From positions 1 through 38,846 of IMG/VR virus record IMGVR_UViG_3300024940_000003: 38,846 bases of DNA; one strand, written 5' to 3'. Origin of the DNA: a virus. Below the pieces are notes generated by a model. That model was not told the origin of the DNA. It ran no database searches and worked only from the letters and a program-made list of their open reading frames with translations. Made by a program: the position numbers and the translations under genes. Below are positions 1 through 38,846 of the stretch, piece by piece (position 1 is the stretch's first letter; every line of letters starts with the position of its first letter).

Positions 1-50
1 AAAACGTGAAGGCACTTTTTATATTTTTAGGCATTAGCTAATATAAATAC

Positions 51-127
51 AGGCGGTTAGCTCAGTTGGTTAGAGCGCTTGGTCGACATCCAAGAGGTCA
101 GCAGTTCGAATCTGCTACTGCCTACCA
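51..127 (+). tRNA. tRNA-Val (anticodon GAC)
   Basis: Full cloverleaf read by eye. The acceptor AGGCGGT (51-57) pairs with ACTGCCT (117-123), followed by A and an encoded CCA. The D stem is GCTC/GAGC, the anticodon stem CTTGG/CCAAG with loop TCGACAT, and the T arm contains GTTCGAATC. The anticodon is GAC. Position 33 reads C rather than the nearly universal U. The last 14 bases form the phage attachment core, so integration leaves the gene intact. No terminator follows on this side. One that fits lies beyond attR. Confidence 0.93.
114..127. other. attL core (tRNA 3' end)
   Basis: The 14 bp GCTACTGCCTACCA, identical to 38645-38658. The flanks differ immediately on both sides. It covers the end of the T arm, the 3' acceptor strand and CCA, a usual target for tyrosine integrases. 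Confidence 0.92.
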
Positions 128-156
128 GTTACTCTTTCTCAAGTTTTTTCATCGTT

Positions 157-257
157 CGTCAAACTTCATCAAAAACCACCACAAAGTAAGCTGAAAGCAT
201 TATACTGACTGCCCTTGCAGTTAATCATATGCTTACATAATGCGTCATACTTCATCA
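157..257 (+). repeat. paired 15-bp direct repeats inside attL
   Basis: CGTCAAACTTCATCA at 157-171 and CGTCATACTTCATCA at 243-257 differ at one base and lie 86 bp apart between the tRNA and integrase. Their place in the attachment arm suggests binding sites for integrase, excisionase or a host bending protein. That role is inferred. The rest of 128-331 holds no gene. A short hairpin (ACTGC/GCAGT near 210-224) lacks a U tract and does not look like a terminator. Confidence 0.5.
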
Positions 258-282
258 TGTATAAACAAGCCTAGCCAAAATA

Positions 283-328
283 TTTTAGGGTATCGCATTG
301 GTGATTCGCTAAATCAGTTTAGGGTATC
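283..328 (+). repeat. TTTAGGGTAT repeats, likely integrase arm sites
   Basis: TTTTAGGGTATC (283-294) and TTTAGGGTATC (318-328) sit just upstream of the integrase start. The same decamer recurs at 1279-1288 inside int and at 38595-38604, about 40 bp left of attR. I noticed none elsewhere. Copies at both prophage ends in the same orientation fit arm-type sites of a tyrosine recombinase. The pair before int could also allow autoregulation. Confidence 0.55.
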
Positions 329-331
329 AGC

Positions 332-1513
332 ATGTTAACCATTAAACAGATTGAGGCATTAAAGCCTAAAGAGCAGCAATACAAGGTTGCTGATATGGCA
401 GGGCTTTACTTAGTGGTTACGCCAAGAAATATAAAATCATGGCGATATAACTACAAAGATATTCACGATAAATACAAAACTAAAACCTATGGGCTATACC
501 CTGAAATTAGTTTAGCTAAGGCTAGATTATTAAATTCAGAGTTTAAAGATGAGCAGGCGCGATTAAAACTACATGGCTTAACCGAAAGCCGTGTAATGAC
601 TTTCAAGCAGTTTGTAGAAGATAAATGGTACAAGCATCATCTGCCTGATCTTAAAAGCCAAAAGCATAAGGCCATTATTCAAGCGAGTATGGACCAATAT
701 GTTTTTGAGAAGATAGGTGATAAGCCACTTGATAAGATTACGCGCAAAGAGTTGGTTGAGTTGGTGCAGGGTATTCAAAGCAAAGGTGTTGTTGAAACTG
801 CGAATAGAATTGCAAGCAGGCTAGGGCAGGTGTTCACGCATGCCGTTAACACGGATGAAATACAACTGCATCCAGCGACCAACTTATGCAGTGTGCTTAG
901 GTCGCCAGTTAGAACGCATATGCCTTGCATTGATGTAAGTGAGGCTAAAGACTTATTTCAAGCAATTAAAAGCTATGATGAACCTGTTACTAGGCTTGGT
1001 TTGATATTGCTTGCATTGACCTTTGTGCGAACCACTGAGCTAAGGTACTTTGAGCGCAAAGAAATTAAAGACGGTAGATTTTGGGTAATACCTGGTGAGC
1101 GCATGAAAACGGTTACTGGAAAAACGCCTAAGCCCCATGTAGTGCCGTTAACTAAATTCGCACTGAGTATCATCAAAGAGCTTGAGCAATACACTGGCGA
1201 TGATAAGTATGTGCTTGGATCACTTAAACGGCCTAACCATCCGATTAGTGAGAATACCCTATTGTTTGCACTCTATCGTTTAGGGTATCGAGGCAAGATG
1301 ACAGGCCACGGCTTCAGGGCACTAGCCTCTACTGTTCTTAATAATGAAACGATTGATGGTCGTAGGCGCTTTGATAAAGATTGGATCGAGCGCCAACTCG
1401 CACACAATGAAATAGATGATGTGCGAGCTTCATATAATCGTGCTGAGTATCTTGAACATAGAATCGCTATGATGCAATTCTATTCTGATTGGATTGAAGC
1501 CCAAGTGTCATAG
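332..1513 (+). CDS. int: tyrosine integrase (P4-like)
   Basis: A 393-residue site-specific recombinase that inserts and excises the prophage at the tRNA-Val 3' end. The N-terminus (about 1-80) resembles the arm-binding DUF4102 domain of P4-type integrases, the middle is a SAM-like core-binding domain, and the C-terminus is catalytic. Visible motifs are an Arg-containing FVRTTELR stretch, HGFR near residue 326, QLAH, and the nucleophile context ASYNRAEY (Tyr near 368). Length is normal for the family. No Shine-Dalgarno sequence precedes the ATG. The gene reads in the same direction as the tRNA with no evident terminator between, so tRNA transcription may feed it. Its 3' end overlaps the convergent excisionase gene by 47 bp. 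Confidence 0.95.
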   Translation: MLTIKQIEALKPKEQQYKVADMAGLYLVVTPRNIKSWRYNYKDIHDKYKTKTYGLYPEISLAKARLLNSEFKDEQARLKLHGLTESRVMTFKQFVEDKWYKHHLPDLKSQKHKAIIQASMDQYVFEKIGDKPLDKITRKELVELVQGIQSKGVVETANRIASRLGQVFTHAVNTDEIQLHPATNLCSVLRSPVRTHMPCIDVSEAKDLFQAIKSYDEPVTRLGLILLALTFVRTTELRYFERKEIKDGRFWVIPGERMKTVTGKTPKPHVVPLTKFALSIIKELEQYTGDDKYVLGSLKRPNHPISENTLLFALYRLGYRGKMTGHGFRALASTVLNNETIDGRRRFDKDWIERQLAHNEIDDVRASYNRAEYLEHRIAMMQFYSDWIEAQVS

Positions 1514-1649
1514 GGCTTTTATTCCAGCGTGGGCGAGGCTCTATATGGTCTGGCTTTGGAATAAGACCAGATTTAATATAGCGTGATACTGTTGCACGGC
1601 TTGCGCCTAGATACTCCATCCAGTCTTTAATTTCATAAATGTTTTTCAT
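1467..1649 (-). CDS. xis: excisionase / AlpA-like HTH protein
   Basis: A 60-residue DNA-binding protein beginning MKNIYEIKDWMEYLGASRAT, with a helix-turn-helix (LGASRATVSRYIKSGLIPKP) typical of small MerR/AlpA-type excisionases. Such proteins bind the attachment arms and steer integrase toward excision. It has a good ribosome binding site (GGAAGGG, 7 bases before ATG) lying in the end of the preceding gene. It is the last gene of the leftward operon and converges on int, the usual place for xis. The family assignment rests on size, HTH and position. Confidence 0.72.
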   Translation of the reverse strand: MKNIYEIKDWMEYLGASRATVSRYIKSGLIPKPDHIEPRPRWNKSPMTLGLQSNQNRIAS

Positions 1650-1650
1650 C

Positions 1651-1803
1651 TTATTTCCCTTCCACTTTTACTTGTTTGTACTTAATCGTAATTTCAGGCT
1701 CATGGCCTTTTTTAAATAGGTCGCTTGCTAGCTGTGATGCTGCGGCAAATCCTTTTACCTCGCACTTAGTGTTGGTGCATTCAACGTAGAATTCTTTGGT
1801 CAT
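1651..1803 (-). CDS. 50-aa hypothetical protein
   Basis: Small ORF starting MTKEFYVECTNTKCEVKGFA and ending KVEGK. Two cysteines (9 and 14) sit in a short N-terminal strand pattern and could bind a metal only as part of a multimer. The stop codon lies one base before the xis start, so translation is probably coupled. The start has a weak AGGAC ribosome site. Function unknown. Support is the tight spacing on both sides and the continuous reading frame. Confidence 0.6.
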   Translation of the reverse strand: MTKEFYVECTNTKCEVKGFAAASQLASDLFKKGHEPEITIKYKQVKVEGK

Positions 1804-1812
1804 GGGCTAGTC

Positions 1813-1950
1813 CTATTTAAAAGTTACGCCAGCGGTGCAAATAAAAGCACCTAGCCAATATATTGCTTGCATTTTGTCACCAACATATAACCATCCCAAA
1901 GCAAGCATTGAGAATTGAAATAAAAGCGCGTAGTTAATATAAATAATCAT
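1813..1950 (-). CDS. 45-aa membrane protein
   Basis: Small hydrophobic protein starting MIIYINYALLFQFSMLALGW, with two probable membrane spans (about 4-23 and 28-44) separated by a short GDKMQ turn. Its ATG overlaps the stop of the upstream MazG-like gene in a TAATG arrangement, which argues that it is translated by coupling. Function not recognised. Small early membrane proteins in phages can act in exclusion or host takeover, but nothing here shows that. Confidence 0.6.
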   Translation of the reverse strand: MIIYINYALLFQFSMLALGWLYVGDKMQAIYWLGAFICTAGVTFK

Positions 1951-2429
1951 TATTTAACTCGATTCGTATTAGGTTTAAGCTCTTTGTTTTTTGCCATTTT
2001 GTCCATTACGGCTTGCTGAATGTTTATATCGTTTTCTGCGGCAATGCCTAGCGTTCTTAAGATAATGTCGGCTAACTCAGTCTTAAAGTGTTCAGTAGGC
2101 TCTTTACCTCTAACCTCGTTTGCCGCTTCGCCGCACTCAGAAACAACCAGCATTAGGCTTTCAAGTGGTGTTTTGTTTTTCCACCAACCCATAGTTTTTA
2201 GCCAATCTGCTTGGCGGCCTGCAAGGTCGTTTAAATCTACCGCCTCTTGCTGTTCGTTCTGCGATATTGGTGATTTATCATTTGCATCAATAGCGACTTT
2301 GTAGGCTTTAGCAAATGCCTCCAGCTCTGATAACGATGCTATAAAATCAAATCCGTTATGGCTTCTTCTTAAATCAATAACTACTAGAGCCAACCTCTCT
2401 ATTAGCTCGCGCTCATTATTCTGTGTCAT
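1950..2429 (-). CDS. MazG-like NTP pyrophosphohydrolase
   Basis: A 159-residue protein whose C-terminal half matches the all-alpha NTP-PPase (MazG) fold. The metal-binding pattern is E98xxE101 (SECGEAANE) followed by E118xxD121 (ELADIILR), with a trailing amphipathic helix. The first 85 residues are unassigned. MazG-type enzymes hydrolyse NTPs or dNTPs to monophosphates. Phage versions are thought to adjust nucleotide pools. The start is preceded by TGAGGTTAAAC, which also precedes the next gene upstream. It is coupled to the 45-aa membrane gene downstream. Confidence 0.8.
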   Translation of the reverse strand: MTQNNERELIERLALVVIDLRRSHNGFDFIASLSELEAFAKAYKVAIDANDKSPISQNEQQEAVDLNDLAGRQADWLKTMGWWKNKTPLESLMLVVSECGEAANEVRGKEPTEHFKTELADIILRTLGIAAENDINIQQAVMDKMAKNKELKPNTNRVK

Positions 2430-2441
2430 GTTTAACCTCAG

Positions 2442-2627
2442 CTATTCAATTTTTGTTATTACGTCAGGTAAATCTACATAAACCTCAGATTCGCCCCACT
2501 GAAAATTCATTGGATTTTCTAACGAATTTTTAAGTATGATATTTGCCTCTTCTACTGTGCTGGCTTCAATTGTTATATCAGCAAAAGTTGTAGATACTTT
2601 TTGTAAAGTAATGCTAAATCTCTTCAT
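2442..2627 (-). CDS. 61-aa hypothetical protein
   Basis: Begins MKRFSITLQKVSTTFADITI and has alternating strand/helix character like a small alpha-beta fold, with an acidic middle (EASTVEEANIILKNSLE). An upstream in-frame GTG exists, but the ATG at 2627 carries the ribosome site (TGAGGTTAAAC), so this start is chosen. It overlaps the end of the 154-aa gene by 14 bp. A family of short phage proteins with a similar VEAENEEEA-type helix is common, but no function can be assigned. Confidence 0.65.
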   Translation of the reverse strand: MKRFSITLQKVSTTFADITIEASTVEEANIILKNSLENPMNFQWGESEVYVDLPDVITKIE

Positions 2628-3078
2628 GTTTAACCTCACTAAGTTTCTTATAGTTGTTTAGTTGCGATTTAGCGAGGCTTAAAGATTTTTCCATTATATT
2701 GTCCTCACTAAGTTTGTCGTAGTTGGCTAGGGCTTGGTCTATTGCTTTATTTAGTTCATCAGGTGGATAGCCAGTAACCCAAATTTCACCTTCTTCAGTT
2801 TCTTCTCTAACTGATAAATCAAAACCATGTCCGCAATCTCGCAAATACCTATAACGCTCTGCATCTCTCACATCATCCGCCGATGCTACTTTGGCGCGTA
2901 GGGTTTGGATTTCATCTTTTGTCTCACCACTCACTACTGGCGCATTGGCTAGCAGGGCGTTTAACTTATCCCATTCAACTGCATCGCGTCTAAATACGCC
3001 AAATATAGCCTCTTGCTTCAAAGCTAATAAATCACCGCGCCTAATCATCACTAAATCATCACTATTTGGTATGTTCAT
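2614..3078 (-). CDS. 154-aa phage early protein (DAERYRYLRD motif)
   Basis: Contains ADDVRDAERYRYLRD near residues 88-101 and a C-terminal ELNKAIDQALANYDKL helix, a pairing often seen in hypothetical early proteins of temperate phages. The N-terminal part (LLALKQEAIFGVFRRDAVEW) is helical. The ATG overlaps the stop of the upstream 45-aa gene (ATGA), and AGGGA provides the ribosome site. Function unknown. Confidence 0.72.
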   Translation of the reverse strand: MNIPNSDDLVMIRRGDLLALKQEAIFGVFRRDAVEWDKLNALLANAPVVSGETKDEIQTLRAKVASADDVRDAERYRYLRDCGHGFDLSVREETEEGEIWVTGYPPDELNKAIDQALANYDKLSEDNIMEKSLSLAKSQLNNYKKLSEVKHEEI

Positions 3079-3212
3079 TTAACGTCCCTCAACACTTTCT
3101 TAGCCTTAGCTATTTTCTCTGGAACTTGCCCATGAAACTTCATCCCCTTTAGTGCGCCTAGCAATTCAGCAAGCGCGGTGCGTAGTTGTGATTCTTGTTC
3201 GCTCATAGCCAT
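3075..3212 (-). CDS. 45-aa hypothetical protein
   Basis: Begins MAMSEQESQLRTALAELLGA and ends in a basic stretch (KIAKAKKVLRDVK). A second in-frame ATG lies two codons later. The first is chosen because AAAGAG precedes it by 7 bases. The stop overlaps the next start as ATGA. Probably a small helical protein. No known family recognised. Confidence 0.6.
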   Translation of the reverse strand: MAMSEQESQLRTALAELLGALKGMKFHGQVPEKIAKAKKVLRDVK

Positions 3213-3223
3213 GCTGATGCTCT

Positions 3224-3541
3224 TTACTTCGCTCTATGGGTTGTTACGTTGCCTTCAACTATTACTGTTGCGCGGTTGTTTACCGTGTTTTTTTGCTCAA
3301 TTGCCTGCTTAGCAGCTGGCGCTGAAAGTTGTGCTGGCGGTGTTGGTTTCTGAAAGAAATGTGTTTCGATACTGCCGTTAACGCGCATGAAATCAATCTC
3401 TGTTTTTGCTGTATCTACAATCACATCACCTACTTGGCAGATAGCTTTTGCTCGATCGATATCCATCGGGTTCTCTTTATCCTGCAGCGCAGTTAGCGTG
3501 TTAAACAGGTGCGATCTGAGTTCTAAGATGTCGTTGTTCAT
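3224..3541 (-). CDS. 105-aa hypothetical phage protein
   Basis: Begins MNNDILELRSHLFNTLTALQ. The first 60 residues are helical, with AKAICQVGDVIVDTAKTEIDFM resembling a short conserved stretch found in many uncharacterised phage early proteins. The C-terminal third is low complexity (KPTPPAQLSAPAAKQA). The longer reading frame starts 13 codons earlier, but GAAGGAAAGAA sits directly before this ATG. It overlaps the end of the HNH gene by 41 bp. Function unknown. Confidence 0.7.
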   Translation of the reverse strand: MNNDILELRSHLFNTLTALQDKENPMDIDRAKAICQVGDVIVDTAKTEIDFMRVNGSIETHFFQKPTPPAQLSAPAAKQAIEQKNTVNNRATVIVEGNVTTHRAK

Positions 3542-4190
3542 TTTCTTTCCTTCGTTTATTAATCTGTCTTGAAATTGCACCTTTAAGCTGTGATACTTGC
3601 ATAAACTCTTTACCGTACTTGGCAGGATGATTGCGCTTAGCGTTTTCTGCTTTGTTCATCAGCATTAAGTTTGTGATCTCTACATTTAGCTTGTTGCCAT
3701 CAATAAAAGCAACCATGTGCCCGTCTGGGATCTTTCCGTTGCATCGCTCCCAAACCAATCTGCTAACAGATTTCCATTGTCGTAGGCCTTCTGCTATTTT
3801 TACTTCTAGGTAGCCATCTTTAACTACTCGATAAGTGCCTACAGGTTTGTAGTTTGGTGATTTTTGCCCTGACTTAAATTGCGTCTTTATTGAGTTTTGG
3901 TGTGGTGTTATTTTTTTACCTTTGTTCGATGGCACTTGTCCTTTTTTAAATCTAGTGCATTGTCCAGCGCTGTTATCATGTTTTAAGCTGCCAGACATTG
4001 GGCTATCTTTAAACCATTGCGACTTACCTACATTTACATTGCCTGCCATGTTGAATACCTGGCAATTGCTGGCATTAAATAGCTTTGCTATGGCAGCCGT
4101 ATTGCTGCATGGATAAAGTAGGGCAATCATGCGTTTATCTTCATCCGTCCAGACGCGCCTCTTAGCTATTTTGTTAAGCGATTTGGTCAT
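3501..4190 (-). CDS. HNH endonuclease (homing-like)
   Basis: A 229-residue protein with an N-terminal basic helical region, a linker rich in K, G and P, and a C-terminal HNH core near residues 135-185 (SRLVWERCNGKIP, GHMVAFIDGNKLN, ITNLMLM). This is the HNH_3-like arrangement common in free-standing phage nucleases. The position before FIDGN, often His, is replaced here, while the preceding GH is kept. I judge it a probable active variant but cannot prove it. The frame extends four codons upstream to a TTG. The ATG is preferred. It may be a mobile gene inserted in the early operon. Confidence 0.8.
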   Translation of the reverse strand: MTKSLNKIAKRRVWTDEDKRMIALLYPCSNTAAIAKLFNASNCQVFNMAGNVNVGKSQWFKDSPMSGSLKHDNSAGQCTRFKKGQVPSNKGKKITPHQNSIKTQFKSGQKSPNYKPVGTYRVVKDGYLEVKIAEGLRQWKSVSRLVWERCNGKIPDGHMVAFIDGNKLNVEITNLMLMNKAENAKRNHPAKYGKEFMQVSQLKGAISRQINKRRKENEQRHLRTQIAPV

Positions 4191-4650
4191 ACTTTGTTTC
4201 AATCAATATTTTTGTCTGTGCTGTTTTTGCAATACTGACAATTTGCTGACGTTTGCTTGATCTGAACGCTTTGCGGCAATCAATCATGCATGCTTGCGCA
4301 GCTGTAATGTTTTCTCGCGTGATTGGTGTATTGCTATGCAAGCGTTTTTTGATGATAGTGAGAGGCAGTAAATTGATGTTTAAGCCTAGTTTCTCATTAA
4401 TCATTTCCCAGGTCAGAATCCATCCTTCTAGTGCCGGAATGATCTCAGTCCAAACGCCTTCGTTGTCTCTAAATACCGGAACACCTTGCATTGCATCAAT
4501 AGCGCCATTGCTAATTTGATCAAGTATCGACTGAGGCATATCGAACACTGTAAATTCATCAAGCAGGGCAGGCAGTGGCACTATGCGATCACCATGGGTG
4601 ATGTTTCTGCGCTCGTTACGCTCTGCTTGACGGCGTTGGGCGCGATTCAT
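4174..4650 (-). CDS. 158-aa hypothetical protein
   Basis: Begins MNRAQRRQAERNERRN, a strongly basic start common in phage hypothetical proteins, followed by a mixed domain (LPALLDEFTVFDMPQSILDQ) and a helical C-terminus. The ATG overlaps the preceding stop (ATGA), so translation is likely coupled. The last 17 bp overlap the HNH start. No family can be named from the sequence. Confidence 0.68.
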   Translation of the reverse strand: MNRAQRRQAERNERRNITHGDRIVPLPALLDEFTVFDMPQSILDQISNGAIDAMQGVPVFRDNEGVWTEIIPALEGWILTWEMINEKLGLNINLLPLTIIKKRLHSNTPITRENITAAQACMIDCRKAFRSSKRQQIVSIAKTAQTKILIETKYDQIA

Positions 4651-4895
4651 TTATTCACCCAGCGGCGATGAGCCCACATGCTTGCAACAATCGCAAATGG
4701 GCCTAATATTAAGTAAGCAGCAATTTCATAAAAGCCAGCTTCAGGCACTGTTTTAAATAAAACTAGGTTAGCGCCAGATATAGCAAAACTAGTAACAAAA
4801 GCAGCTCTATAATGGCCGTTATTCACGTTTAAGCTCTGAAAACCAAGCGCAAACACTAAAATAAACGTGCTGCCAAAGATGATTAATGCGGTCAT
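4647..4895 (-). CDS. 82-aa membrane protein
   Basis: Two to three predicted spans: residues 2-19, a weaker one near 31-46, and 55-73. The cytoplasmic-looking end is basic (AHRRWVNK). AAAGG lies 7 bases before the ATG, and ATGA couplings link it to both neighbours. Function unknown. Exclusion at the membrane is only a possibility. Confidence 0.66.
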   Translation of the reverse strand: MTALIIFGSTFILVFALGFQSLNVNNGHYRAAFVTSFAISGANLVLFKTVPEAGFYEIAAYLILGPFAIVASMWAHRRWVNK

Positions 4896-5164
4896 GCTGC
4901 TGCCTTTGTTTGCAACGCTAGTAGTTCTAATTCAGCCTCTTTGATGTACTCAATATGTTGATTAAGCATGTTTATCAACTCTTGGGCTTGTTCAGCGCTG
5001 AGGTCTTCATGGATATGGCATGAGCCTGTATCTATTGTGATAATGTTTGCTACATCCTGTCTAAGTTCTCCAGTTTGATGATGTGTAATCCATACGGATG
5101 TATTTATCTTTAAGCTATTGATGATAGTTTTAGCCGTATTATGATTAGCTGGATTAAATTTCAT
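4892..5164 (-). CDS. 90-aa hypothetical protein
   Basis: Begins MKFNPANHNTAKTIINSLKI, with a beta-rich middle (TSVWITHHQTGELRQDVANI) and a C-terminal helix (AQELINMLNQHIEYIKEAEL). The reading frame extends eight codons further, but GGGAG stands 6 bases before this ATG. The start also overlaps the stop of the 50-aa gene upstream (ATATGA). No family recognised. Confidence 0.66.
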   Translation of the reverse strand: MKFNPANHNTAKTIINSLKINTSVWITHHQTGELRQDVANIITIDTGSCHIHEDLSAEQAQELINMLNQHIEYIKEAELELLALQTKAAA

Positions 5165-5313
5165 ATTGTTCTCCCTGATAAGTTCCATGATGTTTTTAAG
5201 CTGTAGTGGCGTTTGGTTATGTAGTAATGCGTGTCTTTAAGGCGCTTAAGCAGGCGCCCGTGTGTAATCCATGACAACATCCAGCCAAAAAGAAATACCG
5301 ATGTAAGCTTCAT
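5161..5313 (-). CDS. 50-aa membrane-anchored protein, partly nested
   Basis: Starts MKLTSVFLFGWMLSWITHGR and has a single hydrophobic N-terminal segment followed by a very basic tail (RLLKRLKDTHYY, KRHYSLK). The ATG has a strong ribosome site (GGAG, 7 bases away) inside the upstream membrane gene, overlapping it by 68 bp in another frame. Its stop overlaps the next start. Too short for ordinary gene finders. The ribosome site and coupling are the evidence. Function unknown. Confidence 0.55.
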   Translation of the reverse strand: MKLTSVFLFGWMLSWITHGRLLKRLKDTHYYITKRHYSLKTSWNLSGRTI

Positions 5314-5446
5314 GTAATAACTCCAAAAATTGAGGCGTTAACAGATACGTGATTGTTAAAATAAATACGGCTGCAACAATGCTTTTAAGCGCCTGATAGA
5401 TAAAATCACTTGATGTGAGGTCGTCTAGTGGGTGGTTGTTGCTCAT
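5246..5446 (-). CDS. 66-aa membrane protein
   Basis: A hydrophilic N-terminus (MSNNHPLDDLTSSDFIYQAL) is followed by a clear membrane span (residues about 21-40) and a second amphipathic or membrane segment (44-58). The start lies two bases after the preceding stop (TAACCATG). No clear Shine-Dalgarno sequence, so it probably relies on coupling. Function unknown. Confidence 0.62.
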   Translation of the reverse strand: MSNNHPLDDLTSSDFIYQALKSIVAAVFILTITYLLTPQFLELLHEAYIGISFWLDVVMDYTRAPA

Positions 5447-5448
5447 GG

Positions 5449-5631
5449 TTAAGCGCGCTCTGCACTCACGTTAGCCATCATCTGGCGGCGTGCCTCAATC
5501 GATACCACATTGCTTTTGTTTCGTTCTGGACGATGTACCACACGAAGCCCAAGTGCTATGGCCTCATCGATCAATGTTTGAACGGTGCGGATATTCGTGT
5601 TTTCTGCAATTTGTAAATGAATGGTTTGCAT
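5449..5631 (-). CDS. 60-aa hypothetical protein
   Basis: Begins MQTIHLQIAENTNIRTVQTL, a beta strand followed by a helix (TLIDEAIALGLRVVHRP), then a basic tail. It resembles small phage proteins of ribbon-helix style but shows no diagnostic motif. AAGG precedes this ATG closely, so it is preferred to a start nine codons upstream. It follows the first gene of the operon by 8 bp. Confidence 0.62.
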   Translation of the reverse strand: MQTIHLQIAENTNIRTVQTLIDEAIALGLRVVHRPERNKSNVVSIEARRQMMANVSAERA

Positions 5632-5639
5632 GGTTAGCC

Positions 5640-5840
5640 TTAAATATTGTTGTACCAATATTCTTGTGCAGGTTTTGCACGCGAATTTTTCGGTATTGGC
5701 TGCTGCGGTGTTTTGCGTTGTGCCAGCCTAATTAAACAAGTCACCAATGCTTTGCTCTGCATGGCGCGTTCAAACGTGTAGCCCAACCTAGGGAGTTGTG
5801 AGGTATTAAATGCGGTTTGTAAGTCTGCTGTTGCTGGCAT
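5640..5840 (-). CDS. 66-aa protein, first gene of leftward operon
   Basis: Begins MPATADLQTAFNTSQLPRLG. A helical domain (YTFERAMQSKALVTCLIRLA) is followed by a basic, proline-rich end (RKTPQQPIPKNSRAKP). AGGAG lies 7 bases before the ATG. A TTG two codons upstream is rejected. As the promoter-proximal gene under repressor control it would be expressed early on induction. No family recognised. Confidence 0.68.
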   Translation of the reverse strand: MPATADLQTAFNTSQLPRLGYTFERAMQSKALVTCLIRLAQRKTPQQPIPKNSRAKPAQEYWYNNI

Positions 5841-5882
5841 TTTCAAACTCCTAAATTACGGTTTAGGTGGTGCGTTTGAAAT

Positions 5883-5948
5883 AATATACAACCACAGTTA
5901 TATTAATGTCAACAACTAAAGTTATATTTAAAAAATAACTTCAGTAAT
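5883..5948 (-). promoter_or_regulatory. PL-like promoter with three repressor operators
   Basis: On the minus strand, TTGACA (5912-5907) and TATATT (5888-5883) are 18 bp apart. Operator copies lie at 5888-5901 (ACAACCACAGTTAT), 5912-5925 (ACAACTAAAGTTAT) and 5935-5948 (ATAACTTCAGTAAT), with centre spacings of 24 and 23 bp. The first two are identical to the pair at the cI/cro switch and bracket the -35 box in the same way. CI should therefore silence the leftward operon in the lysogen. Binding is inferred from identity. Confidence 0.82.
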
Positions 5949-5975
5949 ATTTTTCATTTTTGATGATTTTTTGGC

Positions 5976-6002
5976 GTAAAAAAACCCGCTCAGAGGCGGG
6001 TT
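5976..6002 (-). terminator. rho-independent terminator of the TAC operon
   Basis: Perfect 7-bp stem AACCCGC/GCGGGTT (5983-5989 with 5996-6002), loop of 6. Read on the minus strand it is followed by a run of seven T. It lies just after the SecB-like gene and before the PL operators, separating the two transcription units. Confidence 0.9.
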
Positions 6003-6018
6003 GTGGTTGGTTTATGTA

Positions 6019-6441
6019 TTATTTTTCATCAGGTTTTTGTTCCTTTTGAGCGCCCAATATTGAAAGCCCTAAGGATAAAGGTCCAAATGGGTGCCGTGCT
6101 GTTATCCAAAGCACCGCTTCTCTAATTGCACCATAAGTTACACTGTGTCCGATTACAGTAACGGCTTTTAAAGCTTCAGTATCATTTAGATTTTCTACAC
6201 TGAATAAAGCTACGCACTCCATATCTATGGAGTATCCTGATATTGGATCATTATCTTGGTTAAAAATCATTTTCATAGTGACTATATAGTCACTATGAAT
6301 CTCAGGGTGCTTTTCAACATTAATATGATTAATTGGTTTGATGGATGTTACTGTGACGCCAGTTGGCGTGTGATTAGGGTTTGAAATCACAATACTTCTA
6401 GTGAAGTAAATGTGCTTTAAGTTAACTGGATAATCAGACAT
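6019..6441 (-). CDS. SecB-like chaperone of a TAC module
   Basis: A 140-residue SecB-family protein. It has alternating strands in the first 100 residues (NLKHIYFTRSIVISNP, YIVTMKMIFNQD, MECVALFSVEN), then the helical C-terminus YGAIREAVLWITARHPFGPL that matches the SecB signature region. General SecB binds unfolded exported proteins. Copies next to a toxin-antitoxin pair protect the antitoxin and control toxin activation. Here it is the third gene after toxin and antitoxin, starting one base after the antitoxin stop, and a terminator follows. It is divergent enough to be a dedicated SecB-TA rather than the housekeeping copy. Confidence 0.85.
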   Translation of the reverse strand: MSDYPVNLKHIYFTRSIVISNPNHTPTGVTVTSIKPINHINVEKHPEIHSDYIVTMKMIFNQDNDPISGYSIDMECVALFSVENLNDTEALKAVTVIGHSVTYGAIREAVLWITARHPFGPLSLGLSILGAQKEQKPDEK

Positions 6442-6442
6442 A

Positions 6443-6865
6443 TTAAGCTGTGCGTTCTAATAGGTTGTTTTGGCCAAATTTAGGAAATGAATAAACGTTA
6501 GTTTCAAATTTGGCGGTTTCGGTATGTGTTGCTTGATTAGCAACTGGAAAGTTTACATAGTTTTTAGTGAACCAAACGCTTGAGTTTTTTGCAGCGACGG
6601 TTTCGGCTAGGTATATTTTAACTTCACTTTCTAGTGCTAATGCGATATCGGAAAGTGTCCTAAGGGTCATATTTCTGCCACCATTTAGTAACTGAGTTAC
6701 GTGAGATTTCCCGCAACCTAGTCTGTCGCCAAGATCTTGTTTTTTTAATCCAAGCTCTTCTAATCTTTCCCAAATTTGTTCAGTTACATCAAGAATTAAA
6801 GCCTCTTGATTGTATTCTTTCTTGTTTTTTTCTGAAGCGTTAACCCAGTCTTTAATATTGTCCAT
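6443..6865 (-). CDS. HigA-like antitoxin with C-terminal extension
   Basis: A 140-residue XRE-type regulator. Residues about 30-85 form the helix-turn-helix domain (LGLKKQDLGDRLGCGKSHVT, LLNGGRNMTLRTLSDIALAL). The last 45 residues are an extra tail (SSVWFTKNYVNFPV, FETNVYSFPKFG) rich in aromatic residues. In chaperone-controlled TA systems such a tail (chaperone addiction region) makes the antitoxin depend on SecB. AGGA lies 7 bases before the ATG. It should bind the toxin and repress its own promoter through the palindromes at 7242-7276. Confidence 0.85.
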   Translation of the reverse strand: MDNIKDWVNASEKNKKEYNQEALILDVTEQIWERLEELGLKKQDLGDRLGCGKSHVTQLLNGGRNMTLRTLSDIALALESEVKIYLAETVAAKNSSVWFTKNYVNFPVANQATHTETAKFETNVYSFPKFGQNNLLERTA

Positions 6866-6881
6866 AATTTATCCTTTGAAA

Positions 6882-7238
6882 CTATTCAATTGCTTCATAT
6901 TTGGCTCTGTTGCGTTGTGCGCGCTCAAGGTCTGCAGGGTCGAGTTTTTGTTTTTTTTTGCAAATGTAATGGCTAATAACAAAAGTTCCTCTTTTTCTTG
7001 AGTGGTACCATCCGTATGCCCTCAGTCCACTTCTTGCTTTAATAGCAAATATACCGTCACCCTCAGGATTCATTTGGTCAGGTGATCTTAATTTCCCAAG
7101 ATTTGCAAATCTCTCAATTAGGGTTTTATGCTGAGCGATTGCCGTAGTTGGTTGTACTTGACCTTCTGCTATGGGTCGAGAGGCTGCTGCATCATCAGTT
7201 TCCTCAATAGTGAAAACATTACCTATATAAAATATCAC
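6882..7238 (-). CDS. HigB/RelE-like toxin (Gp49 family)
   Basis: A 118-residue protein of the phage-derived Gp49/RelE type: GIFAIKARSGLRAYGWYHSR followed by GTFVISHYICKKKQKLDPAD and a closing helix LERAQRNRAKYE. RelE-type toxins cut mRNA on the ribosome. Catalytic residues are not fixed in this family, but the basic patch is present. The start is GTG, with AGG 8 bases upstream. An out-of-frame ATG nearby is not used. It is first in the operon, before antitoxin and chaperone, the usual order of HigB-HigA-SecB modules. Confidence 0.82.
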   Translation of the reverse strand: MIFYIGNVFTIEETDDAAASRPIAEGQVQPTTAIAQHKTLIERFANLGKLRSPDQMNPEGDGIFAIKARSGLRAYGWYHSRKRGTFVISHYICKKKQKLDPADLERAQRNRAKYEAIE

Positions 7239-7241
7239 AAA

Positions 7242-7276
7242 GTTTACCTATATGTAAACATATTGACCAATATGTT
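7242..7276 (-). promoter_or_regulatory. two palindromes upstream of the TAC operon
   Basis: GTTTAC-6 nt-GTAAAC at 7242-7259 and a perfect 9-bp inverted repeat AACATATTG/CAATATGTT at 7257-7276 with a 2-nt centre. They overlap slightly and lie directly before the toxin GTG. HTH antitoxins usually bind such sites for autoregulation. I could not settle the -10/-35 boxes. The remaining bases to 7324 are AT-rich without a gene. Confidence 0.65.
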
Positions 7277-7324
7277 CTAATTAAATTCAGATTAAATTAA
7301 AATAATTTCTTAGCAAGTTTATCT

Positions 7325-7588
7325 TTAACATCCCCTGCGTTCCCATTTATCCTTAGCCTTCGCATCAGCTTTAGTCTGCCATTGCATATTGCTTGGGTGA
7401 TCTGCGCCGCCACAAGCAAGCGCTTGAACATGGTCTATTATGTAACCAGGGCATGAGCCTTTGCTGCGTCCAGTAGCAGGGCAGGGGTTAGATTGTTTAA
7501 ATTGGCTCTTAGCCTTATAGCTGCGTCTATACTCTGCTTGAACTGAAAAAGACGTAATAACCAGAAGTAATATCATTAAATATTTCAA
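7325..7588 (-). CDS. exported small HNH nuclease
   Basis: An 87-residue protein with a cleavable-looking signal peptide (hydrophobic core residues 3-14, SVQA before EYRR) followed by a compact HNH region: CPATGRSKGSCPGYIIDHVQ, ALACGGADHPSNMQW, then KADAKAKDKWERRGC. The IDH...N pattern holds the HNH residues. Two cysteine pairs may form disulfides outside the cytoplasm. The reading frame starts with TTG (7588). An ATG four codons later would shorten the signal peptide. A periplasmic nuclease in a lysogen could damage incoming DNA, an inference from location only. Confidence 0.75.
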   Translation of the reverse strand: MKYLMILLLVITSFSVQAEYRRSYKAKSQFKQSNPCPATGRSKGSCPGYIIDHVQALACGGADHPSNMQWQTKADAKAKDKWERRGC

Positions 7589-7608
7589 TTGATTTGTACG
7601 CTCTTAAA

Positions 7609-7797
7609 TTACATCTTTTCTTTAATGGTTTTATGCAGGTCATCAATCGATTTTCTTAGTGCTTTTTGTTCATCGATAGACTCTTGAATGAGTGCTTTTG
7701 TACCAAAGATAGCGAATGGTAAGAAAAACCATAATATTGCTAACACTACCAAGAAAAATACGGTGATAACACCTAGACCAGTATCTATATTATTCAT
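7609..7797 (-). CDS. 62-aa single-span membrane protein with coiled coil
   Basis: Residues 7-34 form a long hydrophobic segment (VITVFFLVVLAILWFFLPFA), then an acidic/basic helix (ESIDEQKALRKSIDDLHKTI) likely forms a coiled coil. AAGGA is 6 bases before the ATG, and the gene lies 9 bp after the PD-(D/E)XK gene. The organisation (membrane anchor plus coiled coil) resembles small phage exclusion proteins, but the function is unknown. Confidence 0.66.
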   Translation of the reverse strand: MNNIDTGLGVITVFFLVVLAILWFFLPFAIFGTKALIQESIDEQKALRKSIDDLHKTIKEKM

Positions 7798-7806
7798 AGA
7801 AGTCCT

Positions 7807-8583
7807 TTAACTTTGTTGGGTATTTTCTGTGGCTGATTTTGTTTTTATTTTAGCTGCTGCTTTGGCACTTTTCTTTAAAAAATCCTTTGCCGCCTTTGCT
7901 TCATCACTATCTACAAGCTCTCTTTTGAGCACTTCATTCTGGATTGTATTTTTGATGAACTCAGGCTCTGTTTTTCCTGCTCCTAATTTTTTCAATTCTT
8001 TAGTAATAGCTATAATAATAGGTTCTGTTGTTAGCAGGGCGGCTAATGAGAATTTGTTAGTTGCTTGCTGTTGCTGGAAGAATGCTGTCATTGATGACTG
8101 GGTGAATCCCTCGCGACTCAGGTTTCCAAAGCACTCGAGCATTTGTTGATTTTTTGGGCTTGTTTGTAAAATGTCTATTTCAAATATGAGAGCTTTATCA
8201 ATAGGTTGCTTGAAGTGTATTTTATAGACCTGCCAAATGACGCCGTTTGTTAATACCACCCATTCAATCCCATGGTTTGCACCATAATCAATTGCTTGCT
8301 TAATGTGGTTATCTTTTAACGCAACTCCAATAGCTTTTGCTTCGATAAGAAATCTTACATTTGCATCAACTTTCACGGCTAAATCGCAATAAGTACCTCG
8401 AATGGCAAACTCCGTGGTTATTTCAGTGTATTTCTTATAGCCAAACATGTCTGCAAGCATATCGCCGATAATGACTACCGTATCTGATTCGCTAATGTCT
8501 CTATCTTTAGCTTCGCTAAGTACAGTTTGATATTTTTTAAGCATCAACGATATTCTGTCAGTCACTTTTTTTGATATAGCCAT
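7807..8583 (-). CDS. PD-(D/E)XK nuclease, HsdR N-terminal-like
   Basis: A 258-residue protein. The N-terminal domain fits the restriction-type PD-(D/E)XK fold: FAIRGTYCDLAVKV (Asp67) and RFLIEAKA (Glu81, Lys83), followed by IKQAIDYGANHGIEWVVLTN, as in the N-terminal nuclease domain of type I restriction subunit R and related solitary proteins. No helicase motifs follow. The C-terminus is helical and lysine-rich (AAKDFLKKSAKAAAKIKTKS). AGGGG is 6 bases before the ATG. It is the next gene after cI on the same strand, so it is probably expressed in the lysogen and may act against superinfecting phage. Targets are unknown. Confidence 0.75.
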   Translation of the reverse strand: MAISKKVTDRISLMLKKYQTVLSEAKDRDISESDTVVIIGDMLADMFGYKKYTEITTEFAIRGTYCDLAVKVDANVRFLIEAKAIGVALKDNHIKQAIDYGANHGIEWVVLTNGVIWQVYKIHFKQPIDKALIFEIDILQTSPKNQQMLECFGNLSREGFTQSSMTAFFQQQQATNKFSLAALLTTEPIIIAITKELKKLGAGKTEPEFIKNTIQNEVLKRELVDSDEAKAAKDFLKKSAKAAAKIKTKSATENTQQS

Positions 8584-8610
8584 TAGATTCCCCTGTATAT
8601 TTACTTCAGA

Positions 8611-9333
8611 TTAAATCACTTCACTTTGTTTGTGTACGATTCTGCCAATTATCAAACATAAGTCACCAGTACATTGCTTACGCGGATATTTACGCTGATC
8701 TGGGTTGTCTGATGAAAGCCACCATATGCCGGCATCACGAAATAGACGTTTTACAGTTAACTCACCCTCGTAGTTGATTGCAAATGCTATTCCATCAACA
8801 GGGGTGGTGTCCTCTGTGTTAATTACAACAGTATCACCATCATTCATTCCTGGTGACATGCTATCGCCCCTAACCCCTGTCGCCAGAAGTTTAGATGGAT
8901 TGTAACCACGAGATTCAAACCATTGGCGCTGCATGACAATTGGGGATTTATCGTCTATATCATGGTCGATACTAAAGCCCACAATCCCTGCGGATAGCCT
9001 TAGATTGACTCTTCTAATCGAAGGATAGTCTGGGTTGTCGACAAGGTTGATTGGTTCAGGTTTGTATTCAGCAACATCTTGCTTTGCTGATCTGCTAAAT
9101 AAGGGGATGGTATTAGACGAACTATCTATCATGTCCCCATCTCCTGTTGCCAACCAATGAGGGTTTACATCACAAGCGCGAGCGATTTGCGCGGTAAATT
9201 CTGAGCCACTAGCATTACTTATCTCTAGTTTTGAGATGTTTGCTTGGCTTATTTTTACCTTCTCAGCTAATGCAGCTTGTGAAAGCTTTGCATTTTGTCG
9301 TGCTTTTTTTAGACGTTCACCATAGTTCATCAT
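8611..9333 (-). CDS. cI: CI-like LexA-family repressor
   Basis: A 240-residue repressor. Residues 5-62 are an XRE helix-turn-helix (LSQAALAEKVKISQANISKL). The C-terminal half is an S24 peptidase domain with cleavage site Ala115-Gly116, catalytic Ser158 (RGDSMSPG) and Lys195 (GELTVKRLF). It should dimerise on the ATAACTnnAGTTGT operators at both control regions and self-cleave with RecA during the SOS response, inducing the prophage. The longer frame to 9417 would begin inside the cro start and is rejected. The ATG at 9333 falls at the predicted start of transcription, so the mRNA may be leaderless. A second ATG follows immediately. Confidence 0.9.
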   Translation of the reverse strand: MMNYGERLKKARQNAKLSQAALAEKVKISQANISKLEISNASGSEFTAQIARACDVNPHWLATGDGDMIDSSSNTIPLFSRSAKQDVAEYKPEPINLVDNPDYPSIRRVNLRLSAGIVGFSIDHDIDDKSPIVMQRQWFESRGYNPSKLLATGVRGDSMSPGMNDGDTVVINTEDTTPVDGIAFAINYEGELTVKRLFRDAGIWWLSSDNPDQRKYPRKQCTGDLCLIIGRIVHKQSEVI

Positions 9334-9337
9334 CAAG

Positions 9338-9366
9338 TTTATACAATCAATCTTCTTTGTTGTAAA
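9338..9366 (-). promoter_or_regulatory. PRM-like promoter for cI
   Basis: Minus-strand boxes TTTACA (9366-9361) and TATAAA (9343-9338) are exactly 17 bp apart. The -35 box abuts the operator at 9367-9380, a layout in which bound CI can contact RNA polymerase and activate its own gene as in lambda. The predicted start falls about 9331-9333, at the ATG. Confidence 0.75.
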
Positions 9367-9409
9367 ACAACTAAAGTTATTGACAGGAATATAACTGTGG
9401 TTGTATTCT
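9367..9409 (+). promoter_or_regulatory. PR-like promoter and oR operators
   Basis: Operators ACAACTAAAGTTAT (9367-9380) and ATAACTGTGGTTGT (9391-9404) bracket TTGACA (9380-9385). A -10 box TATTCT (9404-9409) follows with an 18-bp spacer. The second operator fills the spacer, so CI binding there blocks PR. The 10-bp gap between operators and the placement match those of the PL-like region. Confidence 0.8.
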
Positions 9410-9415
9410 TCACTC

Positions 9416-9679
9416 ATGTCAAAATATTTCCTTGAAAAAATTGTTCAACTGGTTGATGGTCAGGTTTCTCTTGCTGAGAAATTAGCAACTGATGAAGACC
9501 CAATAAAACAAGCTCATGTTTGGCGATGGCTTAATACGACAGCTGAAGGAATACCTGCAAGATATGTTATTCGAGCATGCTCTGCTGTTAACTGGCATGT
9601 CACGCCACATGAGCTTCGCCCCGATCTATACCCACACCCTGATGACGGTTTGCCTGAACACTTAAGGAGTGCTGCATGA
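9416..9679 (+). CDS. cro: Cro-like (YdaS-type) repressor
   Basis: An 87-residue HTH protein (VSLAEKLATDEDPIKQAHVW, then RWLNTTAEGIPARYVIRACS) with the KITPHELRPDLYP-like ending (WHVTPHELRPDLYP) characteristic of the YdaS/Cro group. It stands divergent from cI as the first rightward gene and is expected to compete for the same operators and favour lysis. No ribosome site precedes the ATG. The predicted start of transcription from PR is at or beside the A of ATG, so the mRNA is probably leaderless. A TTG 15 bases upstream lies inside the promoter and is rejected. Confidence 0.85.
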   Translation: MSKYFLEKIVQLVDGQVSLAEKLATDEDPIKQAHVWRWLNTTAEGIPARYVIRACSAVNWHVTPHELRPDLYPHPDDGLPEHLRSAA

Positions 9680-9996
9680 TGCAACAATGGGGAGGCGCTG
9701 CAGCATATATAGCTAAATCGCAGAGAATATCTCATCAATCGCACCACGCGCAATCTGCTGGAATTCGACGTCCATATTCGCGTTGTCCATATGTTCGGTT
9801 AGCGCGTCATAAGCAATTGTCATCAGCCGTTTTTTTGAGGAGGGGTCTATTCTCAGTAATGGCAAAAGAACCCTGTTACTCATTGCCAATGCTTCATGCC
9901 TGGCATGCAAAGCGCGATGCGCGTCTTCTAATGCTGCTAATCGTTTCTCAAGTGACATTTTTACTCTCTTTATTTTTAATTACTTTCTTTAGATGA
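9676..9996 (+). CDS. doubtful ORF after cro
   Basis: The frame opens with two ATGs behind a strong AAGGAG (6 bases) and overlaps the cro stop (ATGATG), so ribosomes probably start here. The 106-residue product, however, looks like a shadow of the opposite-strand gene: it is rich in His, Arg and Ser in an irregular way and ends in a hydrophobic run (LLMLLIVSQVTFLLSLFLIT). Either a short real gene was disrupted or the region codes on both strands. Low confidence that the full product is functional. Confidence 0.28.
   Translation: MMQQWGGAAAYIAKSQRISHQSHHAQSAGIRRPYSRCPYVRLARHKQLSSAVFLRRGLFSVMAKEPCYSLPMLHAWHAKRDARLLMLLIVSQVTFLLSLFLITFFR
9713..9958 (-). CDS. 81-aa coiled-coil protein, antisense to PR transcript
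   Basis: Begins MSLEKRLAALEDAHRALHAR, a regular heptad helix, followed by a second helical part (SSKKRLMTIAYDALTEHMDN) and IARGAIDEIFSAI. AGAGAG lies 6 bases before the ATG. The composition looks like a true protein, unlike the opposite frame. Phage proteins of similar length and start are common hypothetical genes. It reads against the rightward early transcript, so it may be expressed only in the lysogen. Function unknown. Confidence 0.6.
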   Translation of the reverse strand: MSLEKRLAALEDAHRALHARHEALAMSNRVLLPLLRIDPSSKKRLMTIAYDALTEHMDNANMDVEFQQIARGAIDEIFSAI

Positions 9997-10003
9997 CTGA
10001 ATT

Positions 10004-10032
10004 ATGTATGTGTTTATTGATGAACCATACAT
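10004..10032. promoter_or_regulatory. inverted repeat between divergent genes
   Basis: ATGTATG (10004-10010) pairs with CATACAT (10026-10032) around a 15-nt centre, between the antisense coiled-coil gene and the CII-like gene. It could be an operator or a leader hairpin. No run of T follows. Promoter boxes here are not convincing. Confidence 0.4.
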
Positions 10033-10050
10033 TTATTTAGGAGGAAATAA

Positions 10051-10488
10051 ATGTTGACTATTAGACATTTAGCACACCAGTTAGCCCAACACCGAATTGG
10101 GGATTTAGCTTTATTCATGGGGAAAGATCCTCAAGGGTTGCGTAATAAGCTTAATTTCAATTCAGAGAATGCTCATTTATATGTTCAAGAGTTTGAGCAG
10201 ATTGTTGATTTTACTGATACTAATTTTTCTGTTGCTGAGTATTTCGCAGCCAAATGTAATGCGGTGGTGGTGAAGTTGCCAACAATCAATGATGGTGGAG
10301 ACATGTGTCTGCTCGATTCGTACATGCAGATCATGAAAGAGATGGGAGACTTAGCTACTGAGTTTCAAAAGGCATATGCGGATGGCGATATTGATAGAAA
10401 AGAGTTTAAGCGCATAGCTAATGAGGTATCAGGTGTTCAGGGCAAGCTCTTGGCATTTCAAAACACTGTAGAAAGCAAAGTGACATAA
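10051..10488 (+). CDS. CII-family phage regulator (CP76-like)
   Basis: A 145-residue protein matching the phage regulatory CII/CP76 family: IGDLALFMGKDPQGLRNKLN near the N-terminus as the HTH, a central LYVQEFEQIVDFTDTNFSVA, and a C-terminal helical region (LLDSYMQIMKEMGDLATEFQ, GDIDRKEFKRIANEVS). Members control early or replication genes in temperate phages. A perfect AGGAGG stands 7 bases before the ATG, giving strong expression. It follows the cro gene by about 370 bp. Confidence 0.8.
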   Translation: MLTIRHLAHQLAQHRIGDLALFMGKDPQGLRNKLNFNSENAHLYVQEFEQIVDFTDTNFSVAEYFAAKCNAVVVKLPTINDGGDMCLLDSYMQIMKEMGDLATEFQKAYADGDIDRKEFKRIANEVSGVQGKLLAFQNTVESKVT

Positions 10489-10562
10489 CTAGCAGTTTTG
10501 ATTAATCCGCAATAAGTAGAACCCCCGCGCCCCGTATAAGGATATAAGAGGAAGTAGCAAAT

Positions 10563-10685
10563 ATGATTAAAAGTTTAGTAAACAGTTCCAAGTTTAGGGG
10601 TGAAACGGGTCCTTCTGGCACTTTCATGAATACGGGTCGAAACGAGCGTGATTTGTCTCACATAAACGGTGTTGGAACATACTAA
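10563..10685 (+). CDS. 40-aa hypothetical protein
   Basis: Begins MIKSLVNSSKFRGETGPSGT and ends INGVGTY. It is hydrophilic, Gly/Asn/Ser rich, with no membrane segment. AGAGGAAG precedes the ATG by about 8 bases, and the next ATG follows the stop after two bases. Too short for most gene finders. Operon spacing supports translation. Function unknown. The upstream 10489-10562 has no gene. Confidence 0.55.
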   Translation: MIKSLVNSSKFRGETGPSGTFMNTGRNERDLSHINGVGTY

Positions 10686-10687
10686 AC

Positions 10688-11290
10688 ATGCTTAAGGTTA
10701 ATGTCAGAGCTGACTTTTCAGCTATCAACAAAAAATTAAAATCTTTATCAAATGATATTGAGAAGAAGGTAATTCCTGCTGCACTGAATAAAGTAGGTGC
10801 AAAGGGAAAAGTAGAAATGTCTCGTGCTATTGCAGCAGAGTTCAATATTCCAAGAAGTGAAGTTACAAGTAGATTGAAGTTGACTAGAGCCGGTCGTAAA
10901 TTTACTCAGTGGCTTGTGCAGCTCGATCCATTTGCGTCACGTAGATTTGGTAGATCTCTTAATTTAATCCGCTTTATGGAAAAGAAAGTGACTCTAGCTG
11001 AGGGGAAGCGCCGTAATAAAGCCGGTACCCAAAATCAACTTCATTTTCAAATTAAGCGAGCTGGTGGAAAGAAAATAATCACGGGTGCATTCATTGGCAA
11101 TAAAGGCCGTACCGTGTTTGTTCGCCAGTCAGATGCAAGACTCCCAATTAAAGCTTTGTCCACCATTGATGTTCCCCAAATGTTCAATACTCGTTTGATT
11201 CGTTCACGTGTTGAAGAGCGTATTCGTAAAGAGCTGGTTGTTGAATTTGACCGAGCTATCAAAGCTGTTACAACAGGAATTATAAAATGA
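10688..11290 (+). CDS. minor tail protein Z-like, displaced
   Basis: A 200-residue protein resembling lambda gpZ: an N-terminal helical part with IPAALNKVGAKGKVEMSRAI, a basic centre, then ITGAFIGNKGRTVFVRQ and LPIKALSTIDVPQMFNTRLI, in the order seen in gpZ (GAFI, basic strand, P-I-x-x-x-x-IP/VP). GpZ helps complete the tail so that it can join heads. The odd feature is the place: it lies between a CII-like regulator and the primase, while the expected slot between the FII-like and U-like genes (23193) has no Z. Coupled to the primase gene by ATGA. Confidence 0.78.
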   Translation: MLKVNVRADFSAINKKLKSLSNDIEKKVIPAALNKVGAKGKVEMSRAIAAEFNIPRSEVTSRLKLTRAGRKFTQWLVQLDPFASRRFGRSLNLIRFMEKKVTLAEGKRRNKAGTQNQLHFQIKRAGGKKIITGAFIGNKGRTVFVRQSDARLPIKALSTIDVPQMFNTRLIRSRVEERIRKELVVEFDRAIKAVTTGIIK

Positions 11291-13695
11291 GCAGTGCAGT
11301 TAACCAGCAAGAGGTATTCGACCAGCTTACTAGTATCGGCTTAATTGTTGATAGTTTTATTATTGGTCGCATGGTGCGCTGCAAGGTTGAGGGTACCCGT
11401 GAGAAGAAGGGTTGGTACTCTCTTCACGATTTTACTAAGGACAATGGCGATGTGATCATTGTTGGTAGTTATGGTATTTGGCAGGGCAATGATAACGGTG
11501 CGCGTAAAATCAACATCGATCGCCAAGCGCTGAGCAATGACCAACGAGAGGCGCTTAAAGCTAAGTACGCACAGGATAGAGAAAAGGCGGAAGCTAACCG
11601 TAAACGTGAAATTATGCTGGCGGCAAAGCGCGCCCAAGCAACCTGGCTTAAGTTAAATGCTACTGGTGAATCTGAATACCTGAAACGTAAAAACGTAGGT
11701 GCTTATGGTGTGCGTTACTCTGACTCTGGCGCTATGGTTATTCCTGCTCAAGATAATAGCGGTTCTACTTACGGATTGCAGTTTATTTTGCCAGCAGGTC
11801 ATCCACGTAAAGCTAAAACTGGACGCGATAAAGAGTTCTGGCCAGTAGGCATGGAAATGCGTGGTAAGTACCACATTATTGGAGGTTCACCACGTAGAAC
11901 ATTGCTGGTGGCAGAAGGCTATGCCACTGCAGCAACTCTGCATGAAGCAACTGGGTTGCCAGTAGCAGTAGCATTTAATGCAAATAACCTGCTGCCAGTC
12001 GCACAAAATCTTAAAAAACGATATAAACGAGTCAATCAATTAATCTGCGCAGATGACGACTACATTCAAAAATGTGGCTCATGTGGAGAAATGACATTGA
12101 TGAGCCATGGTGAGTATTGCGAATATTGTGGATCTGAGCACGGTAAAAACAATGCTGGCACATCAAGTGCACAAGCTGCAGCACTTGCGGTTGATGGTCA
12201 TTGGATTGCTCCTGTTTTCACCATTGACCGTGAACGCAAAAAGATAACTGACTTCAATGATTTGCACGTATCAGAGGGTTTGCATGTTGTTCAGCATCAA
12301 GTTGAGCAAGCTATCCTCCAACTTGGCTGGGGTAGTGATGTATCAGCCAGCGTCACCTCTCTATCTGTGGGGGCGGGGGATGCGCTAAAGCCGTTGTTAG
12401 ATGTAGAGGATGCAGTTGATCGCTATTCTCTGATTTATGGCGCTGGTGGCACGATGTTCGACCATCAGGAAAGCGCTCTAATCCCAAAATCAGATGTGAT
12501 GGATATATGTGTTGACCATGCCTGGAAGGAATGGAAGCTACATAAAGGTCGTAAGGTTGTTCGCTTGTCTGAGGTTGGGTTTGATCCAACTGAGAATGAT
12601 AGACATATTAAGTGCAATCTGTGGGGTGGCTGGCCTACAACACCTAAGCAAGGTAAGTGCGATGTATTGCTGGATTTGCTGCAATATTTGTGCAGCGGTG
12701 AGGAAAAGAAAAATAGCACTGAAATCTATGAGTGGGTGCTCAAGTGGTTGGCTTATCCCATTCAGCACCGTGGTGCAAAAATGCGCACAGCGCTTATTTT
12801 TCATGGACCACAAGGCGTAGGTAAAAATCTATTTTTTGAAGCCTATGGGGCTATATACGGAAAATATAACCGTATTGTTGGCCAGGCAGAGCTTGATGAT
12901 AAGTTTAACGACTGGGCATCTGGCAAGTTATTCATGATTGCTGATGAGGTGATGGCTAGACAAGAGCTGTATCACCAAAAAAATAAGATTAAGGCATTAA
13001 TAACTGGTGAAAATATCCGCATTAATCCTAAAAATGTGGCTGCGCACGATGAGCGAAATCATGTAAATCTTGTATTCCTTTCCAATGAAATACAACCGTT
13101 GGTTCTGGATAAGGATGATCGGCGCTTTGTGGTTATCTGGGTGCCTGAAAAGCTAGGTGATGAGATGTATCGTGCCGTTGATGAAGAGATTAAAAGCGGT
13201 GGGGTGGCTGCATTGCATCACTACTTGCTTAATTTAGATCTAGGTGACTTTACTGAACACACAAAGCCGCCAATGACGCAATCAAAAGAGGATCTAATCG
13301 AGGTCAATAAAGATAGCGTGCAGCGATTTATGGATGATTGGATAAGCGGTGATATAGGCCTGAAGGTTATCCCATGTCACTCCGAAGATTTATATCGAGC
13401 TTACCAGCAATGGTCTAGACGGAATGGTGTAGCTAGGCCACGTGAGTCATCTCAATTTATCAGTACAGTTTCTAAAACCCGTGGATGGAAAAAAGGTCGT
13501 CCGCGCGTTTATAAATCATGTCATTACGAAGGTGATCAAGTTCAAATGAGCATGATCGCACCGCCAGTAGATTTAATTAATGAAAAATTCCAGATGGGTG
13601 AATTGCAGCCAGCAAAGTGGCTAACGGATTGCTACATGGAGTTTCGTAAAGATTTAGATGATAACTCTGCTCGTAGTGGGGGTGATCATGCGTAA
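11287..13695 (+). CDS. primase-helicase (Toprim + SF3, DUF5906)
   Basis: An 802-residue replication protein. Residues about 205-340 are a Toprim primase domain (LLVAEGYATAATLHEATGLP, then LICADDDY). A zinc-ribbon-like insertion with CGSCG and CEYCG (263-283) follows the ADDD motif. Residues about 460-680 are a superfamily 3 helicase of the DUF5906 type: Walker A HGPQGVGKN near 505, Walker B LFMIADEVM near 548, and the sensor-like VFLSNEIQP with DKDDRRF. The protein should prime and unwind phage DNA, probably at the iteron array directly behind it. The C-terminus (VQRFMDDWISGDIG onward) resembles a winged-helix extension. Confidence 0.88.
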   Translation: MSSAVNQQEVFDQLTSIGLIVDSFIIGRMVRCKVEGTREKKGWYSLHDFTKDNGDVIIVGSYGIWQGNDNGARKINIDRQALSNDQREALKAKYAQDREKAEANRKREIMLAAKRAQATWLKLNATGESEYLKRKNVGAYGVRYSDSGAMVIPAQDNSGSTYGLQFILPAGHPRKAKTGRDKEFWPVGMEMRGKYHIIGGSPRRTLLVAEGYATAATLHEATGLPVAVAFNANNLLPVAQNLKKRYKRVNQLICADDDYIQKCGSCGEMTLMSHGEYCEYCGSEHGKNNAGTSSAQAAALAVDGHWIAPVFTIDRERKKITDFNDLHVSEGLHVVQHQVEQAILQLGWGSDVSASVTSLSVGAGDALKPLLDVEDAVDRYSLIYGAGGTMFDHQESALIPKSDVMDICVDHAWKEWKLHKGRKVVRLSEVGFDPTENDRHIKCNLWGGWPTTPKQGKCDVLLDLLQYLCSGEEKKNSTEIYEWVLKWLAYPIQHRGAKMRTALIFHGPQGVGKNLFFEAYGAIYGKYNRIVGQAELDDKFNDWASGKLFMIADEVMARQELYHQKNKIKALITGENIRINPKNVAAHDERNHVNLVFLSNEIQPLVLDKDDRRFVVIWVPEKLGDEMYRAVDEEIKSGGVAALHHYLLNLDLGDFTEHTKPPMTQSKEDLIEVNKDSVQRFMDDWISGDIGLKVIPCHSEDLYRAYQQWSRRNGVARPRESSQFISTVSKTRGWKKGRPRVYKSCHYEGDQVQMSMIAPPVDLINEKFQMGELQPAKWLTDCYMEFRKDLDDNSARSGGDHA

Positions 13696-13950
13696 TTGTG
13701 CAGGGTTGTGCAAGGGTATGTTCAATGGTCTGTGCATGGTTAAAGCACCGTCATTATTGGCGTGTGCAGGGTGTGCAAGGGTTTTTATCACACGTATGCG
13801 CGAGAAAATAAATAAATATTTATTTAAACAATGTGCACCTGTGCGCACACGGGCGACCCCTGCACACCCTGCACACCCTGCACACGCCTTATTTTATGCG
13901 GTGTTTCGATATATTCACCCTTGCACAGACCATTGCACACCCTTGCACAT
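13696..13950. other. candidate replication origin with iterons
   Basis: About 255 bp with no convincing gene. TGTGCAGGG/TGTGCAAGGG units occur at 13697-13705, 13707-13716, 13763-13771 and 13772-13781. After an AT-rich stretch (13804-13830, with palindrome AATAAATATTTATT) the complementary form CCCTGCACA is repeated three times in perfect tandem (13858-13884), and CCCTTGCACA recurs at 13918-13927 and 13940-13949. Opposed iterons around an AT-rich core, right after the primase-helicase gene, fit a phage origin. No initiation was measured. Confidence 0.75.
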
Positions 13951-13958
13951 GTCTATTT

Positions 13959-14186
13959 ATGACTAATTTTAAAGAAAAAAGTATTAATGAATTTACTAAA
14001 GAAATGATTGAAGCCTTTGGCTTGGATCAGTTGGCAATCAGGGTAACTGGTCCAGATGGTCAGGTTTATAAACAATCTAAGAATTGGATTGATGAAGACC
14101 AATTAATCAAGATGGAAAAAGAACGGTTAAAAAATAATGAGCGTTATAAAACTGGAGGGGCTGGAAGTGGCTACAGGAGAAAGTAA
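13959..14186 (+). CDS. 75-aa hypothetical protein
   Basis: Begins MTNFKEKSINEFTKEMIEAF, with a small beta region (DQLAIRVTGPDGQVYKQSKN) and a basic helical end. Upstream frame extension into the origin repeats gives implausible His/Thr-rich sequence and is rejected. No clear ribosome site. Located between origin and terminase genes. Function unknown. Confidence 0.6.
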   Translation: MTNFKEKSINEFTKEMIEAFGLDQLAIRVTGPDGQVYKQSKNWIDEDQLIKMEKERLKNNERYKTGGAGSGYRRK

Positions 14187-14373
14187 ATTAGAAGTTTATG
14201 CTGCATCTGCTCATGAAAAATGTGAAGGCATCCGCTGCGCATACAAAGAAAGTTGTAACCGTTATTTAACACGCAACGAAGGCATTAATGAATTTTATAG
14301 TTTCTATGCACTGGCAGATACCGATTGTGAATATCACCAGCCAATGATTAAAAGTGAGGTTACAAATGGTTAA
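14167..14373 (+). CDS. 68-aa cysteine-containing protein
   Basis: GTG start chosen because GGAGG lies 8 bases upstream. A longer ATG frame begins at 14137 within the preceding gene. The product contains EKCEGIRCAYKESCNRY and TDCEYHQ, so four cysteines and a histidine could form a zinc site. Short Cys-rich proteins of this style often precede terminase genes. Function unknown. Its end overlaps the terminase small subunit start by 8 bp. Confidence 0.65.
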   Translation: MATGESKLEVYAASAHEKCEGIRCAYKESCNRYLTRNEGINEFYSFYALADTDCEYHQPMIKSEVTNG

Positions 14374-14950
14374 AGCAAATCAAACAGAGTTTGCTGAACT
14401 GATGGGCTGGACTAAGGGTTATGTTAGCCAACTAAAGCAGGCAGGACGTTTAGTTTTTTCTGAGGATGGCAAGGTGGATGTTGAGGCAAGTAAGATCAAG
14501 ATTGCTGAAACTGAAGACCCTAACCGAGATGATGTGAAAGCTCGCCATGCAAATGAGCGCGGTAGCGATAGTAAAGTAAATGAAATTGGTGCTCATTCGA
14601 CTACTGGCAAATCAAAAAAAGAAAAAGAGCCAAAAGACCCGAGCCGCGATAGCTTTTCACAATCTCGCGCAAAAGAGCAGCAATTCAAAGCGCTGCAGGC
14701 TGAGCTGGACTATCAGGAACGTATAGGAAAGTTAGTAGCGCGCGATGCTATGAAGGATGCAATTGGCGATATGGTCACTACATTTCGCCAAAACTTAGAA
14801 AACATGCCCCACCGCATTAGTGCTGAGTTGGTAGGAAAAGATATCAACGACATTCGTATCACCCTCAAGCAAGCCGTCCATCAAGTACTTACGCAGTTAG
14901 AAAAAGGCTGCAATGACAAATTGAATCAATCTGCTCAGGAGCAAGCATGA
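14366..14950 (+). CDS. terminase small subunit (Nu1-like / DUF1441)
   Basis: A 194-residue protein. The N-terminal winged-helix/HTH (QTEFAELMGWTKGYVSQLKQ, AGRLVFSEDGKVDVEAS) recognises DNA. A charged linker follows, then a coiled-coil C-terminus (KALQAELDYQERIGKLVARD, MVTTFRQNLENMPHRISAEL) that should bind the large subunit. ATG at 14366 has GAGG upstream. The GTG four codons earlier is less likely. The stop overlaps terL by ATGA. The packaging site is not recognised but should lie nearby. Confidence 0.85.
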   Translation: MVKANQTEFAELMGWTKGYVSQLKQAGRLVFSEDGKVDVEASKIKIAETEDPNRDDVKARHANERGSDSKVNEIGAHSTTGKSKKEKEPKDPSRDSFSQSRAKEQQFKALQAELDYQERIGKLVARDAMKDAIGDMVTTFRQNLENMPHRISAELVGKDINDIRITLKQAVHQVLTQLEKGCNDKLNQSAQEQA

Positions 14951-16911
14951 GTTTGCCATTTGATGCATTTCTTCTGACTTATGAAGCTGCTCGTAAAGCA
15001 GTAAGGCCTAAAGAGTTTTTAACCGTTAGTGAGTGGGCTGATAAGCACAGAATATTATCTGGTGAGGGTTCTGCTGAGCCTGGCGAATGGAAAACATCGC
15101 GCACCCCGTTTTTACGCGAGCCTATGGATTCACTTTCTGAGGACTCTGCTGATGAAAAAGTGGTGTTCATGAAATCAAGTCAAGTAGGTGGCACTGAGGC
15201 AGGCAGTAATTGGGTTGGTTACATCATGGATCATGCCAAAGGACCAGCAGCGATTGTAATGCCTACTGAGCGCAGCCTGAATGATTGGGTTTCTCAAAAA
15301 TTTGACCCGATGGCAAATGACACACCTGCAGTAGCAGAGGCGCTTTCTAAAAAGAGCAATAAGTCATCTGACAATAACGCACAGCGTAAGAAATTTCTTG
15401 GCGGTATTTTGTATTTTAAAACGGCCGGCTCTACCTCAGAGTTAAAGTCTACTAGCTTGCGTTATGCCTTGGCTGATGAAGTGGATGAATGGGCTTGGAG
15501 TACTGACCAAGGTGACCCACTAAAATTGCTAGATATTCGGTTAACAGCTTTTGGTGATTCAAAAATGTTTATTGTTAGTAGCCCCACTGTTAAAGATGCT
15601 AGCCATATTGAAGATGCGTTTGAAAAAGGTGACCAGCGCCGTTACCACGTGCCATGCCCGCATTGTGGAGAGATGCAGTATCTGAAATGGCATAACCTAC
15701 GCTGGACAAAGGATGTAAAAAATCCGAGAAAGATTGCGTCTGTTTACTACGCCTGCGAACACAATGGATGTGTGATTGAGGAATATCACAAAGCCATCAT
15801 GTTGCCGGAAAAAGGGCATGGCGGTGAGGCACGCTGGGTTGCCATGGCGCCTGATCATTTATATAAAAGTTATCACATCAATGCTTTGTACTCTCCAATT
15901 GGTCTTGGTAAATCTTGGACCCAGTTGGTTTATGAGTGGATTGATGCTCAGGACGATCCTAAAGACCTAATGGTGTTCATTAACACTCGCCTTGGTGAAA
16001 CATATGCGGACCGTAGCCATGATATTAAGCCAAATGCATTATCTGCCCGTGCAGAGCCTTACGCCTTACGTACGATACCAATTGGCTGTTTAGTTCTTAC
16101 TTGCGGGGTGGACACGCAAGATGATCGATTAGAGATTCAAATCACTGGTCATGGACGTGGTGGTCGCACTTGGCCTGTTGATTACCATGTTATCTACGGC
16201 AATCCAGGTGATGACGATGTTTGGGATTCTTTAGGTAAGTATTTGAAGGATGCTGTGTTTGTGAATCATTTCGGTAAGAGTTTGAGAATTGAAGCAACAG
16301 CTGTCGATACAGGCGGTCACCATACGCATATGGTTTATGGATTTTCTAGGCGTGCTGCAGCAGATTTTGGCGTTTCACGCGTTATAGCATGTAAGGGTGC
16401 AAGTACTTATGGCCGCGCTATTTTAGGAAAGCCAAGTTTGCAAGATGTTAACTGGCGAGGCCAAACCATTAAAAAAGGGGTGGCGCTGTATGTTATTGGT
16501 TCAGATACAGCAAAACATTTGCTCTATAACCGTTTAAATGGGGATAACGAGAAAGACCCAGGGGAGCGTCTTGTGCATTTTAGTACAGGACTGGATGACT
16601 CTTACTACGATGGTTTGGTGTCTGAAACTTACAACCCCAGAAAAAACAGATGGGAGCTTAAAAAAGGTAAGCGTAACGAGCAACTTGATACTTGGGTGCT
16701 ATCTATTGCAGCTAGTCATCATCCTGAAGTCTACCTGCATAAATGGAAAAAATCCGACTGGGAAAGACGCGAAGCAATGATAGAGCCACAAAATGTTGCA
16801 GATACTGATGCAACAGAAGTGCAACAACCGCAACCGGATGTGGTTGACGTATCAACCAACATTGGTGGCAAGCTGCAGCTTTCTGGTTTTAATCGTGGAG
16901 GGGCGCGATAG
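14947..16911 (+). CDS. terminase large subunit (gpA family)
   Basis: A 654-residue DNA-packaging motor of the lambda GpA type. It cuts concatemers and drives DNA into procapsids. The ATPase domain has a variant Walker A FMKSSQVGGTEAGSNW near residues 74-89, Walker B YALADEVDEW near 173-182, and a C motif VSSPTVKDAS. A zinc-like CPHCG...CEHNGC follows, then the nuclease half with TCGVDTQDDRLEIQ and AVDTGGHHT. Length is typical. The acidic, glutamine-rich tail would contact the portal. Confidence 0.95.
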   Translation: MSLPFDAFLLTYEAARKAVRPKEFLTVSEWADKHRILSGEGSAEPGEWKTSRTPFLREPMDSLSEDSADEKVVFMKSSQVGGTEAGSNWVGYIMDHAKGPAAIVMPTERSLNDWVSQKFDPMANDTPAVAEALSKKSNKSSDNNAQRKKFLGGILYFKTAGSTSELKSTSLRYALADEVDEWAWSTDQGDPLKLLDIRLTAFGDSKMFIVSSPTVKDASHIEDAFEKGDQRRYHVPCPHCGEMQYLKWHNLRWTKDVKNPRKIASVYYACEHNGCVIEEYHKAIMLPEKGHGGEARWVAMAPDHLYKSYHINALYSPIGLGKSWTQLVYEWIDAQDDPKDLMVFINTRLGETYADRSHDIKPNALSARAEPYALRTIPIGCLVLTCGVDTQDDRLEIQITGHGRGGRTWPVDYHVIYGNPGDDDVWDSLGKYLKDAVFVNHFGKSLRIEATAVDTGGHHTHMVYGFSRRAAADFGVSRVIACKGASTYGRAILGKPSLQDVNWRGQTIKKGVALYVIGSDTAKHLLYNRLNGDNEKDPGERLVHFSTGLDDSYYDGLVSETYNPRKNRWELKKGKRNEQLDTWVLSIAASHHPEVYLHKWKKSDWERREAMIEPQNVADTDATEVQQPQPDVVDVSTNIGGKLQLSGFNRGGAR

Positions 16912-17189
16912 TGGCTGAAGACATAGTAGATTTTATGATGCAGCAGTTTCGCGACGCTATTCCAGAGCTGAATAAAGAACAAATTCAGGAAAAACTAGAG
17001 ATAATTGAAACAACAACGCGTAAGCATTGGGGTGGAGAGGATGCGTATATCGCCAAGAAGAAAATCAATAAAGCCCAAGTTAAAAAAGCTGTGACTGAGT
17101 ACTTGGGTGGAAAACCGTTTAGTGAGATAAGAAAAGAGACTGGTGTAGGTAGAGCAACGATATTTAGGCATATGAAAAAAGGTGATTGA
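16911..17189 (+). CDS. 92-aa HTH protein (Mor-like)
   Basis: GTG start overlapping the terL stop (TAGTG). The C-terminal half, GGEDAYIAKKKINKAQ then FSEIRKETGVGRATIFRHMK, carries a helix-turn-helix like Mor/C activators and resolvase HTH tails. The N-terminal half is helical, as in Mor dimerisation domains. In Mu-like phages Mor activates middle genes. Here it could regulate the late genes, and the inverted repeats just downstream (17193, 17363, 19317) are natural candidate targets. This link is speculative. Confidence 0.65.
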   Translation: MAEDIVDFMMQQFRDAIPELNKEQIQEKLEIIETTTRKHWGGEDAYIAKKKINKAQVKKAVTEYLGGKPFSEIRKETGVGRATIFRHMKKGD

Positions 17190-17192
17190 TAT

Positions 17193-17220
17193 CGTCTCAT
17201 TTTCCCCTGAAATTGAGACA
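17193..17220. repeat. 28-bp inverted repeat, copy 1
   Basis: Arms CGTCTCATTTT and AAATTGAGACA around CCCCTG, with two arm mismatches. It shares its loop and arms with the copies at 17363 and 19317. Its right arm contains the -35 box TTGAGA of a candidate promoter. Confidence 0.8.
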
Positions 17221-17241
17221 GTGCTAGGCAGATAATACAAT
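17213..17241 (+). promoter_or_regulatory. sigma70-like promoter within the morphogenesis cluster
   Basis: TTGAGA (17213-17218) and TACAAT (17236-17241) are 17 bp apart. The -35 box is part of inverted repeat copy 1, so a protein bound to the repeat would control it. Expected start near 17248. Confidence 0.55.
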
Positions 17242-17247
17242 TTTATT

Positions 17248-17362
17248 AACCAGTAATTTAATCCAAACTTTTAGGAGTAAAGCGATGAACTGTTAATTTA
17301 ATGAGTTGTAACTAAGGTTAAAAATACAAATTTAATAAGGCTGCGAAAGTGGCCTTTTTTTT
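17248..17362 (+). ncRNA. candidate small RNA with 3-codon ORF
   Basis: Between the promoter above and a hairpin terminator lies a 115-nt AT-rich stretch without a long ORF. Inside, TAGGAG precedes ATG AAC TGT TAA (17284-17295), a possible minimal ORF. It may be a small RNA, or simply the leader of the head operon if the terminator is read through. Support is the promoter-terminator pair only. Confidence 0.35.
17337..17362 (+). terminator. rho-independent terminator before the W gene
   Basis: AAGGC (17337-17341) pairs with GCCTT (17352-17356) around a loop containing GCGAAAGT, followed by a run of T to 17362. It separates the terminase/Mor-like block from the head genes. Confidence 0.7.
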
Positions 17363-17390
17363 CGTCTCAAATTCCCCTAAAAATGAGACG
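17363..17390. repeat. 28-bp inverted repeat, copy 2
   Basis: Arms CGTCTCAAATT and AAAATGAGACG around CCCCTA. It starts directly after the terminator T run. The right half is identical to copy 3. Two mismatches in the left arm. Confidence 0.8.
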
Positions 17391-17431
17391 GTAATACCAA
17401 TAAGCTTGGCACTATTAATCGGAGATTCCGA

Positions 17432-17656
17432 ATGGCCGGCATTACACTCGAACAAGCAGAAACCAAGCTTAATGAATATCTAGAAGCAGAATCTAAGATT
17501 CTTGCTAATCAATCTTACGAATTTCAAGGGCGCCGCTTAAACCGCGCAAATCTAAAAGAAGTGCGTGATGGCATTGAGACTTGGGATGCCCGCGTAAAAG
17601 AGCTGGCTGCTAAAGCATATGGTGGCCGTCGTACATTCGTTGCTCGCCCAAGGTAA
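17432..17656 (+). CDS. head-tail joining protein W
   Basis: A 74-residue protein of the lambda gpW family: AETKLNEYLEAESKILANQS, then YEFQGRRLNRANLKEVRDGI and a basic end. GpW completes DNA-filled heads by plugging the portal. GGAG precedes the ATG. It follows the terminator and repeat copy 2 and precedes the portal gene by 6 bp, as in lambda. Confidence 0.88.
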   Translation: MAGITLEQAETKLNEYLEAESKILANQSYEFQGRRLNRANLKEVRDGIETWDARVKELAAKAYGGRRTFVARPR

Positions 17657-17662
17657 ATCATT

Positions 17663-19312
17663 ATGGCAAAAACTACACCAACCCGTAAACCGTTAGAAAT
17701 TAAACCGAACTTGGTTGATAAAGCAATTGGCTACTTTGCACCTAAAGTTGCACTAAGAAATATGCAGGCGCGCTCAGTGATGGCGTTGGCTGTAGGGGGA
17801 TCTAGTGGAATTGGTTATAAAGGCGCAAAACGTGATAATGCTGCAACATCAAACTGGAATTCTTTTGCAGGATCTGCTGAGGCTGATATTAGCCCAGACT
17901 TAGTCATGAATCGCGCACGTAGTCGCGATTTGGTGCGTAACAATCCTATTGCTGGTGGTGCTGTAGGGCAGATGACTACGAATGTGATAGGTACAGGCCT
18001 TTCACTCTCCCCGAAACCAGATGCAAAATTCTTAGGAATTACCGAACAGCAAGCAGATGAGTGGGCAGAAAACACTCTGCGTGAGTATTCTCTATGGGCT
18101 AATAGTAAAGACTGTGATCTACGCAGACAGTTAAACTTTTACCAAATTCAAGATCTGGTATTCCGTTCTCGCATGGAGTCCGGCGATGTATTTTCTATTA
18201 ATCTTATAAAACCACGTGGAAACAGATACGACCTGACATTACAAACCATTGAAGCAGACCGTTGCAGTAATCCTAATCGAAAACAAAATACCAACACAAT
18301 GGTTGATGGTATTGAGATGGATGGTGATGGTGCGCCTATTAGATACCACTTTAGCAAGATTCACCCTGGTAGTTTACGTCAAGCTGGTAATGAGTGGATC
18401 CCCGTACAGGCATACGGTGAAAATGGCCGTAAAAATGTAATTCATCTCTTCAAGCAATTGCGTCCTGAACAGGTGCGTGGCGTGCCTGAATTCGCCCCAA
18501 TTATTGAACCATTGAAGCAGCTAGGACGTTTCACAGATGCAGAGCTTCAAGCGGCTGTAGTGAACGGTATGTTTGCTATGTTTGTGCGAATGGATCACGA
18601 AGCGTTTATGGATATTTTTGACGACACTGGGCGCCAAAATTATGCAAAACAAGCATCGAATTGGGACGGGAGTCTTGATGATAATGGTCGAGTAATTAAT
18701 TTATTGCCAGGTGAAGAGCCTGTTTCGCCAAATCCTGGCAGACCAAACCCTGAGTTTGACCAATTCTTTCAATCGATTTTGCGCCAAATCGGGATGCAAC
18801 TGGAAATCCCCTTTGAAGTGCTGATCATGCATTTTCAATCAAGCTATTCAGCTGCGCGTGCTGCATTACTTGCCGCTTGGAAAACTTACCGTCGTTGGCG
18901 TGATTGGATGGCCTCTGACTTTTGTCAGCCTGTATATGAGTTGTGGCTAGAGGAAGCTGTAGCAAAAGGCTACATCAAAGCACCAGGCTTCTTTGCAGAC
19001 AAGCTTACTCGTGCAGCATGGAGTAAATCAATCTGGATTGGAGATGGTCCTGGCAGCATTGACCCAGCCAAAGAGGTTTCTGCTGCAAAAGAGCGAGTGG
19101 AGCTAGGTATATCAACACGCGAGACAGAAAGCATTCTGCATGATGGTGTGCCTTATGAAACCAAACATAAGCAATTAGCCAAAGAAAAACGCATGCGCGA
19201 TGCTGACGGCTTGACTGTTTTGCCATCACAAGGCGGTATTCCAGTAAAGATTGAAGACTTAGATGAAGACTTAGATTTAGATAAGAAAAAAAATGAAGAC
19301 GATGATGAATAA
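17663..19312 (+). CDS. portal protein (lambda gpB family)
   Basis: A 549-residue portal subunit. Twelve copies form the DNA channel at the head vertex. Typical segments are RARDLVRNNPIAGGAVGQMT-like (residues about 85-105), LEADR-like ETIEADRCSNPN, VIHLFKQLRPEQVRGVPEFA and the IPFEVLIMHFQSSYSAARAA stretch near 390. The C-terminal tail is acidic (EDLDEDLDLDKKKNEDDDE). Length matches lambda gpB (about 530). Confidence 0.95.
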   Translation: MAKTTPTRKPLEIKPNLVDKAIGYFAPKVALRNMQARSVMALAVGGSSGIGYKGAKRDNAATSNWNSFAGSAEADISPDLVMNRARSRDLVRNNPIAGGAVGQMTTNVIGTGLSLSPKPDAKFLGITEQQADEWAENTLREYSLWANSKDCDLRRQLNFYQIQDLVFRSRMESGDVFSINLIKPRGNRYDLTLQTIEADRCSNPNRKQNTNTMVDGIEMDGDGAPIRYHFSKIHPGSLRQAGNEWIPVQAYGENGRKNVIHLFKQLRPEQVRGVPEFAPIIEPLKQLGRFTDAELQAAVVNGMFAMFVRMDHEAFMDIFDDTGRQNYAKQASNWDGSLDDNGRVINLLPGEEPVSPNPGRPNPEFDQFFQSILRQIGMQLEIPFEVLIMHFQSSYSAARAALLAAWKTYRRWRDWMASDFCQPVYELWLEEAVAKGYIKAPGFFADKLTRAAWSKSIWIGDGPGSIDPAKEVSAAKERVELGISTRETESILHDGVPYETKHKQLAKEKRMRDADGLTVLPSQGGIPVKIEDLDEDLDLDKKKNEDDDE

Positions 19313-19316
19313 ATCA

Positions 19317-19344
19317 CGTCTCATTTTCCCCTAAAAATGAGACG
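19317..19344. repeat. 28-bp inverted repeat, copy 3
   Basis: Perfect 11-bp arms CGTCTCATTTT/AAAATGAGACG with loop CCCCTA, in the 55-bp gap between portal and protease genes. No T run follows, so it is not an obvious terminator. Confidence 0.85.
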
Positions 19345-19367
19345 TCACACTCTGTAATGTTAAACCT

Positions 19368-20840
19368 ATGCGATATCCACATATTACTGCAAGGCTTTTC
19401 AATGCACCGCTGATGATTCATCCGCAAAAGCTGGATGCAATTATTGCTGGTATCAGCCCACGTTTATTTGCTGCTAATTCTCATACTGGCGATTCAGCTG
19501 GATATGAAATGCTTGCACCAGAATTATTTTCCACTAAAAAAATGAATCGCCAAGATTATGAGCGCGGTTTCCAAGTGGTGGATGGTGTGGCAGTTATCAA
19601 TATTTCAGGTGCAACAGTGCACCGTAGTCGTATGGAAGCTGACTCCACATTTTTGCTTGGTTATAACGACATTACCAGACAAATTGAAAGTGCCATGGAT
19701 AACAGCGATGTTCATGCTGTATTGCGCGTTTACGATAGCCCAGGCGGTGAAGTCAACGGCGCGTTTGAACATGCAGAACGTATGCAAGCATTGTTGGGTA
19801 AAAAGCCCATGATTTCTATTGCGGATAGTATTGCCGCTTCAGCTGCTTACTTAGGTGGTAGTGCCGCTGATGAATTAGTCATTACAAATACTGGATACGC
19901 TGGCTCCATTGGTGTAGTGATGCGTCATATTGATGTTTCACGTGCGATGGCAAATGAAGGCGTTCAAGTCACTCATATATTTGCCGGTGATCATAAAGTG
20001 GATGGTAACCCATTCGCGCCTTTACCTGAGTCTGTTCGCGCTGATTTCCAAGACGAAATTAATACCCTTTACGAGATGTTTGTGCAAGCAGTTTCAGTGC
20101 AGCGTGGGCTTTCAGTAGAGGCCATCATCAACACACAAGCCAATACATACCGTGGTCAAAAAGCCGTATCAATGGGCTTGGCTGATCGTGTGTCAACTAC
20201 CGACAAACTAATTGCAGAGTTATCGCAAAAACGTAGTACTCGCGTTCATTCTATTCCAGCCAATGTAAGTACAGCGGCTAAAGAAAATGCCACGTTGCCT
20301 GGCATGCAGCAAGACAAGGCAGCACCCCATATTTCAACCAAAGGAGTAACAACCATGACACTGGAAGAATTGCGCGCTGCGCATCCAGACTTGTGTGCTG
20401 CTCTGGTAGAAGAAGGCCGCAGTGCCGGCTTCGACGCCGGAGCATCTGCAGAGCTAAATCGTATTAAATCTGTTGAGGCGCAATCTATGCGCGGACACGA
20501 ATCTTTAATCACTTCACTTAAATTTGATGGCAAAACCACTGGTCCTGAAGCTGCTGTGCAGGTTGTAAATGCAGAGCGTGCTTTACAAAACCAGTTTGCT
20601 GCAAACTTAGTAACAGGCACACCAGCTGCAGTTGCTTTTGCATCTGCACCTGATGACGCAGCTACACTTGAGGCTGAATCTCAAGCTGATGCAAATATGT
20701 CTGTTGAAGATAAAGCGCAAGCTACTTGGGATAAAGATTCAAGCCTGCGCGCTGAATTCGGCAACAGTTTTGCAACTTATCTTTCATACGCAAAAGCTCA
20801 TGCAGCTGGCAGTGTGAGAGTAGCCGGTCAATCTAAATAA
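19368..20840 (+). CDS. head maturation protease (S49, gpC-like) with scaffold
   Basis: A 490-residue fusion as in lambda C. Residues about 60-290 are an S49/SppA-like serine protease: VLRVYDSPGGEVNGAFEHAE, ADSIAASAAYLGGSAADELV with the Ser nucleophile, GYAGSIGVVMRHIDVSRAM, and a Lys in AGDHKVDGNPF as general base. The C-terminal 161 residues are scaffold, also made separately from an internal start. It processes scaffold and head proteins during assembly. Confidence 0.93.
   Translation: MRYPHITARLFNAPLMIHPQKLDAIIAGISPRLFAANSHTGDSAGYEMLAPELFSTKKMNRQDYERGFQVVDGVAVINISGATVHRSRMEADSTFLLGYNDITRQIESAMDNSDVHAVLRVYDSPGGEVNGAFEHAERMQALLGKKPMISIADSIAASAAYLGGSAADELVITNTGYAGSIGVVMRHIDVSRAMANEGVQVTHIFAGDHKVDGNPFAPLPESVRADFQDEINTLYEMFVQAVSVQRGLSVEAIINTQANTYRGQKAVSMGLADRVSTTDKLIAELSQKRSTRVHSIPANVSTAAKENATLPGMQQDKAAPHISTKGVTTMTLEELRAAHPDLCAALVEEGRSAGFDAGASAELNRIKSVEAQSMRGHESLITSLKFDGKTTGPEAAVQVVNAERALQNQFAANLVTGTPAAVAFASAPDDAATLEAESQADANMSVEDKAQATWDKDSSLRAEFGNSFATYLSYAKAHAAGSVRVAGQSK
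20355..20840 (+). CDS. internal scaffold protein (Nu3-like)
   Basis: In-frame internal ATG inside the protease gene, with AGGAG 8 bases upstream, giving a 161-residue protein that starts MTLEELRAAHPDLCAALVEE. It is helical and Ala-rich and lacks protease motifs. In lambda, Nu3 arises in the same way from gene C and shapes the procapsid. The strong internal ribosome site is the evidence. Confidence 0.82.
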   Translation: MTLEELRAAHPDLCAALVEEGRSAGFDAGASAELNRIKSVEAQSMRGHESLITSLKFDGKTTGPEAAVQVVNAERALQNQFAANLVTGTPAAVAFASAPDDAATLEAESQADANMSVEDKAQATWDKDSSLRAEFGNSFATYLSYAKAHAAGSVRVAGQSK

Positions 20841-20851
20841 AGGTATCTATC

Positions 20852-21532
20852 ATGAAAAAATCAACAATTCTTTTAATTGGTCTGGTAGCAGCGGTATTCA
20901 GTATTGGTGCTTACGCAGGCGTTTATGACGTTTCACATATTGCTCAAGGGCTACCGCTTTTAGCTGGCGTTGGTATGACCACATTAGCTCAAGATCAGTT
21001 GCGTTCTTACGAAATTGGTGACCGTAATGATGTAGGCGTTGTAGCAGCAGACATTATTTATGGCGGGGCAGCTGTCGGTGATAACGCTTCTGGTTATGCC
21101 CGCCCTTTGGTGGCTGGTGATGCGTTTCTTGGGTTTGCAACAGATAAAGCAGATAACTCTGCAGGTGCTGCAGGTGCTATTAGCGTTAATTTACGTTCTA
21201 GTGGCCGCATTCAGTTAGCGATTGGCAGCTTGGCAATTACAGATGTTGGTAAGCCTGTTTATGCGTCTGATGATAATACATTCACTTTAACTGCAACAAG
21301 CAACTCAGCTATTGGTCGTGTGGTGCGTTTTGTATCAAGTGGTATTGGTATTGTGCAGTTTGATGCTGGTCGCGGTGGTGTTGGTTTGGTAACAGCTTTG
21401 ACCGATAGCACGACAGGCACAGCAGACGGCACTGTCGGTGATGTAGGTGCTGCATTCAACCAAGCAACTTTAAACAACAATTTCAAAGAGCTGACTGTGA
21501 AGTTCAATCAACTCGCTGCTTTGATTAAATAA
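20852..21532 (+). CDS. capsid decoration protein (DUF2190-like) with signal-like N-terminus
   Basis: A 226-residue protein. Residues about 65-170 resemble capsid cement proteins (DVGVVAADIIYGGAAVGDNA, KPVYASDDNTFTLTATSNSA, IGRVVRF). The C-terminus (DGTVGDVGAAFNQATLNNNF then KELTVKFNQLAALIK) resembles trimerising ends of head fibres. Unusually, the start MKKSTILLIGLVAAVFSIGA looks like a signal peptide or membrane anchor, which a cytoplasmic capsid protein does not need. Position between scaffold and capsid genes corresponds to lambda D. Confidence 0.78.
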   Translation: MKKSTILLIGLVAAVFSIGAYAGVYDVSHIAQGLPLLAGVGMTTLAQDQLRSYEIGDRNDVGVVAADIIYGGAAVGDNASGYARPLVAGDAFLGFATDKADNSAGAAGAISVNLRSSGRIQLAIGSLAITDVGKPVYASDDNTFTLTATSNSAIGRVVRFVSSGIGIVQFDAGRGGVGLVTALTDSTTGTADGTVGDVGAAFNQATLNNNFKELTVKFNQLAALIK

Positions 21533-21542
21533 GGGGTAAACC

Positions 21543-22484
21543 ATGGATAAAATTACATCACGCGCCGTTGTGGGCATGTATTTCCAAGCATTGGAAACTG
21601 TATCTGGCGCTATGTGGTTAGATAAAGTATCTAACTACTTTAAATCAGACCAGTCATCAGAAGAGTATGCGTTCTTAAGTAACACACCAAAACTGCGTGA
21701 ATGGGTTGGTGGTCGTCATGCTAAGGGTTTTGTAGAGAATGGCATCACCATTCAAAACAAGCATTATGAAGCAACACTTGAAATCAAACTAAAAGACATG
21801 CGCCGTGATAAAACTGGCCAGATTCAAGTGCGTGTTAATGAGCTTGCTGAGCGTGGTGAAACACACTGGGCTTCATTGTTATCAAGCTTAAAAGTGAATG
21901 GCGCAAGCCAATTGTGCTATGACGGTCAATACTTTTACGACACTGACCATAGCGAAGGTGAAAGTGGTTCTCAATCTAACAAGATTGATGTTGATATTTC
22001 TGGTTTACCAGCACAAGTACATGGCACGGTATCTGCACCTAGTCCTGAAGAGGCTCAGCAAGCTGTGCTTAAAGGTATTTCGCAAATGTTGTCATTTGTA
22101 GATGACCAAGGTGAGCCTATTAATGAAACAGCAAAATCTTTCTTGGTAATGGTGCCAGTTGGTTTGTCTGAAGCATTCCGTGCTGGCTTGTCTTTAGCTC
22201 GTGTGGCTGGCCCATCTAGTATGGCAATTGAAGATTGGGATATTCAGCTGGCAGTTAATCCACGATTAACAAGCGCTGGTTGGACAGATAAATTCACAAT
22301 TGATCGTATCGATGGCTCTGTACGTCCATTTATTCGTCAAGAAGAGACTGAGCCAAGCGTGAAGGTTAAAGATGAAACTTCAGAATTTGCATTCGATAAC
22401 GATGCTATTCAAGTTGGTATCGATGCATGGCGCAATGTTGGCTATGGCCGCTGGCAGGGTTCTGTTCAAGTGACATTGATCTAA
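21543..22484 (+). CDS. major capsid protein (Mu gpT-like)
   Basis: A 313-residue shell protein resembling Mu gpT: TYFQAL-like MYFQALETVSGAMW, LREWVGGRHAKGFVENGITI, IQNKHYEATLEIKLKDMRRD, and the DGQYFYDTDHSEGES segment. It stands where lambda E would be, but belongs to the Mu-type branch of HK97-fold capsids. The combination with lambda-type portal, protease and W marks the head as a mosaic. No cleavable delta domain was evident. Confidence 0.88.
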   Translation: MDKITSRAVVGMYFQALETVSGAMWLDKVSNYFKSDQSSEEYAFLSNTPKLREWVGGRHAKGFVENGITIQNKHYEATLEIKLKDMRRDKTGQIQVRVNELAERGETHWASLLSSLKVNGASQLCYDGQYFYDTDHSEGESGSQSNKIDVDISGLPAQVHGTVSAPSPEEAQQAVLKGISQMLSFVDDQGEPINETAKSFLVMVPVGLSEAFRAGLSLARVAGPSSMAIEDWDIQLAVNPRLTSAGWTDKFTIDRIDGSVRPFIRQEETEPSVKVKDETSEFAFDNDAIQVGIDAWRNVGYGRWQGSVQVTLI

Positions 22485-22495
22485 GGGGCGCCACC

Positions 22496-22909
22496 ATGAA
22501 ATATACAGTGATTGGAAAATCAGTGGTGATTAGCGGTGGCCTGCTGACTTTGTCAGAAGCACAGGCTAAAGACCGTGGTCACTTGCTGGCAAAAAGCAAG
22601 AAGGGCCAATATTTAGTAGCTCACCCCGTGACATTTAAACAAGGTGAGACTTTCGGTTTTGATGGCCAGTTAGATAAATATCAATCTAGCTTATTGCTTT
22701 CTGAAAAAGATGCAGAAAAAGAAGCTGCAGCCCATAAGGCATCGGAAGAGGCTAAAGCTCAGGCAGAAAAAGAAGCTGCTGAAAAAGCGGTAGCAGAAGC
22801 TAAGGCCAAGGCAGAGGCAGACCAAGCGGCTATTACAGCAGCGGAAGAGGCTAAAGCTCAGGCAGAAAAAGAAGCTGCTGAAAAATCTGCTGAAAAAGGT
22901 AACGAGTAA
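22496..22909 (+). CDS. FI-position protein with Ala/Glu/Lys repeat tail
   Basis: A 137-residue protein. The first 75 residues are a small beta domain (MKYTVIGKSVVISGGLLTLS, LLAKSKKGQYLVAHPV). The rest is one long charged helix rich in A, E and K, containing the repeated block EEAKAQAEKEAAEK. It sits between capsid and FII-like genes, where lambda has FI, a packaging accessory. Homology to FI is not evident from sequence. The start at 22496 is preferred, with AAGGGG upstream. Confidence 0.68.
   Translation: MKYTVIGKSVVISGGLLTLSEAQAKDRGHLLAKSKKGQYLVAHPVTFKQGETFGFDGQLDKYQSSLLLSEKDAEKEAAAHKASEEAKAQAEKEAAEKAVAEAKAKAEADQAAITAAEEAKAQAEKEAAEKSAEKGNE
22743..22885 (+). repeat. 44-bp exact direct repeat inside the FI-position gene
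   Basis: Bases 22743-22786 and 22842-22885 are identical and lie 99 bp apart, in frame, so one repeat encodes the same helical block twice. Slippage or recombination could change tail length by 33 codons without a frameshift. Confidence 0.85.
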
Positions 22910-22911
22910 GG

Positions 22912-23193
22912 ATGGCATTTACCGAGGATTTTGACGATTTCATTAACCAAGATACACCTGGCTTTGTATCGATCTCAATTCTCGGTAATCCACCTGTTAG
23001 TGCTTTATTCGATAAAAACTATCAAACAACATTTGATGTTGAAGGTTCTAGACCTGTTTTGCATATTAGCGAGACTAATTTAGGTGTTGCAACTCGTAAT
23101 ACGCCTCTTGTCATTAAAGGGGGAGACTACAAAGTCTCAAGTGTTGAGCTTGATGGTACAGGAATGGCATTAGTGATTTTGGAGGAAGTGTAG
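22912..23193 (+). CDS. head-tail attachment protein (FII-like)
   Basis: A 93-residue beta-rich protein: PVSALFDKNYQTTFDVEGSR, then RNTPLVIKGGDYKVSSVELD and MALVILEEV, resembling the head-tail joining family of lambda gpFII. It finishes the head so that a tail can attach. The stop overlaps the next gene's GTG start. Position supports the call. Confidence 0.78.
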   Translation: MAFTEDFDDFINQDTPGFVSISILGNPPVSALFDKNYQTTFDVEGSRPVLHISETNLGVATRNTPLVIKGGDYKVSSVELDGTGMALVILEEV

Positions 23194-23627
23194 TGGCAAG
23201 TATAGGCATGCAAATTATTCTGGCTATACAGGATATTTTGACAGATCCGCCAATGTCTACTGTAGCTGCTGAGGATGTTCGCACAGATCCTATTTCGCCT
23301 GCGGACTTAAATAGCGGTACCGCAATCAATATTGAGCTTGGTGATGAGCCGCCACCCAACCTTTTGGTAATTGGATTTAAAGATAGAGACGTAGAAGTAA
23401 CCCTAACATTCATGGCAACAGGTCCTACAGCAGTGAGTGATGTAGATGCAGTCATGGTAGAGGCCCACGCAAAGTTGTTTGCAGATGCAACCTTGGGTGG
23501 ACTTTGTTTTGATATTAATGAGCTTGGCACCATTCGCCAAAACGCTGCTAATGGAAAACGTTTGGCAGTGATTGAAAAAACATACTCGGTTAATTACAGA
23601 ACATCAGAAACAACAATGGATAGCTAG
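23193..23627 (+). CDS. tail terminator (gpU-like)
   Basis: A 144-residue protein starting with GTG (MASIGMQIILAIQDILTDPP). DVEVTLTFMATGPTAVSDVD and a LCFDINELG segment fit minor tail protein U-like tail terminators, which cap the tube and set final length. It follows FII directly. The gene for gpZ, expected in between, is absent here and found at 10688. Family assignment is mainly by position and pattern. Confidence 0.7.
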   Translation: MASIGMQIILAIQDILTDPPMSTVAAEDVRTDPISPADLNSGTAINIELGDEPPPNLLVIGFKDRDVEVTLTFMATGPTAVSDVDAVMVEAHAKLFADATLGGLCFDINELGTIRQNAANGKRLAVIEKTYSVNYRTSETTMDS

Positions 23628-23635
23628 AGAGAGTT

Positions 23636-23803
23636 ATGGCAACTAATAAAGCAATTAATAGCACGGAAGTGTTAGAACAAAACCCGCAAGGTGGTGGTTC
23701 TTATGTGCGTAACAAGGATGGTAGCTTGGCAGTAAACCAAGCTGATCTACAAAAAACAAACCCAGCTAATGATGCAGCTGGTACTGACATTCCGAAGGAA
23801 TAA
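23636..23803 (+). CDS. 55-aa hypothetical protein
   Basis: Begins MATNKAINSTEVLEQNPQGG and ends TDIPKE. Hydrophilic and probably disordered, with SYVRNKDGSLAVNQAD as the only patterned part. AGAGAGAG precedes the ATG and the next start follows two bases after its stop. Small genes of this type occur between tail terminator and tube genes in several prophages. Function unknown. Confidence 0.62.
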   Translation: MATNKAINSTEVLEQNPQGGGSYVRNKDGSLAVNQADLQKTNPANDAAGTDIPKE

Positions 23804-23805
23804 AC

Positions 23806-24768
23806 ATGGCAAACCGTCTGATTCGTAAAACTGCAATTTTACTTAAACTTGAAACTACTTATGGCGTTGACCCAGTTCCTACAGGTGCCGATAACGCTCA
23901 ACTCGTTTCTAACTTAAGTATTAACCCACTTAATGCTCAAAATGTGCCGCGAGATTTAATCCGTGCATATTTAGGGAGCAGTGAAGAGTTGGTCGGTACC
24001 AGTTACGTTGAGATGGGTTTTGATGTAGAGCTTCAAGGTTCTGGCGCGCTTGGTGTTGCTCCAAAGTGGGGTGCAGCATTGCGGGCTTGTGGATTTGGTG
24101 AAGTTGTTACTGCTGATGAGCGTGTTGACTATACGCCAGTGACTGATTCATTAGAGAGTGCAACAGTTTATTGGTATGACGATGGTGTATTGCATAAAGG
24201 TTTTGGCGGTAGAGGCAGCGTAGAGATAGCAGCTGGTGTCGGTGAACGTCCTGTATTGAAATTTAAATTTATCTTATTGGATGGTGGTGTTTCTGCCGTT
24301 AGCAACCCTAGCACTACGTTAAGTGCCTGGAAGCAGCCTGATGTGATTACTAATTCAAATTCTGGTGATTTGCTGTTTGGTGGTACTTATTCGGCTGGTG
24401 CTATTACGGGCGGCACTGCATGGCCTTCACGTGGGTTAAGTTTAAACGTAGCTAATGCGGTGAACTTTACGCCGCTACTTGGCGGTGAAACGGTTGATTT
24501 AACGCAGCGTGATATTACTGGCTCATTGCAGCTAGATCTCACAGCGGCGCAAGAAGTTTCATTTATGGCAGCAGTAAAAGCTAATACGCTTGAAACCTTA
24601 AGTTTGATTCACGGTACTGCTGATGGATATAAGGTTTTATTACATGCGCCATCTTTCCAAATGATTAACCCAAGTAAACAAGAAATTAACGGAAAGCGCT
24701 TGATTGGTTATGACATTAGATGCTTGCCAGCATCAGGTAATGATGAATTAAGAATTGTGAGCTTGTAG
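23806..24768 (+). CDS. major tail tube protein (gpV position)
   Basis: A 320-residue protein resembling long tail tube proteins of siphoviruses: TAILLKLETTYGVDPVPTGA near the N-terminus, then YTPVTDSLESATVYWYDDGV and GGRGSVEIAAGVGERPVLKF. Copies stack into the hollow tail tube. Larger than lambda gpV (246), so a different branch. Followed after 2 bp by the tail chaperone gene. Confidence 0.85.
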   Translation: MANRLIRKTAILLKLETTYGVDPVPTGADNAQLVSNLSINPLNAQNVPRDLIRAYLGSSEELVGTSYVEMGFDVELQGSGALGVAPKWGAALRACGFGEVVTADERVDYTPVTDSLESATVYWYDDGVLHKGFGGRGSVEIAAGVGERPVLKFKFILLDGGVSAVSNPSTTLSAWKQPDVITNSNSGDLLFGGTYSAGAITGGTAWPSRGLSLNVANAVNFTPLLGGETVDLTQRDITGSLQLDLTAAQEVSFMAAVKANTLETLSLIHGTADGYKVLLHAPSFQMINPSKQEINGKRLIGYDIRCLPASGNDELRIVSL

Positions 24769-24770
24769 TT

Positions 24771-25097
24771 ATGTTCAAGATTACTCCAAACCCTACCTTT
24801 ACAACTGATGTTGAATTGCATGTTGCTGGCGCTGAGCCTGGCAAAATCAAAGTTACTTTTAAGTATCTTGATAAAGAGCAGTTGGCTGAGTGGCAGAAAA
24901 AACACGGCAGTAAACCCGTTGAAGAGGCATTGAAAGAGGTGATTGAAGGTTGGAAGGATGTGCTGCTTGAGGACGGTTCGCAAGCGATTTATACACCTGA
25001 AAATCTTAATCAACTAATGGTTGGCTATCACACTGCTGGGCAAGATATTGCCAACGCTTTCTTACGTGAAATATTGGGTGCTCGAAGAAAAAACTAG
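24771..25097 (+). CDS. tail assembly chaperone G
   Basis: A 108-residue chaperone: N-terminal beta part (FTTDVELHVAGAEPGKIKVT) and helical part (LDKEQLAEWQKKHGSKPVEE, LREILGARRKN). Proteins of this type coat the tape measure during tail assembly. The end of the frame holds the slippery sequence A AAA AAC just before TAG, so some ribosomes should shift -1 and make the GT product. Confidence 0.85.
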   Translation: MFKITPNPTFTTDVELHVAGAEPGKIKVTFKYLDKEQLAEWQKKHGSKPVEEALKEVIEGWKDVLLEDGSQAIYTPENLNQLMVGYHTAGQDIANAFLREILGARRKN

Positions 25098-25417
25098 AGG
25101 CCGCCGCCCGATGGTGGGCAAATGGCGGCCAAGATGAAAATCAAGATCAGGTAGATGCTTTAAAAGCATTTGGCTTGGTGGCAGATAGTCAGACTCAAGA
25201 TTACTTTGAGTTGTGGGAAATGAACCTAGAGGCTTTGCAGGTTTTTTGTGCCTGTAGCGACGATTGGAAAATTACCCCGCAAGGTCAGTACAAATCAATT
25301 GATAAATTAGCATTAGGAGCGGTAATGAAGATGATGGAGGTTTCAAATCAAAAAGAAATGTTATCCAACATCATTTGTATGCAACACGCCGCTTTAGAGG
25401 TTTTAGGCAATGGCTGA
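24771..25417 (+). CDS. GT fusion tail chaperone made by -1 frameshift
   Basis: Slipping at 25088-25094 joins the G frame to an open frame that continues to 25417 (LEAAARWWANGGQDENQDQV, later VADSQTQDYFELWEMN), giving about 215 residues. The T part has no good start of its own: the first candidate is a GTG at 25175 without ribosome site, and the frame is open from the shift point. The ratio of G to GT governs tail assembly in lambda. The T frame overlaps the tape measure start by 8 bp. Confidence 0.88.
25088..25130 (+). promoter_or_regulatory. programmed -1 frameshift signal
   Basis: Slippery heptamer A AAA AAC (25088-25094) in the correct phase, stop TAG at 25095, and after a 4-nt spacer a strong hairpin: GGCCGCC-GCCC (25099-25109) pairs with GGGC (25116-25119) and GGCGGCC (25124-25130), leaving a 4-nt bulge AAAT. 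Confidence 0.92.
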
Positions 25418-27512
25418 AGAATCAAAAATAATCATCAGTGCCGTTGATAGTACCAAGGCTGCGTTTAACAGTGTTCAAACTGGTTTAGGTAAGGTTGAGG
25501 GTGCAGCTGTTACTTTAAACAGCGTCATTGGTAGATTAGCCCCATTGCTAGGAGCGGCAACATTTACATCATTCACTAAAAGCGGTATTGATACCTTAGA
25601 CATGCTAGGCGACCTAAGTGATCGCACTGGTGTTGCTGCATCAAATTTAGCTGGGCTTCGTCAAGTTGCTTTGCTTTCAGATACTTCTTTAGAGTCATTA
25701 GGTAAGGGTGTTAATAAGCTATCAGTATTTCTTGCACAGAATGGCGAGGCCGCTAAAAAACTAGGCATTACAGCTAAAGACCCATTAGAAGCCTATATTC
25801 AGCTTGCAGACGTGATATCCAGTATTGAAGATGTACAAACACGTAATGCATTGGCCAATAAGTTCCTTGGTAAAAGCTACGAGGAATTACTACCTTCATT
25901 GCTTCAGGGTGGTGATGCTTTACGTGAGCAAATTAAGGCTGGGCGCGAGTTATCAGGTGTTACAGATGAAAACACTAAGAAAGCAGGAGAGTTTAACGAC
26001 AAGTTAGATTTGCTTAAAGCTAAAGCAGGCAATACAAGTGTTGAAATTGCAAGTAAGTTGCTGCCATCTCTCAATGAGATTACAGATAATTTTATAGAAA
26101 ACAATAAAAAAGCTGGTTTGTTTGTCGCTACATTAGCTGCTATTGGTAATACAGTAAAAATAGCTGCTGTAGGCACTGAACAAGCTAACTTAGAAAGTAG
26201 ACAACTTCAATTACTCACTGTTATTTCTGAGAGAGAGCAGGCTTTATCAAAAGCAGAGTCAGAAGGTGCAAATGCTGTCATACGCAAAAACATGCGTATG
26301 AATATTATTGGTTTTAGAAAAGAGTTGACTGAAATTACCGCTGAATTAGAAGCGCGTTATTTAAAAGACAATCCTAAAAAGAATACAAGTGGCAATGCGA
26401 CTGAAGCAGCAACCGAAGTACTTGACCCTGCATCAACGTCAAAATCTCCAATCCAAACCTTGCAAGATCAGATCGCGCTCATCCAACAAGAAAATCGGTT
26501 GATAGCGCAAGGCGTTCCTCTTGAGGATGCAAAAACGATTGCTAGATTGAAGCAGCAGGGTATTGGCGATGAGGCAATTGTCCAGTTGCTTAACCTTCAG
26601 CAAGAAACAGCTTCGTTGATGGAGTTGGAAAAAGCTAGGGCTGATCAGAAATTACAGTTGATTGAAGATGAAAAGCTTTTTAACGAAGGTGATATCCGCG
26701 CGATTGAAACTGAGATTGAGTTACAGAACGAGCAGTTTGATATAGAGGCTAAGGCTCAGCAGCAACAACAACTAGCTATTGATGCTTATGAAAAAATGCT
26801 GGCTACCATTAATCAAGAAACCGAAGAGCTTCAATTCCAGCTTTCAATTCAAGGACTATCACAGCAAGCTCAGCAGGAAAAAATTGCAGCGAGAAATGTA
26901 GAGATTTCACTACAAAGAACATTAAATGATTTAGCAGAGCAGGGTTTAGGATTAAGTGCTGAAGAGATTGAGGCGCTGCGTGAAACCTATCAAGAAGTAG
27001 AAACGCTTAAAACAAAAGTAAATAAAACTAGCGACTCTGGTCGTGAGCTTGGCTTTATTTTTAGTTCAGCTGCTGAAGATGCCATCGTTAATTATAAAAG
27101 TTTAGGCGATGTATTGTTGGGTATAGAAAAAGACCTGATAAGAATTGCTACGCGTAAATTAGTAACAGAGCCTTTATCAGAGGCGTTTAGCGGCATTGGT
27201 AGCGGTATTGGTGGTGTGGCTAAAGATTTCTTTGGGGGATTTTTTGCTGATGGTGGCCGTCCTCCATTAAATAAAATTTCTGTGGTTGGTGAGCGTGGCC
27301 CAGAGTTGTTCATTCCAGATGCACCAGGAACGATTATCCCAAATGGATTTGGTGGAAGTAGCAACCAAATAAGCGTCAGTGTGAGCGTTGATGCTAAAGG
27401 CAGCAATGTGCAAGGTAATAACGAAAAAGGCAATGATCTAGGCAGGCAGATAGCTGGTGCTGTGCGTTCTGTATTGATTAGTGAAAAAAGGCAAGGCGGG
27501 CTGTTGGCATGA
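25410..27512 (+). CDS. tape measure protein (gpH-like)
   Basis: A 700-residue, mostly helical protein setting tail length. Helical N-terminal region with hydrophobic SVIGRLAPLLGAATFTSFTK, glutamine-rich coiled coils in the middle (IETEIELQNEQFDIEAKAQQ), and a C-terminal tail with FFADGGRPPLNKISVVGERG and PELFIPDAPGTIIP, typical of tape measure ends. The moderate length predicts a fairly short tail. Confidence 0.92.
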   Translation: MAEESKIIISAVDSTKAAFNSVQTGLGKVEGAAVTLNSVIGRLAPLLGAATFTSFTKSGIDTLDMLGDLSDRTGVAASNLAGLRQVALLSDTSLESLGKGVNKLSVFLAQNGEAAKKLGITAKDPLEAYIQLADVISSIEDVQTRNALANKFLGKSYEELLPSLLQGGDALREQIKAGRELSGVTDENTKKAGEFNDKLDLLKAKAGNTSVEIASKLLPSLNEITDNFIENNKKAGLFVATLAAIGNTVKIAAVGTEQANLESRQLQLLTVISEREQALSKAESEGANAVIRKNMRMNIIGFRKELTEITAELEARYLKDNPKKNTSGNATEAATEVLDPASTSKSPIQTLQDQIALIQQENRLIAQGVPLEDAKTIARLKQQGIGDEAIVQLLNLQQETASLMELEKARADQKLQLIEDEKLFNEGDIRAIETEIELQNEQFDIEAKAQQQQQLAIDAYEKMLATINQETEELQFQLSIQGLSQQAQQEKIAARNVEISLQRTLNDLAEQGLGLSAEEIEALRETYQEVETLKTKVNKTSDSGRELGFIFSSAAEDAIVNYKSLGDVLLGIEKDLIRIATRKLVTEPLSEAFSGIGSGIGGVAKDFFGGFFADGGRPPLNKISVVGERGPELFIPDAPGTIIPNGFGGSSNQISVSVSVDAKGSNVQGNNEKGNDLGRQIAGAVRSVLISEKRQGGLLA

Positions 27513-27838
27513 GTGAATTTACTTGGCTACCAACATCAAACCCTGTCATCAATAAAAAACCAAGGGTGCTTACTGTCTCATTTGGGGATGGCTACGAGCA
27601 GCGCGTCGGTGATGGTATTAACACCATTAAGACTGATTGGAATTTAACTTTTAAAGGTACTTTAGCTGAGATTCAAGCAATTGATGCATTCTTAACTTTA
27701 AAGGCTGGTGTGACGTCTTTCACTTGGACGCCATTTGGTTTTTCTGAAATTAGAGTTGTTTGTGATGATTGGTCGGAACCGGTCATTTCAGCGAATGCCT
27801 CTAGTATCACCACAAAATTTAGAAGGGTGTTTGAATGA
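27509..27838 (+). CDS. minor tail protein M-like
   Basis: A 109-residue tail tip protein of the lambda gpM family: TWLPTSNPVINKKPRVLTVS, FGDGYEQRVGDGINTIKTDW and AGVTSFTWTPFG are characteristic. It forms part of the tail tip complex above L. ATGA overlap with the tape measure gene and with L downstream. Confidence 0.92.
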   Translation: MSEFTWLPTSNPVINKKPRVLTVSFGDGYEQRVGDGINTIKTDWNLTFKGTLAEIQAIDAFLTLKAGVTSFTWTPFGFSEIRVVCDDWSEPVISANASSITTKFRRVFE

Positions 27839-28527
27839 TTACTTCAGACATTCAAAAAGCTGAAGGCGGTAACTTGATCGAGCTACTCGAGCTTGACCTC
27901 AATACCATTGGCATTGATGAACATTATTATTTTCATAACGGTGTGAATGTTCTTTTAGGTGATGTTGTGTTTAATGGCATTACTTACACCAGGCTACCGA
28001 TTGATGCTGAAGGTTTTGAGCGCAATGGTAATGGTAAGCAGGCTAGGCCAACGTTACGTGTTGCTAACGTGGATGGTTTGATTGGTGGATTGTCTCGTGA
28101 GAATGATGATCTGGTACGCGTTAAATTTATACGCCGTCGCACTTTCTTAAAATACCTTGATGCGGTCAACTTTGAGGGTGGTGTAAACCCTAGTGCAGAT
28201 CCTAATGCTGCCTTAGATGAAGAGGTTTATTTCATCGACCGTAAAGCCAATGAAAATAAAGTAATGGTGGAGTGGGAACTTGCCAGTGCTTTAGATCTTG
28301 AAGGCGTTATGTTGCCACGCCGCCAATGTATTCAAAACGTTTGCACCTGGGCTTATCGATCAGCTGAGTGTAGTTATGCTGGTGGTGCTGTGGCTGATAA
28401 AAGCGATAACCCTACTGCTGATTTGTCGCTTGATGATTGCGGTAAAAGATTGCGCTCATGCCGTTTGCGTTTTGGTAACAATCAACTGCCTTATGGCGGT
28501 TTCCCTGCGATTAAGTTGATTAGATAA
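27835..28527 (+). CDS. minor tail protein L-like (Fe-S)
   Basis: A 230-residue tail tip protein of the gpL family. LPIDAEGFERNGNGKQARPT is typical of the N-terminal domain. The C-terminal part has Cys165, Cys170, Cys179, Cys202 and Cys209 (RRQCIQNVCTWAYRSAECSY, DDCGKRLRSC). In lambda gpL four cysteines in this region bind an iron-sulfur cluster, and the set here looks complete with one extra. Confidence 0.92.
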   Translation: MITSDIQKAEGGNLIELLELDLNTIGIDEHYYFHNGVNVLLGDVVFNGITYTRLPIDAEGFERNGNGKQARPTLRVANVDGLIGGLSRENDDLVRVKFIRRRTFLKYLDAVNFEGGVNPSADPNAALDEEVYFIDRKANENKVMVEWELASALDLEGVMLPRRQCIQNVCTWAYRSAECSYAGGAVADKSDNPTADLSLDDCGKRLRSCRLRFGNNQLPYGGFPAIKLIR

Positions 28528-28529
28528 CC

Positions 28530-29237
28530 ATGACGATTGCAGACCATATTTTAGAAGCAGTAAAAGCACACGTGGCAAGCTCACCAAGGCGTGAAGTTTG
28601 TGGATTGGTGGTAAGTCATCGCCGTAAGCAAATGTACTTGCCATGCACCAACGTTGCGCCTCGTGATAGTGATTTTGCGATTGATCCTGCTGAGTATGCA
28701 GATGCTTGCGACAAGTACAAGGTTGTTTGCGTGGTGCATTCTCATATCAATGTTAACCCTGCACCTAGCCAAGCTGATTTGATTGAGATTGAGCGTCATC
28801 AGCTGCCATATTTGATTATGAATTACCCGTTACATACTTGGACATATACAGAGCCTAGTGGCTATGTTGCACCTTATGTGGGCCGTCATTTTGTGCATGG
28901 CATTACTGATTGCTATGCCATCTGGCGTGATTACTACAAGCGCGAGCTTGGTATTGAAATGATTGATTATCCACGTGATGTGGAGTGGTGGAATAAAGGC
29001 GATAACCTTTATCTAGACAACTATCAAGCTGCTGGCTTTGTGGAGGTGGATAGCCCTCAGCTGCACGACATTATCTTGATGCAAGTGGCTAGCCAAGTGC
29101 CTAACCATTGCGCTGTGTATGTGGCTGATAACGTGATTTTGCACCATGTGTTTGGCAAGGCCTCAAGCCGTGATGTTTATGGCGGCTATTGGAGAAAAAT
29201 CACTTCAAAAATATTGAGGCATCAATCCCTATGTTAA
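28530..29237 (+). CDS. tail assembly protein K-like (JAMM + NlpC/P60)
   Basis: A 235-residue two-domain protein. The N-terminal JAMM/MPN metalloprotease has Glu22, His70-x-His72 and Ser80xxAsp83, the full HxHx7SxxD signature. The C-terminal NlpC/P60 cysteine peptidase has Cys127 (GITDCYAIWRDYY), His192 (NHCAVYV) and His204/205. The second domain probably opens peptidoglycan during DNA entry. Both active sites look intact. Confidence 0.93.
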   Translation: MTIADHILEAVKAHVASSPRREVCGLVVSHRRKQMYLPCTNVAPRDSDFAIDPAEYADACDKYKVVCVVHSHINVNPAPSQADLIEIERHQLPYLIMNYPLHTWTYTEPSGYVAPYVGRHFVHGITDCYAIWRDYYKRELGIEMIDYPRDVEWWNKGDNLYLDNYQAAGFVEVDSPQLHDIILMQVASQVPNHCAVYVADNVILHHVFGKASSRDVYGGYWRKITSKILRHQSLC

Positions 29238-29821
29238 CTGTGATTCTTTACGGGTTTTTAGCCGACAGATACGGCAGAGTGCATCAGCTCAATGCAAGAA
29301 CACCAGCTGAGGTGATTCGTGCTTTCTGTGCCAATTATGCAGATTTTAAAGATGCCATTATTCAGGATGGGCAGGCTTACTACAAAGTATTGGCTGGTGG
29401 TGATAACCGATCAAGCCAAGACAAATTGCACGTTGGTACATCCAAGACAATCAAGATCGTGCCAATTGTGTCTGGTAGTGGCGGTTTAGGTAAGGCTTTG
29501 CTAGGTGCTGCCTTGATTGGTGCATCTTTCTACTTACCTGGTACTACTTACTTAAGCACTATGAGCTCGTTCTCATTTAGCTTGTCTGGCATTGCTTCAG
29601 GGATTGGCTTTTCTTTATTGCTTGGTGGCGTTTCTCAAATGTTGTTTGCACCGCCAAAGGCACAAAAGAACGCTGGTGAGCGTGCAGAAAATATTCCTAA
29701 CACTTCATTTTCAGGGGCGGTGAATGTCACTGGCCAAGGTAATCCTGTGCCTGTTTGCTATGGCAAGATGGGCGTTGGCTCTCAAGTGGTTTCTGTTGGA
29801 TTTAGCGTGGCGCAACTATGA
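29231..29821 (+). CDS. tail assembly protein I-like
   Basis: A 196-residue protein of the gpI family: N-terminal ubiquitin-like part (MLTVILYGFLADRYGRVHQL, ARTPAEVIRAFCANYADFKD), a hydrophobic glycine-rich middle, and the C-terminal GNPVPVCYGKMGVGSQVVSV. The ATG overlaps the K stop. An upstream in-frame start in K is less likely. Confidence 0.9.
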   Translation: MLTVILYGFLADRYGRVHQLNARTPAEVIRAFCANYADFKDAIIQDGQAYYKVLAGGDNRSSQDKLHVGTSKTIKIVPIVSGSGGLGKALLGAALIGASFYLPGTTYLSTMSSFSFSLSGIASGIGFSLLLGGVSQMLFAPPKAQKNAGERAENIPNTSFSGAVNVTGQGNPVPVCYGKMGVGSQVVSVGFSVAQL

Positions 29822-32800
29822 CTGAAATTATTAAAGGACATGGTGGCGGTGGTGGTAAAGGCGGTGGTGGTGGCAGTGGTCGCGTTGCTGTTGAAGCGCC
29901 TGATTCGCTTAAATCTACTCAGTACGCCAATATCATTGATGTAATCAGTGAAGGTGAAATCGAAGGCTTGGTGGATGGATTAAAATCAATCTACCTAGAT
30001 GATACGCCACTACAAAACGCTGATGGTACATTCAACTTTACTGGTGTGACGGTATCAACACGCAATGGCACTCAGTCTCAGGAATATATACCAGGCTTTT
30101 CTGCAGCTGAAGCTGAGGGGCCAGTGGGTGTGCAGATTAAGCAGGCTTCAAGTGTTGTTCGCTCGATTACCAATTCTAACAATACGGCTGTGCGCGTCAC
30201 GCTGTCTGTGCCGCAATTAAGCCGCCAAGATACAACTAACGGCGATATTAATGGCACTACGGTTGAAGTGGCGATCGATGTGCAAACTGATGGTGGTGGT
30301 TTTGTGCCACAGCCATTACGCAAAATATTCCAGTCTGGTAGTTTTACTTATGGCGCTGAATTTATAAGTAATACCGTTGAATCTGATAAATTTAACATTG
30401 CCGTTAATTGGGTTGGTCAGCTCATTGGTGGAAATCAAACTTTATCTTTAGTGCTCCAATATAGAGCAGTTGGCGCTGTTGATTGGATTACCTACACAGG
30501 CTATTCATTTTCAGGGAATGGATCGGCAGAAGTTGTTTTCGGTAATTACAGTCCTGGCTCATTTACCTCTCCAACTGGATCACAAACCTTCTCGCTTACG
30601 TTGGCAAGTGGTTTATATGAATTTAGAGTGCTTAAAACTGGCGGAAGTATTATTGCTTATACCTACAATACCTTTGGCCCATACGTTGAATCAGGCATTC
30701 AATACGGTGGATCTGTTTCTATTGGTTACGCTGAGCTGTATGCACCTGCTTACACAGACGTAATATCAGGTAAAACAACCTCTAAATACCAGCGTGCTTA
30801 TTACGTGCCATTGCCCGATGGTGATGAGTGGGATGTTCGTGTACGTAGAATCACAGCAGATAGCACTTCGATTGCGTTGCAGAACAATACGATGTGGGAT
30901 AGCTACACTGAGATTATTGACGCCAAATTAACTTACCCAAACACTGCGCTAGTGGCCTTGCAGATTGACTCTAGCCAGTTCAATAGCATTCCAGTGCGAC
31001 GGTATGAGATTAAAGGCATTAAAGTTAAGCTGCCATCTAACTACAATCCATTGACCCGTGAATACACCGGCACTTGGGATGGTACGTTTGTGGTTGCCTG
31101 GACAGATAACCCTGCGTGGATTTTTTACGATATCGTTACCAATAATCGTTATGGCCTCGGTGATTTAATCGGCGAAGACATGATTGATAAATGGGGCTTG
31201 TACGCCATTGGTAAATATTGTGATGAGTTGGTCGATGATGGCTACGGTGGCTCTGAGCCTCGCTTTACCTGCAACCTATATTTGCAAACACGTGAGCAAG
31301 CGTACCAGGTACTTACTAACATTGCCTCTATCTTTAGGGCCATGGTTTATTGGTCATCAGGCTCTGTGTATGTTTCTCAGGATGCGCCACAGGATGTATC
31401 GCAGATTTTCAGTCCTGCCAACGTGGTGGATGGTGTATTCAATTATTCAGGTTCAAGTGTAAAGGTGCGCCACACCGTTGTGTTGGTGACATGGATTGAC
31501 CCACTAGATAACTATTTACCAAAAATTGAGTATGTGTCTGACAACGATGCAATCTCTCGCTTTGGTGTAGTGCAAACCGATATTGTGGCAGCTGGCTGCA
31601 CCTCACGTGGGCAAGCGCACCGCTTGGGTAAGATGCTACTCACTACCGAGCAGGAAGAGGTTGAAACGGTATCGTTTAAAGCTGGCTTAGATTCTGTCTT
31701 TATTCAATCAGGTAGTTTGATTCAGACCACTGATCCAGTGCGTGCAGGTAAGCGCATGGGTGGCCGTTTGGTTGCTGCAAGTACCAGCCAAGTGACGATT
31801 GATGCTGCCATTACTATTGAGTCAGGCAAGACTTACCAAATTTCATGCTGCTTAGCCAATGGTGAGATTGAAACCAAAGCTATTACTAATGCAGCTGGGT
31901 CACATACCGTGATTGAGGTAGAGAGTGAATTTACTAGCGCCCCTCAAAATTACTCAATGTGGGTAGTGGCTGCTAGTGATTTAGTGCCTGAAACTTGGCG
32001 TGTGGTTTCTATTGCTGAGGTGGATAAAACCCAGCTTGAGATTGTTGCGCTAGCTTACCGTGCTGATAAGTATGCTGCAGTAGAGCAGGGCTTAGTTTTA
32101 GAGCCATTGCAAACCAGTGCTGTTAATGCTGGCCAGCCTGCAACGCCGACTAATTTAAACGTGACTGAATCGTTGTATTTAGTTGGTGTTGGTGTGATTG
32201 GTGTGAAGGCCACAGTTTCATGGGATAGTCAGCTTGGGATTAACAATTACGTGTTGATCTATTCTAAGCCTGGACAAAACCCAGTCACCATCACAACCAG
32301 CAACACCACTGTGGATATTCAACCGCTTGCTGAGGGTGATTACACATTCACGCTATATGCACAGAACGCATTGGGCAGAAGGTCATTAGCTCAAATCGTG
32401 AACGTGACGATTTACGGTAAGACCACACCGCCTAACGATGTGGAATCTCTGCAAATGATTGCGCTTTCAGGTTATGCGCATATCACTTGGGCATCTTCAA
32501 CCGACTTAGATGTGCTGGTTGGCGGGTATCTTCGTTTGCGTTACACACCTGAGTTAATCACACCTGAATGGTCTGCTGCGGTGGATATTGGCTCATCAAT
32601 ACCAGGTAATTCAAATGCAACCACAGTGCCGTTGCTTTCAGGTTCTTACTTGGCTAAATGGGTTGATTCTAGCGGTAATGCTTCTGTGAATGCTGTTGCG
32701 ATTAAAAGCAATGTATCAAACCTCATTACATTAAACGTTGCTGAAACGGTCACTGAGTCACCGGCATTCTTAGGTACTAAAAATAACCTGGTCTATGACA

Positions 32801-33489
32801 CTGAGCGCGGTGGTTTGAAAATCACGCCTGCCAGCATGATTTCTGATTGGGGTTTGTTAAGTACGTTAGGTTATTTGTCAGCTGAAGGCGGTATCAATAG
32901 CAGTGGTGAGTATTACTTTGATGAATCTGTTGATTTGGGGAGTGTTCAAACCTCTAGGCTCACTGCTGCACTTGAAGTAAGTGCATTTGATGCTAACGAC
33001 TTTATTTCAAAACGTGGCTTGATTAGTGGTTGGAATTTATTTGCCGGCACTAACATCAATGACGTTGGTGTTGCTTTAAGTGTGCGTACAACAGATGACG
33101 ACCCATTAGTTACGCCTGATTGGTCTGAGTGGCAGCCGTTCTTTGTAGGCGACTGGACAGCCAGAGCTTACGAGTTTAAAGCGGACTTTTCTACGCAGGA
33201 CCCTAATCACAATATCTTACTTAAATCGCTAGCTGTCACCGTGGACATGCCAGACCGTGATGAGTTTGGTGAAGACATTGCAAGCGGCACATCTGGTGCT
33301 GGCTATGTGGTGACATATTCACGCCCATTTATTGCGCCGCCTGCCTTGGGTATTACCGCGCAAAACATGCAAACAGGTGATTACTACGAGATCACCAATA
33401 AAGACACTGAAGGTTTCACCATTATTTTTAAGAATGCAGCCGGTGCAGTTATATCGCGCACATTCGATTTTCACGCGAAAGGTTATTAG
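29818..33489 (+). CDS. host specificity / central tail protein J
   Basis: A 1223-residue tail tip protein of the gpJ family. The Gly-rich N-terminus (GHGGGGGKGGGGGSG) is followed by PDSLKSTQYANIIDVISEGE, then the conserved tip region with NPAWIFYDIVTNNRYGLGDL near 430. FN3-like domains start near residues 775 and 880. The C-terminus is probably the receptor-binding or fibre-attachment part. ATGA overlap with I. Confidence 0.94.
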   Translation: MTEIIKGHGGGGGKGGGGGSGRVAVEAPDSLKSTQYANIIDVISEGEIEGLVDGLKSIYLDDTPLQNADGTFNFTGVTVSTRNGTQSQEYIPGFSAAEAEGPVGVQIKQASSVVRSITNSNNTAVRVTLSVPQLSRQDTTNGDINGTTVEVAIDVQTDGGGFVPQPLRKIFQSGSFTYGAEFISNTVESDKFNIAVNWVGQLIGGNQTLSLVLQYRAVGAVDWITYTGYSFSGNGSAEVVFGNYSPGSFTSPTGSQTFSLTLASGLYEFRVLKTGGSIIAYTYNTFGPYVESGIQYGGSVSIGYAELYAPAYTDVISGKTTSKYQRAYYVPLPDGDEWDVRVRRITADSTSIALQNNTMWDSYTEIIDAKLTYPNTALVALQIDSSQFNSIPVRRYEIKGIKVKLPSNYNPLTREYTGTWDGTFVVAWTDNPAWIFYDIVTNNRYGLGDLIGEDMIDKWGLYAIGKYCDELVDDGYGGSEPRFTCNLYLQTREQAYQVLTNIASIFRAMVYWSSGSVYVSQDAPQDVSQIFSPANVVDGVFNYSGSSVKVRHTVVLVTWIDPLDNYLPKIEYVSDNDAISRFGVVQTDIVAAGCTSRGQAHRLGKMLLTTEQEEVETVSFKAGLDSVFIQSGSLIQTTDPVRAGKRMGGRLVAASTSQVTIDAAITIESGKTYQISCCLANGEIETKAITNAAGSHTVIEVESEFTSAPQNYSMWVVAASDLVPETWRVVSIAEVDKTQLEIVALAYRADKYAAVEQGLVLEPLQTSAVNAGQPATPTNLNVTESLYLVGVGVIGVKATVSWDSQLGINNYVLIYSKPGQNPVTITTSNTTVDIQPLAEGDYTFTLYAQNALGRRSLAQIVNVTIYGKTTPPNDVESLQMIALSGYAHITWASSTDLDVLVGGYLRLRYTPELITPEWSAAVDIGSSIPGNSNATTVPLLSGSYLAKWVDSSGNASVNAVAIKSNVSNLITLNVAETVTESPAFLGTKNNLVYDTERGGLKITPASMISDWGLLSTLGYLSAEGGINSSGEYYFDESVDLGSVQTSRLTAALEVSAFDANDFISKRGLISGWNLFAGTNINDVGVALSVRTTDDDPLVTPDWSEWQPFFVGDWTARAYEFKADFSTQDPNHNILLKSLAVTVDMPDRDEFGEDIASGTSGAGYVVTYSRPFIAPPALGITAQNMQTGDYYEITNKDTEGFTIIFKNAAGAVISRTFDFHAKGY

Positions 33490-34143
33490 ATGGCACAACA
33501 TGATTACAACATAGCAGATCAGGATGGGGCCAGCTTTCTGGCTGATCTGAATAACTTGATTTCGGCGATAGTAACCCTAAACAGTGGAGCAACTGCGCCA
33601 GCTGATACTTTCCCATTTATGTTTTGGCCAGATACAACAAGCGGCAAGTTAAAACAACGTAATGCAGCTAACGACGCATGGATTGAAAAGGGTGATCTAG
33701 CGGCTGTGGATTGGGGCTTTATAAGAGCTACTGCAATTGGCTCAACTGTTCAAGCCTTTGACGCTAACACCGTCAAGAAAAACGTAGCCAACACTTTTAC
33801 TGCAACTCAAGTGCCTGATAACGGCACTGCTGCGGTATCAACTACATCAACCTACACGTTCGATGGTGCAGACCAAATCCGTGAGGTGACGCTAACCAAT
33901 GCAATCACCGTTACGTTTGGTGCACCTACAGGTATCACAGAAAAGGCAATGTACAAGTTCATGCTAAAAGCTGGTGATACTTCTGCGCGTGTATTTGCTT
34001 GGAATGCTGCGTATAAGTTCACAAACAACACGCCGCCGTTAACTGCTGGTGCAACCACTAACGGCGCTTACGACATTATCAACTTCATTGGTGGCGCTGG
34101 TAACACGCTTATCTATGACGGTCATAACGCGAATGTGGGTTAA
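33490..34143 (+). CDS. tail fibre protein, 217 aa
   Basis: ATG directly after the J stop. The N-terminus (ADQDGASFLADLNNLISAIV) and TFPFMFWPDTTSGKLKQRNA fit the short fibre-base proteins that follow J in many prophages. The second half is a beta-rich, Thr/Asn-rich domain that could form a fibre head. It probably attaches to the tail tip and carries or resembles the adhesin that follows. Confidence 0.75.
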   Translation: MAQHDYNIADQDGASFLADLNNLISAIVTLNSGATAPADTFPFMFWPDTTSGKLKQRNAANDAWIEKGDLAAVDWGFIRATAIGSTVQAFDANTVKKNVANTFTATQVPDNGTAAVSTTSTYTFDGADQIREVTLTNAITVTFGAPTGITEKAMYKFMLKAGDTSARVFAWNAAYKFTNNTPPLTAGATTNGAYDIINFIGGAGNTLIYDGHNANVG

Positions 34144-34146
34144 GTG

Positions 34147-35787
34147 ATGATTAGAAACTTTATATCAAAGCTTTATAGTCTTTATACCCCTAGTTTTTTT
34201 ATGTCTGGTGGTGGTAGTGCTGGTGGTTATGTAATTGAGCGTAGCTTGCGGTTTAGCTCGGCTAGTAGTCAGTATTTGACTAGAACATTCGGCACTGCTC
34301 TAAGTGGGCAAACCCTCACTGTTTCTATGTGGGTCAAACGCGGGAAATTAGGCGCACGGCAGATGATTTTTGGCGCAAGCAATGGAGTAGATACGTCTTT
34401 CGGGATTGAGTTTTCATCTGCTGACCAGTTAGATTTTTATACCTATTATACGGCTTATCAAGCAAGAAAACTGACAAATCGAGTATTCCGTGACCCTTCG
34501 GCTTGGATACATATTGTATGCATCCAAGACACCACTAACGCAGTAGCAGATGATAGATTTAGAATATTTATAAATGGGGAACGAGTCACTGCTTTTGCGG
34601 CTTCGGTAAATCCAGCATTAAACCAAACATTAACCTCAGCTAGTTTTACCACTGTAAATATAGGTAGAGAGGCTGGCACCGCAGCAGTGCCGTTTGACGG
34701 TTACATTGCCGAGTTTATATTGAACGACACTCAGGCAATAAATCAAACTAGCTTCGGTGAAACCAACACAGCTACAGGTCAATGGGTAGCAAAACGCTAC
34801 ACTGGTTCTTATGGCACTAACGGCTTCTACCTAGACTTCAAAGACGGCACTAGCACCACAACGCTAGGTTACGACAAGTCAGGTAATAACAATCACTGGA
34901 CACTAACCAACTTCACTAGAAGTGTTGGTGTTAATGATTGCTGGATGTTGGATGTTCCAGCAGGTAATGGAAGTGCCAGTGCGGTTCAGTCTAGTGGGAA
35001 TTATGCGGTGTTGAATCCGTTGGATAAAAGCTCAAACACAACATTATCTAAAGCAAACTTGACGGCAGTATGTAGTTCGTCAGGATTAGTCAAAGCATCC
35101 ATTCCAATGGAAAGTGGTAAACATGAATGGCAAGTATATGTAGATAGTTTTGGTTCAGCAGTTATTGGAATTGCCTCAAGTTTGACTAATGTAACAAATT
35201 ACATAGGGCAAGATTCAACTTCATTTGGGTATGTCGGGAATGGTAACAAAATTAATGGCTCATCAAGTGCATATGGCGCTAGCTATACTACTGGTGACAC
35301 TATAACTTGCATATTTGATGCTGATGCAAGAACTTTAGAGTTTAAGAAAAACAACGTATCTCAGGGAGTGGCTTTTACTGGTATTCCAGCAGGTACATTC
35401 TTTCCTGCATTAAGTGACGGTACAGCAGGTGCTTCTACATTCTCGTGCAACTTCGGGCAACGTTTCCCCACTTATTCGTTCTCTGCTGGAGCTAAAGCAC
35501 TATGCACAGCTAACCTAACCAGCACCGATGTGATTGAATCAGGAAGCTTCACAGGCAACGCTAGTGCAGATGGACGTTATGTTTGGTGCAACGGTACACC
35601 TGAAACACTCACTATCAATGGTAACGCAGTCACATGGGGAACCCATGCGGACAGGCTATCTAATGGCTTCAAGCTGCGCACCTCATCATCTAGCTATAAC
35701 TCATCAGGCACAAATACTTGGACGGCAACAATATTAAGCCCTGAAAGTAAATCAGCCTTTAAACATCAGAACGCAAAAGGGAATTAA
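34147..35787 (+). CDS. tail adhesin with LamG-like and SPRY-like domains
   Basis: A 546-residue protein. Residues about 35-240 look like a concanavalin-type LamG lectin (SLRFSSASSQYLTRTFGTAL, LTVSMWVKRGKLGARQMIFG, DRFRIFINGERVTAF). Residues about 315-445 resemble a SPRY/B30.2 fold: MESGKHEWQVYVDSFGSAVI, YTTGDTITCIFDADARTLEF, KKNNVSQGVAFTGIPAGTFF, PALS. Both folds bind ligands, so the protein probably recognises host surface sugars. A GTG one codon upstream is an alternative start. Short linker Gly-rich near the N-terminus. Confidence 0.78.
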   Translation: MIRNFISKLYSLYTPSFFMSGGGSAGGYVIERSLRFSSASSQYLTRTFGTALSGQTLTVSMWVKRGKLGARQMIFGASNGVDTSFGIEFSSADQLDFYTYYTAYQARKLTNRVFRDPSAWIHIVCIQDTTNAVADDRFRIFINGERVTAFAASVNPALNQTLTSASFTTVNIGREAGTAAVPFDGYIAEFILNDTQAINQTSFGETNTATGQWVAKRYTGSYGTNGFYLDFKDGTSTTTLGYDKSGNNNHWTLTNFTRSVGVNDCWMLDVPAGNGSASAVQSSGNYAVLNPLDKSSNTTLSKANLTAVCSSSGLVKASIPMESGKHEWQVYVDSFGSAVIGIASSLTNVTNYIGQDSTSFGYVGNGNKINGSSSAYGASYTTGDTITCIFDADARTLEFKKNNVSQGVAFTGIPAGTFFPALSDGTAGASTFSCNFGQRFPTYSFSAGAKALCTANLTSTDVIESGSFTGNASADGRYVWCNGTPETLTINGNAVTWGTHADRLSNGFKLRTSSSSYNSSGTNTWTATILSPESKSAFKHQNAKGN

Positions 35788-35789
35788 CC

Positions 35790-36425
35790 ATGTATTACAG
35801 AGAAGCAAGCAACCAATATATTAACGATGGCATGAGCTTTACGATTGATGGCACGACTTACCCTGCTGAGGTGCTGAGAGATGCAAGTGCAGAAGTCTTG
35901 CAATCATTTGGCCTTGAGTTGGTAGTAGCAACCAATGAACCTGCTAACCGTAATTTCTACAATGTGACCGAAGAGTACAACGGCGCAGCAGTGACTTACA
36001 TCAATACACCGATGGACTTAGCTGGTATCCGTGAGCGCTTATGGACACAGATTAAAAACCATCGGGATTACTTACAAGAATCAGGCGTAAAAATTGGCGA
36101 CCACTGGTTTCATAACGATGTGAAAAGCCGCACACAGTGGGAACGCATGGCTACTCGTTCAGCAGGAACACCAGACGAAGCTCCTTATTTGATTGGCGGT
36201 ACTCAAGTGCCTTGGCAAGTAATGGGTGGCGATAGTGTGCTGTTAACTACTGGCAAGATTAAAGAAGTGGTGAACGGCATGGAGTTGAATGAGGCAATTA
36301 TCTTCAACACCGCAAAAGTTAAACGCGCAGCCATCGCCAACATGACCATTGAACAACTTGAAGCCTATAAGGTACTTGATGGATTCCCCGAGGAGTATGT
36401 AGATGAAGCTCTTATTCAGCCGTAG
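35790..36425 (+). CDS. tail fibre accessory protein (DUF4376-like)
   Basis: A 211-residue protein. IRERLWTQIKNHRDYLQESG, VKIGDHWFHNDVKSRTQWER is the DUF4376 pattern found in proteins encoded next to phage fibres, where they act in fibre assembly or as fibre parts. It follows the adhesin by 2 bp and overlaps the next gene by 23 bp. Confidence 0.8.
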   Translation: MYYREASNQYINDGMSFTIDGTTYPAEVLRDASAEVLQSFGLELVVATNEPANRNFYNVTEEYNGAAVTYINTPMDLAGIRERLWTQIKNHRDYLQESGVKIGDHWFHNDVKSRTQWERMATRSAGTPDEAPYLIGGTQVPWQVMGGDSVLLTTGKIKEVVNGMELNEAIIFNTAKVKRAAIANMTIEQLEAYKVLDGFPEEYVDEALIQP

Positions 36426-36846
36426 GCGGCATATTGGTTCTTGGCTAATCAGAATGATCACATGGTCAGAGTATAGCCATGTTGACTTGGTACTTGATGA
36501 CAATTTGCTTATCGGTGCAATTGCAGGGGATGGCGTTGTACTAGGTAAGATTAACGATAGGTTAGCAAAGTCATCTAAGGCCGTGATGATGCATATCCCA
36601 GTGAAAGAGCTGGATGTATCAGAGGCGTTTGCGATTGGTCAGTTAGGTAAGCAATACGATTGGCTCGGTGTGATTGGTATCGGTCTAAAGCGAAACTGGC
36701 AGGAAGATGATAAATGGTCGTGTGCTGAGTTGGTGGCCAGCATTCTAGCAGCAGGGGGTCAAAGGCCGTTTGATAGTAAGTATCACCATCGCATTACACC
36801 TCAGCACTTGTTATCGCTGAATTTTGAAAAATTAAAAGTTAAATAA
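36403..36846 (+). CDS. permuted papain-like hydrolase (YiiX/NlpC-like)
   Basis: A 147-residue protein with His26 in WSEYSHVDLVL and Cys107 in DDKWSCAELVASIL, the His-before-Cys order of circularly permuted NlpC/P60 (YiiX-like) enzymes. It could cut peptidoglycan or another amide/thioester bond. GAGG lies upstream of the ATG. Position between fibre and holin genes suggests a role in entry or lysis. Substrate unknown. Confidence 0.7.
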   Translation: MKLLFSRRRHIGSWLIRMITWSEYSHVDLVLDDNLLIGAIAGDGVVLGKINDRLAKSSKAVMMHIPVKELDVSEAFAIGQLGKQYDWLGVIGIGLKRNWQEDDKWSCAELVASILAAGGQRPFDSKYHHRITPQHLLSLNFEKLKVK

Positions 36847-36864
36847 AAATAAGAAAGGTTAGAG

Positions 36865-37233
36865 ATGAACGACAACATACCAAATATTGCGATTGCTTTC
36901 ATAGGGGTTTTAGCAGCCGCGATTGGACATTTATTTGATGTGCCTGCTGCCACGCTATGGGTTGCTGCCATTGGTTCAGCATTGGGCGTGGCTTTCTCTA
37001 AAGAGGCTAGTCTAATTGCGGCGTTCATCTTAATCGTTGTTGGCACGCTGGCAACTGGTTGGGCGGTACCTGTTGTTCTAAAGTTTGCACCTGATATTGC
37101 CCAAAAGTCTGTTGCTGCATTCATGGCATTTACATTCATTGCGTTTAGGGTGCAGATCAGGCAGGAAGCCCCAAAGATTTTAACTGCTATTTTTATCAGA
37201 ATTCAAGACTTTATACGAGGTAACAAGGCATGA
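36865..37233 (+). CDS. putative holin 1
   Basis: A 122-residue membrane protein with three to four hydrophobic segments (about 7-24, 29-43, 50-75, 85-99) and a basic end (RIQDFIRGNKA). AAAGG precedes the ATG. Location just before the M23 endolysin cluster suggests a holin that opens the inner membrane. No family signature beyond topology. Confidence 0.62.
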   Translation: MNDNIPNIAIAFIGVLAAAIGHLFDVPAATLWVAAIGSALGVAFSKEASLIAAFILIVVGTLATGWAVPVVLKFAPDIAQKSVAAFMAFTFIAFRVQIRQEAPKILTAIFIRIQDFIRGNKA

Positions 37234-37532
37234 GCTGGCTAAAACTCGCAACCATTATTCTTTCGCTCTACATTTTATTTGAGAGCTTTTGTGCAATGGC
37301 AAAGATGCCAGGCGGCATGATCCACTTCTGCCACAAAATTAAATACGTGCTGGCATTCTCAAGCTCGATAGTTTTTATTTATTACACGATCATGGTGCGT
37401 GCTGATGAAGCGTGGCAATGGTTGCTTTTTGGATCGGCAGGAACGTTAGCATTTTTCGTATGGCCACGAACGGTACATAGGTTTAAAAGCATGATGAAAG
37501 ACTACGAGGATATTGAGGCAAGCTTCTTATGA
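37230..37532 (+). CDS. putative holin 2 or antiholin
   Basis: A 100-residue protein with three hydrophobic segments (about 5-22, 38-56, 63-81) and a charged C-terminus. It overlaps both neighbours by ATGA, coupling it to the first holin candidate and the endolysin. It could be the true holin, or a partner that times lysis. Confidence 0.6.
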   Translation: MSWLKLATIILSLYILFESFCAMAKMPGGMIHFCHKIKYVLAFSSSIVFIYYTIMVRADEAWQWLLFGSAGTLAFFVWPRTVHRFKSMMKDYEDIEASFL

Positions 37533-37993
37533 AACCACTAAAGATTTGTAAATTACGGACGGCTGGTTTAGCTAGTGTGAATAGCGCTAAGTTCGGACTA
37601 GTGCGTAAAAACGCTGACGGCTCAAAGCGTGCGCACCAAGGCATTGATTTGCAGGCCAACAAAGGTGAGATGGTGCTAGCCGTTGCTGATGGCACTATCG
37701 TTGGCGTAAACATGGGGCTAGATGGCTATGGCTACACAGTCACCCATCAGTTTGAACATGAAGGCAAAGCACTATATGCATTCTATGCGCACCTTAGTTT
37801 AGTGGCGGTCAAAGTGGGCGAGAAGGTAAGCGTAGGCAGTTGGATTGGCAAAACTGGCAGCACCGGCAATGCTAAAGGCATGGACACCATCGAAAAAGGC
37901 GGTCACTTACATTTTGAGATACGAACCAAGCAAGTGTGTGGATTAGGTACGGCTAACAGATTAGATCCGTTGGAATTTGTGGAGTTAGATTAA
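37529..37993 (+). CDS. M23 metallopeptidase endolysin
   Basis: A 154-residue zinc peptidase: His36 and Asp40 (AHQGIDLQANKGEMVLAVAD), His88 (FYAHLS), and His126-x-His128 (GGHLHFEIR), the complete LytM/M23 set. It should cut cross-bridging peptides in peptidoglycan. No signal peptide, so it depends on a holin for release. M23 endolysins are less usual than muramidases in this phage type. Confidence 0.9.
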   Translation: MKPLKICKLRTAGLASVNSAKFGLVRKNADGSKRAHQGIDLQANKGEMVLAVADGTIVGVNMGLDGYGYTVTHQFEHEGKALYAFYAHLSLVAVKVGEKVSVGSWIGKTGSTGNAKGMDTIEKGGHLHFEIRTKQVCGLGTANRLDPLEFVELD

Positions 37994-38574
37994 TGATTAC
38001 TTTTGGCTTGTGGTTACTAGGTAAGTTTAAATCCCTATCCCAGTTACTAATCACGCACTGGCGCATTGTGCTGGTGGTACTCATGCTGCTAGTCATCTGG
38101 CATTACAAAAGCGCCTATGAGAATGAAAAGCAGGATTTCACAGAGTATATAGGCCTAGTGAAGCAAGAAGCTGAGCTGCAGGCGCAAAAGAATCAGATCA
38201 TAGAGGCTAATACTAAAAAGGCCGTGGCGCTTGAAATCAATAAGTACAAATCAATCATTGCTGCCTTAGATATTGATAAGGCACAACTTCAAAAGAAAGT
38301 GGGTAGTTTATATGCTAACAAAACCAATGCTGATTTTAGGCTTGCTTCTTATGCTGACCGCATGCTGCTCGAAGCAGGTAGTCGCAACACCGCAGGCGAA
38401 ATTGCCAGCGATTCCGAAAGACTTGCCAGCTGCAGGCGAGAGCTTGACGCAGCCGATACTGGATTATCAATTGTCGAAGAGGCGTGCGCAGTAACAACAG
38501 CTCAATTTAACCTGGCGCGAGGTTGGGTAGATTCAGTATGCGCGTATAATGATTGCACCCTAAAACAAGATTAA
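37993..38574 (+). CDS. i-spanin (Rz-like)
   Basis: A 193-residue inner-membrane spanin. One membrane segment (about 22-40, WRIVLVVLMLLVIWHYKSA), then a long coiled-coil periplasmic part (NQIIEANTKKAVALEINKYK). Start overlaps the endolysin stop (TAATG). The Rz1 lipoprotein lies inside it in another frame, which confirms the role. Confidence 0.88.
   Translation: MITFGLWLLGKFKSLSQLLITHWRIVLVVLMLLVIWHYKSAYENEKQDFTEYIGLVKQEAELQAQKNQIIEANTKKAVALEINKYKSIIAALDIDKAQLQKKVGSLYANKTNADFRLASYADRMLLEAGSRNTAGEIASDSERLASCRRELDAADTGLSIVEEACAVTTAQFNLARGWVDSVCAYNDCTLKQD
38312..38494 (+). CDS. o-spanin lipoprotein (Rz1-like), nested in Rz
   Basis: A 60-residue protein in another frame of the Rz gene. The signal sequence ends in lipobox LTAC (MLTKPMLILGLLLMLTACCS), followed by a proline-rich mature part (PQAKLPAIPKDLPA), as in Rz1. 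It is anchored in the outer membrane and joins Rz to fuse the two membranes at lysis. The longer frame to 38273 gives no better signal peptide. Confidence 0.88.
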   Translation: MLTKPMLILGLLLMLTACCSKQVVATPQAKLPAIPKDLPAAGESLTQPILDYQLSKRRAQ

Positions 38575-38593
38575 ACAGAGCATTTAAGGTTGT

Positions 38594-38605
38594 ATTTAGG
38601 GTATT
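38594..38605 (+). repeat. TTTAGGGTAT arm-site copy near attR
   Basis: ATTTAGGGTATT, matching the copies before and inside int, in the same orientation, about 40 bp left of attR. The rest of 38575-38644 holds no gene. Confidence 0.55.
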
Positions 38606-38644
38606 AAATCCGCAAGTAATTGAATATATTAAATTTGTGATAGA

Positions 38645-38658
38645 GCTACTGCCTACCA
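38645..38658. other. attR core
   Basis: GCTACTGCCTACCA, identical to the tRNA-Val 3' end at 114-127. Marks the right end of the prophage. Confidence 0.92.
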
Positions 38659-38664
38659 AATTTA

Positions 38665-38693
38665 AAACCACTTCAAATTTGAAGTGGTTTTTT
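38665..38693 (+). terminator. rho-independent terminator, probably of tRNA-Val
   Basis: Perfect 10-bp stem AAACCACTTC/GAAGTGGTTT around AAATTT, then T's, seven bases after attR. In the uninfected chromosome it would follow the tRNA CCA directly. Confidence 0.85.
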
Positions 38694-38808
38694 GTTATGT
38701 ATCACGGAGTGACATCAATTTTTATTGATTATTCGATTAGATAATCGATAAATTGCCGTCTTTTATCTTGCTGTGAGATAATTCTTATCTTTGTGCCTTA
38801 TGTCATTT

Positions 38809-38827
38809 AAAGCCGCTTGCGGCTTTT
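38809..38827. terminator. hairpin, possible bidirectional terminator in host flank
   Basis: AAAGCCGC/GCGGCTTT inverted repeat followed by T's. Bases 38694-38808 between show short inverted repeats but no gene. Confidence 0.5.
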
Positions 38828-38846
38828 ATGTTTTAGAAAGAAATTG

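Follow-up and report, generated by a model that had tools for sequence, protein, structure and literature searches.

A toxin–antitoxin–chaperone operon in the immunity region of a prophage, a candidate exclusion cassette with relatives in other temperate phages

In toxin–antitoxin–chaperone (TAC) systems the chaperone binds the ChAD at the antitoxin C-terminus and guards the antitoxin against aggregation and Clp degradation (PMC5105189, PMC6377645, PMC8165232). Three systems of Escherichia coli have been linked to phages: CmdTAC is released once the T4 capsid protein has captured its chaperone (PMC11618068), for HigBAC the activator is the lambda major tail protein according to an article that cites the original work (PMC11980606, citing Mets et al. 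2024) and MqsRAC protects against T2 (PMC9519451). Many E. coli defence systems sit in prophages (PMC9519451), and lambdoid prophages commonly carry accessory and exclusion loci in the stretch behind cI (PMC7067206). As early as 2014, a review noted SecB-like genes in phages (PMC4257090). In the literature we searched, which left out most subscription papers, we found no paper on TACs as immunity-region cargo and none that recognized the genes of phages HK639 and mEp237 discussed below as TACs.

We here describe a three-gene operon in IMG/VR record IMGVR_UViG_3300024940_000003, of which positions 1 to 38,846, the whole stretch analysed, are called the window. Its gene order of toxin, antitoxin and chaperone is that of HigBA1-SecB-TA (Rv1955-Rv1956-Rv1957) of Mycobacterium tuberculosis, and both operons appear to encode a RelE/HigB-type toxin, an HTH antitoxin with a C-terminal aromatic tail and a SecB-fold chaperone. 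They differ in that the window chaperone is only about 22% identical to Rv1957 over the structural alignment, although Rv1957 is its best structural match, in that the window antitoxin tail lacks the exact WHR...Y motif, and in that HigBA1-SecB-TA is a chromosomal locus whereas the window TAC lies in a prophage immunity region. In architecture and presumed logic, the window operon also resembles HigBAC, a phage-defence system of E. coli C496. CmdTAC of E. coli ECOR22 shares the SecB-like chaperone and the three-gene order, and its Clp-type antitoxin C-terminus has a candidate counterpart in the window, but its toxin is an ADP-ribosyltransferase and its antitoxin is not an HTH protein. The MqsRAC TACs (E. 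coli, a Cupriavidus plasmid and Escherichia phage PhiR70_1) carry MqsR and MqsA, unrelated to the window toxin–antitoxin pair, although that of PhiR70_1 shares the immunity slot. The cI-linked exclusion genes rexAB of lambda and bstA of BTP1 occupy the same place between cI and the leftward promoter, but they encode unrelated proteins with a different exclusion mechanism.

The window is an integrated prophage. It has a tRNA-Val(gac) gene (51–127, plus strand) at the left att site, with a 14-nt repeat (114–127), followed by an integrase gene (332–1513); an identical plus-strand repeat, GCTACTGCCTACCA, marks the right att site at 38645–38658. Just outside this right repeat, a 28-bp palindrome followed by a T-run (38664–38691) is probably the terminator of the host tRNA-Val, which would mean that the record extends into host flank on its right side. 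All three genes of the operon are on the minus strand: the toxin gene (6882–7238, 118 aa, GTG start), the antitoxin gene (6443–6865, 140 aa, ATG start) and the chaperone gene (6019–6441, 140 aa, ATG start), separated by 16 and 1 nt. A palindrome with perfect 9-nt arms, AACATATTG-AC-CAATATGTT (7257–7276), lies at the operon promoter, immediately ahead of the toxin start, and is a candidate antitoxin operator; of 500 sequences resampled from the region, 4 reached arms of at least 9 nt. The single intrinsic terminator of the operon lies 3' of the chaperone as its third gene (5983–6002, minus strand; 7-bp stem with a U-run, folding z = −3.05). The toxin, the HTH antitoxin with its tail, the SecB-fold chaperone, the palindrome and the terminator together identify the operon, as far as sequence and structure prediction go, as a TAC module of the known HigBA-SecB type. 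The original prediction had called it a prophage-borne operon of this type, with consecutive minus-strand genes, palindromes in front and a terminator behind. All of this is upheld, the type by sequence, gene order, predicted fold and homologous operons, and the prophage setting by the tRNA-Val gene, the integrase, the identical att repeats and the cI/S24 repressor described below. The background on which it drew is correct both for M. tuberculosis, with its chaperone addiction (PMC5105189, PMC6377645), and for phage defence by TACs in E. coli (PMC9519451, PMC11618068).

The toxin matches Gp49 (PF05973) at E 0.006 and 17.1 bits, below the curated cut-off of 23.9, and a PDB sequence search with a 17-member toxin profile gave no match. 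It is hence filed as like the HigB/RelE-ParE superfamily (Gp49) and not as a member. The toxin of a sister operon, L047 (L-numbers denote loci from our scans), scores E 2.9e-4 against Gp49, also below the cut-off. The RelE/HigB-like toxin that had been predicted is borne out at this level by the Gp49 match and by 38% identity over 101 aa (E 4e-19) to the toxin of the homologous L002 operon; K67, R73 and K94 are invariant across the 17-member alignment. The antitoxin scores above the cut-off for HTH_3 (PF01381, E 4.6e-7), shares 17 invariant residues with 5 relatives and is 44–45% identical overall to the L002 antitoxin. It had been described as an XRE antitoxin with a 45-residue aromatic tail: the HTH domain and the aromatic tail stand, but the tail is longer, about 53 residues past the HTH, with F/W/Y at 15% compared with 5% in the HTH part. 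Known ClpX-type antitoxin C-termini are Val-Ala in HigA1 and LAA in CmdA. The window antitoxin ends in -RTA and its relatives mostly in -AA or -VA. The tail is a candidate ChAD and its end a candidate ClpX degron.

The SecB-like chaperone of the original prediction holds up in its predicted fold but not in its SecB HMM score, as the match to PF02556 aligns across 111 residues at E 0.0036, below the cut-off. The protein likewise does not reach the profile cut-off for the canonical SecB export chaperone (NF004392, E 0.0028, 17.5 bits compared with 143; TIGR00809, E 0.074). An AlphaFold2 monomer model from a ten-row alignment has a pLDDT of 86.5 and a pTM of 0.79, and Foldseek ranks the four chains of PDB entry 5MTW first among its matches (E 2.7e-6 to 1.5e-5, probability 1.00); this entry is Rv1957, the M. 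tuberculosis TAC chaperone, with its antitoxin peptide. Next come the SecB proteins of E. coli and Haemophilus influenzae, and we take the SecB fold as established at the level of prediction. Homologues 46–49% identical to the window chaperone each close another three-gene operon in two viral contigs (L047 and L048).

Within the chaperone coding sequence lies a perfect 28-bp palindrome, TTCATAGTGACTATATAGTCACTATGAA (6272–6299), followed by a T-rich stretch. Arms of at least 12 arose in 0 of 500 resamplings of the gene, and the palindrome may act as an attenuator or bind a protein. It was also considered as a cI operator, an idea that was dropped because the window holds no second copy at up to 3 mismatches. 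Leaving aside a hairpin in the chaperone gene, terminator-like sites on the same strand were found, from cI to where the operon stops, only inside the cI gene and at the TAC end.

In phage lambda the exclusion genes rexAB lie between cI and the leftward early promoter. In the window, a cI-like repressor with an HTH and an S24 peptidase domain (8611–9417, minus strand; PF00717 E 7.9e-19, HTH_19 E 2.1e-10, phrog_4 transcriptional repressor E 2.3e-48) heads a same-strand cluster that continues with an HsdR_N-like gene, a 62-aa ORF, an 87-aa HNH-like ORF and the TAC, at gaps of 27, 9, 20 and 86 nt. The cluster is bracketed by an outward-pointing 50-nt inverted pair of 80% identity: one arm at 9357–9406 on the plus strand (TTGACA -18- TATTCT) and one at 5886–5935 on the minus strand (TTGACA -18- TATATT). 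The pair scores 45 bits compared with 34 for the 99th percentile of controls, and from their sequences we read the arms as PR/OR-like and PL/OL-like promoter–operator regions, respectively. The TAC thus lies downstream of cI, between PL-like and PR-like operators, at the rexAB position of a lambda-type immunity region.

Two further genes of the cluster deserve mention. The HsdR_N-like protein of 258 aa directly behind cI (7807–8583, minus strand; PF13588 E 3.4e-7; phrog_17239, function unknown, E 8.3e-76) is another candidate lysogeny-expressed gene. The 87-aa protein (7325–7588) has an HNH-like motif and a probable signal peptide and matches phrog_7785 (HNH endonuclease) at E 0.0028; it is possibly a secreted or periplasmic nuclease and perhaps a second exclusion factor. 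Directly upstream of the L047 TAC, a gene at 3425–4057 of that locus encodes what looks by eye like a secreted thermonuclease-like protein with an Excalibur-like C-terminus; in both L047 and the window a predicted extracytoplasmic nuclease stands beside the TAC.

Related operons were sought in viral contigs by pattern-based scans that started from the antitoxin, and all locus counts derive from these. The antitoxin-alignment scan yielded 35 loci, most with the same order of toxin, HTH antitoxin and third gene, and L002, L009 and L010 are homologous three-gene operons. Single-protein scans of the viral contigs with the toxin and the chaperone gave no match, and alignments were needed as queries; in single-protein tblastn, neither query matched the named phages, and the chaperone query produced the one match, to a plasmid. 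A scan of a genome collection with poor patterns added four loci in metagenome-assembled genomes. Three loci (L003, L004 and L022) were rejected as TACs, having only the HTH protein and neighbours without a toxin or SecB-like gene, and L041 and L042, with toxin and antitoxin present, were left out of the tally because no third gene was found. In two other loci (L043, 4343–5676; L046, 4391–5727) an HTH antitoxin-like gene is flanked by a possible toxin and by a third, beta-rich protein of 127–137 aa, possibly a different tripartite toxin–antitoxin type.

The position next to a repressor recurs. In 19 distinct viral loci, some of them still close relatives, the operon is complete and the sequence upstream long enough to judge. 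The first gene of annotated size ahead of the TAC is of repressor type (HTH+S24 or small HTH/CI-type) in 16 of the 19: L016, L018, L019, L020, L021, L024, L027, L029, L030–33 (counted once), L034, L035 (HK639), L037, L039, L040, L048 and the window. L026/28, L047 and L002 have no repressor directly upstream. When upstream flanks were compared with downstream flanks, inverted pairs of at least 35 bits were found at 9 of 23 TAC-type loci and in 2 of 200 mismatched control pairs, the scoring controls involving related phages. Searching the named phages with the L019 chaperone added Escherichia phage PhiR70_1 and Klebsiella phage 2b. PhiR70_1 has the order cro, cI, MqsR-like, MqsA (PF15731, E 1.9e-17), SecB-like, kil, gam, bet, which is the exact rexAB slot, and its operon is present in 18 of 5,426 E. 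coli genomes; Klebsiella phage 2b has this trio too, unannotated and behind an S24 gene.

The TAC operons that HK639, mEp237, PhiR70_1 and Klebsiella phage 2b carry at this position are mostly labelled 'hypothetical' or unannotated. Those of mEp237 (gp36–34; L006, 2053–3294) and HK639 (HK639_49–47; L007, 2173–3264) are cryptic TACs annotated as hypothetical protein, HTH regulator and hypothetical protein. The start of HK639_49 seems to be annotated too late, as the frame in L035 runs 37 codons further upstream and aligns with other toxins. The third genes fall into different groups. In L016, L018, L019, L021, L026, L028, L034 and L039 the third gene has a SecB-like WPYWRE block, and a chaperone profile of this group, built with L002, L009 and L010, finds Rv1957 in the PDB (E 3.6e-7). 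A second group, which includes the coliphages HK639 and mEp237, has a third gene of 132–140 aa with no Pfam or profile match, and profile–profile comparison gave a probability of 1% for SecB and hence no support. Its AlphaFold2 model (pLDDT 89.4) has SecB as each of its first 19 structural matches; with the predicted fold as the one line of support, the chaperone assignment rests on structure prediction. In PHROGs the WPYWRE group corresponds to phrog_16879 and the HK639/mEp237 type to phrog_19522, both of unknown function. Phage TAC chaperones thus largely escape the Pfam SecB model.

Chaperones and toxin–antitoxin pairs occur in several combinations. The window-type chaperone is paired with four toxin–antitoxin pairs: Gp49-HTH in the window, two other toxin/HTH pairs (L047 and L048) and MqsRA on the Cupriavidus plasmid, whose SecB is 37% identical to the window chaperone over 76 aa. 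Global alignments of the window-clade toxins had tiny overlaps, and their identities were left out; BLASTP finds no similarity among these toxins and, among the antitoxins, at most a weak one in the HTH. The L019-type chaperone is found with Gp49-HTH and with MqsRA, and the Gp49-HTH pair with three chaperone types. Conservation is uneven along the operon. Mean identities in the lambdoid group are 68% for the toxin, 70% for the HTH, 37% for the antitoxin tail and 41% for the chaperone, with a better conserved toxin than chaperone in 35 of 36 pairs; in the L016-type group they are 59, 70, 41 and 51%, respectively, with the toxin ahead in 19 of 28 pairs. Faster divergence of tail and chaperone fits a variable sensing part, or arms-race sensor, but is suggestive only: the pairs are not independent of one another, and constraint may just be weaker on chaperones than on toxins.

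The original prediction was that the operon blocks superinfection or stabilizes the prophage. Both are plausible, with the exclusion branch supported by the place next to cI in many phages, and on balance we favour, by analogy with the E. coli systems, an immunity-region exclusion cassette that is expressed in the lysogen and aborts superinfection through its chaperone. In the lysogen, expression of the TAC would accompany that of cI, through the cI unit and/or the TAC's own autoregulated promoter. The SecB-like chaperone would hold the aromatic antitoxin tail and keep the antitoxin folded and safe from Clp proteolysis, and the antitoxin would neutralize the RelE/Gp49-type toxin, leaving the module silent. 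On superinfection, an abundant virion protein would mimic the tail and take the chaperone; the antitoxin would then be lost, the toxin would stop translation, presumably by mRNA cleavage, and the infection would abort. Such a module would have to avoid firing on the prophage's own virion proteins at induction. Sensing of export or folding stress, the form in which the idea was originally put, appears less likely, as in both E. coli TACs whose trigger is known a specific virion protein (major tail protein or capsid) competes for the chaperone.

Several observations count against exclusion. The toxin and SecB matches fall short of the Pfam cut-offs, the place beside cI also fits stabilized lysogeny, the palindrome at 6272–6299 could lower chaperone expression, and HicAB2, a well-studied toxin–antitoxin system of prophage P1 in Pseudomonas putida, has a role in neither stability nor defence (PMC12894663). 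An addiction module, in which cells that lose the prophage, or hold it excised and unreplicated, would lose chaperone and antitoxin and be poisoned, suits a self-contained operon with its own operator and terminator. To our knowledge, all type II toxin–antitoxin modules on mobile elements are able to act in this way. Addiction gives no reason for the cI-to-PL slot to be chosen repeatedly, for chaperone and tail to diverge faster or for chaperones to be swapped between toxin–antitoxin pairs, and we consider it unlikely as the explanation, although addiction and exclusion can coexist.

A role in lysogeny control, with the HTH antitoxin and the chaperone coupling export or folding stress to induction or to the lytic/lysogenic choice, strikes us as quite improbable. 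The toxin would be superfluous, the operon's own palindrome differs from the PL/PR arms, and toxin–antitoxin types as unlike as MqsRA and Gp49-HTH occupy the same slot, even though the antitoxin is a predicted DNA-binding (HTH) protein and PL- and PR-like promoters bracket the operon within the immunity region. We are equally doubtful that the operon is decaying or silent passenger DNA without present function. The GTG start, the sub-threshold Pfam scores and the odd internal palindrome could be taken that way, but three intact ORFs with tight spacing, an operator and a terminator, and conserved key residues speak against it.

Since many unrelated dormant phages carry a TAC beside their repressor, exclusion cassettes of this kind are probably a common means for resident phages to exclude other phages. 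The broader proposal, to which we give an even chance, is that temperate-phage TACs are standing cassettes of the rexAB slot whose chaperone is an exchangeable, fast-evolving sensor of rival virions, that no TAC senses the virion proteins of its own phage, and that phrog_19522, phrog_16879, HK639_47 and mEp237 gp34 are SecB-fold sensors that have gone unrecognized. It would offer a probable identity for phage protein families now labelled unknown and missed by Pfam's SecB model. If it is true, the natural signals of TACs, and the way in which a prophage escapes its own sensor while making virions, would become directly testable. Temperate phages, including the laboratory-growable HK639, would then routinely carry chaperone-sensed suicide modules in the classical rexAB spot, and TAC defence would be largely phage-against-phage.
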